A stretch of DNA of 49,577 bases, taken from an uncultured bacterium. GTDB lineage: Bacteria > Bacillota_I > Bacilli_A > RFN20 > CAG-826. Of the stretch, positions 1-49,577 are shown piece by piece. The notes beneath the pieces are model-generated. The model had not been told where the DNA came from. It made no database searches and worked only from the letters and a program-made list of their open reading frames with translations. The DNA lies in assembly GCA_949299335.1 (NCBI GenBank), contig CASGAD010000037.1:1-49577 (forward strand). Direction: 5' to 3'. The first letter of the stretch is position 1, and each line of letters opens with the position of its first letter. Position numbers and translations under genes: made by a program.

Positions 1-999
1 AGGTAGGGTGCCTGTGATTGCTAAAGATTGTGCAGTGCCATCATAAGTAACGGTTTTATCTTCAAATTTAATATCTGACATATCATATCTAGCTTTTTCA
101 ATGGTTAAAGTTGCGGTCATATCAGGAATAGGTTTGTAATTGTTTGTATCGCCCTCAAAATGTGCGGTTACTTCATAAGTGCCAACATCGGTCCTTTCAT
201 TACCTTCATAAGTAACAGTAACACCAGTAGGTAGGGTGCCTGTGATTGCTAAAGATTGTGCAGTGCCATCATAAGTAACGGTTTTATCTTCAAATTTAAT
301 ATCTGACATATCATATCTAGCTTTTTCAATGGTTAAAGTTGCAGTCATATCAGGAATAGGCTTATGATTGTTTTCATCTCCTTCAAATTTTGCAACTACT
401 TCATAGGTACCAGCATCAACTTTGTTATTATTTTCATAAGTAACAGTGACTCCTTCTGGTAAAGTACCTGTGATCTCTAAAGAATGTGGACTTCCATCAT
501 AAGTAACTGTAACATCATTAAATTTAACATTAGAAAAATTATAATCTGCTTTTAAAATAGTTAAAGTTGCAGTCATATCAGGAATAGGCTTATGATTGTT
601 TTCATCTCCTTCAAATTTTGCAACTATTTCATATGTGCCAGCATCAACTTTGTTATTATTTTCATAAGTAACAGTGACTCCTTCTGGTAAAGTACCTGTG
701 ATCTCTAAAGAATGTGGACTTCCATCATAAGAAACTTCTTTATTTTCAAAAGTGATACCAGATAAATCATATTCACCCTTTACAATTGTTAAAGTGGCTT
801 TCATATCAGGGATTTCATTATATTTCTCGTAGTCCCCTTTGAACGTTGCAATAACCTCTAAAGTGCCAACATCAACCAATTTATTATTAGTATAGGTTAC
901 ACTAACACCAGTCGGCAAAGTGCCTGTAATTTCTAATTTATGCGCTCTACCATCGTATGTTACCGTCTTATTTTCAAATTTAACTTTAGACATATCATA
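1..999 (-). repeat. Tandem 228-bp (76-codon) coding repeats
   Basis: Equivalent bases recur at 231, 459, 687 and 915, exactly 228 apart. The units run 999-772, 771-544, 543-316, 315-88 and 87 to the edge. Identity is patchy: about 115 bases starting at 1 and at 229 are nearly identical, and so are about 160 bases around 350-510 and 578-738, while the unit nearest the N-terminus is the most diverged. This is the pattern expected from duplication and gene conversion. Confidence 0.95.
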
Positions 1000-1107
1000 A
1001 TTCAACTTTGTAACTTCTGTAGAAGGCGAAGATGAATCACAGGAAGCTAAAGTTACAGGAAAAAAGACAATTGTTGTAAGTAAAAATATCTTACTAATTT
1101 TTTTCAT
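1..1107 (-). CDS. Repeat-containing surface lipoprotein (C-terminus beyond window)
   Basis: An open frame runs from an ATG at 1107 to the window edge (369 codons, no stop). A GGAG box lies 9 bases upstream of the ATG. The first 22 residues form a lipoprotein signal peptide with lipobox TLASC (Cys23). From Tyr37 the protein is tandem 76-residue units, each with YDG, an ITGTLP-x-GV-x-VTY stretch, DAGTY and IPDMTATLTI. These resemble the MBG/YDG-type beta-sandwich repeats of bacterial surface proteins (family assignment by pattern only). Four complete units and part of a fifth are visible. It is probably anchored in the membrane and exposed outside, with an adhesive or spacer role; no catalytic domain is seen in this part. 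The gene is separated from the upstream sensory operon by a 477-base AT-rich gap. Confidence 0.85.
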   Translation of the reverse strand, partial: MKKISKIFLLTTIVFFPVTLASCDSSSPSTEVTKLNYDMSKVKFENKTVTYDGRAHKLEITGTLPTGVSVTYTNNKLVDVGTLEVIATFKGDYEKYNEIPDMKATLTIVKGEYDLSGITFENKEVSYDGSPHSLEITGTLPEGVTVTYENNNKVDAGTYEIVAKFEGDENNHKPIPDMTATLTILKADYNFSNVKFNDVTVTYDGSPHSLEITGTLPEGVTVTYENNNKVDAGTYEVVAKFEGDENNHKPIPDMTATLTIEKARYDMSDIKFEDKTVTYDGTAQSLAITGTLPTGVTVTYEGNERTDVGTYEVTAHFEGDTNNYKPIPDMTATLTIEKARYDMSDIKFEDKTVTYDGTAQSLAITGTLP

Positions 1108-1584
1108 TACTTCATTCTCCTTAATTATTTGATATTCCATATACTTTGCTATTGAATGGAAATTCAATTTTACTCATTATTTAATCTTTTATTCTTTATT
1201 TTCTTATTTTATTAAGCGGATTAATTGATTTAATGTTTAATTAACCTATTTAAATTAGATTAATTAGTTAAAAATTATAAAGGGGATTAAATTAATCTAA
1301 TTTATACTTTTTAAATATATTCTAATTTTAAAAATATATTATTTATGACAGATTAATAATATTAATAAAAATTAATAATTTTAATCACGCTTATTAATTA
1401 CATCACCCACTTTCTTCTAAATAAATCCAAATGAAAAAATAGCTATTATCTTATAACATTCTTTACATTTATACGATTTTCTTATGGTCGCATTTTAGCA
1501 TAAAAAAATAACCATAAAAGTACCCAAACAGGTACCATACTGCATATATTTTTGATAAAAGTTCTAATTATAAATTAAGTAAAA
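1108..1584. promoter_or_regulatory. AT-rich intergenic region with GATTAA motifs and a 15-bp inverted repeat
   Basis: No credible gene is seen in these 477 bases. A perfect 15-bp inverted repeat pairs 1251-1265 with 1290-1304 (arm TAAATTAGATTAATT, 24-base loop). GATTAA recurs at 1219, 1258, 1285 and 1351. The arms lack the GC core and T-run of a terminator, so an operator or structured 5' leader of the lipoprotein gene is more likely. The regulator is unknown; the adjacent LuxR-type regulator is an obvious candidate but this is inference. Confidence 0.4.
1501..1535 (-). terminator. Weak intrinsic terminator after the LuxR-type regulator
   Basis: On the minus strand GTACC and GGTAC (1531-1535 and 1520-1524) can pair around a 6-base loop and are followed by a T-rich tract with a run of seven T. 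The stem is only 5 bp, so the call is tentative. Confidence 0.4.
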
Positions 1585-2235
1585 TTAAATATCTATCTCA
1601 GCTCTTTCTAATATTACAAGTCCACTTTCTCTGGCTTTTACTGCTAGTTCTGTTCTAGAACGTAAACATGTTTTTGATAACATATTTGAAATATGTTTTT
1701 TTACAGCATTTAAAGAAACACCTAATTTGTCTGCAATTTCTTGATTACTGTATCCGCCTGTCATTAATCGAAGAACAATTAGTTCCTTATTTGTAAATTC
1801 ATTACTTTTTGCAACGCCTATGTTAACTAATTGCAAATTATTTGGATATACAATTTGTCCTTCCATTACTTTATCCATTACAGAAATAAGACTTTCTTTT
1901 CTATTGTCTTTATACCAAAAACCTTCAGCACCAAGTTTTTTAGCTCGATCCAAATATGAACATTCTGGCATGCTAGTTATAATAATAATTTTAATATCCG
2001 GATATTTCTTTTTTATCTTTTCTGCCGCAATTAATCCATTAGCTTCATCCGATGTTAAAACATCCATCAAAATCAAATCAATGTTGCCTGCCATACAATA
2101 TAACTCTGCAAAAGCTGCACATTCTATACTTTTCTTTAAAATATATTTCTCCGAAGAACTAATTAAATATTTAAATAATTGGGTAGGAATTAATTGATCT
2201 TCAACTATCAATACATTAAATTTCCCATTCGTCAT
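1585..2235 (-). CDS. NarL/LuxR-family response regulator
   Basis: A 216-residue two-domain regulator. The receiver domain (about 7-125) has the acidic pair ED near 12-13 and the phospho-acceptor Asp58 in LILMDV. A LuxR-type helix-turn-helix (about 145-205) shows the family signature around SNQEIADKLGVSLNAVKKHI. It would be phosphorylated by the kinase encoded just upstream and act as a DNA-binding transcription factor. The ATG at 2235 lies inside the end of the kinase gene (20-base overlap) and is preceded by AAAGGAG, which fixes the start and implies translational coupling. It is the last gene of the three-gene operon from 5187. Targets are unknown. Confidence 0.92.
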   Translation of the reverse strand: MTNGKFNVLIVEDQLIPTQLFKYLISSSEKYILKKSIECAAFAELYCMAGNIDLILMDVLTSDEANGLIAAEKIKKKYPDIKIIIITSMPECSYLDRAKKLGAEGFWYKDNRKESLISVMDKVMEGQIVYPNNLQLVNIGVAKSNEFTNKELIVLRLMTGGYSNQEIADKLGVSLNAVKKHISNMLSKTCLRSRTELAVKARESGLVILERAEIDI

Positions 2236-3520
2236 TTACTTTCTCCTTTGGCATGATAATCTTAAGTTCAAATTCAGGTAAACTAATTATATTCATAGTT
2301 CCGCCTTCTCTTTCTACTAAACTTCGAAGAGATGATAATCCACCTCTTTCTATTATTTCTGAATTTGGCTGATTTCCATTGTTTTTAATCGTAATTATAT
2401 AAATATTTTTTTCATCAATGATATTAACCTTTACAATATTTCCTTTTGCATACTTAATTGTGTTAGTTATGCATTCAATTGAAGCGTTAATAACAACACT
2501 TTTTATCTTTTTTTCTTTCGGCTTTATGCCATTTATTTCTACTATTACCCCTATAGATTTTGCTGCTAAATATAAACCATTATATGTATCGAAGTTTTTA
2601 TTTTGTTTTGTTTCTTTAAAACTAAGTAAGTCTCTTTGCCATAAATTAAGAAGTTGACTTTTTTCTTCTTTGCTCATTTCTTTAGATAGAGCTTTTTTCG
2701 TTAATAACAATAATCGACCTAACTCATCATGTATATAAATTTTAGCATTTAATGTTTCTTTTTTAGCTATTAATTCATTTATATTATCGCCATAATCACG
2801 AATACGCTTATTAAACAATATAAGTTCTTTATTTTTCTTCTCTAAATCAATCAATAAGTTATATTTTGTTGTAATATCTGTTGCAACAATCTCATAAATT
2901 ATTTCGCCATCAATTTTATGTATTATACGTTTAAAACTATATATATTATTATCTATTTTTATAATCGGTTTTTCTTCATCATTTAATCTTAAACAAGGAA
3001 AAATTAACTCTTTTTTTCTTAGTGAGTTCCAAAAATCTAGTCCATTTATAAGTGGATGTTTTAATATTTTTAAGCATAAATCATTCATTTTTATGTTTGT
3101 TAACATTAAAACTCCACTTTTTTCATAAAAACAAATACCAGTTGGTAGATAATCAAATCCCTCCTTAATACTCGATTTTGAAATATAGTTTTTATCAAAT
3201 TTATATCCTAAAATAAAAACAACGATTGATAAACTCAGGAGTAATATTTCGACAAATAAATATAGCCAAATTGATCTATTAATTGCCCATAATGAAATTT
3301 GAGGTATGTTATCAAAGTTATCAGATTTAATAAAAGATATTAGAAATAGTGTAATTAAACTAGAAACTAAGAAATTAATCATACCTAAAACTGTGACATA
3401 ATAAGGTTTAGCCCTTCTTTTTATAAAGAAGAATAAATCAAACAAAGAAATTAACATTATAAAAATGTTTATTATAACTACTATTTTTTGAACTATGTAA
3501 GGCGAAGTTAAAAATGTCAT
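2216..3520 (-). CDS. Membrane sensor histidine kinase, NarX/DesK-like (HisKA_3 type)
   Basis: A 434-residue kinase. Three membrane segments (about 9-33, 41-64, 83-106) precede a PAS-like region (about 120-220) and a coiled coil (about 220-258). The phospho-acceptor is probably His264 in IYIHDELGRLL, a HisKA_3-type box. The ATPase domain shows an N-box (ECITNTIKYAKG) and a G-box (RGGLSSLRSLVEREGG). This class pairs with LuxR-type regulators, which is what lies directly downstream. Its ATG overlaps the stop codon of the preceding 7TM gene (TAATG), another sign of coupled translation. The signal sensed is unknown, as no extracellular domain of useful size is present. Confidence 0.9.
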   Translation of the reverse strand: MTFLTSPYIVQKIVVIINIFIMLISLFDLFFFIKRRAKPYYVTVLGMINFLVSSLITLFLISFIKSDNFDNIPQISLWAINRSIWLYLFVEILLLSLSIVVFILGYKFDKNYISKSSIKEGFDYLPTGICFYEKSGVLMLTNIKMNDLCLKILKHPLINGLDFWNSLRKKELIFPCLRLNDEEKPIIKIDNNIYSFKRIIHKIDGEIIYEIVATDITTKYNLLIDLEKKNKELILFNKRIRDYGDNINELIAKKETLNAKIYIHDELGRLLLLTKKALSKEMSKEEKSQLLNLWQRDLLSFKETKQNKNFDTYNGLYLAAKSIGVIVEINGIKPKEKKIKSVVINASIECITNTIKYAKGNIVKVNIIDEKNIYIITIKNNGNQPNSEIIERGGLSSLRSLVEREGGTMNIISLPEFELKIIMPKEKVNDEWEI

Positions 3521-5187
3521 TACTCATTACCTCTTAATTTAATAGTTAAAGTTTGATAGAGACATTCTTCTTCTTTTTTAATATCAATACTTGCATTAAT
3601 TTTATCAAATAATTTATTAGTAAAATTTGAGACATCAGAAGAAGCATGAGATGAAACAACTCGTATATAAAGGATATTTTGATAAAATGAAATTTTTACT
3701 AATAATTCAGAAATAGTTGGCAATCCATTTTTAATGCATTCATGAAAAAAATCATACAGTAGAATAGCAATTTCTGTATTAATTTTTTTGTCTGGAGTTG
3801 TAATAAAAGAAGTTTGTATTCCACAATCTGATAAATAGTTCAATGACTCTTCGATAGATAAATTAATCTCGAATATATTAACATTATCATTTTGACTCAA
3901 TATAATTTGAAGATTACTTCTTCTTTTTATATAAACTAAAAAAATACAAGCAATGTGAAGGTTCTTTTTATATGCTTTATCATTCTCATCAACATTTTTT
4001 AAAATAATATTTATCGATTCAATTGCATCAGCACATATCTCAAATATTTGTGAATATAAATAATTCTGCTGTTCTATTTTCGTTTTCTTTTCTTTTATTC
4101 TATTTTCATTAATGATAAGTACATTTTTTTCCTTTAGTTCTTCATTTATTGACATAAGTTCATCTACAAGTTTATTTACACTTGAAAAATCTTCTAAATA
4201 AAAAACGTAGCCACCTGAAATCCTCTTACATGATAGACGAGTATTTTTATTAATAAAAATACTTTCATTTATTTTTGCGTTTTCAAACTGGCATTTTGTT
4301 AGCACTATCTTTTTATTAGTATTAAAAATTGGTCTTATATTTTTATCAACTATAATGGATGATAGATTAGATACAGCAAAATACTTTTCATAATTTCTAT
4401 TTGACGGAACAAGACCAATATAAATACAACTCTCCATTAATATAATAAAAGAAAACGAAATTAATTCTGGTATTTTATATGCTTGAGTTACAAAAAAATA
4501 ACATAAAAAGGAAACTAAAAATGAAAAAATAAAAAATATAATGGGTATCCAAATTCTTCTTTTACAAGATGATACGCTACAAATAAAAAACAAAATAATT
4601 AACATGCTTAATATAAGCAATATTATCCATGACATTGTAAGAAAATAGACAATACCATGGGTGTAATCTGAACTGAAATTTTCAAAACTTTCGTTAAATG
4701 AAAAAGCAAGTTGATGTAAATCATTAGTTAATATTAATCCAATTAATATAATAGAAGGGATGAAAATAACATATATACACTTATTTATTATAGAATAGGC
4801 ATTTTTTCTAAATTCCAGTACTGCAATTAACGCAATGCAAGGTACAAGACATTGTGGTATGTAATATAAGTACCATAGGTATCGACTAGCTATTTCGTTA
4901 TCAAAAAAACACTCGTATTTTATATATCTAATTAATAGCCATAAAATTATTAACGCAACAATAATTAATAGTTTTATTTTTATTGATTTTTTTACTATAC
5001 GGTTATTAATTGTATATCCCCATATAAAAATCAGTAAGAAAAAAATAAGATTAGCACATAAGTTAACTATTTTGGCTAGTAACATTGGCAAATTTTCATC
5101 AAAATATTGAAAAATACCCGCTAAAACAAAAAATATGAAACATAAAGAATAAATAGCAATCGGATTTTTGCCTATTTTAGCTAACAT
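3520..5187 (-). CDS. 7TM histidine-kinase-like sensor protein lacking an obvious phospho-acceptor His
   Basis: A 555-residue protein whose first 270 residues form seven to eight membrane helices, including the stretch around WYLYYIPQCLVPCIALI and the LTNDLHQLAF motif typical of the 7TM N-terminal sensor domain of clostridial kinases. A soluble PAS-like part and a charged coiled coil (about 335-375) follow. Where a kinase would carry its H-box I see EQQNYLYSQIFEICADAI without histidine, and no clear G-box, so it is likely a pseudokinase or signal-input subunit for the kinase encoded next. AGGAAG precedes the ATG and a consensus-like promoter lies just upstream, making this the first gene of the operon. 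The function as a partner sensor is inferred from gene order. Confidence 0.75.
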   Translation of the reverse strand: MLAKIGKNPIAIYSLCFIFFVLAGIFQYFDENLPMLLAKIVNLCANLIFFLLIFIWGYTINNRIVKKSIKIKLLIIVALIILWLLIRYIKYECFFDNEIASRYLWYLYYIPQCLVPCIALIAVLEFRKNAYSIINKCIYVIFIPSIILIGLILTNDLHQLAFSFNESFENFSSDYTHGIVYFLTMSWIILLILSMLIILFFICSVSSCKRRIWIPIIFFIFSFLVSFLCYFFVTQAYKIPELISFSFIILMESCIYIGLVPSNRNYEKYFAVSNLSSIIVDKNIRPIFNTNKKIVLTKCQFENAKINESIFINKNTRLSCKRISGGYVFYLEDFSSVNKLVDELMSINEELKEKNVLIINENRIKEKKTKIEQQNYLYSQIFEICADAIESINIILKNVDENDKAYKKNLHIACIFLVYIKRRSNLQIILSQNDNVNIFEINLSIEESLNYLSDCGIQTSFITTPDKKINTEIAILLYDFFHECIKNGLPTISELLVKISFYQNILYIRVVSSHASSDVSNFTNKLFDKINASIDIKKEEECLYQTLTIKLRGNE

Positions 5188-5206
5188 ATTTTAACTTCCT
5201 AAAAAC

Positions 5207-5235
5207 ATTATAATTTATTACATATGATTTACCAA
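5207..5235 (-). promoter_or_regulatory. Sigma-A-type promoter of the sensory operon
   Basis: On the minus strand TTGGTA (5235-5230) and TATAAT (5212-5207) are separated by exactly 17 bases. Transcription would start near 5200, about 13 bases before the ATG at 5187, leaving room for the AGGAAG ribosome site. Confidence 0.7.
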
Positions 5236-5344
5236 TTAAATCATTGTATATTTATAAAACTATAGAAAATAATAGATTTTAAAATGAATAATATTCATCA
5301 ATTAATGATTATGTATTTTATGAAATTATTACAAATCCAAACTG

Positions 5345-5476
5345 TCAATCACTATCAGGATCTAAAAAACTATCACATACTAGATAATCCGCTCTAAAAT
5401 GAACTTCAAACTCGACATTATCTTTTTTGTTTTTGTGTAATGTGTAAACGCCATAATTAAAAAGTTGGTTTGACAT
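5345..5476 (-). CDS. Possible 43-residue small ORF or gene remnant
   Basis: An ATG at 5476 opens 43 codons ending in TGA at 5345-5347. The product has a balanced, protein-like composition (NYGVYTLHKNKKDN early, LDPDSD at the end). No ribosome-binding site precedes it, so it may be the tail of a decayed gene. No family was recognised. Confidence 0.2.
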   Translation of the reverse strand: MSNQLFNYGVYTLHKNKKDNVEFEVHFRADYLVCDSFLDPDSD

Positions 5477-6131
5477 TGACAATCATTGAGACGACTCGAG
5501 GAAATGATCAGGATTAAATCATTGCAGGAGCGAGAAAATGACTCCCAAAAAGTACTCATTAGATAAAAAGTTTTTTGTGGACAAAAAGTTTTGGGTCTCC
5601 GTTTTTTTACGGGGTGTTAAAAATTTAAAAAGCTTCTACTTTTTACGGGGCACTACTTAACGGTATCACCTAAATCTTTACCTAAGGGATTAAAATCTTT
5701 ATAAATTAAAAAGATCCTCTTTCTCAAATGACTGCAGTTTGAGATACCGAATGAAATGTTTTTTTATGCTTTTATTTTACTATTAATTCTTCCTAAATTG
5801 TCTTATTAATCGTTTTGCCATCAATTTTTATTTTTATATATCGATCTGTAAAGCATCTACCTAAAACAATTCGGACAAAAAATTCGCTTCAATAAATAAT
5901 TCGGAAGATTATTTTGAGTATTTTATTTTGTGCAATTTTTTACGGGGTCTGTTTTGCTATAAAAAAAGGAGAACTTATACAAAACCCCGTAAATACCCCG
6001 CAAAAAATCAGAGAGCCAAAGTTTTTTGTGCAAACTAACGATTACTAGTAGAGGCTTGTCCTAGCGTTCGAGCTTTTGCTCATTTATCATAATTTAATCA
6101 TTTTGAGGCTAAAAACACTTATTTTTGGCAC
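5477..6131. other. Gene-poor region with repeated ACGGGG motifs
   Basis: This stretch contains no recognisable long gene. ACGGGG occurs at 5609, 5645 and 5942, and its inverse CCCCGT at 5985 with CCCCG at 5996, which is striking in such AT-rich DNA. The 13-mer AAAGTTTTTTGTG occurs at 5567-5579 and again at 6018-6030. A 7-bp hairpin lies at 5722-5744 (TCTCAAA/TTTGAGA), and the ACGGGG copy at 5942 can pair with CCCCGT at 5985-5990. It may be a decayed mobile or repetitive element; no transposase reading frame was found. Confidence 0.45.
5538..5660 (+). CDS. Possible 40-residue basic small protein
   Basis: An ATG at 5538 is preceded by GGAG (5527-5530) at an ideal 7-base spacing and opens 40 codons to TAA at 5658-5660. 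The peptide is rich in Lys and aromatic residues and repeats short words (DKKF twice, FLRG twice); the FLRG copies are encoded by the repeated ACGGGG motifs. The repeats and unusual composition argue for chance translation of a repeat element as much as for a real gene. Confidence 0.25.
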   Translation: MTPKKYSLDKKFFVDKKFWVSVFLRGVKNLKSFYFLRGTT

Positions 6132-6170
6132 AAAAAACGGTTTGACCAGCGATTTTCACTGTATCAAACC
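6132..6170 (-). terminator. Intrinsic terminator downstream of tRNA-Glu
   Basis: On the minus strand GGTTTGA (6170-6164) pairs with TCAAACC (6145-6139), with additional CAG/CTG pairing inside, followed by GTTTTTT. It begins 13 bases after the CCA end of the tRNA. Confidence 0.75.
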
Positions 6171-6183
6171 ATTGCTTTCAATG

Positions 6184-6260
6184 TGGTACTCTGTACGGGA
6201 TTCGAACCCGTGAATGACGCCTTGAGAGGGCGTTGAGTTAAGCCGCTTCTCCAACAGAGC
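6184..6260 (-). tRNA. tRNA-Glu (anticodon CUC)
   Basis: The 77 bases fold into a full cloverleaf. The acceptor stem is GCTCTGT with ACAGAGT (one G-T pair), the D stem GAG/CTC, the anticodon stem ACGCC/GGCGT and the T arm ACGGG-TTCGAAT-CCCGT; the discriminator is A and CCA is encoded. The seven-base anticodon loop CTCTCAA places CTC at positions 34-36, reading GAG. It is on the same strand as gltX, whose product would charge it, but is separated from it by the gltX terminator. Confidence 0.9.
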
Positions 6261-6360
6261 AGTGAATTTATTTTATCAAATAAAAATAATTAAATAAATA
6301 TTTATTTAATTATAAAGAGTTTCGATCACTTTACTACGCGATATTTAATTTCGATTTTAT

Positions 6361-6423
6361 TTAATAAATAAAAGCGGCCTTTTCTGAAATAGTGTTTATT
6401 AATACTTTTATTTGACCGCTTTT
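6361..6423 (-). terminator. Intrinsic terminator of gltX
   Basis: On the minus strand AAAAGCGGTC (6423-6414) pairs with GGCCGCTTTT (6379-6370), 10 bp with one G-T pair. The 34-base loop is long, and the stem is followed by TTTTATTTATT. It starts 18 bases after the gltX stop. Confidence 0.6.
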
Positions 6424-6441
6424 ATTAGAATCATTAAATAA

Positions 6442-8103
6442 TTATTTTAATTCATTTAATGCAAGTTCAATTCTATAAGTTACTTCTTCACTTCCTAATA
6501 TTTTCATAATAGAAAATAGATTTGGAGTTACTTTTCTACCAACTAAAACTACTCTTAAAATTTCGCAGGCATCGTTAACATTTCCTGCCCATTTAGATGG
6601 ATTCTCTTTATATACTTTATTATCAGCGCAAAAGCCAACCTCACTAGAAATTGCTTTTACATTACTAAACCATGTATTTTCATCATTATCTAAAGCGTAG
6701 TTATTTAAATATTTAGTTAAGAAAGCTTTAATAACGTCTTTAGATATTTTTTCGTTATACTCTTCTTTTTTAATGTTATTACAGAAAGTATCATGATCAA
6801 AGAAAGCAATTACAGGATATATATCACTATATTTAGCATAATCTTTTCTAGGATTTTTCTTTTCTCTTTCTATATTTAAAATTTCTAGATATCGAGCATA
6901 ATCTTTTTCAATAAATGAAGTTAATTCAGGAGAATACTTTTTAGCCCAAGCATAAGATTTTTCACCGATTTCTTCTTTAGTCATTTTGCTTAAGATTTCT
7001 TTAGAATAGAAAATTAACTTATCATTATCAAATAAAGCGCCATCTAAAGACATTTTCTTTAATTGGAATTTAAAATGACTTAAATCATAATCTTTTGATT
7101 GAACAATAAAGTCTTCATAATTTGAATTAGCAATAGTCATTAAATAGACTAATAAAGCTTTTGGTTCATAACCCTCTTTTAAGAAGAAATCTACACTGGC
7201 TTCTGGATCTTTACGTTTAGATAATTTTCTTTTATTACCATTATCGAGTTTCATAATTACAGGAAGATGAGCGTATTTAGGTAATTTAAATCCTAAACGT
7301 CTAAACATTTCAATATGTATTGGTAATGAAGGGAGCCATTCTTCTCCTCTTGTAACTAAATTAGTATGCATAAAATGGTCATCAACAACATGAGCAAAAT
7401 GGTATGTTGGTAAACCATCTCCTTTAAAAATAACTACATCTTGGTCATTTTCGGTTAAAAGTAAGTCACCTCTAATTTCATCATGAGCTTTAATTTTATT
7501 TAAATGATTTCCATTAGATTTAAATCTAATTACAAAGCTTTTACCTTCTTTAATCATTTTAATAGCTTCTTTAGGATCTAAATCTCTATAGATTGCATAT
7601 TTTCCATAAACACCTGTAATTTCTTTATTAGCAGTTTGACTCTCTCTTAACTTGGCTAAATCTTCTTCATTTAAAAAGCAAGGATAAGCATCGCCACGAG
7701 CAATGAGCTCTTTAATGACAACTTCATAAATTTCTTTACGTTTAGATTGAACATAAGGACCATAAATTCCTTCTTCATAATCGCCATAATACCCTTCATT
7801 AGGAATAATATCAAATTCTTTTAATTGTCTTAATAAAAGTTTGTCACTTCCTTCAATTTCACGCTTTGTGTCTGTATCTTCTAATCTTGTATAAAAAATT
7901 CCATTTGTATCTTTAGCAATTTTAGAAGCAATCATAGAAGTAAATAAACTTCCAGTATGTAAAAAACCTGTTGGTGAAGGCGCAAATCTAGTAACTTTAG
8001 CACCTTCTATTAAATTTCTTTCAGGGAATCTTTTCTCTAAATCTTCAATTGTTAAATTAATTTTTGGGAATATAAGATCTGCTAATTCTTGTCTTGAATC
8101 CAT
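6442..8103 (-). CDS. gltX: Glutamyl-tRNA synthetase
   Basis: A class I aminoacyl-tRNA synthetase that joins glutamate to its tRNA in the cytosol. It has the HIGH-type motif in RFAPSPTGFLHTGS and the KMSKS-type motif KLSKRK followed by DPEASVDFFL. I use the ATG at 8103 (product about 553 residues, beginning MDSRQELADLI) because AGAGAGG lies upstream at a workable distance. In-frame ATGs at 8145 and 8178 would add 14 to 25 Lys-rich residues; the longest would abut tRNA-Gly on the other strand. At this length it matches the longer GltX type of clostridia and relatives rather than the roughly 480-residue form. Whether it also mischarges tRNA-Gln cannot be told here. Confidence 0.93.
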   Translation of the reverse strand: MDSRQELADLIFPKINLTIEDLEKRFPERNLIEGAKVTRFAPSPTGFLHTGSLFTSMIASKIAKDTNGIFYTRLEDTDTKREIEGSDKLLLRQLKEFDIIPNEGYYGDYEEGIYGPYVQSKRKEIYEVVIKELIARGDAYPCFLNEEDLAKLRESQTANKEITGVYGKYAIYRDLDPKEAIKMIKEGKSFVIRFKSNGNHLNKIKAHDEIRGDLLLTENDQDVVIFKGDGLPTYHFAHVVDDHFMHTNLVTRGEEWLPSLPIHIEMFRRLGFKLPKYAHLPVIMKLDNGNKRKLSKRKDPEASVDFFLKEGYEPKALLVYLMTIANSNYEDFIVQSKDYDLSHFKFQLKKMSLDGALFDNDKLIFYSKEILSKMTKEEIGEKSYAWAKKYSPELTSFIEKDYARYLEILNIEREKKNPRKDYAKYSDIYPVIAFFDHDTFCNNIKKEEYNEKISKDVIKAFLTKYLNNYALDNDENTWFSNVKAISSEVGFCADNKVYKENPSKWAGNVNDACEILRVVLVGRKVTPNLFSIMKILGSEEVTYRIELALNELK

Positions 8104-8178
8104 GGTGATATTTTTCCTCTCTTTTTTCTTTTTTTCTATTGACATGATTTTCTCTTTTATCATATAATAATCAAGCAC

Positions 8179-8252
8179 GCAGGTGTAGTTCAGTGGTAGA
8201 ACACCACCTTGCCAAGGTGGCTATGCGGGTTCGATTCCCGTCACTTGCTCCA
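8179..8252 (+). tRNA. tRNA-Gly (anticodon GCC)
   Basis: The 74-base sequence folds as a cloverleaf: acceptor GCAGGTG/CACTTGC with one G-T pair, D arm TAGTTCAGTGGTAGA, anticodon stem CCACC/GGTGG around loop TTGCCAA (anticodon GCC), T arm CGGG-TTCGATT-CCCG, discriminator T and an encoded CCA. It is divergent from gltX. Confidence 0.95.
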
Positions 8253-8265
8253 AACCTAATTAATT

Positions 8266-8290
8266 CCTCGATTGCGTGTCGAGGTTTTTT
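8266..8290 (+). terminator. Intrinsic terminator of tRNA-Gly
   Basis: CCTCGA (8266-8271) and TCGAGG (8279-8284) form a 6-bp stem with a 7-base loop, followed directly by six T. It starts 14 bases after the tRNA. Confidence 0.8.
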
Positions 8291-8409
8291 ATTGCTTAGA
8301 TAAGTGAAGTGATAAATTTGATTCAGTTTTATTATATAAAACTGCTTGTAAAGAATAATACTATAAATCTCATTTGTCAATAAAGCTGTTTTTATAAATC
8401 AAGTTTTTT

Positions 8410-8452
8410 TAATAAAATAAAAGGGTTTTGCATATTTTTTAAACAAAACCCT
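8410..8452 (-). terminator. Intrinsic terminator of the cdaA-deoD gene cluster
   Basis: On the minus strand AGGGTTTTG (8452-8444) pairs perfectly with CAAAACCCT (8430-8422), followed by TTTATTTTATT. It follows the stop codon at 8458 by only 6 bases and ends the cluster. Confidence 0.85.
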
Positions 8453-8457
8453 ATTTT

Positions 8458-9633
8458 TTATTTATTTTCATCTTTATTAGATGGGTTATTCTCATCTTTT
8501 GGTTTTTCATCAGTTGACTTGTTTTCATTATCCTCTTCAGGAGTCACTACTTTATCTTTATTTTCTTCGAATGCTTGTCTTATTTTTTCAATATTTTTTT
8601 CGGCGATTTCAATATTTTTCTTATTAATGCTAGATTCAGAATCCATAGAACTCTTTAAAGTGTTTAATTCTCTACTAGCATTGGTTAAAAATAATTCCAT
8701 AAAGTATAAAGCAAATTTATTCCAAATAGATTCATGATAATTAAATACTAAAGGTAAGAAAGGTAATAGCACCGCGCATGATATCAAAATAGAGGTTAAA
8801 CTTAATAGACCTATATCAATATAAGATGGACCATAAAAACCAATTAAAAAATAACTCAAAGTAAATGAAATTACATATAAAAGAGTAAGAGGCCATAAAG
8901 TTTTATAATAATTAGATACATACTCTTTTCTATGATGTTTTAAAGTTCCTTTAAATACATAAGTAATTAATCTGTTAGGTGCATTTAATAAAGTTGGGGC
9001 TAAATAATATCTTAAAGTATTTCTTGCGATGGTATGGAAAAAATAATAGGTGGCAAAAAATAATGAGAAGAAAGTTGAAATTAAACTTGTAAGTCTAATT
9101 AAATCTTCATATTTAGCTAAAATTTGATCCATTTGGCTATACCAATTAACTGAACTAAAATCTAATAACATTAATTCATCAAATAATGGTTTAAATGGTG
9201 AAGCATCATTTGTTGCAATAGCTGATAAAGCAAACATTATTAAAAGTTCCACCACTATATAAATTAAAAAACTATTTACTAAGGTATTCCATACTTGTAA
9301 TTGCCCTTTAAATGGAATCCTAGCGCCTATTCGATAAGTTTTTAAAAAACTCTTATAACTTACATCGTCTTTTTTTCTAGTATGTAACACCCCATTACAA
9401 GCAAATAAACTATAAACAAATGGAGATAAGATCCCTAAAATTAATGATAAACAGATTAATAGTAAAATTAAGCCAAAAAATGAGCTCATTATTTCGCCTA
9501 AATCTATTTGCATTAACATAAACACAAATATTAAGTAAATTAAAAACACCCCTATGATAATGGTAGTACTACATAGGAGAGTAAATGAGAGGTCATTAAA
9601 AAACTTTTTATATATATTCTTTATACTTTTCAT
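8458..9633 (-). CDS. Multi-spanning membrane protein with acidic C-terminal tail, unknown function
   Basis: A 391-residue protein not recognised as a named family. About six to seven hydrophobic segments are visible (near 17-42, 50-76, 117-140, 182-200, 247-268 and 275-298). A helical charged region and a low-complexity tail rich in Glu, Asp, Lys and Asn (about 345-391) follow and are probably cytoplasmic. The layout resembles regulatory or scaffolding membrane proteins rather than a transporter, as no transporter signature is seen. It is the last gene of the cluster, 11 bases after the NERD-like gene. Confidence 0.7.
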   Translation of the reverse strand: MKSIKNIYKKFFNDLSFTLLCSTTIIIGVFLIYLIFVFMLMQIDLGEIMSSFFGLILLLICLSLILGILSPFVYSLFACNGVLHTRKKDDVSYKSFLKTYRIGARIPFKGQLQVWNTLVNSFLIYIVVELLIMFALSAIATNDASPFKPLFDELMLLDFSSVNWYSQMDQILAKYEDLIRLTSLISTFFSLFFATYYFFHTIARNTLRYYLAPTLLNAPNRLITYVFKGTLKHHRKEYVSNYYKTLWPLTLLYVISFTLSYFLIGFYGPSYIDIGLLSLTSILISCAVLLPFLPLVFNYHESIWNKFALYFMELFLTNASRELNTLKSSMDSESSINKKNIEIAEKNIEKIRQAFEENKDKVVTPEEDNENKSTDEKPKDENNPSNKDENK

Positions 9634-9644
9634 AGATATTCCTA

Positions 9645-10346
9645 TTAAATTTCGCCTGTGTCATCAGCATTCTTGTTGCTATTTTTACCATAAAGTCTTG
9701 AGATGTCTTGAACAGCAAACTCAAGTTGCTTTTGATCCATATTTTTAACATTTCTCTTTTCAATAGTTTTAATTACTTTTTTTAAGTTCTTTTTTGCAAC
9801 TATAAAACTATCTTCTTTATTAAGTTCACTAGCATTTTTAATAGCACAATTATCATTAATTAAGACAATAGAAATAAAGAAACTAGGGTCGATTTGCGTG
9901 ATTAATGATAATTTTTCAAGCCTTTTTTCATTAACTTGCATTGGATTTTCCATCTCAAATTTCTTCCCATCATTTGAATAAAATATCCAAGTTGTATCTT
10001 CTTTATTTCCACTTATAGCGCCTCTATAATATCTATCTTTAATTACATAAATATATTTATCACCAAATAAAACATGGTCGATTCTACAAACAAGTTGATT
10101 ATTGTTTTTGATGATTAAATTATTAATTAAATAGTAGTCATTAATGTCAGCAATTTGTCTTATTTTTTTATAATATATCTTTTGAAAGTTCTTGAATATA
10201 TAGTGTCTTCTTGCAAAAGGAAAAATAATCAAAATAAGTGCTATTATCGCAATTAAAATAACACATAAAACAAAGATGAAAAATCCTTTAGGATTATTCT
10301 CCTGATCTAAAAAACCAAATGTTAATACGCTTAAAAAAGAATACAT
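9645..10346 (-). CDS. Membrane-anchored NERD-domain-like protein
   Basis: A 233-residue protein with one strong membrane segment (about 21-45) and a soluble C-terminal part. Residues about 85-155 follow the NERD (nuclease-related) pattern: RIDHVLFGDKYIYVIKDR, then a G-x-I-x-G turn, an aromatic WIFY segment and an NPMQVNEKRLEKL helix. In the family the strand after the DH motif usually ends in E-x-K with a catalytic Glu; here it reads IKDR, so nuclease activity is doubtful. No start other than 10346 is attractive. It lies 16 bases downstream of deoD and is probably co-transcribed. A role in nucleic-acid processing at the membrane is inference only. Confidence 0.65.
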   Translation of the reverse strand: MYSFLSVLTFGFLDQENNPKGFFIFVLCVILIAIIALILIIFPFARRHYIFKNFQKIYYKKIRQIADINDYYLINNLIIKNNNQLVCRIDHVLFGDKYIYVIKDRYYRGAISGNKEDTTWIFYSNDGKKFEMENPMQVNEKRLEKLSLITQIDPSFFISIVLINDNCAIKNASELNKEDSFIVAKKNLKKVIKTIEKRNVKNMDQKQLEFAVQDISRLYGKNSNKNADDTGEI

Positions 10347-10362
10347 GTACTATTATTCTACC

Positions 10363-11070
10363 TTACGCTAAAGATAATGCAAGTTCACACATCTTCTTAA
10401 GTGATGAACTTCTTTCCTCTTGAGTTAAATCTCTTTCGTCTTTATTAACGAAAGTGTCACTAACAGTTAATAAACATAATGCTTTTTTTCTTAATCTAGT
10501 TGCATTAATAAATAAACCATAACTTTCCATTTCCACACCTAAAATTCCTAATTCTTGAGGTGTCTTATAAAATTCTTTATCTGGATCGTAGAAAATATCG
10601 CTTGAGAAAATAGGACCAACGTGAACTGGAATTCCTAATTTTTTAGAATTTTCATAAGCCTTATACATTAATGAAAAATCACTACAAGGAGCTAAATGAA
10701 TGCCTTTAGCTTCATAATGTGCTCCATAATTAGAGTTAGAATAAGCACTAGTTGCAATAATAACATCGCCTACATGGCATTCTTTTTGGTAAGCACCACA
10801 AGTTCCAATTCTAATAATATTTTCTACTCCATAACAAGTAAATAATTCATAACTATAAATACCAATTGAAGGAACGCCCATTCCACTAGCCATAACACTA
10901 ATTTCTTTTCCTTCTTTTGTTTTTCCAGTATAGCCAAAAATACCTCTAACATCTGTGACTAACTTATAGTCAACTAAAAATGTTTCAGCAATCCATTTAG
11001 CTCTTAAAGGATCTCCTGGCATTAAAACTGTTTTAGCAAATACTGCACTGTCTTTTATGTGGGTTGACAT
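10363..11070 (-). CDS. deoD: Purine-nucleoside phosphorylase, DeoD type
   Basis: A 235-residue cytosolic enzyme of the hexameric PNP/uridine phosphorylase family, which splits purine (deoxy)nucleosides with phosphate into base and (deoxy)ribose-1-phosphate. The length is typical. Signatures include the phosphate loop VLMPGDPLRAKWIAE near the start, GMGVPSIGIYSYEL, IRIGTCGAY, and the nucleoside-binding GVEMESYGLF with the catalytic Asp in TVSDTF. AGGAGG-like sequence precedes the ATG. It follows the Nudix gene by 11 bases, so the cluster mixes nucleotide salvage and second-messenger functions. Confidence 0.95.
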   Translation of the reverse strand: MSTHIKDSAVFAKTVLMPGDPLRAKWIAETFLVDYKLVTDVRGIFGYTGKTKEGKEISVMASGMGVPSIGIYSYELFTCYGVENIIRIGTCGAYQKECHVGDVIIATSAYSNSNYGAHYEAKGIHLAPCSDFSLMYKAYENSKKLGIPVHVGPIFSSDIFYDPDKEFYKTPQELGILGVEMESYGLFINATRLRKKALCLLTVSDTFVNKDERDLTQEERSSSLKKMCELALSLA

Positions 11071-11081
11071 TTTTCTACCTC

Positions 11082-11726
11082 CTAATCTAGTATCATTTTG
11101 TCATTTATTGCTGCGTTAATAATACGCTCATAATCAGTCTTTTTCAACTTATTAGATAAGTCAGGTAACTCATCTTTTTTATAAAACTCAATTTTAGTTG
11201 TTTCGTGGGTGTGTTCTTTATTAAATTTTACAAATTTCGCCTTAAATATTAAAGCATATTCAGGAATAATTTCATGTGGTGCATTGAAATTTTTGAAATT
11301 TCTTTCATCGCAAGTTTTATTGATAACACCAATGAGTTCAATATCTTTAACTTCGGCTCCACTTTCTTGAGAAATTTCATTTAGAATAGATTCTTTTGGT
11401 GTATCGTATAAGTCGCACCATCCTCCAGGCAATGAATATTTGCCATCTACACTTTCTTTAACAAAGAGTATCTCATTATCCTCGTTAAATATAACACATC
11501 TACAAGAAACACTTGGAGTAGGATATATATTTTTTAGGAAAATATTAGGCTTATCATATGTTAATAAGTCAAAATTCCCTAACATCTTCATGGATATTTT
11601 TTCTAATTCATCATAATTTTCTAAGGCATAAGGATCAGTAGAAAATAATTTACCTATTTTACAAATAGACAAGACTTTAATTACATAGTCATAAAAATTT
11701 ATGTATTTAAAATCTTTATTCTTCAA
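11082..11726 (-). CDS. Nudix hydrolase with N-terminal Nudix_hydro_N-type domain
   Basis: An N-terminal helical region (about 1-65) of the type found before Nudix domains of nucleoside diphosphate-X hydrolases is followed by the Nudix fold (about 72-205). The Nudix box reads GGWCDLYDTPKESILNEISQESGAE. Against G-x5-E-x7-RE-U-x-EE-x-G-U it has Asp for the first Glu, Asn for Arg and Gln for one metal-binding Glu, so activity may be altered. I place the start at TTG 11726: GGAGG lies 8 bases upstream of it, whereas the ATGs at 11741 and 11756 have no ribosome site (the GGAGG is part of the ATG at 11741). It overlaps the end of cdaA by 11 bases, suggesting coupling. Product 214 residues; substrate unknown. 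Confidence 0.8.
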   Translation of the reverse strand: MKNKDFKYINFYDYVIKVLSICKIGKLFSTDPYALENYDELEKISMKMLGNFDLLTYDKPNIFLKNIYPTPSVSCRCVIFNEDNEILFVKESVDGKYSLPGGWCDLYDTPKESILNEISQESGAEVKDIELIGVINKTCDERNFKNFNAPHEIIPEYALIFKAKFVKFNKEHTHETTKIEFYKKDELPDLSNKLKKTDYERIINAAINDKMILD

Positions 11727-12570
11727 CTTCTTTGCCTCCATTATTAGAATCTGCACTTAATACATCAGTTTCACTCATCATATTAACAAATGAATTATAG
11801 AAGGTTTCAGGTGTAAAACTTTCAAGTTCACCATTATAAGCGATTGAAATTCTTCCTGTTTCTTCACTAACAACAACTGTGATAGCGTCGCAAATATCGC
11901 TAATACCAATTGCGGCTCTATGTCTAGAACCATATTTACCAATTAATGGTTTTGTCGAAGGAGTATAGTAAACACTTGCTGCTAAAATTGTATTGCCTCT
12001 AATAACAACAGCACCATCATGAAGTCTTGTTCCGGGATAGAATATTGTTACTAACAATTCATAATTAACTGGCGCATATAATAAAGTTCCATTTTTAGAA
12101 ATATCTGTAAGGTTATCTTTTCTTTCAAAAGTTATAATTGCTCCAATTTTATGCTTACTTAAATACAAAACAGTTTCGTTGATAGTTTTATATAAATCCT
12201 CGTGTGAATATAAATTATCAACATTAGAAACCTTTTTGTTTAATCCTTTGTCGTTTGTTCTTTGGGAAAATTTATTAGCAAAAATATAACGAGTTTCAGC
12301 TAAATTAACAAATATCGCAACAATAGAAATAACTCCAATCATCGCAATCAATACATACTTAAAAGCATCTAATACAAAAATATCAGCAATCAAAAACAAA
12401 ACACTAAATATTGCAAGTGAAACATTTACAAATCTTCTTTTTGCAAAAAAGTCAACAAAAGCATTTAAAGCGACTAACGCAATAAAAGAAAATATAAAAT
12501 CAAGTAAATAATTTAAATTAAATGGACTAAATATGTTGCTAAAGTCAACTAAAATAGATAAATTACTCAT
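11716..12570 (-). CDS. cdaA: Membrane diadenylate cyclase (c-di-AMP synthase)
   Basis: A 284-residue protein with three N-terminal membrane helices (about 20-42, 48-66, 72-92) and a cytosolic DisA_N cyclase domain (about 115-260). The catalytic motifs are LHDGAVVI (Asp185-Gly-Ala) and GSRHRAAIG (Arg216-His-Arg). It condenses two ATP into cyclic di-AMP, which in this group controls potassium and osmolyte balance and cell-wall growth. GGGG lies upstream of the ATG, which follows the stop of the FAD gene by one base. In most Firmicutes cdaA is followed by cdaR/ybbR and glmM; neither is here, and a Nudix gene overlaps its end instead. Confidence 0.95.
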   Translation of the reverse strand: MSNLSILVDFSNIFSPFNLNYLLDFIFSFIALVALNAFVDFFAKRRFVNVSLAIFSVLFLIADIFVLDAFKYVLIAMIGVISIVAIFVNLAETRYIFANKFSQRTNDKGLNKKVSNVDNLYSHEDLYKTINETVLYLSKHKIGAIITFERKDNLTDISKNGTLLYAPVNYELLVTIFYPGTRLHDGAVVIRGNTILAASVYYTPSTKPLIGKYGSRHRAAIGISDICDAITVVVSEETGRISIAYNGELESFTPETFYNSFVNMMSETDVLSADSNNGGKEVEE

Positions 12571-12571
12571 A

Positions 12572-13993
12572 TTACGCCCCTTCTTTTAATAAAATATCAC
12601 GAGCAATATAAACGCCGTTAGCGCCAGCTTGAGCTAGTCCTCTAGTGATACCTGCACCATCTCCTCCTACGTATAAGTTTTTAATTTTTGTTTCAAATGT
12701 ATTAGAACATTCGACTCTATCACTATAGAACTTGGCTTCAACACCATACAAGAGAGTATGATCATTAGCAATACCAGGAGTAACATGATCTAAAGCTTCA
12801 ATCATTTCAATAATAGATTGTAATGTTTTATAAGGTAAAATTAATGCTAAATCACCAGGTACTGCCTCTTTTAATGTAGGTTCAACAAAACCTTCATCTA
12901 TCCTTTTGACAGTAGACCTTCTACCTTTTTTAATGTCTCCATATCTTTGAACAATTACCGTTCCACCACTTAATTTATTAGCTAATGCACTAATATCTTG
13001 AGCATACTCATTACTATCTTTAAATGGTTCGGTAAAAGTATGAGAAACTAATAAAGCAAAGTTGGTATTTGTACTACCAAGTTCACTTGAGTTATAAGCA
13101 TGTCCATTAGCAGTAATTATTCCATTGTTATTTTCAATCACAACATGTCCACTTGGATTAGAACAAAACGTTCTTACTGTAGTGCCAACACTGGTAGAAT
13201 AAACAAATTTGCCTTCATACAAATTTTTATTAATTTCATCCATAATGACATCATTAGTTTCAACTCTTACACCAATATCGACTCTATTGTTGCTAACCTT
13301 AATCTTGTGTGCTTTTAAAACTTTACTTAACCATTTTGAGCCTGGTCTACCAACATTAAGCACAACATACTTACAGTCGTATTTATTTCCTTTATTGTCA
13401 ATAACACCACAAATTTCTCTATCATTTTCAATAATATCAGTAATTTCAGTGGCGAATTTCATTTCAACACCATTTTCTTTTAACTCTTCATAAATTGACT
13501 TAAGTAAAGCTAAATTTACTTCAGTGCCTAAATGTCTAACTTCGCTACGCAAAAGTTTTAAGCCAACAGCTAATCCAGTTTTCTCAATTGCTAAGACTTC
13601 TTTCGTATTTGGATTAGTTAGTGTTTCAGGTGCGCCATGATCTAAATTAATCTTATCAACATACTTAATTAACTCGATTACCTTATCCTTAGGGATGTAT
13701 TCATCCATCCAACCACCAAACTCACTAGTGATATTAAATTTTCCATCACTAAAAGCGCCGCATCCACCAAATCCACTAGTCATTGAACAAGATGGGTAGC
13801 ATCCACTATTTCCATATATGTCTTGAGGACATTGCTTAATTTTGCCTTCCAAAACAGGACAAGTACGATGATAAATATCTTTACCTTTATCCACTAATAA
13901 TATTTTTAAATTTTTATTTTTAGAAATTAATTCATATGCTCCATAAATTCCGCATGGACCAGCACCAACGATAATTACATCATACTTTGACAT
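12572..13993 (-). CDS. FAD-dependent dehydrogenase, COG2509-like
   Basis: A 473-residue flavoprotein. The N-terminal dinucleotide fold is clear (VIIVGAGPCGIYGAYEL). A cysteine-bearing segment near 45-75 (HRTCPVLEGKIKQC, YPSCSMTSGFGGCG) and a C-terminal NLYVGGDGAGITRGLAQAGANG, which closes the FAD site, are also visible. This matches the uncharacterised FAD-dependent dehydrogenase family common in Firmicutes; the substrate is not known. I choose the ATG at 13993 because GAGGG lies 7 bases upstream and the Rossmann fold starts at residue 4; the in-frame ATG at 14071 would add 26 unlikely residues. It is co-oriented with cdaA (1-base gap). Confidence 0.85.
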   Translation of the reverse strand: MSKYDVIIVGAGPCGIYGAYELISKNKNLKILLVDKGKDIYHRTCPVLEGKIKQCPQDIYGNSGCYPSCSMTSGFGGCGAFSDGKFNITSEFGGWMDEYIPKDKVIELIKYVDKINLDHGAPETLTNPNTKEVLAIEKTGLAVGLKLLRSEVRHLGTEVNLALLKSIYEELKENGVEMKFATEITDIIENDREICGVIDNKGNKYDCKYVVLNVGRPGSKWLSKVLKAHKIKVSNNRVDIGVRVETNDVIMDEINKNLYEGKFVYSTSVGTTVRTFCSNPSGHVVIENNNGIITANGHAYNSSELGSTNTNFALLVSHTFTEPFKDSNEYAQDISALANKLSGGTVIVQRYGDIKKGRRSTVKRIDEGFVEPTLKEAVPGDLALILPYKTLQSIIEMIEALDHVTPGIANDHTLLYGVEAKFYSDRVECSNTFETKIKNLYVGGDGAGITRGLAQAGANGVYIARDILLKEGA

Positions 13994-14124
13994 CTTTAAA
14001 CCCTCATTTTCAACAATAATATTATAAATAATATTATTTTTAAAATAAAGTGAAGTTAGTTTCTTTGACAATTTTTTTAAATAAATTGAAAAATCAATTA
14101 AATTTTAGTAAAAACTATGCAAAT

Positions 14125-15429
14125 CTAGGATAAATTTTGTACTTTTGTTAAATTATGAGCATCTTGTGTATCAACAAGCATATCATATAGTGGTTTTGAT
14201 TTCATGACTTTTGATACTAAATAAATGATGACAATTAATAAACATACAAATAAACTTGATGTATTAAAACAATTAAAATTACTATTTGAATATATCAAAT
14301 TCGAAAAGAATAATGTCATAGAACTTATAGGCGCTTCAGAAATGAAAGCAAAAAACATGCACATTGATGCTAAAATAATGAAACTTCTATACTCATAATC
14401 AAGTCCTAAATTATTTTCAAATATAAGTGACCCAATCGCTCCTATTAAGGCGCCAAAGCATAATGAAGGTACAATTAATCCTCCACTAACTTTGCCGTTG
14501 CCTACAATACTTGTTAAAACAATTCTAAAAACTAAAACAAGCAAAATTATATAGATATCTTTATAAAGCATTGCACTATCAATAATCTTATCTCCTCCAC
14601 CCATATAAGGTAAAATTGTATAGCCAAAGATAAGCATCAAAATAAAGAATAAAAATCCACGATATTTAATTAAAGGAACATTTTCGTACTTATTAAAAAA
14701 TCTTTTAAAACTATTAATCGTTAAAAGAAAAATAGGTGCCACCACAACAATTAATAAAGCAACAAGTAATAAAACCCAGATCTTTAATATAGGCAAATAA
14801 TTGATATAATCAAAAGCTAAAGAATGGTGTGTATTTAATAGTATTATTATTGCGCCAGTAGAAATAAGTGTGAAAAATGTACGAATAATTAACTCAAAAT
14901 TTACTTTATGTAACTCTTCTTCAAATGAATAAAAAAAGCCAGATAATGGCGAAACAAAAGCTCCTCCAAATCCAGCCCCAAAAGCTATTTTTATATTGTC
15001 ATCATCCTTAACTTTGAATAATTTATTTACTAAAGCCGCACATTTGCCAGCTAAAGTTATTGATGGTCCTTCACTACCTAAAGGAAATTGAGCATATGTA
15101 GATATGCTTGAATTAATAATCATTAAAGGGATCTCTTTGTCAGCTTTAATTTCTTCGTTGTGTCTTAATGATAAATTAATTGCTATTATTCCACTTGAAT
15201 CAATAGAAGGGGCCCATTTTAAAATATAGAAATTTAAAATAGCTAACATAATCATGACGATTACATTTAATAAAATTACCCACCACTCTCTAGAAGAAAA
15301 CACCATCTCACTTAATTTAGTTACATACGGTAATATAAATTGATATACACCAACTACTATTCCAACTAATAAACCTGTAACAATAGAAATTAATATCTTT
15401 TTATATAGTGAATTCTTTTTTAAGTTCAT
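14125..15429 (-). CDS. ClC-family chloride channel/transporter
   Basis: A 434-residue integral membrane protein with about ten hydrophobic segments. It carries the ClC signatures GSEGPSITLAGK (about 118-129, with the gating-type Glu), FGAGFGGAFVSPLSGFFYSFEE and GNGKVSGGLIVPSLCFG. ClC proteins move chloride, or exchange it for protons; some relatives export fluoride. The C-terminus is short with no CBS domains. The ATG at 15429 has no good ribosome site at normal distance; the nearest AAGG lies about 21 bases upstream inside a hairpin (15451-15467). The leader also holds a 19-codon ORF and two cre-like sites, so expression may be controlled by carbon source and at translation. Confidence 0.9.
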   Translation of the reverse strand: MNLKKNSLYKKILISIVTGLLVGIVVGVYQFILPYVTKLSEMVFSSREWWVILLNVIVMIMLAILNFYILKWAPSIDSSGIIAINLSLRHNEEIKADKEIPLMIINSSISTYAQFPLGSEGPSITLAGKCAALVNKLFKVKDDDNIKIAFGAGFGGAFVSPLSGFFYSFEEELHKVNFELIIRTFFTLISTGAIIILLNTHHSLAFDYINYLPILKIWVLLLVALLIVVVAPIFLLTINSFKRFFNKYENVPLIKYRGFLFFILMLIFGYTILPYMGGGDKIIDSAMLYKDIYIILLVLVFRIVLTSIVGNGKVSGGLIVPSLCFGALIGAIGSLIFENNLGLDYEYRSFIILASMCMFFAFISEAPISSMTLFFSNLIYSNSNFNCFNTSSLFVCLLIVIIYLVSKVMKSKPLYDMLVDTQDAHNLTKVQNLS

Positions 15430-15450
15430 ATTTAAAATTTTATATTTTTT

Positions 15451-15467
15451 CCTTAACTATGTTAAGG
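15451..15467 (-). promoter_or_regulatory. Hairpin in the leader of the ClC gene
   Basis: CCTTAAC and GTTAAGG form a perfect 7-bp stem around a 3-base loop, 21 bases before the ClC start. The minus-strand 3' arm contains the only AAGG of this leader. There is no T-run, so it is not a terminator; a translational control element is possible. Confidence 0.45.
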
Positions 15468-15506
15468 ATTAAACCTTGTTTTAAAACTAATTTTTTCTAA
15501 TTCTTA

Positions 15507-15566
15507 TTAGATTTTTCTTTCGTAAAATTTAATGAGAATTAAAATTGACTTTACTAATGAAATCAT
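15507..15566 (-). CDS. Possible 19-residue leader peptide upstream of the ClC gene
   Basis: An ATG at 15566 is preceded by AAAGGAGG at 9 bases, one of the strongest ribosome sites in the window, and opens 19 codons to TAA at 15507-15509. The peptide begins MISLVKSILILIKF and ends YERKI: hydrophobic then basic, like a short membrane peptide. It lies 77 bases before the ClC start on the same strand. It could be a leader peptide, a small membrane-active peptide or a decayed gene start; the quality of the ribosome site is the main support. Confidence 0.4.
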   Translation of the reverse strand: MISLVKSILILIKFYERKI

Positions 15567-15626
15567 AATAAATAACCTCCTTTGTTTTACAAGGTTTATT
15601 TTAATTTATAGTAAAGTATTATCTAT

Positions 15627-15641
15627 TAGAAAGCGTTTACA
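15627..15641. promoter_or_regulatory. cre-like site (CcpA box) upstream of the ClC leader
   Basis: TAGAAAGCGTTTACA matches 14 of 15 positions of the cre consensus WTGNAANCGNWNNCW. A second site follows six bases later. Confidence 0.6.
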
Positions 15642-15647
15642 GTAATT

Positions 15648-15662
15648 ATGTAACCGTTTTCT
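15648..15662. promoter_or_regulatory. Second cre site (perfect consensus match)
   Basis: ATGTAACCGTTTTCT fits every fixed position of WTGNAANCGNWNNCW. With the site at 15627 the centres are 21 bp apart, two helical turns, which favours cooperative binding. They sit between the GH3 terminator and the ClC leader, so the likely target is the leftward ClC transcript. Confidence 0.65.
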
Positions 15663-15696
15663 TAATAATAAAAGACCCGCTTAACGCGAGCCTTTT
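15661..15696 (-). terminator. Intrinsic terminator of the first GH3 gene
   Basis: On the minus strand AAAAGGCTCGC pairs with GCGGGTCTTTT (two G-T pairs) around a 5-base loop (15696-15670), followed by ATTATTAAG. It starts 22 bases after the GH3 stop. Confidence 0.75.
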
Positions 15697-15718
15697 ATAT
15701 TCGCATATTGAACTTTAA

Positions 15719-18700
15719 TTATTCGCCTTCTGCTTTATTTTTCTTGATATTTTTCTTATAAAATTCATAGCCAAACCAGCCAAATGAAGCTGCGAATGCT
15801 ACGCCAAAGATAACATCAATAGCAATTAATGCTTTTTGCCACCATGTTAATACAGGGACAATTTCTGTATTTGAATCAAGACCATTAACAGCTGTTGAGA
15901 ATGCCGTTGTGTAAAGAATACGTTTAGCAGATTCTCTCATTCTATTAGCTAATTCACCATAGCCAGTCTTATATTGATCAAATTGCTTTGCACTTGTAAT
16001 TGATCCATCAACTAAATCATTTCCACAGAATACGCCACTAGGCATCTTTAACATACCGAGATAGAATGTTAAGCTTGCATATGATTGTAATTGATACATA
16101 TCTGTAACAACAAATCCATCAAATCCAGCTTCACCACGTAACCAATCATTGAGTAAGTTAGATTTACCACCAGCAACTCTTGTACCGACTCTATTATATG
16201 AAGACATCATTGCATGAGCATCACCTTCTTTAATAGCAATTTCGAATGCTCTTAAGTAGATTTCACGGAAGCTTTGTTCATTTAACCATGTTGATAAACC
16301 ATAACGGTTTGTTTCTTGGTCATTTAATACGAAGTGCTTAATATAAACATAAACACCTTTTGATTGAGTACCAGCAACTTGAATAGCACTTACTTTACCA
16401 GTTAAGAAGCCATCTTCTGAATAATACTCAGTATTTCTAGAAGAATATTGTGATCTATGGATATTGAGACCTGGACCATACATTCCACTATATCCTGCCC
16501 ATAAGCAGTTTTCACCATGCATTTCACCAACTCTTCTAATAAGATCTTCATTCATTGTACCAGCAAGTGTACCAGCAGATGGGAATGAAGAAGGTTTTTT
16601 ATCTGCAGATTCGCCATTTTTCTTTGCTAATCCGTTTGCACCATTAGCATATGGTTCAGTAACACCTAATGGACCATTATGATCTAATGTAGCGTTTTTA
16701 CCAATACTAGTAACAGCAGCTGTCATTCTCATACCTTCTGATAAGAGTCCAACAGTTTCATCCCATGTTAATTGATCCATGAATGTCTCCCAAAGGTCAC
16801 TTTCATAAGGAATCTTATTACCATATGAATCATATCTCATATCAACGAGTTTTAATCCAGCGCTCTTTCCGTATGTTGGATAATCAACATTGTCTGGTTT
16901 TAATAATGTTTCTGTATATGCTGCTCTAAAATCTTCAAGCATATTTTTTGTCATTGTAATTTTAGTATATGTATCATGAGCAGCATTATCTAAAACAACT
17001 GTTCCCTCCCAATCGTTTCTCGAAATGTATTCAACTGGGGAGAGATCTTTTGTTTCGGAATATTTATTTAAGTCAGAATCATCAAATAAATTTGTGATTC
17101 TTTTACCAGTTGCATCTGACTTAGAGTATGTAGTTGTATCTAAATTCTTTTGAGTAAGTGCGACTTTAGCTAAGTTTGCATTACCTTCATCATCCATTCT
17201 ACCATTGGTATTACCTGGTGTCTTACCTTTAGCAGCTAATATATTATTAACAGCTTCATGAGCACCATTACCTACTGATAAATAATAATCACCTTCTGTT
17301 AAAACATACGTCATGGCTTTATTTGCATCATAGCTAGCAAATAAATTGTCATCAATTGTGATTGTAGCTTTATATGTTTCACCTGGTTCCAACTCTTCAG
17401 TTTTTGCGAATCCAACTAATTCAACAGAACTTGCTTCAACACCATTTTGAATATTGTAATCACCATATGGTTTTTGTAAATAAACTTGGACAGCTTCTTT
17501 ACCAGCGACATCACCACTGTTTTTTACATCAACAGAGACAACATAGTCACCATCTTTTCTAGAAATTGACATATTAGAATATTCAAAGTCTGTATATGAT
17601 TCACCATAACCAAATGGAACAGCGACAGTCTTGGAATAATCGTAGTTACCAACTTTATCAACTCCCATGACATAGTCTTCATATCTTGTTTCTGTATATC
17701 TATATCCTAAATAAACACCTTCTTGATAAACAACATAATGAGCTTCATACCCACCTTGTCCATTAGTTGCAGTATGTAATTCTAATCCTTCAGGATTTAA
17801 GAATTCATAACCAGCTTGGTTTGCTAATGTTGGGTTTTGATCATTGTCATACCAAATTGTATCAGCTGATTTACCAGATGGATTAATTTCACCTGTTAAA
17901 ATTTTTCCAACAGCATTAAATCCAGTTGTACCAACTGCATTAAGTTGTAATGCTGCATCGATACCATATTGTGGATCATCTAAGAAATCTAATTCAACAG
18001 TTGCTGTGCAGTTAACAAAAACAATAATTTTTGAAATTTTATTAGCATCTTTAAGAGCTTTTAAACCCTTTAATGTATTTAATTCTTCAGTTGAAAGGGT
18101 TAATGCATCGCCATTTGATGTATCTGTTGTACCAGATCTATTAACATCCTTATTTCCTTCTCCAGAAATTCTAACGATGTTATAAATAGCAACATCACCT
18201 TGTCTAATTTTATCTTGTGGGACAATTGACCAAGGGACTTCATTAATTTTACTTAATAATGGTCCTTCAACCATCATACCATTACGAATAGTTTGATATT
18301 CTGTTTGAATTTCTTCACTTCCATAGAAATTCCAGATATCTTCATTAACATCAATTCCAGCGTTTTCAAGTCCTTCTTTTAAACTAACTTCTCTTCCGCA
18401 TCCACCACCAGAAAAAACAGATCCTGAAGCTGTTAAAGTAGAACGATATGAACCAACACCGAAAAGTGAAACTTTTCTATTTGCAGCATCAGTTAAAGGT
18501 AAAGCGTTATTCTCGTTTTTAATTAAAACTGCACCTTCACCAACAACTTCAGAAATAAGTTTATCAGTATCAGCGATTACATCATCTAATTTTGTATAAT
18601 TTGATTTGTAATATTCTGTATCTACGTTTGATTCGCCTTTATTAATTTGCTCATAGCTACTTGTTCCCATGTAAGTATTAATCGCGCCGACATTTTTATT

Positions 18701-18784
18701 TGCAATACTTGTTGTGAGTAAAGCAAGACCAAATAATGCAGATGTAGATACAACTAAAATTTTACCTATAGTAAATCTCTTCAT
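15719..18784 (-). CDS. Membrane-anchored glycoside hydrolase family 3 enzyme with reversed domain order
   Basis: About 1021 residues. An N-terminal membrane segment (LVVSTSALFGLALLTTS) and a C-terminal one (about 980-1005) would hold a large extracellular part at both ends. Domain order is unusual: the GH3 C-terminal-type domain (SLFGVGSYRSTLTASGSVF, then ILTGEINPSGKSADT) and a fibronectin-III-like domain (about 390-510) come first. The catalytic barrel is last, with KHFVLNDQETNR and the nucleophile Asp895 in GFVVTDM. Such enzymes are beta-glucosidases, xylosidases or related exo-enzymes; specificity cannot be read here. I choose ATG 18784 because the GGAGG ribosome site is part of the longer ATG at 18799. 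It lies 52 bases after a small membrane-protein gene. It is paralogous to 45135-48365. Confidence 0.9.
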   Translation of the reverse strand: MKRFTIGKILVVSTSALFGLALLTTSIANKNVGAINTYMGTSSYEQINKGESNVDTEYYKSNYTKLDDVIADTDKLISEVVGEGAVLIKNENNALPLTDAANRKVSLFGVGSYRSTLTASGSVFSGGGCGREVSLKEGLENAGIDVNEDIWNFYGSEEIQTEYQTIRNGMMVEGPLLSKINEVPWSIVPQDKIRQGDVAIYNIVRISGEGNKDVNRSGTTDTSNGDALTLSTEELNTLKGLKALKDANKISKIIVFVNCTATVELDFLDDPQYGIDAALQLNAVGTTGFNAVGKILTGEINPSGKSADTIWYDNDQNPTLANQAGYEFLNPEGLELHTATNGQGGYEAHYVVYQEGVYLGYRYTETRYEDYVMGVDKVGNYDYSKTVAVPFGYGESYTDFEYSNMSISRKDGDYVVSVDVKNSGDVAGKEAVQVYLQKPYGDYNIQNGVEASSVELVGFAKTEELEPGETYKATITIDDNLFASYDANKAMTYVLTEGDYYLSVGNGAHEAVNNILAAKGKTPGNTNGRMDDEGNANLAKVALTQKNLDTTTYSKSDATGKRITNLFDDSDLNKYSETKDLSPVEYISRNDWEGTVVLDNAAHDTYTKITMTKNMLEDFRAAYTETLLKPDNVDYPTYGKSAGLKLVDMRYDSYGNKIPYESDLWETFMDQLTWDETVGLLSEGMRMTAAVTSIGKNATLDHNGPLGVTEPYANGANGLAKKNGESADKKPSSFPSAGTLAGTMNEDLIRRVGEMHGENCLWAGYSGMYGPGLNIHRSQYSSRNTEYYSEDGFLTGKVSAIQVAGTQSKGVYVYIKHFVLNDQETNRYGLSTWLNEQSFREIYLRAFEIAIKEGDAHAMMSSYNRVGTRVAGGKSNLLNDWLRGEAGFDGFVVTDMYQLQSYASLTFYLGMLKMPSGVFCGNDLVDGSITSAKQFDQYKTGYGELANRMRESAKRILYTTAFSTAVNGLDSNTEIVPVLTWWQKALIAIDVIFGVAFAASFGWFGYEFYKKNIKKNKAEGE

Positions 18785-18836
18785 TTTATTTTCCTCCATT
18801 TTAACTATGTAAATATTATGCGGTGTAATATTTATA

Positions 18837-19244
18837 CTAGTTTAATTCTTTCTTTTTAAGTGGTGTAAAAACACTAGCAATACTTAATACAAGCATAAAA
18901 ATATTGCCGATTGCACTTAAAATGAAACCAACTGAGAAAGTTTCAATATCAATACCAGTCATAACGGTTGCGATATATGAATAACAGGCATTAATAAAGA
19001 AACCACAAGCAAATAAACTACAAACAAAATTTAATGCTGGAACGTAATTGTCTTGCTTAAAAGCAATTAATAAAATGTCACCTACAATTAAAATAAGCAT
19101 AAAAGCAAATGAACCCCATGATACATAGCCTTCCTTATTTCCAATAAAGAAAGCAATGATGGTAAACAATGTAAAAAGCACTGTTAGCAAAATTACATAG
19201 AATCCATAACTTTTTGAGTTAAAAAACTCTTTCATTTTTTCCAT
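18837..19244 (-). CDS. Small four-helix membrane protein, unknown function
   Basis: A 135-residue protein beginning MEKMKEFFNSK, chosen because GGAGG lies 6 bases before this ATG; a longer frame from 19289 lacks a ribosome site. Four membrane helices (near 14-36, 42-60, 68-90 and 100-124) and a Lys-rich C-terminus (PLKKKELN) are visible. No family is recognised. It directly precedes and is probably co-transcribed with the membrane-anchored GH3 gene, so it could help place or stabilise that enzyme; this is inference from position only. Confidence 0.7.
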   Translation of the reverse strand: MEKMKEFFNSKSYGFYVILLTVLFTLFTIIAFFIGNKEGYVSWGSFAFMLILIVGDILLIAFKQDNYVPALNFVCSLFACGFFINACYSYIATVMTGIDIETFSVGFILSAIGNIFMLVLSIASVFTPLKKKELN

Positions 19245-19395
19245 AAATTTCCTCCATTTTTTTGTGAAACTAACCGCAACAAGTTCCACTTTTTGTTACC
19301 ATTTATGAAATATTTATTTTCCTATCATTACGATTAGATGCAAACACTTAATAAATGATAACTTATATAACTTTTAGCTAATGCTAAATAATTAC

Positions 19396-21303
19396 CTATT
19401 TTTCCCAACTCTTGTTGCTTCCACCTTTTTTAACAATATAAGATGAATCTTTTGTGGAGACTTTCTTGATTATTCCACTATCCTTTAAATCTCTACTTGT
19501 AACAACAATTTCGTTAGTATCAGCCATTTTAATTTTGAACTTAAAAATTTTATTTCCTTTTTTAGTCGCAATTAATTTTCCATTTTGATATAAAGATACT
19601 TCATTTTGGTTTGAATAAACCTTTACTAAAGTTTTATTCCCTACTCTATTAACATATCTTTTTGAACACAAATGGACAAATGGCTCATCGCTCCAATATG
19701 CTTTATAAGCATAGAATGAATCTTTTTTAGTTTTTCTATCAAATGTAACTAACCCTTTATGGTTCATGCCTGGTTCACCACCTTGATTTCTAGCATCAGC
19801 AGCAAAATCAAACATATTCCAAACATGTGTTGCCCATAAATAAGGACGTTTGTTAATTACATCTATCATTTTTTCATGATAAATTGCTTGATATTCTTCA
19901 GTGTTATCGCCTCTTCTAGGATGTGATGAATGTAAATTAGGCATTGCCTCTGCACCATACTCACTTAAACCAATTGGTCCATGAGGATAAAATAAGTGCC
20001 ACATATCGCAAACTAAACCAGTAATTCTTGTAATCGGCACATACCAACCCCAATATAAGTTATAACTTGCTACATCTGTTATATGAGCAATTCTATTAAA
20101 GATTGTCATAACTGAGAAACACGCTAAAGTTGTAAATCTTGTTGGGTCTTCTTTGTGACAATATTCATTTAATTCCTTATGATGTTTTCTAGTTGCGTTA
20201 GTAACTTTAAACATTGTAATTTCATTACTTACTCCCCAACAAACAATTGAGGCATGATTATAATTTTGATGGATTAATTCTGCCATTTGACTAAAAGCAT
20301 TTTGGTCAGCTTCGTGCATATATCTAGAAATATAAGGAATTTCAGCCCATACAACAAAACCATATTCATCACATAAGTCATAAAAATATTGGTCATGTTG
20401 GTAATGTGCAAGCCTAATTGTATTAGCACCAACTTCTTTAATTAACTTAATATCTTCTTCGTGCTCTTTTTTAGTTAAAGCGTTACCAATATGTGGTCTG
20501 TCTTGATGACGGCATACACCTCTTAAAGGATATTCCTTTCCGTTTAATATAAAACCCTTTTTAGGGTCAACCCTAAACGTTCTAAAACCAATTCGAGTTG
20601 ATACCTCATCCTCAATTTCTTTATCTTTTAAAACACCTTTGACAGTATATAAATATGGATCTTTGACACCATTCCATAAATGAACATTTGGTATTTTAAT
20701 TTCTTCGTTTATTGTGCCTTTAGCGACAACATTATTTTCCTTGTCTAATACTAAGATAACAGGCATTAAATCGCCAGTAACTTCTGCATTTACAGTAATT
20801 ACGCCATCGTTTGCTTGAACTTTGGGTGTCACTTTTAATGCTGGTGAACTGTCTTTTAAAAATTCAAAACGATTTTTTGGCAAAATGATTATATTAACAT
20901 CTCTATAAATTCCACCATAAAAGGTAAAGTCAGCTGTTTGGGGATAGACTTTCTCTGTTTTAGAATTGTCTACCTTAACTACTAAAGTATTATCATCTTC
21001 TTGATAGTCAGTAATATCAACTATAAAAGTTGAATATCCACCTTCGTGAAAAGCTAATGACTTACCATTTAATATGACTTCAGCTTCGGAGTTAACACCT
21101 TTGAATTCTATTTTTACTCTTTCACCTTCATTTGCTTCGATTTTCTTGAAGGTTTTCGTATACGTACATTTGCACCTTTTATAATTATCTCCGCCATCTT
21201 GGCCATCATCTCCATTCCAAGTATGAGGAACATCAATTTTCTTAGATGCTTCGCCTGGCATTTCAAATAACCAGTCGTTATTAAATAGGATACTTTTTCT
21301 CAT
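19396..21303 (-). CDS. Glycoside hydrolase family 2 (beta-galactosidase/beta-glucuronidase type)
   Basis: A 635-residue enzyme without signal peptide, so cytosolic. Sugar-binding domain (about 10-145), immunoglobulin-like domain (about 150-242) and TIM barrel (about 245-545) appear in the usual GH2 order. The catalytic acid/base is Glu361 in GVSNE and the nucleophile Glu448 in GLSEYG; the family signature NTIRLAHYQHDQYFYDLCDE is present. Near the end MNHKG gives an N-x-K, a motif described for beta-glucuronidases, but an N-D-K also occurs at this place in galactosidases, so it does not settle the substrate. The glucuronate operon immediately upstream on the same strand, and a shared upstream motif, favour a glucuronide role. 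GGGG precedes the ATG. Confidence 0.9.
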   Translation of the reverse strand: MRKSILFNNDWLFEMPGEASKKIDVPHTWNGDDGQDGGDNYKRCKCTYTKTFKKIEANEGERVKIEFKGVNSEAEVILNGKSLAFHEGGYSTFIVDITDYQEDDNTLVVKVDNSKTEKVYPQTADFTFYGGIYRDVNIIILPKNRFEFLKDSSPALKVTPKVQANDGVITVNAEVTGDLMPVILVLDKENNVVAKGTINEEIKIPNVHLWNGVKDPYLYTVKGVLKDKEIEDEVSTRIGFRTFRVDPKKGFILNGKEYPLRGVCRHQDRPHIGNALTKKEHEEDIKLIKEVGANTIRLAHYQHDQYFYDLCDEYGFVVWAEIPYISRYMHEADQNAFSQMAELIHQNYNHASIVCWGVSNEITMFKVTNATRKHHKELNEYCHKEDPTRFTTLACFSVMTIFNRIAHITDVASYNLYWGWYVPITRITGLVCDMWHLFYPHGPIGLSEYGAEAMPNLHSSHPRRGDNTEEYQAIYHEKMIDVINKRPYLWATHVWNMFDFAADARNQGGEPGMNHKGLVTFDRKTKKDSFYAYKAYWSDEPFVHLCSKRYVNRVGNKTLVKVYSNQNEVSLYQNGKLIATKKGNKIFKFKIKMADTNEIVVTSRDLKDSGIIKKVSTKDSSYIVKKGGSNKSWEK

Positions 21304-21455
21304 ATTTGCGCCCCTTTTTTAAGCATAATAATTTTTTATTATTTATCGGTCGAATGTATATTAACAAATATAAAATTCGATTACAACTAATTCAGTATTT
21401 TTTTACTTTAAAAATGCAAACATTTTTTTCTTACATTGCATTTTTTGAAATTTAT

Positions 21456-21472
21456 ATTGCAATTATTGCAAT
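21456..21472. promoter_or_regulatory. Palindromic ATTGCAAT pair upstream of the GH2 gene
   Basis: ATTGCAAT-T-ATTGCAAT: two copies of an 8-bp palindrome one base apart, 153 bases before the GH2 start. Further TGCAA/TGCAT words occur at about 21414 and 21435. The first 12 bases are identical to 26540-26551 upstream of uxuA, suggesting a common regulator, possibly GntR or LacI type. Confidence 0.5.
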
Positions 21473-21520
21473 AAATTTTAATTATCTAGGCAAATTTTCA
21501 CTGCGATATATCAAATTTTG

Positions 21521-21557
21521 CAACTAAAAAAGACCTGCTAAAAACTAGCAAGTCTTT
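21521..21557 (-). terminator. Intrinsic terminator of the glucuronate operon
   Basis: On the minus strand AAAGACTTGCTA (21557-21546) pairs with TAGCAGGTCTTT (21540-21529), 12 bp with one G-T pair and a 5-base loop, followed by TTTAGTTG. It starts 25 bases after kdgK. Confidence 0.85.
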
Positions 21558-21581
21558 CTTGTATTAATTAAAATCAAATTT

Positions 21582-22601
21582 CTATCTTTGGACTCTACCA
21601 CTTCCATCTCCACCAGCAAGTTTTTTAACTTCATCAACAGATACTAAGTTATAATCTCCTTCGATTGAATGTTTCAAACAACTTGCAGCGACTGCGAATT
21701 CGATTGCTTCTTGTGGCTTATAATTATTAACCAATGAATATATTAATCCACCAGCAAAACTATCTCCACCACCAACTCTATCGATTATTTGCATATGATA
21801 TTCTTTTGATAAATATGCTTTCTCTCCATCATAAAGCATAGCAGCCCAATTATTTTCACTAGCGCTTATTGATGTTCTTAATGTTATAGCAACATATTTA
21901 AATCCAAACTTCTCTTTTAATTGGCTAGCAACTGATACATAACCAGCTTTATTTAACTTACCTGCAGATGTGTCATTATTTTCAGCTGTAATACCGAAAA
22001 CATCATTTGCATCATCTTCATTACCAATGCAAACATCAACATATTTCATTAATCTAGTCATGACTTCTCTAGCTTTTTCTTTTGACCATAATTTATTTCT
22101 ATAATTTAAATCACAAGAAATAGTAACACCATGTTTCTTTGCAGCGATGCAAGCGTCCTCTGTTAATTTTGCAACATTTTCACCTAAAGCTGGTGTAATT
22201 CCTGAGAAATGGAACCATGTGACACCTTCAAAAATAGAATCCCAATCATATTCATTTGAGTTAGATAAAGCAAATGCGCTATTAGCACGATCATAAATTA
22301 CTTTACTAGCTCTTTGAGAAGCACCTTTTTCTAAAAAATAGATTCCAACTCTATCGCCACCTCTAACTACGCTAGTTGTATCAACTCCATATTTTCTTAA
22401 AGAATTGATAGCAGCTTGTCCGATTTCATGCTTTGGTAATTTACTAACAAATTTTGCATCTAATCCGTAGTTAGCTAAAGAAACTGCAACGTTAGCTTCT
22501 CCACCACCAAATGTAGCTTCAAAATCTTCACTTTGAACAAATCTTAGATAGTCAAATGGTTCTAATCTAAGCATTAATTCGCCTAATGTAACAACTTTCA
22601 T
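21582..22601 (-). CDS. kdgK: 2-dehydro-3-deoxygluconokinase
   Basis: A 339-residue PfkB-family sugar kinase: ATP plus 2-keto-3-deoxygluconate gives KDPG. The N-terminal GGGEANVAVSLANYG matches the first PfkB signature and the C-terminal DRVGGGDSFAGG the second, with the catalytic Asp in GGDSF (Gly replaces the more common Ala of GAGDS). The ATG has AAAGAGG upstream and lies one base past the eda stop. It is the last gene of the uxuA-uxuB-uxaC-eda-kdgK operon, supplying the substrate of the aldolase encoded just before it. Confidence 0.95.
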   Translation of the reverse strand: MKVVTLGELMLRLEPFDYLRFVQSEDFEATFGGGEANVAVSLANYGLDAKFVSKLPKHEIGQAAINSLRKYGVDTTSVVRGGDRVGIYFLEKGASQRASKVIYDRANSAFALSNSNEYDWDSIFEGVTWFHFSGITPALGENVAKLTEDACIAAKKHGVTISCDLNYRNKLWSKEKAREVMTRLMKYVDVCIGNEDDANDVFGITAENNDTSAGKLNKAGYVSVASQLKEKFGFKYVAITLRTSISASENNWAAMLYDGEKAYLSKEYHMQIIDRVGGGDSFAGGLIYSLVNNYKPQEAIEFAVAASCLKHSIEGDYNLVSVDEVKKLAGGDGSGRVQR

Positions 22602-22602
22602 A

Positions 22603-23214
22603 TTATTTACCTCTTATTAAAGCAACTGCTTCTTTTGTTTTATTATAGATTTCTTCTGGAGTGCCTTTAACCATCCAGCTTCCACCACAACCAATAATTT
22701 TTTTATAAGCTAAGTATTCCATAACATTCTTTTCATTAATTCCACCAGTAGGCATGACCATAATTTGTGGGAATGGAGCACATAAAGCTTTAATTGTTGC
22801 TAACCCACCATAATTAGAAGCTGGGAAGAACTTGATTACTTTAATTCCTAAAGAAATTGCTTCCATTATCTCAGTTGGAGTTACACATCCAGGAAGGTAA
22901 ATGATTCCATGTGCTTTACAAACTTCTGCTACTTCTTTACTTAATCCAGGTGAAACAATGAATTTGCATCCAAGTCGAATAGCTTCTTCACATTGATCTT
23001 TATTGATAACAGTACCTGCGCCAATATATGCATCAGGATAGTGTTCAATAGCTAATTTAATTGCCTCACTAGCACAACTTGTTCTAAAGGTAATCTCAGC
23101 AGCTGGTAAGCCACCCTTAACTAAAGCATCCATTAAAGGTAAAGTGTCTTCTACCTTTTCGATTGCTACGACAGGAATTACTTTTAATTCCTCAATTTTT
23201 TTATAACCTTTCAT
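22603..23214 (-). CDS. eda: KDPG/KHG aldolase
   Basis: A 203-residue class I aldolase that splits 2-keto-3-deoxy-6-phosphogluconate into pyruvate and glyceraldehyde-3-phosphate. Landmarks are PAAEITFRT with the catalytic-site Glu near 40, GAGTVINKDQ, and the Schiff-base lysine in GIKVIKFFPAS. PTGGINEKNV closes the phosphate site. It is one base from uxaC and from kdgK, so all three are translated from one transcript. Confidence 0.95.
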   Translation of the reverse strand: MKGYKKIEELKVIPVVAIEKVEDTLPLMDALVKGGLPAAEITFRTSCASEAIKLAIEHYPDAYIGAGTVINKDQCEEAIRLGCKFIVSPGLSKEVAEVCKAHGIIYLPGCVTPTEIMEAISLGIKVIKFFPASNYGGLATIKALCAPFPQIMVMPTGGINEKNVMEYLAYKKIIGCGGSWMVKGTPEEIYNKTKEAVALIRGK

Positions 23215-23215
23215 A

Positions 23216-24544
23216 TTAAATACCTAAACGTCCTTTTATATTGTAATAACTAATATTTTTGACAAGTGTAATTGCATCGTCCAATGTATATTCACCATTA
23301 TCAACTTTTTCTGCAACAAAATTAGCAAGTATTCTTCTAAAGAAATCGAATCTTGAATAACTTGAGAAACTTCTTGAATCTGTTAACATACCAAGATTAG
23401 TCCCAATACAAGCATATTCACTTACAAGTTCTAAATTCCTTCTTATTCCTAATAATGTATCATTGAACCACCAAGCTGCACCAATTAAAACATTTCTGAA
23501 AGCTCCAGAAATACAACTTAATGGAGCAATTTGGTTTGGATTAAGGGTATAAAGGATTATAGTTGGTCTTTCATCATCGCTTAATTTATCAAGGAATTTC
23601 ATACAATTGTCAAGGTTGCATTCTTTTCCGATGACGTCAAAACCAGCATCAACACCTATCTTTTTATACATTTCTGAATTTATGTTTCTTGTAACAGAGA
23701 AATGCAATTGAACAATAATATTTCTCTTTTTATATTCTTTAAATAAGAAGATAAATAAATATCCTAATAAAGCATCTTTTTCATCATTAGTTAACTTGCC
23801 TATTTTCTTAAAAAAGTCTTTTGCTTCATCTTCTGATGCAAATCTACTTGGAAAATCGCCAAAACCATGATCAGAAATTTTACATCCCTTGCTAACAAAG
23901 AAATCTAATCTGCTTCTTAAAGCATTTTTATAATCTTCTAAAGTATTGATTTTAATATTAGCCGCTAAACCTAATTTATTTATATAGTCTGTATCAAAAT
24001 TGTATAGTTTGTCTGGTCTAAATGTTGGAGTAACTAAAGTATCATCGTATTTTTTATGATAGCTTAAATCATCAACCGGATCATCAGTAGTTGCAACAAA
24101 TTCAACATTGAATAGCTTAAGAAGTTTTCTAACGCTAAGTGAAGCTAACTTTTTATTTGCTTCATCATATATTTCTTTAGCAGTATCCTTATTTAATGGC
24201 TTGTTTATTCCAAAAACTTGTTTAAGCTCCATGTGAGTCCAATAATATAAAGGTCCTCCCATTAAATTAGGCAAAATTTCTGCATAATGCATAAATTTTT
24301 CTTCATATGTAGAGTCTCCAGTAATATATTTTTCATCAACTCCACACATTCTCATAGCTCTCCATTTATAATGGTCACCACTAAGCCAAAGTTCCCCAAT
24401 ATCACTAAATTTATCGTCATTAGCAATCTTTTTTTGATCTAAATGACAATGATAATCAATGATTGGTAAATCTTTTATCTCTTTATAAAGTCTAACAGCC
24501 GTATCAGACTTTAATAAAACATCTTCAGAAAAAAAGTTTTTCAT
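23216..24544 (-). CDS. uxaC: Glucuronate (uronate) isomerase
   Basis: A 442-residue protein of the uronate isomerase family (amidohydrolase fold), converting D-glucuronate to D-fructuronate and galacturonate to tagaturonate. The metal-binding DYHCHLD lies near residue 30, with SDHGFGDF and NLGMLTDSRSF later, both typical of UxaC. The length is slightly below the usual 465. GGAG for this gene is inside the last codons of the upstream dehydrogenase. It takes the first intracellular step of the pathway. Confidence 0.95.
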   Translation of the reverse strand: MKNFFSEDVLLKSDTAVRLYKEIKDLPIIDYHCHLDQKKIANDDKFSDIGELWLSGDHYKWRAMRMCGVDEKYITGDSTYEEKFMHYAEILPNLMGGPLYYWTHMELKQVFGINKPLNKDTAKEIYDEANKKLASLSVRKLLKLFNVEFVATTDDPVDDLSYHKKYDDTLVTPTFRPDKLYNFDTDYINKLGLAANIKINTLEDYKNALRSRLDFFVSKGCKISDHGFGDFPSRFASEDEAKDFFKKIGKLTNDEKDALLGYLFIFLFKEYKKRNIIVQLHFSVTRNINSEMYKKIGVDAGFDVIGKECNLDNCMKFLDKLSDDERPTIILYTLNPNQIAPLSCISGAFRNVLIGAAWWFNDTLLGIRRNLELVSEYACIGTNLGMLTDSRSFSSYSRFDFFRRILANFVAEKVDNGEYTLDDAITLVKNISYYNIKGRLGI

Positions 24545-24547
24545 GAA

Positions 24548-25396
24548 TTATACTCCACTATAAGCAGAGAAACCTCCATCGATTGGGATACAAATTCCAG
24601 TAATGAAACCTGCTGCCTCTTCACTTAAAAGGAATAAAACAGCACCTACAAGTTCACTTACTTCTCCAAATCTGCCCATTGGTGTAGCACTAATAATTTT
24701 ATGTGTTCTTGCAGTTGGTGTACCATCTGCGTTCCATAATAATTTTGCGTTTTGTTTTGTTGAGAAGAATCCAGGAGCAATAGCATTAACTCTAATACCT
24801 AAGTGTGAGAAATGGACTGCTAACCATTCAGTAAAATTACTAACTGCAGCTTTTGCTCCACTATAAGCTGGAATTTTAGTTAAAGGTGTATAAGCATTCA
24901 TGCTTGAAATATTTAAAATTGAACAACCTTTTTTACCCATCATATCCTTAGCAAAAATTTGGCTTGGAAGTAAAGTTCCAATGAAATTCAAGTTAAATAC
25001 AAATTCTACACCTTTTTCATCTAAATCGAAAAAAGTTTTAATATCTTTTTTAGAATCATCAAGTTCAGCATATTCATTATCAGTTTGAGCACGAGGATTA
25101 TTTCCACCAGCACCGTTAATTAAAATATCACAAGGTCCAAAATCTTTTAAGATAGCTTCATGACACTTTTCAAGTGATTCTTTATCGAGAACATTTGCTT
25201 CATATCCTTTAGCGACATAGCCTTCATCTATAATTTCTTTAGCAAATGCTTCAGCAGCATCTAAATGTAAGTCGAGTAAAGCTACTTTAGCTCCACATAA
25301 TGCAATAGCGTGTGCTAAATATGAGCAAATAACTCCTCCAGCACCTGTAACTACTACAACTTTATCTTTTAAATCAATATTAAAAGGTAATTTCAT
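24548..25396 (-). CDS. uxuB: SDR-family fructuronate reductase (D-mannonate oxidoreductase)
   Basis: A 282-residue short-chain dehydrogenase with the NAD(P)-binding TGAGGVICSYLA, INGAGG, catalytic Ser in ILNISSMN and Y-x-x-x-K in YSGAKAA. Bacilli use an SDR of this kind (B. subtilis UxuB/YjmF) in place of the long-chain enterobacterial UxuB. Here it would reduce D-fructuronate to D-mannonate. Position between uxuA and uxaC supports the role; the exact substrate is inferred from the operon. Confidence 0.9.
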   Translation of the reverse strand: MKLPFNIDLKDKVVVVTGAGGVICSYLAHAIALCGAKVALLDLHLDAAEAFAKEIIDEGYVAKGYEANVLDKESLEKCHEAILKDFGPCDILINGAGGNNPRAQTDNEYAELDDSKKDIKTFFDLDEKGVEFVFNLNFIGTLLPSQIFAKDMMGKKGCSILNISSMNAYTPLTKIPAYSGAKAAVSNFTEWLAVHFSHLGIRVNAIAPGFFSTKQNAKLLWNADGTPTARTHKIISATPMGRFGEVSELVGAVLFLLSEEAAGFITGICIPIDGGFSAYSGV

Positions 25397-25411
25397 ATAT
25401 TTCCCTCCAAT

Positions 25412-26458
25412 TTATTTCTTATATACTTTTTCAAAAGCTTCAAATAAACCATTAATATAGGTTGCCCCTAAAGCTCTATCGTATAAACCATAACCAGGTT
25501 TTCCATCTTCACCAAAGATATTTCTGCCATGATCTGGTCTTACATATCCGTTAAATCCATTTTTAACTAATGCTTTAACAATTTCAGCCATATCTAAACT
25601 GCCATCTTTTGTACAATGTCCAACTTCTGTAAATGATCCATCATCTTTTTCCCATTTAACGTTTCTTAAATGTACAAAGTGCACTCTTCCTTGTTTAGTA
25701 TATTTTTCTGCCATATGAACTAAATCATTATTTCTCCCAGCACCAAATGAGCCTGTGCAAAGTGTTAAACCATTTCTTGTTGATTTAACAGCAGCAAATA
25801 ATCTATCTAAATCAGCTTCATTTGAGATAATTCTAGGAAGCCCGAAAATGTCCCATGGTGGATCATCTGGATGTATTGCCATATTAACATCACACTCTTC
25901 GCAAACAGGAATTACTTTTTTTAAGAAGTAAACAAGATTATCAAAAAGTTGTTCGTGCGATACTTCGTGATACATTTTCATTAAATTTTGAAGTTCTTCT
26001 GGGGTATAAGATTCATCCCATCCAGGAAGATGTAAATTTTTTGGATCTACCTTTAAAAATTCTTCATAAGAATATGCTAATGAATCACTACCATCAGCGT
26101 TTTTATGGTGCATTGTTGTTCTAAGCCAGTCAAAAACAGGCATAAAATTATAGCAAACACACTTAACTCCATATTTAGCACATCTTCTAACGTTTTCAAC
26201 ATAGTTATCAATTAATTCATCACGATCACTTAATCCTAGTTTAATATGCTCATGTACAGGAATTGATTCAATAACTTCCATTTCTAAGCCGTGTTCATTA
26301 GCCAACGATTTAAGGTTTTGAATTGATTCTTCTTTCCAAACCCCACCAACAGGTACATCATAGCAAGCAGTTACAACACCGCTCATATTAGGAATTTCTC
26401 TAATATAATTGAGACTTATACTGTCACTAGGACCATACCAACGAAAAGTAAGTTTCAT
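25412..26458 (-). CDS. uxuA: Mannonate dehydratase
   Basis: A 348-residue enzyme that removes water from D-mannonate to form 2-keto-3-deoxygluconate. Signatures include the N-terminal FRWYGPSD, AIHPDDPPWDIFGLPRI, CTGSFGAGRNNDL, HLRNVKW and RPDHGRNI, which carry the metal ligands (His, Asp, Cys). GGAG precedes the ATG by 9 bases. It is the first gene of the glucuronate operon. The leader (26459-26590) contains a TGCAA-type motif shared with the GH2 promoter region. No uronate transporter or regulator gene is in the operon. Confidence 0.96.
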   Translation of the reverse strand: MKLTFRWYGPSDSISLNYIREIPNMSGVVTACYDVPVGGVWKEESIQNLKSLANEHGLEMEVIESIPVHEHIKLGLSDRDELIDNYVENVRRCAKYGVKCVCYNFMPVFDWLRTTMHHKNADGSDSLAYSYEEFLKVDPKNLHLPGWDESYTPEELQNLMKMYHEVSHEQLFDNLVYFLKKVIPVCEECDVNMAIHPDDPPWDIFGLPRIISNEADLDRLFAAVKSTRNGLTLCTGSFGAGRNNDLVHMAEKYTKQGRVHFVHLRNVKWEKDDGSFTEVGHCTKDGSLDMAEIVKALVKNGFNGYVRPDHGRNIFGEDGKPGYGLYDRALGATYINGLFEAFEKVYKK

Positions 26459-26539
26459 ATTTTCTTTCTCCGTTAATTTATTTATGTTTCTATTTTAATA
26501 AATTAAAAAAGTAATTTCAATCAATATAATTGGAAAAAC

Positions 26540-26551
26540 ATTGCAATTATT
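26540..26551. promoter_or_regulatory. ATTGCAATTATT motif upstream of uxuA
   Basis: This 12-mer is identical to 21456-21467 upstream of the GH2 gene, and an inverted TGCAA lies 15 bases to its right (26565-26569). It lies 82 bases before the uxuA start; a shared operator is likely but the regulator is not in the window. Confidence 0.45.
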
Positions 26552-26589
26552 ACATAAATTATTATGCAAATATTTCATAATTTGAATAT

Positions 26590-26632
26590 AAAATAAAAAG
26601 TCGCCAAGATAGCAAATTATAAGGCGACTTTT
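26590..26632 (-). terminator. Intrinsic terminator of the candidate small RNA
   Basis: On the minus strand AAAAGTCGCC (26632-26623) pairs perfectly with GGCGACTTTT (26605-26596), followed by TATTTTATA. It stands between the candidate RNA and uxuA. Confidence 0.85.
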
Positions 26633-26780
26633 CGGTATACCTTTTTAATTTTTGCTAACCTACAAAGGTCAAATCGGTCAGCAAGGGTGAAATGAAAGTC
26701 AAATCATTAGCAGGGGGAACAACCTCTAATGATTTTACTACTTTAGTAAGTTGATTCGGGATTTCAACCTACACTTAAAA
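26592..26780 (-). ncRNA. Candidate small regulatory RNA with C-rich loops
   Basis: Four hairpins occur in about 190 bases on the minus strand and no reading frame fits. Hairpin 1: 26772-26746, 9 bp, loop AATCCCGAA. Hairpin 2: 26735-26701, 10 bp plus inner AGG/CCT, loop containing TTCCC. Hairpin 3: 26684-26652, 9 bp (TTGCTGACC/GGTTAGCAA). Hairpin 4 is a perfect terminator. The linker between 2 and 3 holds CACCC. Unpaired UCCC/CCCC words in loops are typical of Firmicutes small RNAs that pair with ribosome sites of target mRNAs (the Rsa RNAs of Staphylococcus). It could instead be a leader of the uxu operon acting by termination; no known riboswitch consensus was recognised. The 5' end is approximate. 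Confidence 0.6.
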
Positions 26781-26829
26781 TATACACTATATATGTCTAT
26801 TATTAACTTAATTTTACTTAAAAGTATTC

Positions 26830-28029
26830 TCACTTTGTAAGTGGTAAGAAAATGGTGAAGATAACATATCTATTCTCTAAACATTGACAACTAATTTTAC
26901 CTTTATGATTTTCAACTATAGATTTAGCGATCGATAACCCAATACCAAAACCTGACTTATTAGAGTCGTTATCACTTCGATAAAATCTTTCAAACAAATA
27001 ATTTAAATTTCCTGTTTTAAAATTATTACTTTCGTTTTTTATCGTGAAAATAGCATTCTTCTTTCTATGCTTAAGTTCTAATTCAATGGATGTATTATCT
27101 AATGCGTATTTTAAGGAATTTTCAATTAAAAGAGTAAATAACTCATATATATCTTTTTCACTACCCTTAATAAAAAGTTCGTTTTCAATCGAGTATTGAA
27201 TTGATTTATTCATAGTTACTTCTAGTGACTTAATTGACTCTTTCGCACTTAATAAAATTCTACTCAAATCAATAATAGTAAAATCTTTTTTACCTTCCTC
27301 ATCTAGTTTACTTAATGTAATTAATCGCCTAATTAGTTCATCCATACCGGCAATTTGCTTTTTTGTAGATTTAATCCACTCTTCTTCGCCATGTTCCATT
27401 TCTAATATTTCATTATTTGCATTAATGACAGCTAAAGGCGTTTTCAATTCATGGCTAGCGTTTGTTATAAATAATTTTTGCTTATAGTAGCTATCCTTAA
27501 TTGGTTTAAAAATAACTAATGAAAAACAGACAACCAGTCCAAAGAAAATTACCATACCAGCTATTCCTATATATATAGAATTAATTAAAAATGTATGACT
27601 TGTTTCTAATCCTTTTTTTGCATCAACAAAAACATAAAGCAATGTACCATCATCTTTTTCGAAAGCTTTATACCTAAAGTAATCTAAATATCCATCAAAA
27701 TTTCCACTATTATATAAGCCTAGGGCCATTTCACTTGCTTGTTCATTATTAATTTTCACAATGTAAGTCGTGTCAATTGATATAATTTCACCATCGCCAA
27801 TAATTACAGTGAAATAACGAGTAGAAAATCTCTCTTCCCCACCTTCAGGTGCACCTATTCCAGTAGGGAATCTTCCATCATTTTCGCCAATTATCTGCAC
27901 AATATCGCTTTGTTGTCTATCAAATGAAATAATATTAAAAGTATTGATAATTCCTAATATTAAAAATAAGACGACGAAGATCGAAAGCATCGAAATTTCA
28001 ATAAAGCGTCGTCTTAATTTTTTAATCAT
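26830..28029 (-). CDS. Sensor histidine kinase (HisKA/HATPase_c)
   Basis: A 399-residue membrane kinase. Membrane helices at about 11-34 and 151-173 enclose an extracytoplasmic sensor domain of about 115 residues. His193 in ASHELKTPLAVI is the phospho-acceptor; the ATPase domain shows an N-box near LIENSLKYA and a G-box SGFGIGLSIAKSIVENHKG. It overlaps the regulator gene by 8 bases, and the pair forms a classic two-component system with a lipoprotein gene upstream. The signal is unknown; cell-envelope stress is a common role for this architecture (inference). Confidence 0.93.
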   Translation of the reverse strand: MIKKLRRRFIEISMLSIFVVLFLILGIINTFNIISFDRQQSDIVQIIGENDGRFPTGIGAPEGGEERFSTRYFTVIIGDGEIISIDTTYIVKINNEQASEMALGLYNSGNFDGYLDYFRYKAFEKDDGTLLYVFVDAKKGLETSHTFLINSIYIGIAGMVIFFGLVVCFSLVIFKPIKDSYYKQKLFITNASHELKTPLAVINANNEILEMEHGEEEWIKSTKKQIAGMDELIRRLITLSKLDEEGKKDFTIIDLSRILLSAKESIKSLEVTMNKSIQYSIENELFIKGSEKDIYELFTLLIENSLKYALDNTSIELELKHRKKNAIFTIKNESNNFKTGNLNYLFERFYRSDNDSNKSGFGIGLSIAKSIVENHKGKISCQCLENRYVIFTIFLPLTK

Positions 28030-28699
28030 TTCCTAAATCTTCCCCGAGGTAATATCCAACATTCCTTTTCATTTTAATAGTTATTGGACATTTAATTTCT
28101 TTAAGTTTCTTTCTAATTGATGATATATTAACCCAAGCTACTTGGGAAGTATAATAATCATCAAACCCCCAAACTTTTAACATTAATTCATCTTTCTTAA
28201 CAATTTCACCTTGCGAAACCATTAATTGACGCATAATGTCGTGTTCTTTTCTATTTAAGTTAACTTCTTTTTTATCATAAATAAGTTTTAAATTGTCATT
28301 ATCTAAAAGAAGCCCTTTAAATTCCTCACCTGAATCAATTTTTTTATGTGCTAAAACATTTTTTATTCTAGCTAATAATTCTTTGCTAGAAAATGGCTTT
28401 GCTAAATAGTCGTCAGCTCCACTATTCAAGCCATTAACTTTATCATCAATTTCACCTTTCGCACTTAAAATAATAATAGGAACATTATTTTTGTTTTCTC
28501 TAACAGATTTCAAAACATCCATTCCGCCTAATTTAGGCAACATTAAATCCAAAATTATAGCATCATAAAGTTTAGTATTAATACTTTTTAAGCCTTCTTC
28601 ACCATCAAATACTTGTTCTACTTCATAACCATTCATTTTTAAAATTGCACTCAGTGCATTTGATAAATCTCTTTCATCTTCGACTAATAATAATTTCAT
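28022..28699 (-). CDS. OmpR/PhoB-family response regulator
   Basis: A 225-residue regulator with receiver domain (1-115; phospho-acceptor Asp51 in IILDLMLP, conserved Lys in YLAKPFS) and a winged-helix DNA-binding domain (about 125-222; ending NVGYYLGED). The ATG at 28699 is preceded by GAGGTG and begins directly with MKLLLVEDE; an in-frame ATG at 28765 would add 22 residues not found in the family. It is co-transcribed with the kinase that overlaps its end. Confidence 0.95.
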   Translation of the reverse strand: MKLLLVEDERDLSNALSAILKMNGYEVEQVFDGEEGLKSINTKLYDAIILDLMLPKLGGMDVLKSVRENKNNVPIIILSAKGEIDDKVNGLNSGADDYLAKPFSSKELLARIKNVLAHKKIDSGEEFKGLLLDNDNLKLIYDKKEVNLNRKEHDIMRQLMVSQGEIVKKDELMLKVWGFDDYYTSQVAWVNISSIRKKLKEIKCPITIKMKRNVGYYLGEDLGND

Positions 28700-28806
28700 A
28701 AGGCACACCTCTTTAATAATTTTAAAAGATTTAACAAAAAAATATATGAATTTACTGAAAAACAAATTAGATTTAATTCTTATTTAAGGTTCTATTCAAA
28801 AATTTT

Positions 28807-29397
28807 TTATTTTTTATAATTCAATATCATTGATAAACTACAATCAATAGAAGCATTTTTATCGTTTTCAGTTACTATACAATAAATATTAGTTTCATTT
28901 TTACTTAGTAAATTATATTTGTTATAGTATTGCAACCCAGTTAATGAAAGGCCATTCTCTTTTTTATCATCAAACAACTCTAATGTTGTTGATAAGCAAA
29001 TTGAATCACCTTTTTTGGAATAATCTACATTAGTTAATGAATTTAAACTTTCTTCGGTAATTTTATTCATTTCTAAATCAAGTGCACTACATTCTTGAGT
29101 AAACTTTGTGCTTTCTCCCTCTTCTAGTTTTAAGTCTGTATAACCTTCACCGAAACTAATAACTTGATCTTTTACTTCTTCTTTCATGGTCGCTACTAGT
29201 TCTTCATCAGTTCCACTAATCTTTAGCTTATCTACTCTTATTACATATTCAATTTGAGTATAAGAAGGGACATCGTTTTTCTCGTTTTCTTTAATTATAG
29301 TCAAAACATCTTCTTTATTGCATTCGGAATAACCACATGATGTCGCAAGTAAAGAAAGACTAGCTAACGCACAAAACATTATTTTTTTAGCTTTCAT
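28807..29397 (-). CDS. Putative lipoprotein linked to a two-component system
   Basis: A 196-residue protein with a lipoprotein signal peptide ending LLATSC (Cys21). The mature part is acidic and Lys/Glu-rich with no recognised domain. It contains three more Cys (in YSEC, TQEC and NIYC/IDCS regions), which could form disulfides outside the cell. AGGAG precedes the ATG. It is about 107 bases upstream of the response-regulator start and on the same strand. It may be a sensor accessory or a target of the system; this is inferred from position. Confidence 0.75.
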   Translation of the reverse strand: MKAKKIMFCALASLSLLATSCGYSECNKEDVLTIIKENEKNDVPSYTQIEYVIRVDKLKISGTDEELVATMKEEVKDQVISFGEGYTDLKLEEGESTKFTQECSALDLEMNKITEESLNSLTNVDYSKKGDSICLSTTLELFDDKKENGLSLTGLQYYNKYNLLSKNETNIYCIVTENDKNASIDCSLSMILNYKK

Positions 29398-29496
29398 AAG
29401 TTCACTCCTTTCGCCTTTACTTATATTTTATCAAACTGTTATAAAAATAAAAATAATATTAATTAATCTAAATATCTCGCAAAACTAAACTTTTCT

Positions 29497-29523
29497 ATTA
29501 AAAAAGCAGGCTTTTAACCTGCT
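29497..29523 (-). terminator. Intrinsic terminator of the flavin oxidoreductase gene
   Basis: On the minus strand AGCAGG (29523-29518) pairs with CCTGCT (29510-29505) around a 7-base loop, followed by five T and TAATAG. It lies 30 bases after the gene stop. Confidence 0.8.
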
Positions 29524-29552
29524 AGAAAATATTTAGGTTCTTTTAACTCCTA

Positions 29553-31607
29553 TTAGATTTTCATTGCAACTTTCCACGCTCTCCATATAACAGTTCTTAA
29601 ATTGCCGACTTGATAAGCGTCACCAACAATATGAACATGACGTGAAGATGGGAATTTTGGATCTTCATTATATCCAATAGATGTAATAATGTTATCTACT
29701 TTAACTTCTTTGATTTCGCCTGATTTTTCTTTAATTACAATACTATCTTTTTTTATTTCAGTTACACCACTTTCAAGATGAACTTCTACATTATGCAAAG
29801 TAAAGAAGTCTCTTAAATAACTAGAATTAGCCAAACATACTCCTTTGGCAGCGATTAAATCATTTTTCGCCTCAATGATTATAGGATTATGACCCTTCAA
29901 ATATAAATCATAAGCAATCTCACAGCCAGTAAGTCCGCCCCCAATTATTGCTACATTCTTTCCAACTTCATGACCTTTAAGATAATCTATAGCTTCTAAA
30001 GAATTCTCTATGCCCTTAATATGCAATTTTTTAGCTTTACTACCTGTAGCAACAATAATCTCATCAGCATTTAAAGCATTAATATCTTTTATTTCAGTGT
30101 TTAAATGAATTGAAACATTCTTAAGTTCACTCAATTGCAATTTATACCATTCAATTAACTTTTTATCGTTTTCTTTGAAATCAAAAGCGCTAGCATAAAT
30201 AAAGACTCCGCCTAACTTATCTGTCTTCTCATAAATGTCAACTTGATGACCTCTTAGTGCTAAAACTCTAGCAGCTTCCATTCCTCCGATTCCACCGCCA
30301 ATAATTGCAACCTTTTTAACTTTCTTGGCTTTTTCGATTTTATATTTATTGTGTTGCATGGTAGTTGGATTCAATGCGCATCTTGCCATATGTGCTACAT
30401 CATCAAAAGATTGATCATTTGCTACACCTTTATAATGAGCCATAGTAAAACATGCATTATGACAGTTAATACATGGCATAATTTCATTTTCACGACCATT
30501 TATAAGCTTTGTAACCCATTCATGGTCAGTCAAAAATTGTCTGGCAACGCCCATTGCATCAATTTTTCCTTCTTTAATAGCATTGGCACTAGTTAAAGGG
30601 TCCATTTTTCCTGCACTAACTACAGGGATATCAACAACTTTTTTAATTTCCTCACAATCACTTAAATTGCAATTTTTTGGCATATATACTGGTGGGTGTG
30701 CCCAATACCAAGCATCGTATGTACCATTATCGGTATTTAGCATATCATAGCCAGCATCTTGAAGATATTTTGCTGCTTTACGAGATTCTTCCATATCTCT
30801 TCCAACTTCTTCATAATCCTCGCCAGGCATTGCACCAACTCCAAAACCTTTGGTCTTGGAAACGGCTGAATATCTTAAACTCACCGGAAAATCGTTACCA
30901 CATCTATTTTTAATTGCTTTAACAACTTCAACTGGGAAACGATATCTATTTTCAAAATTTCCACCATACTCATCGTTACGATGATTAGTATATTTTAAAG
31001 TAAATTGGTCTAATAAATAACCTTCGTGAACTGCGTGTACCTCAACTCCATCAACTCCAGCCATTTTACATAGGTAAGCAGTTTCAGCGAATGCGTGAAT
31101 CATATCCTTAATTTCTTTTTTTGTTAATGCTCTAACCTTAATTGAATCATCCCATCTTGAAGGCAATTCACTAGGTGAAGCGGTAAGATAAGAAGCATCA
31201 ATAAATGGTTTTGCAACTGCACCAACTGCTTTATTTTTTAATAAAATACTTAGTGCTTCTGTAATTGCAAATGACCTACCGAAACCTGCAGTTAACTGAA
31301 TAAATACTTTAGCGCCCGTTTTATGAATTTCATCCATAAATGTTTTCAATTTCTTCCAAGGAGATTTTGCTTTATAAATCCATCTTCCACCAATTGTGTT
31401 CTTTAATGGTGCTATTCCAGGAATAATTAAACCAACATTATTTTTGGCTATTTCAAGAAATAAATTTGCAGATTCCTTATCAAAATGTGTTGGTTCCATC
31501 CAACCAAACAAAGATGTACCACCCATTGGGCACATAACAATTCTATTTTTAATTTCACAATTTCCTATTTTCCAAGGCATAAATAATGGTTCATATTTTT
31601 TATCCAT
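29553..31607 (-). CDS. Old-Yellow-Enzyme-family NADH:flavin oxidoreductase with Fe-S and FAD domains
   Basis: A 684-residue three-part enzyme of the 2,4-dienoyl-CoA reductase/2-enoate reductase group. The FMN TIM barrel (about 5-370) carries the active-site pair in VEVHAVHEGYLLDQF. A 4Fe-4S cluster site follows (Cys379, 382 and 386 in CINCHNAC, then Cys410). The FAD/NAD part (about 430-680) starts with VAIIGGGIGGMEAARV and has a second GGGLTGCEIAYD. The last cluster Cys is 23 residues after the third, longer than the usual spacing. Such enzymes reduce activated C=C bonds of enoates, quinones or bile-acid-type steroids; the substrate cannot be read. CGGAG precedes the ATG. It appears monocistronic. 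Confidence 0.92.
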   Translation of the reverse strand: MDKKYEPLFMPWKIGNCEIKNRIVMCPMGGTSLFGWMEPTHFDKESANLFLEIAKNNVGLIIPGIAPLKNTIGGRWIYKAKSPWKKLKTFMDEIHKTGAKVFIQLTAGFGRSFAITEALSILLKNKAVGAVAKPFIDASYLTASPSELPSRWDDSIKVRALTKKEIKDMIHAFAETAYLCKMAGVDGVEVHAVHEGYLLDQFTLKYTNHRNDEYGGNFENRYRFPVEVVKAIKNRCGNDFPVSLRYSAVSKTKGFGVGAMPGEDYEEVGRDMEESRKAAKYLQDAGYDMLNTDNGTYDAWYWAHPPVYMPKNCNLSDCEEIKKVVDIPVVSAGKMDPLTSANAIKEGKIDAMGVARQFLTDHEWVTKLINGRENEIMPCINCHNACFTMAHYKGVANDQSFDDVAHMARCALNPTTMQHNKYKIEKAKKVKKVAIIGGGIGGMEAARVLALRGHQVDIYEKTDKLGGVFIYASAFDFKENDKKLIEWYKLQLSELKNVSIHLNTEIKDINALNADEIIVATGSKAKKLHIKGIENSLEAIDYLKGHEVGKNVAIIGGGLTGCEIAYDLYLKGHNPIIIEAKNDLIAAKGVCLANSSYLRDFFTLHNVEVHLESGVTEIKKDSIVIKEKSGEIKEVKVDNIITSIGYNEDPKFPSSRHVHIVGDAYQVGNLRTVIWRAWKVAMKI

Positions 31608-31669
31608 ATTTTTCTCCGTTCTTATAAGAATAATTTACCACATTCTAATTCAATTAGATATTTATTTAT

Positions 31670-31716
31670 AAAATAAAAAGTATTCTTTCGAACCCATATG
31701 TTTTCAAGAATACTTT
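31670..31716 (-). terminator. Intrinsic terminator of rfbB
   Basis: On the minus strand AAAGTATTCTT (31716-31706) pairs perfectly with AAGAATACTTT (31687-31677), followed by TTATTT. The loop is 18 bases. Confidence 0.75.
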
Positions 31717-31730
31717 ACTTAAATAAATAA

Positions 31731-32744
31731 TTAATAGTGCTTTTTCATCCAATTAAGATATTCGCCACTTTCTACATTATGTAACCAAGTTGTATTTTCA
31801 AGGTTCCACTTGATAGTAGCAGCAATACCAGTTTTGAAATTATGCTCAGGCTTCCAACCTAACTCCGTTTCTATCTTTTTAGGATCGATTGCATATCTTA
31901 AATCGTGTCCTGGTCTATCTTTAACATAATTAATTAATGTCTCAGGCTTATCTAAAGTACTTAAAATCGTTTTAACTACTTCTAGATTTGTTTTTTCATT
32001 ATGACCACCAACATTGTAAACTTCGCCATCTCTACCATTACGAACTATTAAATCAATTGCGGTACAATGATCTCCTACATAAAGCCAATCTCTAACATTG
32101 CTTCCGTTTCCGTAAACAGGAAGAGCTTCATTTCTAGAAGCCTTTTGAATCATTAATGGAATTAATTTTTCTGGAAATTGATAAGGACCATAGTTATTTG
32201 AACATCTAGAGATTGTTACAGGTAACTTAAATGTTCTATGATATGCTAAAACAAGCAAATCTGCACTAGCTTTTGATGCACTATAAGGGCTTGAAGTATG
32301 TAAAGGTGTTGTTTCAGTAAAGAATAAATCTTTTCTATCTAATGGTAAATCACCATAGACTTCATCAGTAGAAACTTGATGGAATCTTTTAATTCCATAT
32401 TTTCTACAAGCATCCATTAATACTGCTGTTCCTAAAATATTAGTCTTTAAGAAAATTTCTGGATCTTCAATACTTCTATCAACATGACTTTCAGCAGCAA
32501 AATTGATAACATAATCAAACTTTTCTTGTTCAAATAGCTTAAAGACTCCCTCTCTATTACAAATATTTTCGTGAACAAATTTGAAATTTGGTTTATTTAA
32601 AATTGGTTCAAGTGTTTCCATATTACCAGCATAAGTTAAGGCATCAAGACAAACATATTCATCATTAGGGTATTTATTTACCATAATGTGAAGGAAATTG
32701 CCTCCAATAAATCCTGCTCCGCCAGTTACTAAAAATTTCGCCAT
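31731..32744 (-). CDS. rfbB: dTDP-glucose 4,6-dehydratase
   Basis: A 337-residue extended SDR that converts dTDP-glucose to dTDP-4-keto-6-deoxyglucose for rhamnose and other surface sugars. It has FLVTGGAGFIGGNF at the start, the STDEVYGDLP motif with active-site Thr/Asp/Glu, Y-x-x-x-K in YSASKASAD, and RDWLYVGDHC later. The ATG at 32744 is preferred because AAGGGG is correctly spaced from it; an ATG at 32750 touches the ribosome site. The usual partners rfbA, rfbC and rfbD are not adjacent. Confidence 0.95.
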   Translation of the reverse strand: MAKFLVTGGAGFIGGNFLHIMVNKYPNDEYVCLDALTYAGNMETLEPILNKPNFKFVHENICNREGVFKLFEQEKFDYVINFAAESHVDRSIEDPEIFLKTNILGTAVLMDACRKYGIKRFHQVSTDEVYGDLPLDRKDLFFTETTPLHTSSPYSASKASADLLVLAYHRTFKLPVTISRCSNNYGPYQFPEKLIPLMIQKASRNEALPVYGNGSNVRDWLYVGDHCTAIDLIVRNGRDGEVYNVGGHNEKTNLEVVKTILSTLDKPETLINYVKDRPGHDLRYAIDPKKIETELGWKPEHNFKTGIAATIKWNLENTTWLHNVESGEYLNWMKKHY

Positions 32745-32841
32745 AAGCATCCCCTTTTCTTTTCTTCTCTATTTTAATATTTAATGGTAATGATTAAAAG
32801 AAATTAATGCATTAAATAGTAATAATTTGTGTTAGTAAGTC

Positions 32842-32847
32842 TATAAT
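32842..32847 (+). promoter_or_regulatory. TATAAT -10 box for an apparently leaderless transcript
   Basis: TATAAT ends 7 bases before the ATG at 32855, so transcription would start at or within a base or two of the start codon. No ribosome-binding site is present. The context CTATAATATTAAGTATG is almost identical to that of the LytTR-type regulator at 41485. The -35 region is weak. Confidence 0.55.
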
Positions 32848-32854
32848 ATTAAGT

Positions 32855-33253
32855 ATGGAAAAGGAAAATTTTTTAGACAACATCCTAATCGGATTAAATG
32901 AACTTCCTAAAGGCAAATATGTCGCCTTCGATGACAATTACCTTAATGGAAATGAAAATGGAAAGTCGATTGAAACAAATAAAATAATCGATTTATTTTC
33001 AGAACTTAATAAATGGAGAAAAGAAAATCCTGACACTATTATATATTTTGATATATTAGAAAATGAGAATTTGACAATTGACGAAGGCTTATCACTAGAA
33101 GTTTTACATCCTAAAAAATTGGAAGCTAAAGATTTTAAAATCATCACAAGCAAAGAAGAGTTAAATGAAATGCTTACTAAAGAACTTAATATTAGTTTAG
33201 ATGATATAATTGATCTATTTGATGATAATTCGAGTAATTTCCCTGCAGCATAA
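32855..33253 (+). CDS. Small acidic protein, unknown function
   Basis: A 132-residue soluble protein rich in Asp, Glu, Asn and Leu, with no signal peptide or membrane segment. Predicted alternating helices and strands include NENGKSIETNKIIDLFSELNK and a C-terminal ISLDDIIDLFDDN. No family is recognised. It is the only gene on the plus strand between rfbB and the M-box. The codon usage is ordinary for the window, and the start sits directly after a -10 box without a ribosome site. The length, start context and composition support a real gene. Confidence 0.6.
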   Translation: MEKENFLDNILIGLNELPKGKYVAFDDNYLNGNENGKSIETNKIIDLFSELNKWRKENPDTIIYFDILENENLTIDEGLSLEVLHPKKLEAKDFKIITSKEELNEMLTKELNISLDDIIDLFDDNSSNFPAA

Positions 33254-33442
33254 AGGTTTTCTGTGCGAAATTTTGATCAAATTAACATACTTTACTAGAA
33301 AGATTATTTTATATAAATAATTTAATTTACTAACATAAGAGATAATTATTTTCATAAATAAAAGCATCAATTTAAATAATTCAAAATCATTTTTTATAAC
33401 TTCGCTTTACAATAAAGACTTTTCTTATTATCATTTTCTTTG

Positions 33443-33588
33443 TAAAAGGTAGATGAGGCTCATATTAGGATATGGACTATTGCCGACTTTAAAGGAGACT
33501 TTAAATATCGGTTTGAAAAGTTTTGGTCGAATCAAGGCCAAAAATAACATAGTTTCACCGCCTAATAAAGTTAAAGTTTGTACTTTTA
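33443..33588 (+). ncRNA. M-box (ykoK) Mg2+-sensing riboswitch
   Basis: The core AGATGAGGCTCATATTAGGA followed by TATGGACTATTGCC matches the highly conserved M-box core (G-TGAGGCTC-TAT...GGATA...CT-CTGCC). The later elements (hairpin GACTTTAAAGGAGACTTTAAATATC, GGTC/GGCC arm, AACATAG) are in the expected order. A closing helix can form between TAAAAG (33443) and CTTTTA (33583). It lies 5' of a P-type ATPase of the MgtA class, its classic target. With enough Mg2+ the aptamer folds and the following terminator forms, turning the gene off. Confidence 0.9.
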
Positions 33589-33604
33589 AGTATTTTGTTT
33601 AATG

Positions 33605-33634
33605 AACCTATCTATTCTTTTGATAGGTTTTTTT
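33605..33634 (+). terminator. Riboswitch-controlled terminator before mgtA
   Basis: AACCTATC (33605-33612) and GATAGGTT (33622-33629) form an 8-bp stem with a 9-base loop followed by a run of T to 33634. It lies 68 bases before the mgtA start and is the expression platform of the M-box. Confidence 0.88.
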
Positions 33635-33701
33635 ATCGAAAGAATAGAATAGTAACTATAGCAAGCTTTGACTAAGAGCCTTCTAAAAGGAGGGATTAGT
33701 T

Positions 33702-36326
33702 ATGAAAAAGAAAATTAAAAAACTTGCTATTAAGGAAACATATTTAAAACTAAGTTCCTTTTCTTTGGAAGAATTAGAAAAAGAACTTAAAGTCAATTCT
33801 GAGCAAGGACTAACTCATGATGAAGTCATCAAAAGAAAAGATGAATTTCTTAAAAGCCATAAACTCCGAACTCATAAATACGAAATTTTAAAAATAATAT
33901 TATCTTCTTTTTTTAACCCTTTTAGTTTAATTCTAATTGTAATAGATATTATTACTTTTTTAAGCGATGTTGTATTTGCTTCTTCAGACAATAAGTCTTA
34001 TTTAGAGTGTTCTACTATTCTAGGCATAATTTTACTAAGCGCCTTTATTCATTTATTTAACGAACTATCTTCATATTTTGCTACAAATAAGTTACTTAAA
34101 GAAGTCAGTTCTACCTCAACTGTATTAAGAGAATCAATTAAAGAAGAAATTGATGTTAACGATCTAGTTAAAGGCGATATAATTTTTTACTCTCAAGGCG
34201 ACATAATATCAACAGATGGAATAATTCTTGAAAGCAAAGATTTATTTATCGACGAATCAAGTCTAACCGGAGAATCACTGCCAAAAGAAAAAAGCGAAAA
34301 ATTTATCGAGACAAAGTCACTAATCGAAATTAATAATATATTATTTAAAGGTTCTAACGTAGTAAGTGGTAATGCAAAAGTATTAACAATCGCAACAAAG
34401 ACAGACACCTATTTTAGTGAAATTACAAAATCAAAATATAAAAAAGAAAAAACTTCATTTGATAAAGGTGTAAATCAAATATCAAAACTTTTCATTGTAA
34501 TGATAGCAATCATAGTCCCTTTAATATTTTTAATTAATGTTTTAACAAATAAATCAATTTTTGATTCTGTGATTTTTGCTTTAACAATATCACTAGGTTT
34601 AACTCCCGAACTGCTTCCTATGATAGTTGCTTCTTGCTTAGCTAAAGGAAGAAAAAAACTCGCCAACGACAAACTTATAGTTAAAGATCTTTCCTCAATA
34701 AATAATTTAGGGGCAATAAATATTTTATGTAGTGACAAAACCGGAACAATTACAGAAAACGCTTCAAAACTAGAAAAAATCATCCCTTTTAATAACGATT
34801 CTGAACAATTATTTTGCTATGCTTATTTGAATTCTTTTTTACAAAGTGGATTAAAAAATCAAATTGATAAAGCTATAAGTGAGCATGAATTTAAACACGA
34901 TGTCCCTTTAAAGGATATCAAAAAATTAGATGAGATACCTTTTGATTTTTCTAGAAGAAGGCTCTCATTATTAATAAAAGAAAACGATAAAAATATCCTC
35001 ATAACAAAAGGAAGTGTCGAGGATATGCTAAAAGTTTCTAAATATGTTTCTACAAAAAACGGATTAAATAATTTAGATGAAAATGAACTTAACAGAATAC
35101 TTAGTTTAAATGAAAAATATAATTTAAATGGTTATCGTTTAATTCTTCTAGGATATAAAGAGATCGATAAATCATCCATCAAACTTGATGATGAATGCGA
35201 TCTTATTCTCTTAGGATTTTTAGCTTTTTTCGATCCACTTAAAGATAGTGCATTGGAGACTATTACTAAATTAAATTCACTTGGTGTAGATTTAAAAGTA
35301 CTTACTGGAGACAATAAAAACGTGTCATTAACACTTGCAAAAAGATTAAATATTGAAAATCCTATTGTTATTGATGGCGAATACATCGACACTTTAAGTG
35401 ATGAAGAATTAATTAAAATTGCGCAAAACACAAATATTTTTGCTAAATTAAGCCCTGATAATAAAGAAAGAGTTATTGTTGCATTAAAGAAAGGTGGCAA
35501 TAAAGTTGGCTTTATTGGAGATGGCATAAACGACGCACTTGCTCTTAAAGCTAGCGATATTGGCATTTCTGTAAATAACGCTAGTGATATCGCAAAAGAA
35601 TCCTCTAAAGCAATAATGCTTAATCAAGACTTGTCAATCTTAGTTAATGCAATAATTGAAGGTAGAAAAACACACTTCAATATGATGAAGTATATAAAAA
35701 TAACGATAAGCAGTAACTTCGGTAATATTATATCTATACTCTTTGCATCGATATTTTTACCATTTTTCCCTATCTTACCTACTCATATTTTATTGTTAAA
35801 TATAATTTATGATTTATCTTGCTTAGCAATTATAAGTGACAATGTAGATGATGAATTGTTATTAAAGCCTGTGACTTTTTCTACAAAAGGAATTATTCCT
35901 TTTATGATCATTTTTGGACCGATTTCCTCTATTTTCGATATTGCTACTTTTATATTTAATTATCTTATATTCTTACCATACATATTTGGCGCACAATGTA
36001 ATTTATTAACTGATCAGTCACAATTTATTTTAACTTTCCAAACATTATGGTTCTTTGAATCGTTTATAAGTCAATCAATCGTTATTCTTAGTTTAAGAAC
36101 AACAAAAAAATTAATAAAGTCAAAAATAAGTATAAAAATGATATGTTCAATGGTTATATCAACCATTATAATTTTTATTCTTATTTACACTCCTTTAAAC
36201 AATGTTTTCTTATTAAAACCTATCCATCCACTATATTATGTATTTATGTTAACTTTAATAATTTTATATATTTCTTTAGTAAGTTTAACGAAGCATTGTT
36301 ATTCTAAAAAGCATTCAATTTATTGA
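33702..36326 (+). CDS. mgtA: MgtA-type P-type Mg2+-importing ATPase
   Basis: An 874-residue P-type ATPase (P3B-like). Actuator loop TGES at 189-192, phosphorylation Asp345 in CSDKTGTIT, the ion-path motif LGLTPELLPMI (about 298-308) that marks the MgtA/MgtB class, and the hinge GFIGDGINDALALK are present. About ten membrane helices can be drawn. It would import Mg2+ with ATP. AAGGAGG precedes the ATG. Control by the M-box and terminator just upstream fits the function closely. The gene stops with TGA, showing that UGA is not a Trp codon here. Confidence 0.96.
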   Translation: MKKKIKKLAIKETYLKLSSFSLEELEKELKVNSEQGLTHDEVIKRKDEFLKSHKLRTHKYEILKIILSSFFNPFSLILIVIDIITFLSDVVFASSDNKSYLECSTILGIILLSAFIHLFNELSSYFATNKLLKEVSSTSTVLRESIKEEIDVNDLVKGDIIFYSQGDIISTDGIILESKDLFIDESSLTGESLPKEKSEKFIETKSLIEINNILFKGSNVVSGNAKVLTIATKTDTYFSEITKSKYKKEKTSFDKGVNQISKLFIVMIAIIVPLIFLINVLTNKSIFDSVIFALTISLGLTPELLPMIVASCLAKGRKKLANDKLIVKDLSSINNLGAINILCSDKTGTITENASKLEKIIPFNNDSEQLFCYAYLNSFLQSGLKNQIDKAISEHEFKHDVPLKDIKKLDEIPFDFSRRRLSLLIKENDKNILITKGSVEDMLKVSKYVSTKNGLNNLDENELNRILSLNEKYNLNGYRLILLGYKEIDKSSIKLDDECDLILLGFLAFFDPLKDSALETITKLNSLGVDLKVLTGDNKNVSLTLAKRLNIENPIVIDGEYIDTLSDEELIKIAQNTNIFAKLSPDNKERVIVALKKGGNKVGFIGDGINDALALKASDIGISVNNASDIAKESSKAIMLNQDLSILVNAIIEGRKTHFNMMKYIKITISSNFGNIISILFASIFLPFFPILPTHILLLNIIYDLSCLAIISDNVDDELLLKPVTFSTKGIIPFMIIFGPISSIFDIATFIFNYLIFLPYIFGAQCNLLTDQSQFILTFQTLWFFESFISQSIVILSLRTTKKLIKSKISIKMICSMVISTIIIFILIYTPLNNVFLLKPIHPLYYVFMLTLIILYISLVSLTKHCYSKKHSIY

Positions 36327-36334
36327 TTGCATTC

Positions 36335-36364
36335 AAAAAAATATAAAGCTTAAACCTTATATTT
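36335..36364 (-). terminator. Terminator at the 3' end of the structured RNA candidate
   Basis: On the minus strand AAATATAAG (36364-36356) pairs with CTTTATATTT (36348-36339) around a 7-base loop, followed by TTTTG. The T-run is on the minus-strand side, so it ends a leftward transcript rather than mgtA. Confidence 0.6.
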
Positions 36365-36665
36365 CCTGCCTCCTACCGGGTTTAGGTAAGAGGCAGGCAG
36401 AGCACAAAAAGAATTACTAATCATACTGGAAATTCGAGAAACATAATAAACTCTCAAAGGACAATTCGTAAACTTTCGTTTACCTAACTACGCCTCATTT
36501 GTTTTATCAAACAATATTGTCATTCCTGCTATCTGTATATCTTTTAGTACCATAGTAGTTAGACCCGGTAATGTCGACTAATAGAATTCCTTATAGTGCC
36601 TAATTACTAGAAATTTCTTGATAGGGCGTGAATTTAAAATGCCTACTCTCCTTTCATAAGTACAA
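36335..36665 (-). ncRNA. Candidate long structured non-coding RNA
   Basis: About 330 bases on the minus strand, less AT-rich than other gaps and with no usable frame, end at a terminator. A GC-rich hairpin spans 36366-36398 (CCTGCCTC/GAGGCAGG plus TACC/GGTA). GTAAAC-GAAA-GTTTAC (36483-36468) has a GNRA tetraloop on this strand only. Contiguous bases 36570-36555 (TACCGGGTCTAACTAC) can pair in two 8-bp blocks with 36381-36374 and 36491-36484, giving long-range helices. It does not match tmRNA, RNase P, SRP or 6S consensus features that I know. Antisense control of mgtA is unlikely because it lies beyond the mgtA stop. The 5' end is uncertain; a relic of an RNA-bearing mobile element is the main alternative. 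Confidence 0.5.
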
Positions 36666-36700
36666 CAATTAGAAGCGAAACATTTTTTCTATTTTTTAAA

Positions 36701-36741
36701 AATATTAAAAAACTGCCACTAAATTAATATAAAATGGCAGC
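36701..36741 (-). terminator. Intrinsic terminator of the large lipoprotein gene
   Basis: On the minus strand AGCTGCCA (36742-36735) pairs with TGGCAGT (36718-36712), followed by TTTTTTAATA. The loop is 16 bases. Confidence 0.75.
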
Positions 36742-36755
36742 TTTTAACAAATTTA

Positions 36756-39404
36756 CTAGATTAGTGGAGGAGGTGGAGGTGGAGGTGGAGGTGGTAAGAA
36801 GCCAGAATCCTCAACATACACTACTGTATCTCCATCCTTAAATAAATAGTAAGTTGATAAGCCATTAGCAAAAGATAAAGCTAGATGTCCTTCATAAGAA
36901 GTAACAATATAACTTAAAGTAGTATCTCCCCTACGTAATTTATAGCTAACAACATTAGTCATTATATCTGTCACTGCTTCAAATTTTATGCTTAAAGTTG
37001 GATCACTATCTAAATGATATTCACCAGCATAATCTGCAGGATTGAAATCAACTTTTGCTAGTTCTAAATCAAGAGAGCCATCATTAAGCGTTAACTCGCC
37101 ATCATTAGTAAATGTAAATGTGTTACCAAGACCTTCGCTAGCAAATCTGATACCATCAGTTAATACTTCAATATTTGTAATGTTATATTCTTTACCATTT
37201 ACATATACAAGATTATCAACCATATATACAACAGTTGATTCATCACTTGTTGCATAAACTCCTCTTAAATTGAATATATCTTCTCTTACATAGATAGAAT
37301 TAAATGAAATTAAACCATTATTAACTTGATATAGCAAAACGAAAAAGTTTTCCAATGCTTCAAAACCAATTACAGGTTCTAATTGCCCTGTTGAAGAATT
37401 CTTATTCATAGTTAAACGATAATCATATTCAACTTCTTCTAATTGATTTGTTTCATCGTTAAATGTATCAGCATAGAAATGCCCATCGGTTGTAAGCTTA
37501 AACTTTTCTGGACCATAAGCACCATCAAAATAATAAGTTCCACATAATGATTCAAAGTATTCGTATTGAATATAGGTTATTGAATCAACAACTTTTCCAT
37601 TTTCTATTACATCTTCACTTAAAACTAATGTTGATGTGTATAATAAAGAATGTTTTACTTCGCCAATTACAAATTCAATTTTAGTATCATAACTAAATGC
37701 ACTAGCGTTATACTCGGCGACCAAAGTATAATTAACTTTTTCTCCATAATAAGTAATCGTTGTATCTTCAAACACTATCTCTTTTTCAAATTTATGAGTG
37801 TATGTTCCATAACCTGCATCAAAATTTACTTTATTAAAATAAGTTGCGACTGTATCGCCAGATTTTAGCGAATAAATATTATTCTTTTCATCTAAAATTT
37901 CTAATTCATTAGTAACACCATCAACCTCATACTTTAACGTAGGAGATTTCATTCCAGGAACATAATATAAATAACCATCTGCAGTCTTATTTTCACCATA
38001 TGTAACAGTCAAATTATAATCGCAAGATAAAACTGATTTTTTACCATCAACAACATTAATAAATTCAGAAATAAATTGACTTTTATAAGAACTTTCATTT
38101 ACTAAATAATCAACATTATCGCCATTAGTAATTTTTAAAGCTACTGTAAACTTTTCTGGACTAACGACATATGTGTTGCCATTAAGAACAAACTTGATAG
38201 ATTTACGTTTATCACTAATCAAAAATTCAAATTCAGTTTCTTCGCCATTAACTAGTAAAAGATAATTTCCATCCAAGTCTTGTGTGAAAATAAATTCAAC
38301 ATCTTTGTTGCCATACACATAATTTTCAAAACAAGATGTTTCATTATACGCACCATACTTAGTTACATCACCTTCAGTAAAAGTAGCGCCATAAACATCA
38401 GGTCTAATCGTAACATCATTATGTCCTTCACTTTTTAATGTAATTACTTGTCCATTACTATCAAAAGAAGAACTATAAGTATAGGTAACTTCGTTATATA
38501 CGACTGTATTAGCTTCTGTATCAGCACTTAAAGTAATTTCACTTCCATCTTCAAAGAAATATGAATCACTTAAATTAACAGTATCACTTACATATTCTAA
38601 ATAATCATACTCATATGAGTATAAACCTACTACACCATTACTAGAGACTAGCCCATATCTTCCATAATCATAATTGTCATAATAATCATAGATATTAAAG
38701 AAGAAAGTTTTTTCTCCTTTCACTGTGCCAAAATACGTCACATAATAATAAGTATCAGCAGATTTAGAAAGATTATAATTTCCATAATTTATCTTGAAAA
38801 CACCATAAGTATTATCAAACTCACTACCGAAATAAAGATTCAAATTATAAGGGCTTCCGTCTCCATATGAATTAAATGCACCTTGGAGTTGTTCGTTAAC
38901 TGGTTGAAAATCGTTAACTAATTTATAACCTTCTGCAGTCTTTTCTTCTAATTGTAAAGTATAAAATGAACTTGGAGAATAATACATTTTATATTCTTTT
39001 CCATCGTCATTTTTTAAATAAGCGACAGTACGAGTAAACAATCCTGTGCTACTAACTAACTTTTCTTCTTTGATATTAGTAATACTAAATGGATTTGCTT
39101 CTGTTCCTAGTTTGACTTCATTATCACCTACAATAAGAGTTTGATTTTTACCATAATAGGTTCCTTCGAATTCCATTATATCTTCTACATCAAATGTTGG
39201 TTCTTCTGGTGTTGGTTCTTCTGTTTCACCAGGATTTTCTTCCCCAGGATTTTCTGGATTATCTGGTTTATCATCCCCTGGATTCTCTGGATTATCTGGA
39301 TTACCAGGGATATTTATATCTTCATCTGGCGGGTTATTATTTTGACAGCCAGTCAAAAGAAATGATAAGCCTAAAACAAGCAATAAACTTCTCTTTTTTA
39401 ACAT
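36756..39404 (-). CDS. Large surface lipoprotein with proline-rich linker and polyproline C-terminus
   Basis: An 882-residue protein with a lipoprotein signal ending LLTGC (Cys20). A low-complexity Pro/Glu/Asn/Gly linker (about 24-72, repeats of PDNPENPG) spaces it from the membrane. The rest is beta-rich and built from related modules with a G-x-Y start, such as FEGTYYGKNQT, CGTYYFDGAYG, LRGVYATSDES and YAGEYHLDSD; no enzyme motif is seen. The last 14 residues are FL, ten prolines and LI, encoded by a GGTGGA-type repeat. AAGGAG precedes the ATG. It is probably a surface binding or structural protein; the substrate is unknown. It is separate from the AgrC-like gene upstream (125-base gap). 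Confidence 0.8.
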   Translation of the reverse strand: MLKKRSLLLVLGLSFLLTGCQNNNPPDEDINIPGNPDNPENPGDDKPDNPENPGEENPGETEEPTPEEPTFDVEDIMEFEGTYYGKNQTLIVGDNEVKLGTEANPFSITNIKEEKLVSSTGLFTRTVAYLKNDDGKEYKMYYSPSSFYTLQLEEKTAEGYKLVNDFQPVNEQLQGAFNSYGDGSPYNLNLYFGSEFDNTYGVFKINYGNYNLSKSADTYYYVTYFGTVKGEKTFFFNIYDYYDNYDYGRYGLVSSNGVVGLYSYEYDYLEYVSDTVNLSDSYFFEDGSEITLSADTEANTVVYNEVTYTYSSSFDSNGQVITLKSEGHNDVTIRPDVYGATFTEGDVTKYGAYNETSCFENYVYGNKDVEFIFTQDLDGNYLLLVNGEETEFEFLISDKRKSIKFVLNGNTYVVSPEKFTVALKITNGDNVDYLVNESSYKSQFISEFINVVDGKKSVLSCDYNLTVTYGENKTADGYLYYVPGMKSPTLKYEVDGVTNELEILDEKNNIYSLKSGDTVATYFNKVNFDAGYGTYTHKFEKEIVFEDTTITYYGEKVNYTLVAEYNASAFSYDTKIEFVIGEVKHSLLYTSTLVLSEDVIENGKVVDSITYIQYEYFESLCGTYYFDGAYGPEKFKLTTDGHFYADTFNDETNQLEEVEYDYRLTMNKNSSTGQLEPVIGFEALENFFVLLYQVNNGLISFNSIYVREDIFNLRGVYATSDESTVVYMVDNLVYVNGKEYNITNIEVLTDGIRFASEGLGNTFTFTNDGELTLNDGSLDLELAKVDFNPADYAGEYHLDSDPTLSIKFEAVTDIMTNVVSYKLRRGDTTLSYIVTSYEGHLALSFANGLSTYYLFKDGDTVVYVEDSGFLPPPPPPPPPPLI
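36765..36794. repeat. GGTGGA-type microsatellite encoding ten prolines
   Basis: Ten successive proline codons, mostly in a regular GGTGGA hexamer pattern on the plus strand, lie at the very end of the lipoprotein gene. Slippage in hexamer steps would change length without shifting the frame. Confidence 0.9.
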
Positions 39405-39529
39405 ATAAAAACTCCTTTAGTTTCATTTTATATGCTGTAAAGTTTTTGGCAATTTATAGTTTAAAAAAACAAAAAACTTTAGTAAATTTGCAATAATTTA
39501 TATATTTTCAAGCATTTAATAAATACGAT

Positions 39530-40783
39530 TTAATCGGTATTTTTTAACGGAAAAACAATTTTAACGACAAATTTTTCGTTTTCACATGAAATTAATAAAT
39601 TCCCATCATATCTTTTAACTATATTTTTAATGGATTTTAAACCAAAACCATGATTAGATTTATCTTCTTTAGAAGTTAAAATCTCATTATCTTTAATATC
39701 AGGTTTTTCTAAACAAGTATTTTCAATATCAATTAATACTGAATTCCTTTGTTTAGAAACCATTAAACGGATAATGCGTTTTTCTTTATCTTCAATTTTA
39801 GATACACACTCAATTGCATTATCGATTAAATTTGAGAACATCGAATATAAATGGTTAATCTTCATAAAGTTTAATAATGAGCCATCTGCAATTGTTAAAA
39901 AATGAATATCATATTTTAGACAAGCAAGGTTCTTTTCTAGTAGAACAACATCCAAAGCTTTGTTTCCTGTATAATAAATTGACTTAAAAACATTTCCATT
40001 TTGTTCAATTTCAAGCACTTCATCTTCATTTATTTTATTTTCCTTAATGAAATGTTTTAAGTCATGGTATTTGATATTAATTTGTTCTTGAGTAATTTTA
40101 GCTAATTCATATTTCTTTTCGTCATTTTTCAAAACAACTTCCAGCATTTTATTTTCGTTTTCAAGCTTAGTTTCATTACTACTCATAAACAAAATAACAA
40201 TTCCAGCTAATGAGCCCATTATTGAATATAAATTAACTAAAGAATATATATCATAACGCTTAATTTCTAATAAAGGATCTTCAACAAAATAACTGACAAT
40301 AATATTAAATAAAAGAATCATTATAGCAACAGTCAATAAATAATAGTTATTAATCTCTAAATCAGGATCTTTTTTAAACTTCTTTAAATACGTAAAGTAA
40401 ATGATTGTATTCATTATTAAAATAATTACAACTTGGCATAAAACATAAAACAATTCACCACGCAAATTATAATCAATTAAAGTAACTAAAATCATACTTC
40501 CTTTATATGCAATATGTTGAACGCAGAAAGTTGTCGTAACAATAAATAAAACTCCAAATATATTAATATCAAATATTAAAAAAACTGAAGCAATAACAAA
40601 TACATAAATAAACAAGAAATCTAAAGGTCCTGGTAATGGTCTATAATGCCAATATAGTTCGATTAATAAAAAAGAAACCGCAAAAGGCACATAAAAATAT
40701 TTTCTTTTAGGAAAACACAAAAGAAAAACACATAAAGAAATATAAAGAGTCGCTACATATTCATGATCTAAAATAAATTGCAT
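39530..40783 (-). CDS. AgrC-like sensor histidine kinase (GHKL ATPase)
   Basis: About 417 residues. Six to seven membrane helices fill residues 10-200. A coiled coil (about 205-232) leads to the H-box with His240 in KYHDLKHFI, as in the AgrC/HPK10 class. The GHKL ATPase domain shows LIDNAIECVSK and HGFGLKSIKNIVKRYDGN. This class usually senses peptides. The start is probably ATG 40783; a TTG at 40789 is also in frame and neither has a ribosome site, so translation is likely coupled to the regulator gene that ends at 40790. No AgrB- or AgrD-like gene is nearby. Confidence 0.9.
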   Translation of the reverse strand: MQFILDHEYVATLYISLCVFLLCFPKRKYFYVPFAVSFLLIELYWHYRPLPGPLDFLFIYVFVIASVFLIFDINIFGVLFIVTTTFCVQHIAYKGSMILVTLIDYNLRGELFYVLCQVVIILIMNTIIYFTYLKKFKKDPDLEINNYYLLTVAIMILLFNIIVSYFVEDPLLEIKRYDIYSLVNLYSIMGSLAGIVILFMSSNETKLENENKMLEVVLKNDEKKYELAKITQEQINIKYHDLKHFIKENKINEDEVLEIEQNGNVFKSIYYTGNKALDVVLLEKNLACLKYDIHFLTIADGSLLNFMKINHLYSMFSNLIDNAIECVSKIEDKEKRIIRLMVSKQRNSVLIDIENTCLEKPDIKDNEILTSKEDKSNHGFGLKSIKNIVKRYDGNLLISCENEKFVVKIVFPLKNTD

Positions 40784-40789
40784 AATCAA

Positions 40790-41485
40790 TTAAATATTCT
40801 TCATAAATTTTTCTATAAAGACCTTCTTTTTGCTTCTAGAAATAGGTAGTTCAGCATTTATAAGCTTACAAGTATCTCCATTTATAGATTCAACATAATT
40901 TAGATTAACTAAATAACAGCTATTGCATCTAGAAAATTTATTTTGACTGAGGACATTTTCTAAATCTTTTAAAGACCCATAACACTCATGACTTGAATCA
41001 ATTGTATGGAATATTAATGAATGTAGTCTTACTTCTACATAAACTATTTTATCTTCCATTAAAGCTATGTAACCATCACTAGTTTTTATTGTTATTTTTT
41101 TATAATGTGTATTAGCAAGTTTTTCTAAACACCTATTTAAGCAAAAATATAATTGCTCTTTTTTAATAGGCTTGACTAAAAAATCTGTAGCAGCAACTTC
41201 ATAGCCATTAATAGCGCATCCAGCCATATTAGTAACAAACACAATTAAAACATTTGTATCAACCTTTCTAATTTTCCTAGCGATATCTAATCCATTTATC
41301 CCAGGCATATCAATATCTAAGAAGACTAATTGATAATCGTTTTTTAAGGAATCTAAAAAATTAAAACCATGGCTAAATTTATTAATTTCATATTGAACAT
41401 TTTTCTCAACAAAAAATTTCACTAAAAATAGTTCTAATTGGTCCAATGCTTCCAACGAATCATCTACTAATGCTATTTTGAACAT
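40790..41485 (-). CDS. LytTR-family response regulator (AgrA/LytR-like)
   Basis: A 231-residue regulator: receiver domain (1-120; phospho-acceptor Asp57 in LVFLDIDMPG, conserved Lys in FLVKPIKKEQ) and LytTR DNA-binding domain (about 135-230; with SLKDLENVLS, FSRCNSCYLVNLNYV). It is partnered with the AgrC-like kinase encoded immediately downstream. The ATG at 41485 follows a TATAAT box by 6 bases and has no ribosome site, suggesting a leaderless mRNA; a frame from 41548 would add 21 unlikely hydrophobic residues. Confidence 0.93.
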   Translation of the reverse strand: MFKIALVDDSLEALDQLELFLVKFFVEKNVQYEINKFSHGFNFLDSLKNDYQLVFLDIDMPGINGLDIARKIRKVDTNVLIVFVTNMAGCAINGYEVAATDFLVKPIKKEQLYFCLNRCLEKLANTHYKKITIKTSDGYIALMEDKIVYVEVRLHSLIFHTIDSSHECYGSLKDLENVLSQNKFSRCNSCYLVNLNYVESINGDTCKLINAELPISRSKKKVFIEKFMKNI

Positions 41486-41491
41486 ACTTAT

Positions 41492-41497
41492 ATTATA
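41492..41497 (-). promoter_or_regulatory. TATAAT -10 box directly before the LytTR regulator start
   Basis: On the minus strand CTATAATATAAGTATG places TATAAT 6 bases from the ATG, nearly the same string as at 32841-32857. A transcript starting at the normal distance would have no leader. Confidence 0.55.
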
Positions 41498-41525
41498 GAT
41501 GAGGCAAAACGAAAATAGAATTTTT

Positions 41526-41566
41526 AAATAAAAAACAGCAAAATTCATTAACGAAGTTTGCTGTTT
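41526..41566 (-). terminator. Intrinsic terminator of the beta-glucan operon
   Basis: On the minus strand AAACAGCAAA (41566-41557) pairs perfectly with TTTGCTGTTT (41542-41533), followed by TTTATTTAAAA. It separates the GH16 gene from the LytTR/AgrC pair. Confidence 0.85.
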
Positions 41567-41642
41567 AAAGAACTAATTAATTTTTAATTAACTATCAATT
41601 ATGTACTTTGAAACACTATTTTTCTTATTTGATAAAACCATT

Positions 41643-44600
41643 CTATATTTTAGGTTCAACATAGAGCAATTTAGCTTCACTAATAGTTACACTTCCACTA
41701 CTAAGTTCTGATGCATCACCAGTTGAACTCCCAAAATAAAACATAAGGTCTGATGGATTTCCAGAATAAACTACTTCAATTATTGATTCTTGGCTTGGCT
41801 GAATTTCATAGAAACTTCCGCCCCATTCAGTATCAGTTCTTATTTCTATACCATCTTGTGTAGCGCTTAAATTCAGTGACCTAGTGTTAACGCTTGTTCC
41901 CTCACCAACATTAGGAGCATTTACATCAACTCTAGCTTTTATCACCGAATCACCATTGTTCTTAACCTTAAACTGTACATGATTGTAGCTAGTTGTACTT
42001 GCTGGGAAAGGTGAATAAACATTTTTATATGAATTTCCAACGACATCAGTATAAGTAATAGTATGCGAATTAGTAGTTTCATCAAAAAATACATTATAAA
42101 TATCATTGCTATCAATATTTAAATTAAAATCAACCCATTCATTTTGAGAAGGTTCTTCAGGATTTGCTGTATCATCGCTACCTGTATTTGTTGCGATTTC
42201 GAAACCACTAAATGTAATGTTTCCGCTTCTTAAAGTCTCATCATCATAACTTACAGATGAATCAATCATGAACATAATAGTATTAGCGTTGCCTTTATAA
42301 TTTACAACAATTTCACTTTCAGCATTTGGTTCGATAGTCGCATAACTTCCACCCCATTCAGTATCAGTTCTTATTTCAATACCATCTTGTGTAGCTGATG
42401 TATTAATTGCTTTAGTATTTGCACTTGAACCTTGTTCTCCCTCTGGAACATTAATATCAATTCTTAAGTTTACTGCTGCTTCTCCGTTATTTTTAACCTT
42501 AAATCTAATAGCTGTGGCATCTTTTGCATTTTGAGGTAAAACAGCGTTCATATTTTTATACGAATTACCTTTAATATCTGTATATTGTACATTTAAAGAA
42601 TCATCATTTTTTGCAATTACATATTCAGCATCATTAGTAAATGATAAATTTAAATCTTCCCATGGTGTCGATGGATCAGTTGGATCGTCAGGTTCAACAG
42701 GGGTCTCAACATATTCATTGTCTCCACAATCACCAATTTCAAAACTACTAATTGTAATACTTCCACTTCTTAAAGTTGTATCGTTGACTGAAGAATCAAT
42801 CATAAACATGAGTTGTGAAGGGTTTCCAGTATATTTAACAATAATCTCAGTTTCTTTTCCTGCAGCTATTGTAGCAAAACTACCACCATATACAGTATCT
42901 GTTCTAAGTTCAACACCATTGCCAGTTGCTAAAACATTTAGACATTTTGCTGAACCAGTAGAATAGCTATTTATATCTATTCTTAAATTGACTTCGCTGG
43001 TTCCATTATTTTTTACTTTAAATCTTATTGCATCTTTATTACCAGCATCAGCTTCTCCTGATAATGTGGTAACGATATTTTTATAAGAATTTCCAGCAAC
43101 ATCTGTGTAGGCAACTGTATAACTATCACTTTCGCCTGATGTAACAGTATAAACATCAGTAGAAGCAAAGGTTGTACCTAGTGTTCCCCAAGTATAATCA
43201 GCTGGATTAATAACATCTGTAGGATTTTCTACAGGTTCTTCTGGATCAGTTGGATCGTCAGGTTCAACAGGGGTCTCAACATATTCATTGTCTCCACAAT
43301 CACCGATTTCAAAACTGCTAATTGTAATATTTCCACTTCTTAAAGTTGAATCACTATAATTTACTGAAGAATCAATCATAAACATGAGTTCTGAAGGGTT
43401 TCCAGTATATTTAACAATAATTTCAGTTTCTTTTCCTGCAGCTATTGTAGCAAAACTACCACCATATACAGTATCTGTTCTAAGTTCAACACCATTGCCA
43501 GTTGCTAAAACATTTAAACATTTTGCTGAACCAGTAGAATAGCTATTTACATCTATTCTTAAATTGACTTCGCTTGTTCCATTATTTTTTACTTTAAATC
43601 TTATTGCATCTTTATTACCAGCATCAGCTTCAGCAGATAATGTTGAAAAAATATTTCGATAAGAATTTCCGGCAATATTAGTGTAAGCAATCGTATAACT
43701 TCCATTTTCACCTGCTGTAACGGTATAAACATCATTAGATGTGAAAGTTGTATCAAGTGTTTCCCAAGCATAATCAGCTGGATTAATAACATCTGTAGGA
43801 TTTTCTACAGGTTCTTCTGGATCAGTTGGATTATCTGGTTCTACTGGATTTGAGTTTTCACCACAATCGCCTAATTCAAAATTACTAAATGTTATATCAC
43901 CACTTCTGGTTGCTTGATCGTTTACAGAAGAGTCGATCATAAACATAAGTTCAGTTGCTTTACCGAGATATTTTACAATTACTTCTGTTTCTTCATTTGG
44001 TGCTAAAGTTGCAAAACTACCACCCCATTGATTATCAGTTCTTATCTCTGTTCCATCTTGAGTAGCAACTGTGTTTATACATTTTGCAGTACCTGAAGAA
44101 TAATCATTAACATCTATTCTTAAGCTAACTTCTTCTGTTCCGTTATTTTTTACTTTAAATCTAATTGCATCAGTATTTAATGCATCTTTTGGCAATTTTG
44201 TATTAATGTTTTTGTATTCACTTCCGCCCATATTGGAATAAGTAACATTAATCTTTCCATCCTCTTGATTAGTGACTGTGTATCTATCTGTACTTCCAAA
44301 TGATGTATCTAAACTTGTCCAAGTAAAATCTTCAGGATCTATAACTTTTTCTGGTTCATTAATTACAGGCTCATATTTACTACCATCTAAATGAGCAAAA
44401 TTAACTTGATCGTAATAAGCTGTTGTACTTGTAAAATCACTTGTCAAATTTCCCATCCAAGCACTTGCGGTATTATCACCACACCATGTATTCATAATAA
44501 TTCTACCTGGAGTAGAAGGAATATTGTTTGTTGCCTTGTAAACAGGTTCTTTATCAACATACCAAATAATTGATTCTTCACTCCAAACAAAACCATACTC

Positions 44601-45116
44601 ATGATATTCTACACTTGCGTCAAAACCTAAATCGTACCAGTGTTCATTTCCGCCTTTACCGTTTGTAAAATAATTGAATTGGACTCGAGTTGTATCACTT
44701 CCTAAGAATTCAATATCGACTTCATCCCAAGGATTTCCTTCACTTTCACCAGTATATACAAAGAATGCTGAGCATGTTCCAGGTGCCTTAGCTGGTTTCA
44801 TTTTTACTGAATAATAACCATACCCGAAATGGTCATTACTCTTCAATTCTCCACCATACTTATTATCCCCATCTTTACTAACAGTTAATGCTGCTTCACC
44901 ATTTTCAAATTTAACGTTTTTATTAGTCCAATAGCAATCGAAAGGTGAACCATTTGTCCATCCATTAGATGCTGTAAAGATTTTTGATTCAGCATTAAAG
45001 TTTTCAATTTCATAAGCGATAAATTCAGGTGCATCACTTAAATCTTGACCAAAACAGGATGATAACATGAATCCACTAATAACAAGCATTCCAGTTTTTA
45101 AATATCTTCTTTTCAT
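41643..45116 (-). CDS. GH16 lichenase-like surface lipoprotein with five repeated binding-type modules
   Basis: A 1157-residue protein with a lipoprotein signal ending MLSSC (Cys21). The GH16 domain (about 30-250) closely follows the Bacillus beta-1,3-1,4-glucanase pattern, with catalytic Glu132, Asp134 and Glu136 in PWDEVDIEFLG and then VQFNYFTNGKGG. Five related beta-rich modules follow (starting near residues 259, 440, 634, 819 and 990), each with IRFKVKNNG, RIDVN, a Gly-Gly-Ser-Phe turn and LMFMIDSSV. Pro/Asp/Glu linkers (PVEPDDPTDPEEPVENPTD) separate them. They look like carbohydrate-binding modules but I cannot assign a family. GGAGGG precedes the ATG, 18 bases after the GH3 gene. It would cut mixed-linkage glucan at the cell surface. 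Confidence 0.92.
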   Translation of the reverse strand: MKRRYLKTGMLVISGFMLSSCFGQDLSDAPEFIAYEIENFNAESKIFTASNGWTNGSPFDCYWTNKNVKFENGEAALTVSKDGDNKYGGELKSNDHFGYGYYSVKMKPAKAPGTCSAFFVYTGESEGNPWDEVDIEFLGSDTTRVQFNYFTNGKGGNEHWYDLGFDASVEYHEYGFVWSEESIIWYVDKEPVYKATNNIPSTPGRIIMNTWCGDNTASAWMGNLTSDFTSTTAYYDQVNFAHLDGSKYEPVINEPEKVIDPEDFTWTSLDTSFGSTDRYTVTNQEDGKINVTYSNMGGSEYKNINTKLPKDALNTDAIRFKVKNNGTEEVSLRIDVNDYSSGTAKCINTVATQDGTEIRTDNQWGGSFATLAPNEETEVIVKYLGKATELMFMIDSSVNDQATRSGDITFSNFELGDCGENSNPVEPDNPTDPEEPVENPTDVINPADYAWETLDTTFTSNDVYTVTAGENGSYTIAYTNIAGNSYRNIFSTLSAEADAGNKDAIRFKVKNNGTSEVNLRIDVNSYSTGSAKCLNVLATGNGVELRTDTVYGGSFATIAAGKETEIIVKYTGNPSELMFMIDSSVNYSDSTLRSGNITISSFEIGDCGDNEYVETPVEPDDPTDPEEPVENPTDVINPADYTWGTLGTTFASTDVYTVTSGESDSYTVAYTDVAGNSYKNIVTTLSGEADAGNKDAIRFKVKNNGTSEVNLRIDINSYSTGSAKCLNVLATGNGVELRTDTVYGGSFATIAAGKETEIIVKYTGNPSQLMFMIDSSVNDTTLRSGSITISSFEIGDCGDNEYVETPVEPDDPTDPSTPWEDLNLSFTNDAEYVIAKNDDSLNVQYTDIKGNSYKNMNAVLPQNAKDATAIRFKVKNNGEAAVNLRIDINVPEGEQGSSANTKAINTSATQDGIEIRTDTEWGGSYATIEPNAESEIVVNYKGNANTIMFMIDSSVSYDDETLRSGNITFSGFEIATNTGSDDTANPEEPSQNEWVDFNLNIDSNDIYNVFFDETTNSHTITYTDVVGNSYKNVYSPFPASTTSYNHVQFKVKNNGDSVIKARVDVNAPNVGEGTSVNTRSLNLSATQDGIEIRTDTEWGGSFYEIQPSQESIIEVVYSGNPSDLMFYFGSSTGDASELSSGSVTISEAKLLYVEPKI
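41660..44345 (-). repeat. Five tandem modules of about 510-570 bp in the GH16 gene
   Basis: Modules 2 and 3 are nearly identical in DNA: GGGTCTCAAC occurs at 42701 and again at 43271, exactly 570 bases apart, with long matching flanks. Modules 1, 4 and 5 are more diverged. The pattern indicates a recent duplication within an older array. Confidence 0.9.
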
Positions 45117-45134
45117 AAATTATTCCCTCCAAAA

Positions 45135-48100
45135 TTAGATATTTTGATTTAAATTATTATTTTCTTTTATTTGTTTTCTTACCATTCTATAAATTAAGAA
45201 TAATAAGACTAACGAACCTATTACACAAACTCCATCAAGTGTATATAAAATAACTTTATAAATTGGAGTAACTGCTTTTGGCTTTACACCATGGATATAC
45301 CCATTCATCGCATAACTATTAGCAACCATATAAAGAGTTGATTTAACGCTTTCTCTAGCTTGATATGAATATACCTTATCACTAGTATCAATTGTAAAGG
45401 CTTCGGCGGTAGGATCTAAACTCATTGATCCACCAGCCATAACAGCTTGTTTTGTATCCATAAACCATGTGTGGTAATAATCAGTTAACACAGCACCTTC
45501 ATAACCCCGCTCTTTTCTTAATAATCTTGTAATCAAGTTATAGTTTCCACCAGCCCAAACTGGACCAATACGATTAAAGGAGGACATTACACCTAAGCAA
45601 GCATTAATCTTAGTTGTTTTCTTTGTAAACTTATAGTCTCCATTTTCATCTTTAATTAATTTGCCATTAGAATCGATTTCAACTTCATAATAAGTTTCTT
45701 CGATTTCATTTCCTTTAATGACATCTTCAAAGGCCTTTAAATAGATTTCTCTAATAGCTTGTTCGTTTGAATATGTGCATAATCCACTTTCTTTTTCTCT
45801 ATGGATTTCTTGATTGTTTAATGCAAAGTGCTTCAAATAAACAAAGATTCCTTTTTTTGCAACGGCAATTGTTTCTTGTTTAGCCATTTCACTTGAGATA
45901 ATTGGATCTTCACTATAATATTCAAAGTTTCTTCCTCCAAATGGTGTTCTATGAATATTATTAGCAGGGCCATACCAACCAGTAACATTATTATCATAGC
46001 AATCAATTGCGATTGAGTTACCTTTTTCATAAGCTAATTCTTCATTCCAAGTTTGAGCAATGATTAATCCACATGGATATGTAGGACCTAAAGCAAAGTG
46101 TCCTGCGACTGAATTTAATCCAGCTGGACCATCTTTATCACTAGTTTCTGGTTTATTAATAGATGGAACCATTTCTGTTTTATATCCACCATTTTGGATT
46201 AAAGCGCTAGCTTCAGCAACACTCATTTTAGATATCAGGATATTCCATAATGGATCGCTATAATCTCTGCCCCTTAAATCAATTAAATCTAATTCAACTT
46301 CACTATTTCCCCAAGTAATATTTTCTGTGATATCACTTTCTTTTAATGGATTTAATGAATCATAACTTTGAATTAATTTATAAATTTCACTATCAGTGCT
46401 TAATTCCTTATAGTACTCATAGCCAACTGGATTTCCGTTTTTATCAACGCCATTAATTCTTTCACTATGAATACTCTTAATATCACTTACATCACCATAA
46501 GTTTTTGGGTATGTTCCTTCCCAATCTTTTCTAGACAAATAAGTAATATTTTCATCATATGAGTTTAAATCAGCGCTTTCAAAAATGTTTGTAATATCTT
46601 CATTAGTCGTTTCATCTTGACTAAAACTAGTATAATCAAGTTCATCGTTTACAAATGAATCGTTAACAAAATCAGGGTTTCCAGCAATCGTTTCACTTGG
46701 AGAAGCAATCAAATTCGTTGCAGAAACGCCTTTTTTTCTTAAGATATTGTTTACAGCAGCGTGTGCATCTTCTGCTACTGTAAAATAATATTGTCCTTCA
46801 CTTAAAACATAAGTTTTCTTATTTAAGTAATCATAAGAAGCTAAATCTTTTTTATCAAAAGACAATGTGACTACTTCGCTTTCGTTAGGCTTTAATTCTT
46901 TTGTTGTCTTTTTGAAGTCGACAAGTTGAATTGCACTTTTTTCAATATTATTTTCTTTTTCATATTCTCCATAAGGAGTTTGTGCATATAATTGAACTAC
47001 ATCTTTACCTTCAACATCACCTGTATTAGTAACTCTTACCGTACAAATGAATTTATCTTCTTCTTCAGTAACAGTAAATTCACTCCATTCAAAATCAGTT
47101 GTTGATAAACCATATCCAAATGGATACATAACTTCATCTTCATAATTCCATTCATCATGTCCTAATTCTTTAGATTCATTGACTTCCCAGTCACTCATTT
47201 TTCTAGCGTTACCAGCATTAAGAACTTGATCCTCATAACGAGTTTCATAGTATCTATATCCAACATAGATTCCTTCATTATATGTAACATAATAATAACC
47301 ATCAGCCCATGATTGGCCTTCGTAATTAGGAACTTTATTACCATCAATTAAATATTCAAAATCACCCATATTCATCATAGCAGGTGAAGAAAATGCATTA
47401 TAAGCGTATGTATCTGTTAAATGGCCACTTGGAGTAACCTCACCATTTAATATTTGAGGTAAAGCTTCTAATCCATAACTTCCTGTTCCAGGAACACTTA
47501 AAACAGTTGAAATATTTTCAAAGTCTTTTATCCAACCTAACTCGATACTATTATTGCAATTAACAAGCAAAATGACATCTTTAAAATTATCATTTAAATA
47601 TTTAATTACTTCTAATTCAATTGAATCAGGTTCTAAATAACTTTTTTCTTTGTCGCTTTCTGCATCTGGATGATAACCACTTGATAAGTCTTTGGCTGTA
47701 TCAACATAATCATTCATTCCTCTAGCTAAATCGTTTCCTTCTCCGCCAGTTCTTGATAAGACAAAAACAGCAGTATCGTATTCCTTAAATGAATCTACGA
47801 CACCTTGGTTTTCTTTAATAACAGGTAACGGGCATTCATTAATACTATAGTCATCGCTATCGCCATAATTTATTGAGCCAACACCTCTTTGGTATTTTTT
47901 ACCGCCACCATCCTTATAAAAATTCCATAAAGAATCATTTACATCAAAACCATTATCCTCAAATACATCTTTTAAATTGAGATCACTTGTGGCTGTACCA
48001 CTTCCAGTTCCACCAAATATAAAGTTTACAGAAGACTTGCTAAACAATGAGACTTTGGTGTTATTAGCATATGGTATATTTCCTTTTTCTAATAAAGTAA

Positions 48101-48365
48101 TACCTTCTTTAACGATATTATAACAAACAGACTTTTGGTATTCTTCTTTTTCTTTTTCGTCACTGAATTCTGCTTCATAATAAGTTGGATCAACTCCTTC
48201 ATATTCAACAGTTGTATGACCTTTTCCCAAATCACCTAAAGCAGCTTTTAAAGTATCAGCATACCCTTCAGCAATGCTATTAGTAACTGCTGTTAAAGTA
48301 ATTAACGCTGCAATTCCGAAGACAGAAAAACCAATTCCAATAATTCTAGATTTTTTAAATTTCAT
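45135..48365 (-). CDS. Membrane-anchored glycoside hydrolase family 3 enzyme, second copy
   Basis: A 1076-residue paralogue of 15719-18784 with the same architecture. An N-terminal membrane segment (about 7-30) and a C-terminal one (about 1035-1062) flank the protein. GH3_C-type and fibronectin-III-like domains come first, and the catalytic barrel is last, with YGPANNIHRTPFGGRNFEY, KHFALNNQEIHR and the nucleophile Asp962 in GAVLTDYYH. A charged insert of about 30 residues (EVEIDSNGKLIKDENGDYKF) lies before the nucleophile and is absent from the other copy. AAGGAG precedes the ATG. It is co-transcribed with the GH16 gene, so the likely role is to finish degradation of beta-glucan oligosaccharides at the cell surface. 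A perfect cre site lies 94 bases upstream. Confidence 0.9.
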   Translation of the reverse strand: MKFKKSRIIGIGFSVFGIAALITLTAVTNSIAEGYADTLKAALGDLGKGHTTVEYEGVDPTYYEAEFSDEKEKEEYQKSVCYNIVKEGITLLEKGNIPYANNTKVSLFSKSSVNFIFGGTGSGTATSDLNLKDVFEDNGFDVNDSLWNFYKDGGGKKYQRGVGSINYGDSDDYSINECPLPVIKENQGVVDSFKEYDTAVFVLSRTGGEGNDLARGMNDYVDTAKDLSSGYHPDAESDKEKSYLEPDSIELEVIKYLNDNFKDVILLVNCNNSIELGWIKDFENISTVLSVPGTGSYGLEALPQILNGEVTPSGHLTDTYAYNAFSSPAMMNMGDFEYLIDGNKVPNYEGQSWADGYYYVTYNEGIYVGYRYYETRYEDQVLNAGNARKMSDWEVNESKELGHDEWNYEDEVMYPFGYGLSTTDFEWSEFTVTEEEDKFICTVRVTNTGDVEGKDVVQLYAQTPYGEYEKENNIEKSAIQLVDFKKTTKELKPNESEVVTLSFDKKDLASYDYLNKKTYVLSEGQYYFTVAEDAHAAVNNILRKKGVSATNLIASPSETIAGNPDFVNDSFVNDELDYTSFSQDETTNEDITNIFESADLNSYDENITYLSRKDWEGTYPKTYGDVSDIKSIHSERINGVDKNGNPVGYEYYKELSTDSEIYKLIQSYDSLNPLKESDITENITWGNSEVELDLIDLRGRDYSDPLWNILISKMSVAEASALIQNGGYKTEMVPSINKPETSDKDGPAGLNSVAGHFALGPTYPCGLIIAQTWNEELAYEKGNSIAIDCYDNNVTGWYGPANNIHRTPFGGRNFEYYSEDPIISSEMAKQETIAVAKKGIFVYLKHFALNNQEIHREKESGLCTYSNEQAIREIYLKAFEDVIKGNEIEETYYEVEIDSNGKLIKDENGDYKFTKKTTKINACLGVMSSFNRIGPVWAGGNYNLITRLLRKERGYEGAVLTDYYHTWFMDTKQAVMAGGSMSLDPTAEAFTIDTSDKVYSYQARESVKSTLYMVANSYAMNGYIHGVKPKAVTPIYKVILYTLDGVCVIGSLVLLFLIYRMVRKQIKENNNLNQNI

Positions 48366-48458
48366 GAATCAATATTCTCCTTTTATCATGTTTACTTTAA
48401 ATAAATCAATTATTTTTATTAATATGTTTAAGAATAACTAGTCATTTTTTTGACATAA

Positions 48459-48473
48459 TTGGAAGCGCTTACA
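48459..48473. promoter_or_regulatory. Perfect cre site (CcpA box) upstream of the GH3-GH16 operon
   Basis: TTGGAAGCGCTTACA fits every fixed position of WTGNAANCGNWNNCW. It lies in the 186-base divergent gap between the beta-glucan operon and the CmpB-family gene, so it may control either. Carbon catabolite repression of a glucan-degrading operon is the natural reading. Confidence 0.75.
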
Positions 48474-48538
48474 TTATTTACTGGCAATATTAATTAAGCA
48501 ATTATTATTTAATACGTAACTTTTTTATTATTTATATT

Positions 48539-48544
48539 TATAAT
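48539..48544 (+). promoter_or_regulatory. TATAAT -10 box directly before the CmpB-family gene
   Basis: TATAAT ends 7 bases before the ATG at 48552 and there is no ribosome-binding site, the same arrangement as at 32842. An alternative promoter, TTGACA (48450) with a 17-base spacer overlapping the cre site, has a poor -10 (ATTATT). Confidence 0.5.
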
Positions 48545-48551
48545 TATAAAT

Positions 48552-49343
48552 ATGGAAACATTTATCACAATTGCAACTTTATTTGTATTAGGCTCTTTAA
48601 TTGGATGGGTAATAGAAGTCTTATTTAGAAGATTTTTCAGTGCGCACAAATGGATTAACCCAGGTTTCATGGTTGGTCCTTACATTCCTCTATATGGATT
48701 TGGTGTAGTTATATTATATTTATTAAGCAATTTAGATTTTTCAGTTATTGGCTTAGATCAACTAAGTCCATGGACAATAATATTAAAAATCCTATTTATT
48801 GCATTTTCACTTATTTTTATTGAATTTATTGCGGGTCTTATATTTATAAAAGGATTAAAGATTAAATTATGGGATTACTCAAATCAAAAATTTAATATTA
48901 TGGGAATAATATGCCCTTTATTTTCATTTTTTTGGCTCGTAATTGCATGCGTATATTACTTTTTTATCAATCCATATCTTGTTGATTTTATATCTTATCT
49001 AGCAAAAGATCCTACTCATTTCTATTATTTCTTCATTGGTATAGTCATAGGAATGATGATAGTAGACTTTGCTTATTCTATGCATGTTGCTACAAAAATT
49101 AGAAAAGCTGCTAAAGAACTTAAAATCGTTATTAATCTCGATAAGTTTAAAGAATTTGTTAAAACTAAAACTCATGAGTTATATTTTAAAGAATCAAATG
49201 AAAACTACCATAAGCCTTTCTTTTTTCCATTTAAATATAGTAAAGTTTCAATGCATGAAAAAGTGAAAAAATATAAAGAAGAATTTGATAATAAAATTAA
49301 AAATATTTCTAATAAAGAAACTAATAATAAAGAGGAAAAATAA
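48552..49343 (+). CDS. CmpB-family membrane protein (putative ABC transporter permease)
   Basis: A 263-residue protein of the PF06541 type, known from its conserved start: LGSLIGWVIEVLFRR, then NPGFMVGPYIPLYGFG. Five to six membrane helices lie in residues 5-185; the C-terminal 75 residues are charged and helical, ending in a Lys/Asn/Glu tail. The family is annotated as a putative ABC permease but its function is not established, and no ATPase gene is adjacent. The start has no ribosome site and lies 7 bases after a -10 box. Confidence 0.85.
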   Translation: METFITIATLFVLGSLIGWVIEVLFRRFFSAHKWINPGFMVGPYIPLYGFGVVILYLLSNLDFSVIGLDQLSPWTIILKILFIAFSLIFIEFIAGLIFIKGLKIKLWDYSNQKFNIMGIICPLFSFFWLVIACVYYFFINPYLVDFISYLAKDPTHFYYFFIGIVIGMMIVDFAYSMHVATKIRKAAKELKIVINLDKFKEFVKTKTHELYFKESNENYHKPFFFPFKYSKVSMHEKVKKYKEEFDNKIKNISNKETNNKEEK

Positions 49344-49368
49344 CGCTTTAAAAGCTCGAAACAAAAAA

Positions 49369-49399
49369 ACTAGGAGTGTTGAATATCCTAGTATTTTTT
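49369..49399 (+). terminator. Intrinsic terminator of the CmpB-family gene
   Basis: ACTAGGA (49369-49375) pairs perfectly with TCCTAGT (49386-49392) around a 10-base loop, followed by ATTTTTT. It starts 26 bases after the stop. Confidence 0.85.
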
Positions 49400-49577
49400 G
49401 TTTTAGAAATATTTATTAAGCCTGTGGAACTGAAGGGTCTACTTCATGCGTTTGAATATTTTGGTGGAAAGACTAAAAAAGTATTAACTGACAATATGAG
49501 CGCAATTATTAATATCGATAGGAACGGAAATAGAAATATTCATCCAACTATTATCCAATTCTTTAAAGATATTGATG
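49394..49577 (+). pseudogene. istA: IS21-family IstA transposase, 5'-truncated, running off the window
   Basis: The frame reads FFVLEIFIKPVELKGLLHAF, then EYFGGKTKKVLTDNMSAI, which matches the middle of the IstA DDE domain (HAFEYFGG...DNM, with the second catalytic Asp in TDNM). The upstream part of IstA, including the helix-turn-helix and the first catalytic Asp, is absent: the homology begins at the terminator of the neighbouring gene. It is therefore a remnant, although what follows outside the window is not seen. Confidence 0.8.

Follow-up and report, generated by a model that had tools for sequence, protein, structure and literature searches.

Introduction

The csRNAs of pneumococcus are a multi-copy family. 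Structured transcripts are known for some of the bcr elements, a set of repeats in Bacillus cereus. Competence affects several pneumococcal small RNAs (PMC6560143). CiaR activates the csRNAs, on which competence acts only indirectly, and the srf RNA that lies directly under a ComX site was judged to be probably non-functional (PMC6560143). Large structured bacterial RNAs whose function is unknown are rare, and any new example with covarying pairs is a target for discovery.

Here we analyse such an RNA in an uncultured gut bacterium of the genus CAG-826. The window is the whole stretch of DNA that was analysed, 49,577 nucleotides long, and its genome (1.42 Mb in 37 contigs) is called G000; G014, G007, G005 and similar labels are other species of the same genus. 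A first-pass annotation had proposed a structured RNA at positions 36335 to 36665. It missed that the RNA is present in several copies, that it has the promoter of competence genes, and that its sites turn over between species.

The locus and its copies

The results support a new structured RNA of about 300 bases on the minus strand, as first proposed, on the basis of four copies in the genome, a consensus fold, base pairs changed on both sides, and swap tests. Its start is probably near 36655 and its promoter extends to 36689, past the end of the interval originally marked (Table 1). The minus-strand terminator and the GC-rich hairpin described in the first pass are both present. The reading frames are short and broken, as had been noted, with a longest stop-free stretch of 45 codons on the minus strand and 43 on the plus strand. 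A small-ORF reading (ATGACAATATT..) was dropped by inspection, the frame not being kept in G014 or G007. No RNA family had been recognised, and the search with the covariance models of Rfam 15 agrees: none of the 4227 families scored at or above its gathering cut-off, and there were only weak chance matches at E up to 10.

Table 1 Features of the RNA gene and its promoter, in positions of the window
Feature	Position	Strand	Basis or remark
Promoter-like com box, GAAAAA-N16-TGTTGTACT	36659..36689	-	Common to comEA, comFA, dprA and rpsF-ssb in G000 and G014
RNA gene	36335..36655	-	5' end predicted near GAAAGGAG at 36655 and 3' end near 36335, from copy alignment and com box position
P1 5' arm, long closing helix	36629..36655	-	Swap test 0/20,000; covariation
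P1 3' arm	36428..36458	-	Swap test; covariation
P2 5' strand, CACGCC	36625..36630	-	Partner GGCGU 36490-36494; pair type near-invariant, so supported by conservation, not covariation
P3 domain, variable hairpin	36537..36624	-	88 nt here, about 63-65 nt in G014; swap test 1/20,000
Core, ACARATA-N10-CAATAT	36513..36536	-	Most conserved single-stranded part
Proposed pseudoknot 5' strand, GGA-N4-CAAU	36516..36526	-	Partner AUUGUCC 36459-36465; by inspection
P5 hairpin, GUAAAC-GAAA-GUUUAC	36468..36483	-	Stem kept with changes; GAAA loop in this genome only
P6, weak hairpin	36401..36427	-	Absent or different in G014
P7, GC-rich hairpin	36365..36397	-	Strongly covarying, 10 of 12 pairs changing on both sides; swap test 0/20,000
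Terminator hairpin and U-tract	36335..36364	-	This copy; not homologous in other copies

The first-pass annotation also argued that the nested complementarity in this stretch is above chance. The exact complements do exist (36555-36562 with 36484-36491, and 36563-36570 with 36374-36381), yet by itself this sequence has a folding energy that stands out only modestly and is alike on the two strands (z of -2.37 for the minus and -2.25 for the plus strand). The lone sequence is thus weak evidence, and it is the comparison of copies that decides.

BLASTN finds four copies in G000, namely the window copy and three others (C11:43258-43519, C3:24495-24796 and C31:65238-65540), which are 78-83% identical to it. 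All four are intergenic, and the neighbours differ from site to site. The window copy lies between mgtA and a lipoprotein gene, and the other three between a PhoU-like gene and a desulfoferrodoxin gene, a 5-formyltetrahydrofolate cyclo-ligase-like gene and eno, and trxA and a gene for a small membrane protein. (Names of neighbouring genes were assigned by reading, except where Pfam is cited.) The RNA does converge with mgtA, as had been pointed out, but because the other copies have other neighbours this arrangement is incidental. An M-box magnesium riboswitch (Rfam RF00380, 79.3 bits) is found at 33438-33593 of the window, on the plus strand, upstream of the convergent mgtA-like gene.

The orientation of the neighbours bears on the idea that the RNA is a cis-acting leader or riboswitch of an adjoining gene. 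The complex fold with its conserved unpaired core is aptamer-like, and a co-directional gene follows downstream of three copies (C3 in G000, and C30 and C15 in G014). However, in most copies the next gene on the downstream side is convergent, which implies that the RNA is not a leader, and the convergent genes at these other well-placed copies are mutually unrelated. This idea is largely refuted, and we regard it as extremely improbable.

A covariance model built from the four G000 copies only (R1) finds four further loci in the genus, one in G007 (E 8.6e-13) and three in G014 (best E 2.3e-12). A shorter model of the core (R2) brings G014 to five copies and adds one at a contig end in G005. 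The models thus place relatives of the RNA in G014 (at least five copies) and in G007 (one copy). The G005 copy (L043, contig C47) was set aside. It is near-identical to the G014 C61 locus, while other genes of G005 are only 51-67% identical to the queries, and its com box differs; on these grounds contig C47 is probably misbinned. With this doubtful contig left out, the RNA is present in 3 of the 26 species of the genus.

The model scans found no RNA in 224 genomes from other genera of the family, in 279 genomes of the order or in 395 genomes drawn evenly from the class; scans of this size use stricter filters. A scan for the core pattern across 84,980 species returned only the MAGs that correspond to G005, G014 and G007; the genome of the window is possibly outside that collection. 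BLASTN against 115 relatives found only the RNA's own copies, apart from one 45-base match in two genomes, which was rejected as chance, its surroundings reading as a protein gene. There was no match in phages, plasmids or viral contigs.

The G014 copies represent a shorter subtype. Some of them look damaged, for example that on C27 with an altered P2, and a sixth copy (G014:C31:17669, L119, minus strand) is strongly decayed and barely recognisable, with an intact com box. Such copies fit decaying repeats as well as they fit a needed function. The single G007 copy adjoins relatives of two large genes of the window (41643-48425 in the window, 2819-8956 in L037), one of them a lipoprotein-like gene of 1157 residues, the other a long gene whose end is near 48365. 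The two genes and the RNA are possibly a travelling cluster.

Fold and covariation

Applied to the four G000 copies, RNAalifold gives a consensus fold of -60.2 kcal/mol on the minus strand, as against -32.7 on the reverse strand, with 13 pairs altered on both sides in at least one copy. When nine copies are aligned to R1, 94.5% of the cells in the 75 modelled pairs can pair, compared with 75.4% in shuffles; 45 pairs change on both sides, where 24.4 are expected; and the covariation score is 0.479, compared with 0.189. None of 500 shuffles reached the observed value in any of these three comparisons. If the partner is shifted by one to three columns, pairing in the same alignment falls to 39-45%.

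The nine-copy alignment is fitted to the structure, and for this reason an alignment-free test was added, in which the arms of ten copies were paired in silico with their own partners and, separately, with those of other copies. For P1, the values are -15.5 kcal/mol with the own partner, -9.4 with those of other copies of the same species and -7.3 with those of other species. The permutation counts for P1, P3 and P7 are given in Table 1; for P5 the count is 106 of 20,000. These permutations ignore kinship within a species, but for P1, P3 and P7 the own partners still beat those of the same species. A MAFFT alignment of eight copies misaligned P2 in G014 and was left out.

P1 (the closing helix), P3 and P7 (the GC-rich hairpin) thus show covarying pairs in related genomes, which the first-pass annotation had named as the support to look for. 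Such pairs are not seen in the two 8-base blocks in which they had been anticipated. The first of these pairings (CTAACTAC/GTAGTTAG) has 7-8 of its 8 positions paired in all four G000 copies, 5 of 8 in G007, and is missing from G014 along with the stretch that would hold it; it may be an extra contact at the level of the species. The second is complete in no more than two copies, and it overlaps P7, which is better supported. Neither is a feature of the family. The GNRA-capped hairpin singled out in the first pass is P5, which is indeed present, with a GAAA loop that is constant within this genome but found in neither G014 nor G007.

The fold is made up of the closing helix P1, P2, the P3 domain, the conserved core, the small hairpin P5 and, on the 3' side, P7. 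P2 is a short and near-invariant CGCC/GGCG helix. We propose that the core is pseudoknotted, by pairing of GGR-N4-CAAU with AUUG-YCC; the pair is GGA:UCC in G000 and G007, and GGG:CCC in most G014 copies, a single switch. Taken together, the comparisons show an RNA fold under selection.

These compensatory changes contradict the alternative that the stretch is the remnant of a protein-coding gene or the end of an insertion sequence, with no RNA function and no conserved pairing. Repetition within the genome would suit such a remnant. Against it, no stop-free stretch exceeds the 45 codons given above, the changes preserve base pairing and not codons, and the phage and plasmid collections hold no match. 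A remnant of this kind is hardly credible.

A promoter shared with competence genes

All of the G000 and G014 copies have the same upstream arrangement: GAAAAA, about 16 unconserved bases, TGTTGTACT (TGTAGTACT in one copy), and then WRTGAAAGG or a close variant. In these two species the box can be written GGAAAAA..TGTTGTACT. The exact pattern GAAAAA-N16-21-TTGTACT has 13 sites in G000 and 10 in G014, compared with 0-1 in a reversed control, and no sites in G007, G024 or G025. Besides the RNA copies, exact boxes precede rpsF-ssb, an NFACT (RqcH-like) gene and a gene for a secreted protein. In both species one also stands before a gene for a 60-residue peptide of unknown family (..GEAITLAAVMSVLVIAIITVVVYKLY..), which is followed by a ribosomal protein L21-like gene (L118 1301-1483, minus strand; L115). 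With one or two mismatches, the box precedes a ComEA-ComEC pair, DprA, a ComFA-like helicase and a TnpB-family gene. Although several of these com-gene matches do not reach the NCBIfam equivalog cut-offs, they show the domains expected of them; for DprA and SSB the Pfam matches are clear.

The strongest check comes from comparing species: in each congener that was read, a single species-specific box stands at the same position before comEA, comFA, dprA and rpsF. It is CGGAAAAA..TTGTATTAGTGAAGG-like in G004 and G024, ..TTCGTATTAAGTGAAAGG-like in G012 and G025, and ..TCTTGTTAGTAAGG in G007, where the comFA region compared was not the start of the gene. Since these four genes share a box at the same place in each species, we take it, judging by its genes, to be the competence promoter. 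And as the RNA has this motif in common with comEA-comEC, comFA, dprA and rpsF-ssb, it is probably part of the competence regulon in G000 and G014. The box is also found before genes that are not classical competence genes, namely rqcH, defence genes and a tnpB. At every RNA site its spacing is kept although the bases of the spacer vary, suggesting that expression is selected for site by site.

A promoter of the late competence regulon accompanies the G000 and G014 copies but not the single G007 copy, which lacks the G007 box and carries GTTGTGTATAATGAAAGG. Co-regulation is thus limited to G000 and G014, and the G007 copy may be an arrival from a G000-like lineage, or may be driven by a housekeeping sigma factor.

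A candidate for the competence sigma factor that reads the box, picked out by inspection, is a 174-residue protein of the sigma-70 family (G000:C5:30491; L191, G000:C5:30491-30679), which has TTGTACTAGTAAG directly upstream of its own gene and is perhaps autoregulated. At the threshold applied, this protein was not detected in G014. An ECF sigma factor beside clpB was considered as a link and rejected, its upstream region having no com box.

The TnpB-family gene (L149 936-2230, on G000:C34) scores above the cut-off for guided_TnpB and has a one-mismatch com box directly before its frame. This raises the question of whether the RNA is the guide or scaffold of an RNA-guided enzyme, with which it could be produced jointly. 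However, neither R1 nor R2 has a hit at the tnpB locus, and no variable guide was recognised at either end of the RNA. Such a role, as guide or as scaffold, is very unlikely.

The same com box was seen in two further settings. A second short element of about 55-60 nt, CGCGATATTAATAAATGGATAGAATCGTTTATT..TTCTTTGACA with a small hairpin, follows it in several places: at 7419 and 10695 of G000:C35 (L146, minus strand), at about 3045, 7126, 10640 and 13495 of G014:C35 (L147, minus strand), and also in L110, L127 and L148. Many of these sites are near defence genes (an RloB/AAA pair, a TOTE primase-helicase, and a reverse transcriptase with a Toprim-type match), and the loci of the element have no Rfam match. 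In addition, an intergenic com box lies in the loop of a hairpin, AAAAAGTACGTTT..AAACGTACTTTTT, at L124 (G000:C31:30501) and L109 (G014:C15:5736). It is conserved in both species, with no co-directional gene close by. The com boxes make a competence regulon readable for these species, defence genes included.

Turnover of sites between close relatives

G014 is the closest relative found, with an enolase that is 98% identical. Seven sites can be compared between it and G000, and at all seven the RNA is present in one species and missing from the other. The eno, desulfoferrodoxin and trxA sites have the RNA in G000 and are empty in G014, and the hppA-clpB, rpoC, degV and dinB sites have it in G014 and are without it in G000. 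Occupied and empty orthologous sites in close relatives, the mark of a mobile element, are therefore found seven times, and with no site shared the copies turn over quickly, as mobile elements do. The G000 copies on C3 and C31 are about 97% alike inside the RNA and drop abruptly to unrelated flanks at both edges. By eye, no terminal inverted repeats or target-site duplications were recognised (the relatives are too diverged for exact empty sites), and no enzyme is linked to the RNA copies. Overall the pattern looks like that of mobile or frequently recopied elements.

The RNA could accordingly be a selfish, non-autonomous mobile element, whose RNA serves its own copying or stability and which has borrowed the com box in order to be made during DNA uptake, with no gain to the host. 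The complete turnover of sites, the abrupt edges of C3 and C31, the decayed copies in G014 and the patchy presence across the genus all speak for it. On the other side are the missing terminal repeats, target duplications and linked enzyme, and the com box spacing that is kept site by site around an unconserved spacer, which suggests selection for expression. We consider a purely selfish element a possibility to be held tentatively. A variant is that a mobile RNA element has captured a host competence promoter, so that its RNA is made only during DNA import, when spread from strain to strain is easiest, and either spreads itself or biases transformation; this is unlikely.

Proposed explanation

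We think it probable that the locus is a stand-alone RNA gene of a new family, with a promoter of the late competence class and dispersed copies that turn over between species. This reading overlaps with the purely selfish one. Comparison of sequences establishes the gene copies, the fold, the common promoter motif and the turnover of sites; from these we infer the use of the promoter, the sigma factor that reads it, and everything that the RNA does. Production of the competence sigma factor would switch on every copy of the RNA at once. The window copy would be transcribed leftward, from about 36655 to 36335, and would fold into a domain closed by P1 with the conserved pseudoknotted core. We infer a role in competent cells, in which the RNA would act in trans on the competent state, probably through a protein or target bound at the core. 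The analysis turned up neither a partner protein nor a target.

The promoter is a strong clue that ties the RNA to natural competence in a group of uncultured gut Bacilli for which there is little work on competence. Should competent cells make the RNA, it would be a new regulator of DNA uptake or else a parasite that is timed to uptake.

Comparison with known systems

In kind, this is a large structured bacterial RNA, and it matches no described family. A limited literature search did not find its combination of a competence promoter, several copies and complete site turnover.

The CiaR csRNAs and srf RNAs of pneumococcus resemble it in being non-coding; they rise with competence, as this RNA would, and several of them are of unknown function (PMC6560143). 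They have no sequence family in common with it, as there is no Rfam match, and the CiaR direct repeat TTTAAG-N5-TTTAAG is absent from the sequences upstream of the RNA copies. The ROOL, GOLLD, OLE and raiA-type RNAs are likewise large, strongly folded and mostly stand-alone, and some occur in gut Firmicutes (PMC12286853). The RNA described here differs from them in being smaller, in its multiple copies and in its competence promoter, and no covariance model of these families matches it.

The repeats bcr1-bcr18 of Bacillus cereus are similar in being interspersed elements of 100-400 bp in Bacilli, with mobile behaviour (PMC6542083). The bcr elements are tied to a TTTAT motif (PMC6542083), whereas no such rule was noticed for this RNA, for which no match turned up in Rfam or elsewhere. 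Finally, the pneumococcal ComX box is comparable to the com box in having a T-rich upstream stretch and a -10-like motif before late competence genes (PMC6560143). The G000 and G014 box, GGAAAAA..TGTTGTACT, differs from it, whereas the boxes of G012 and G025 (TTCGTA.TA) resemble the ComX-box TTMCGAATA (PMC6560143).
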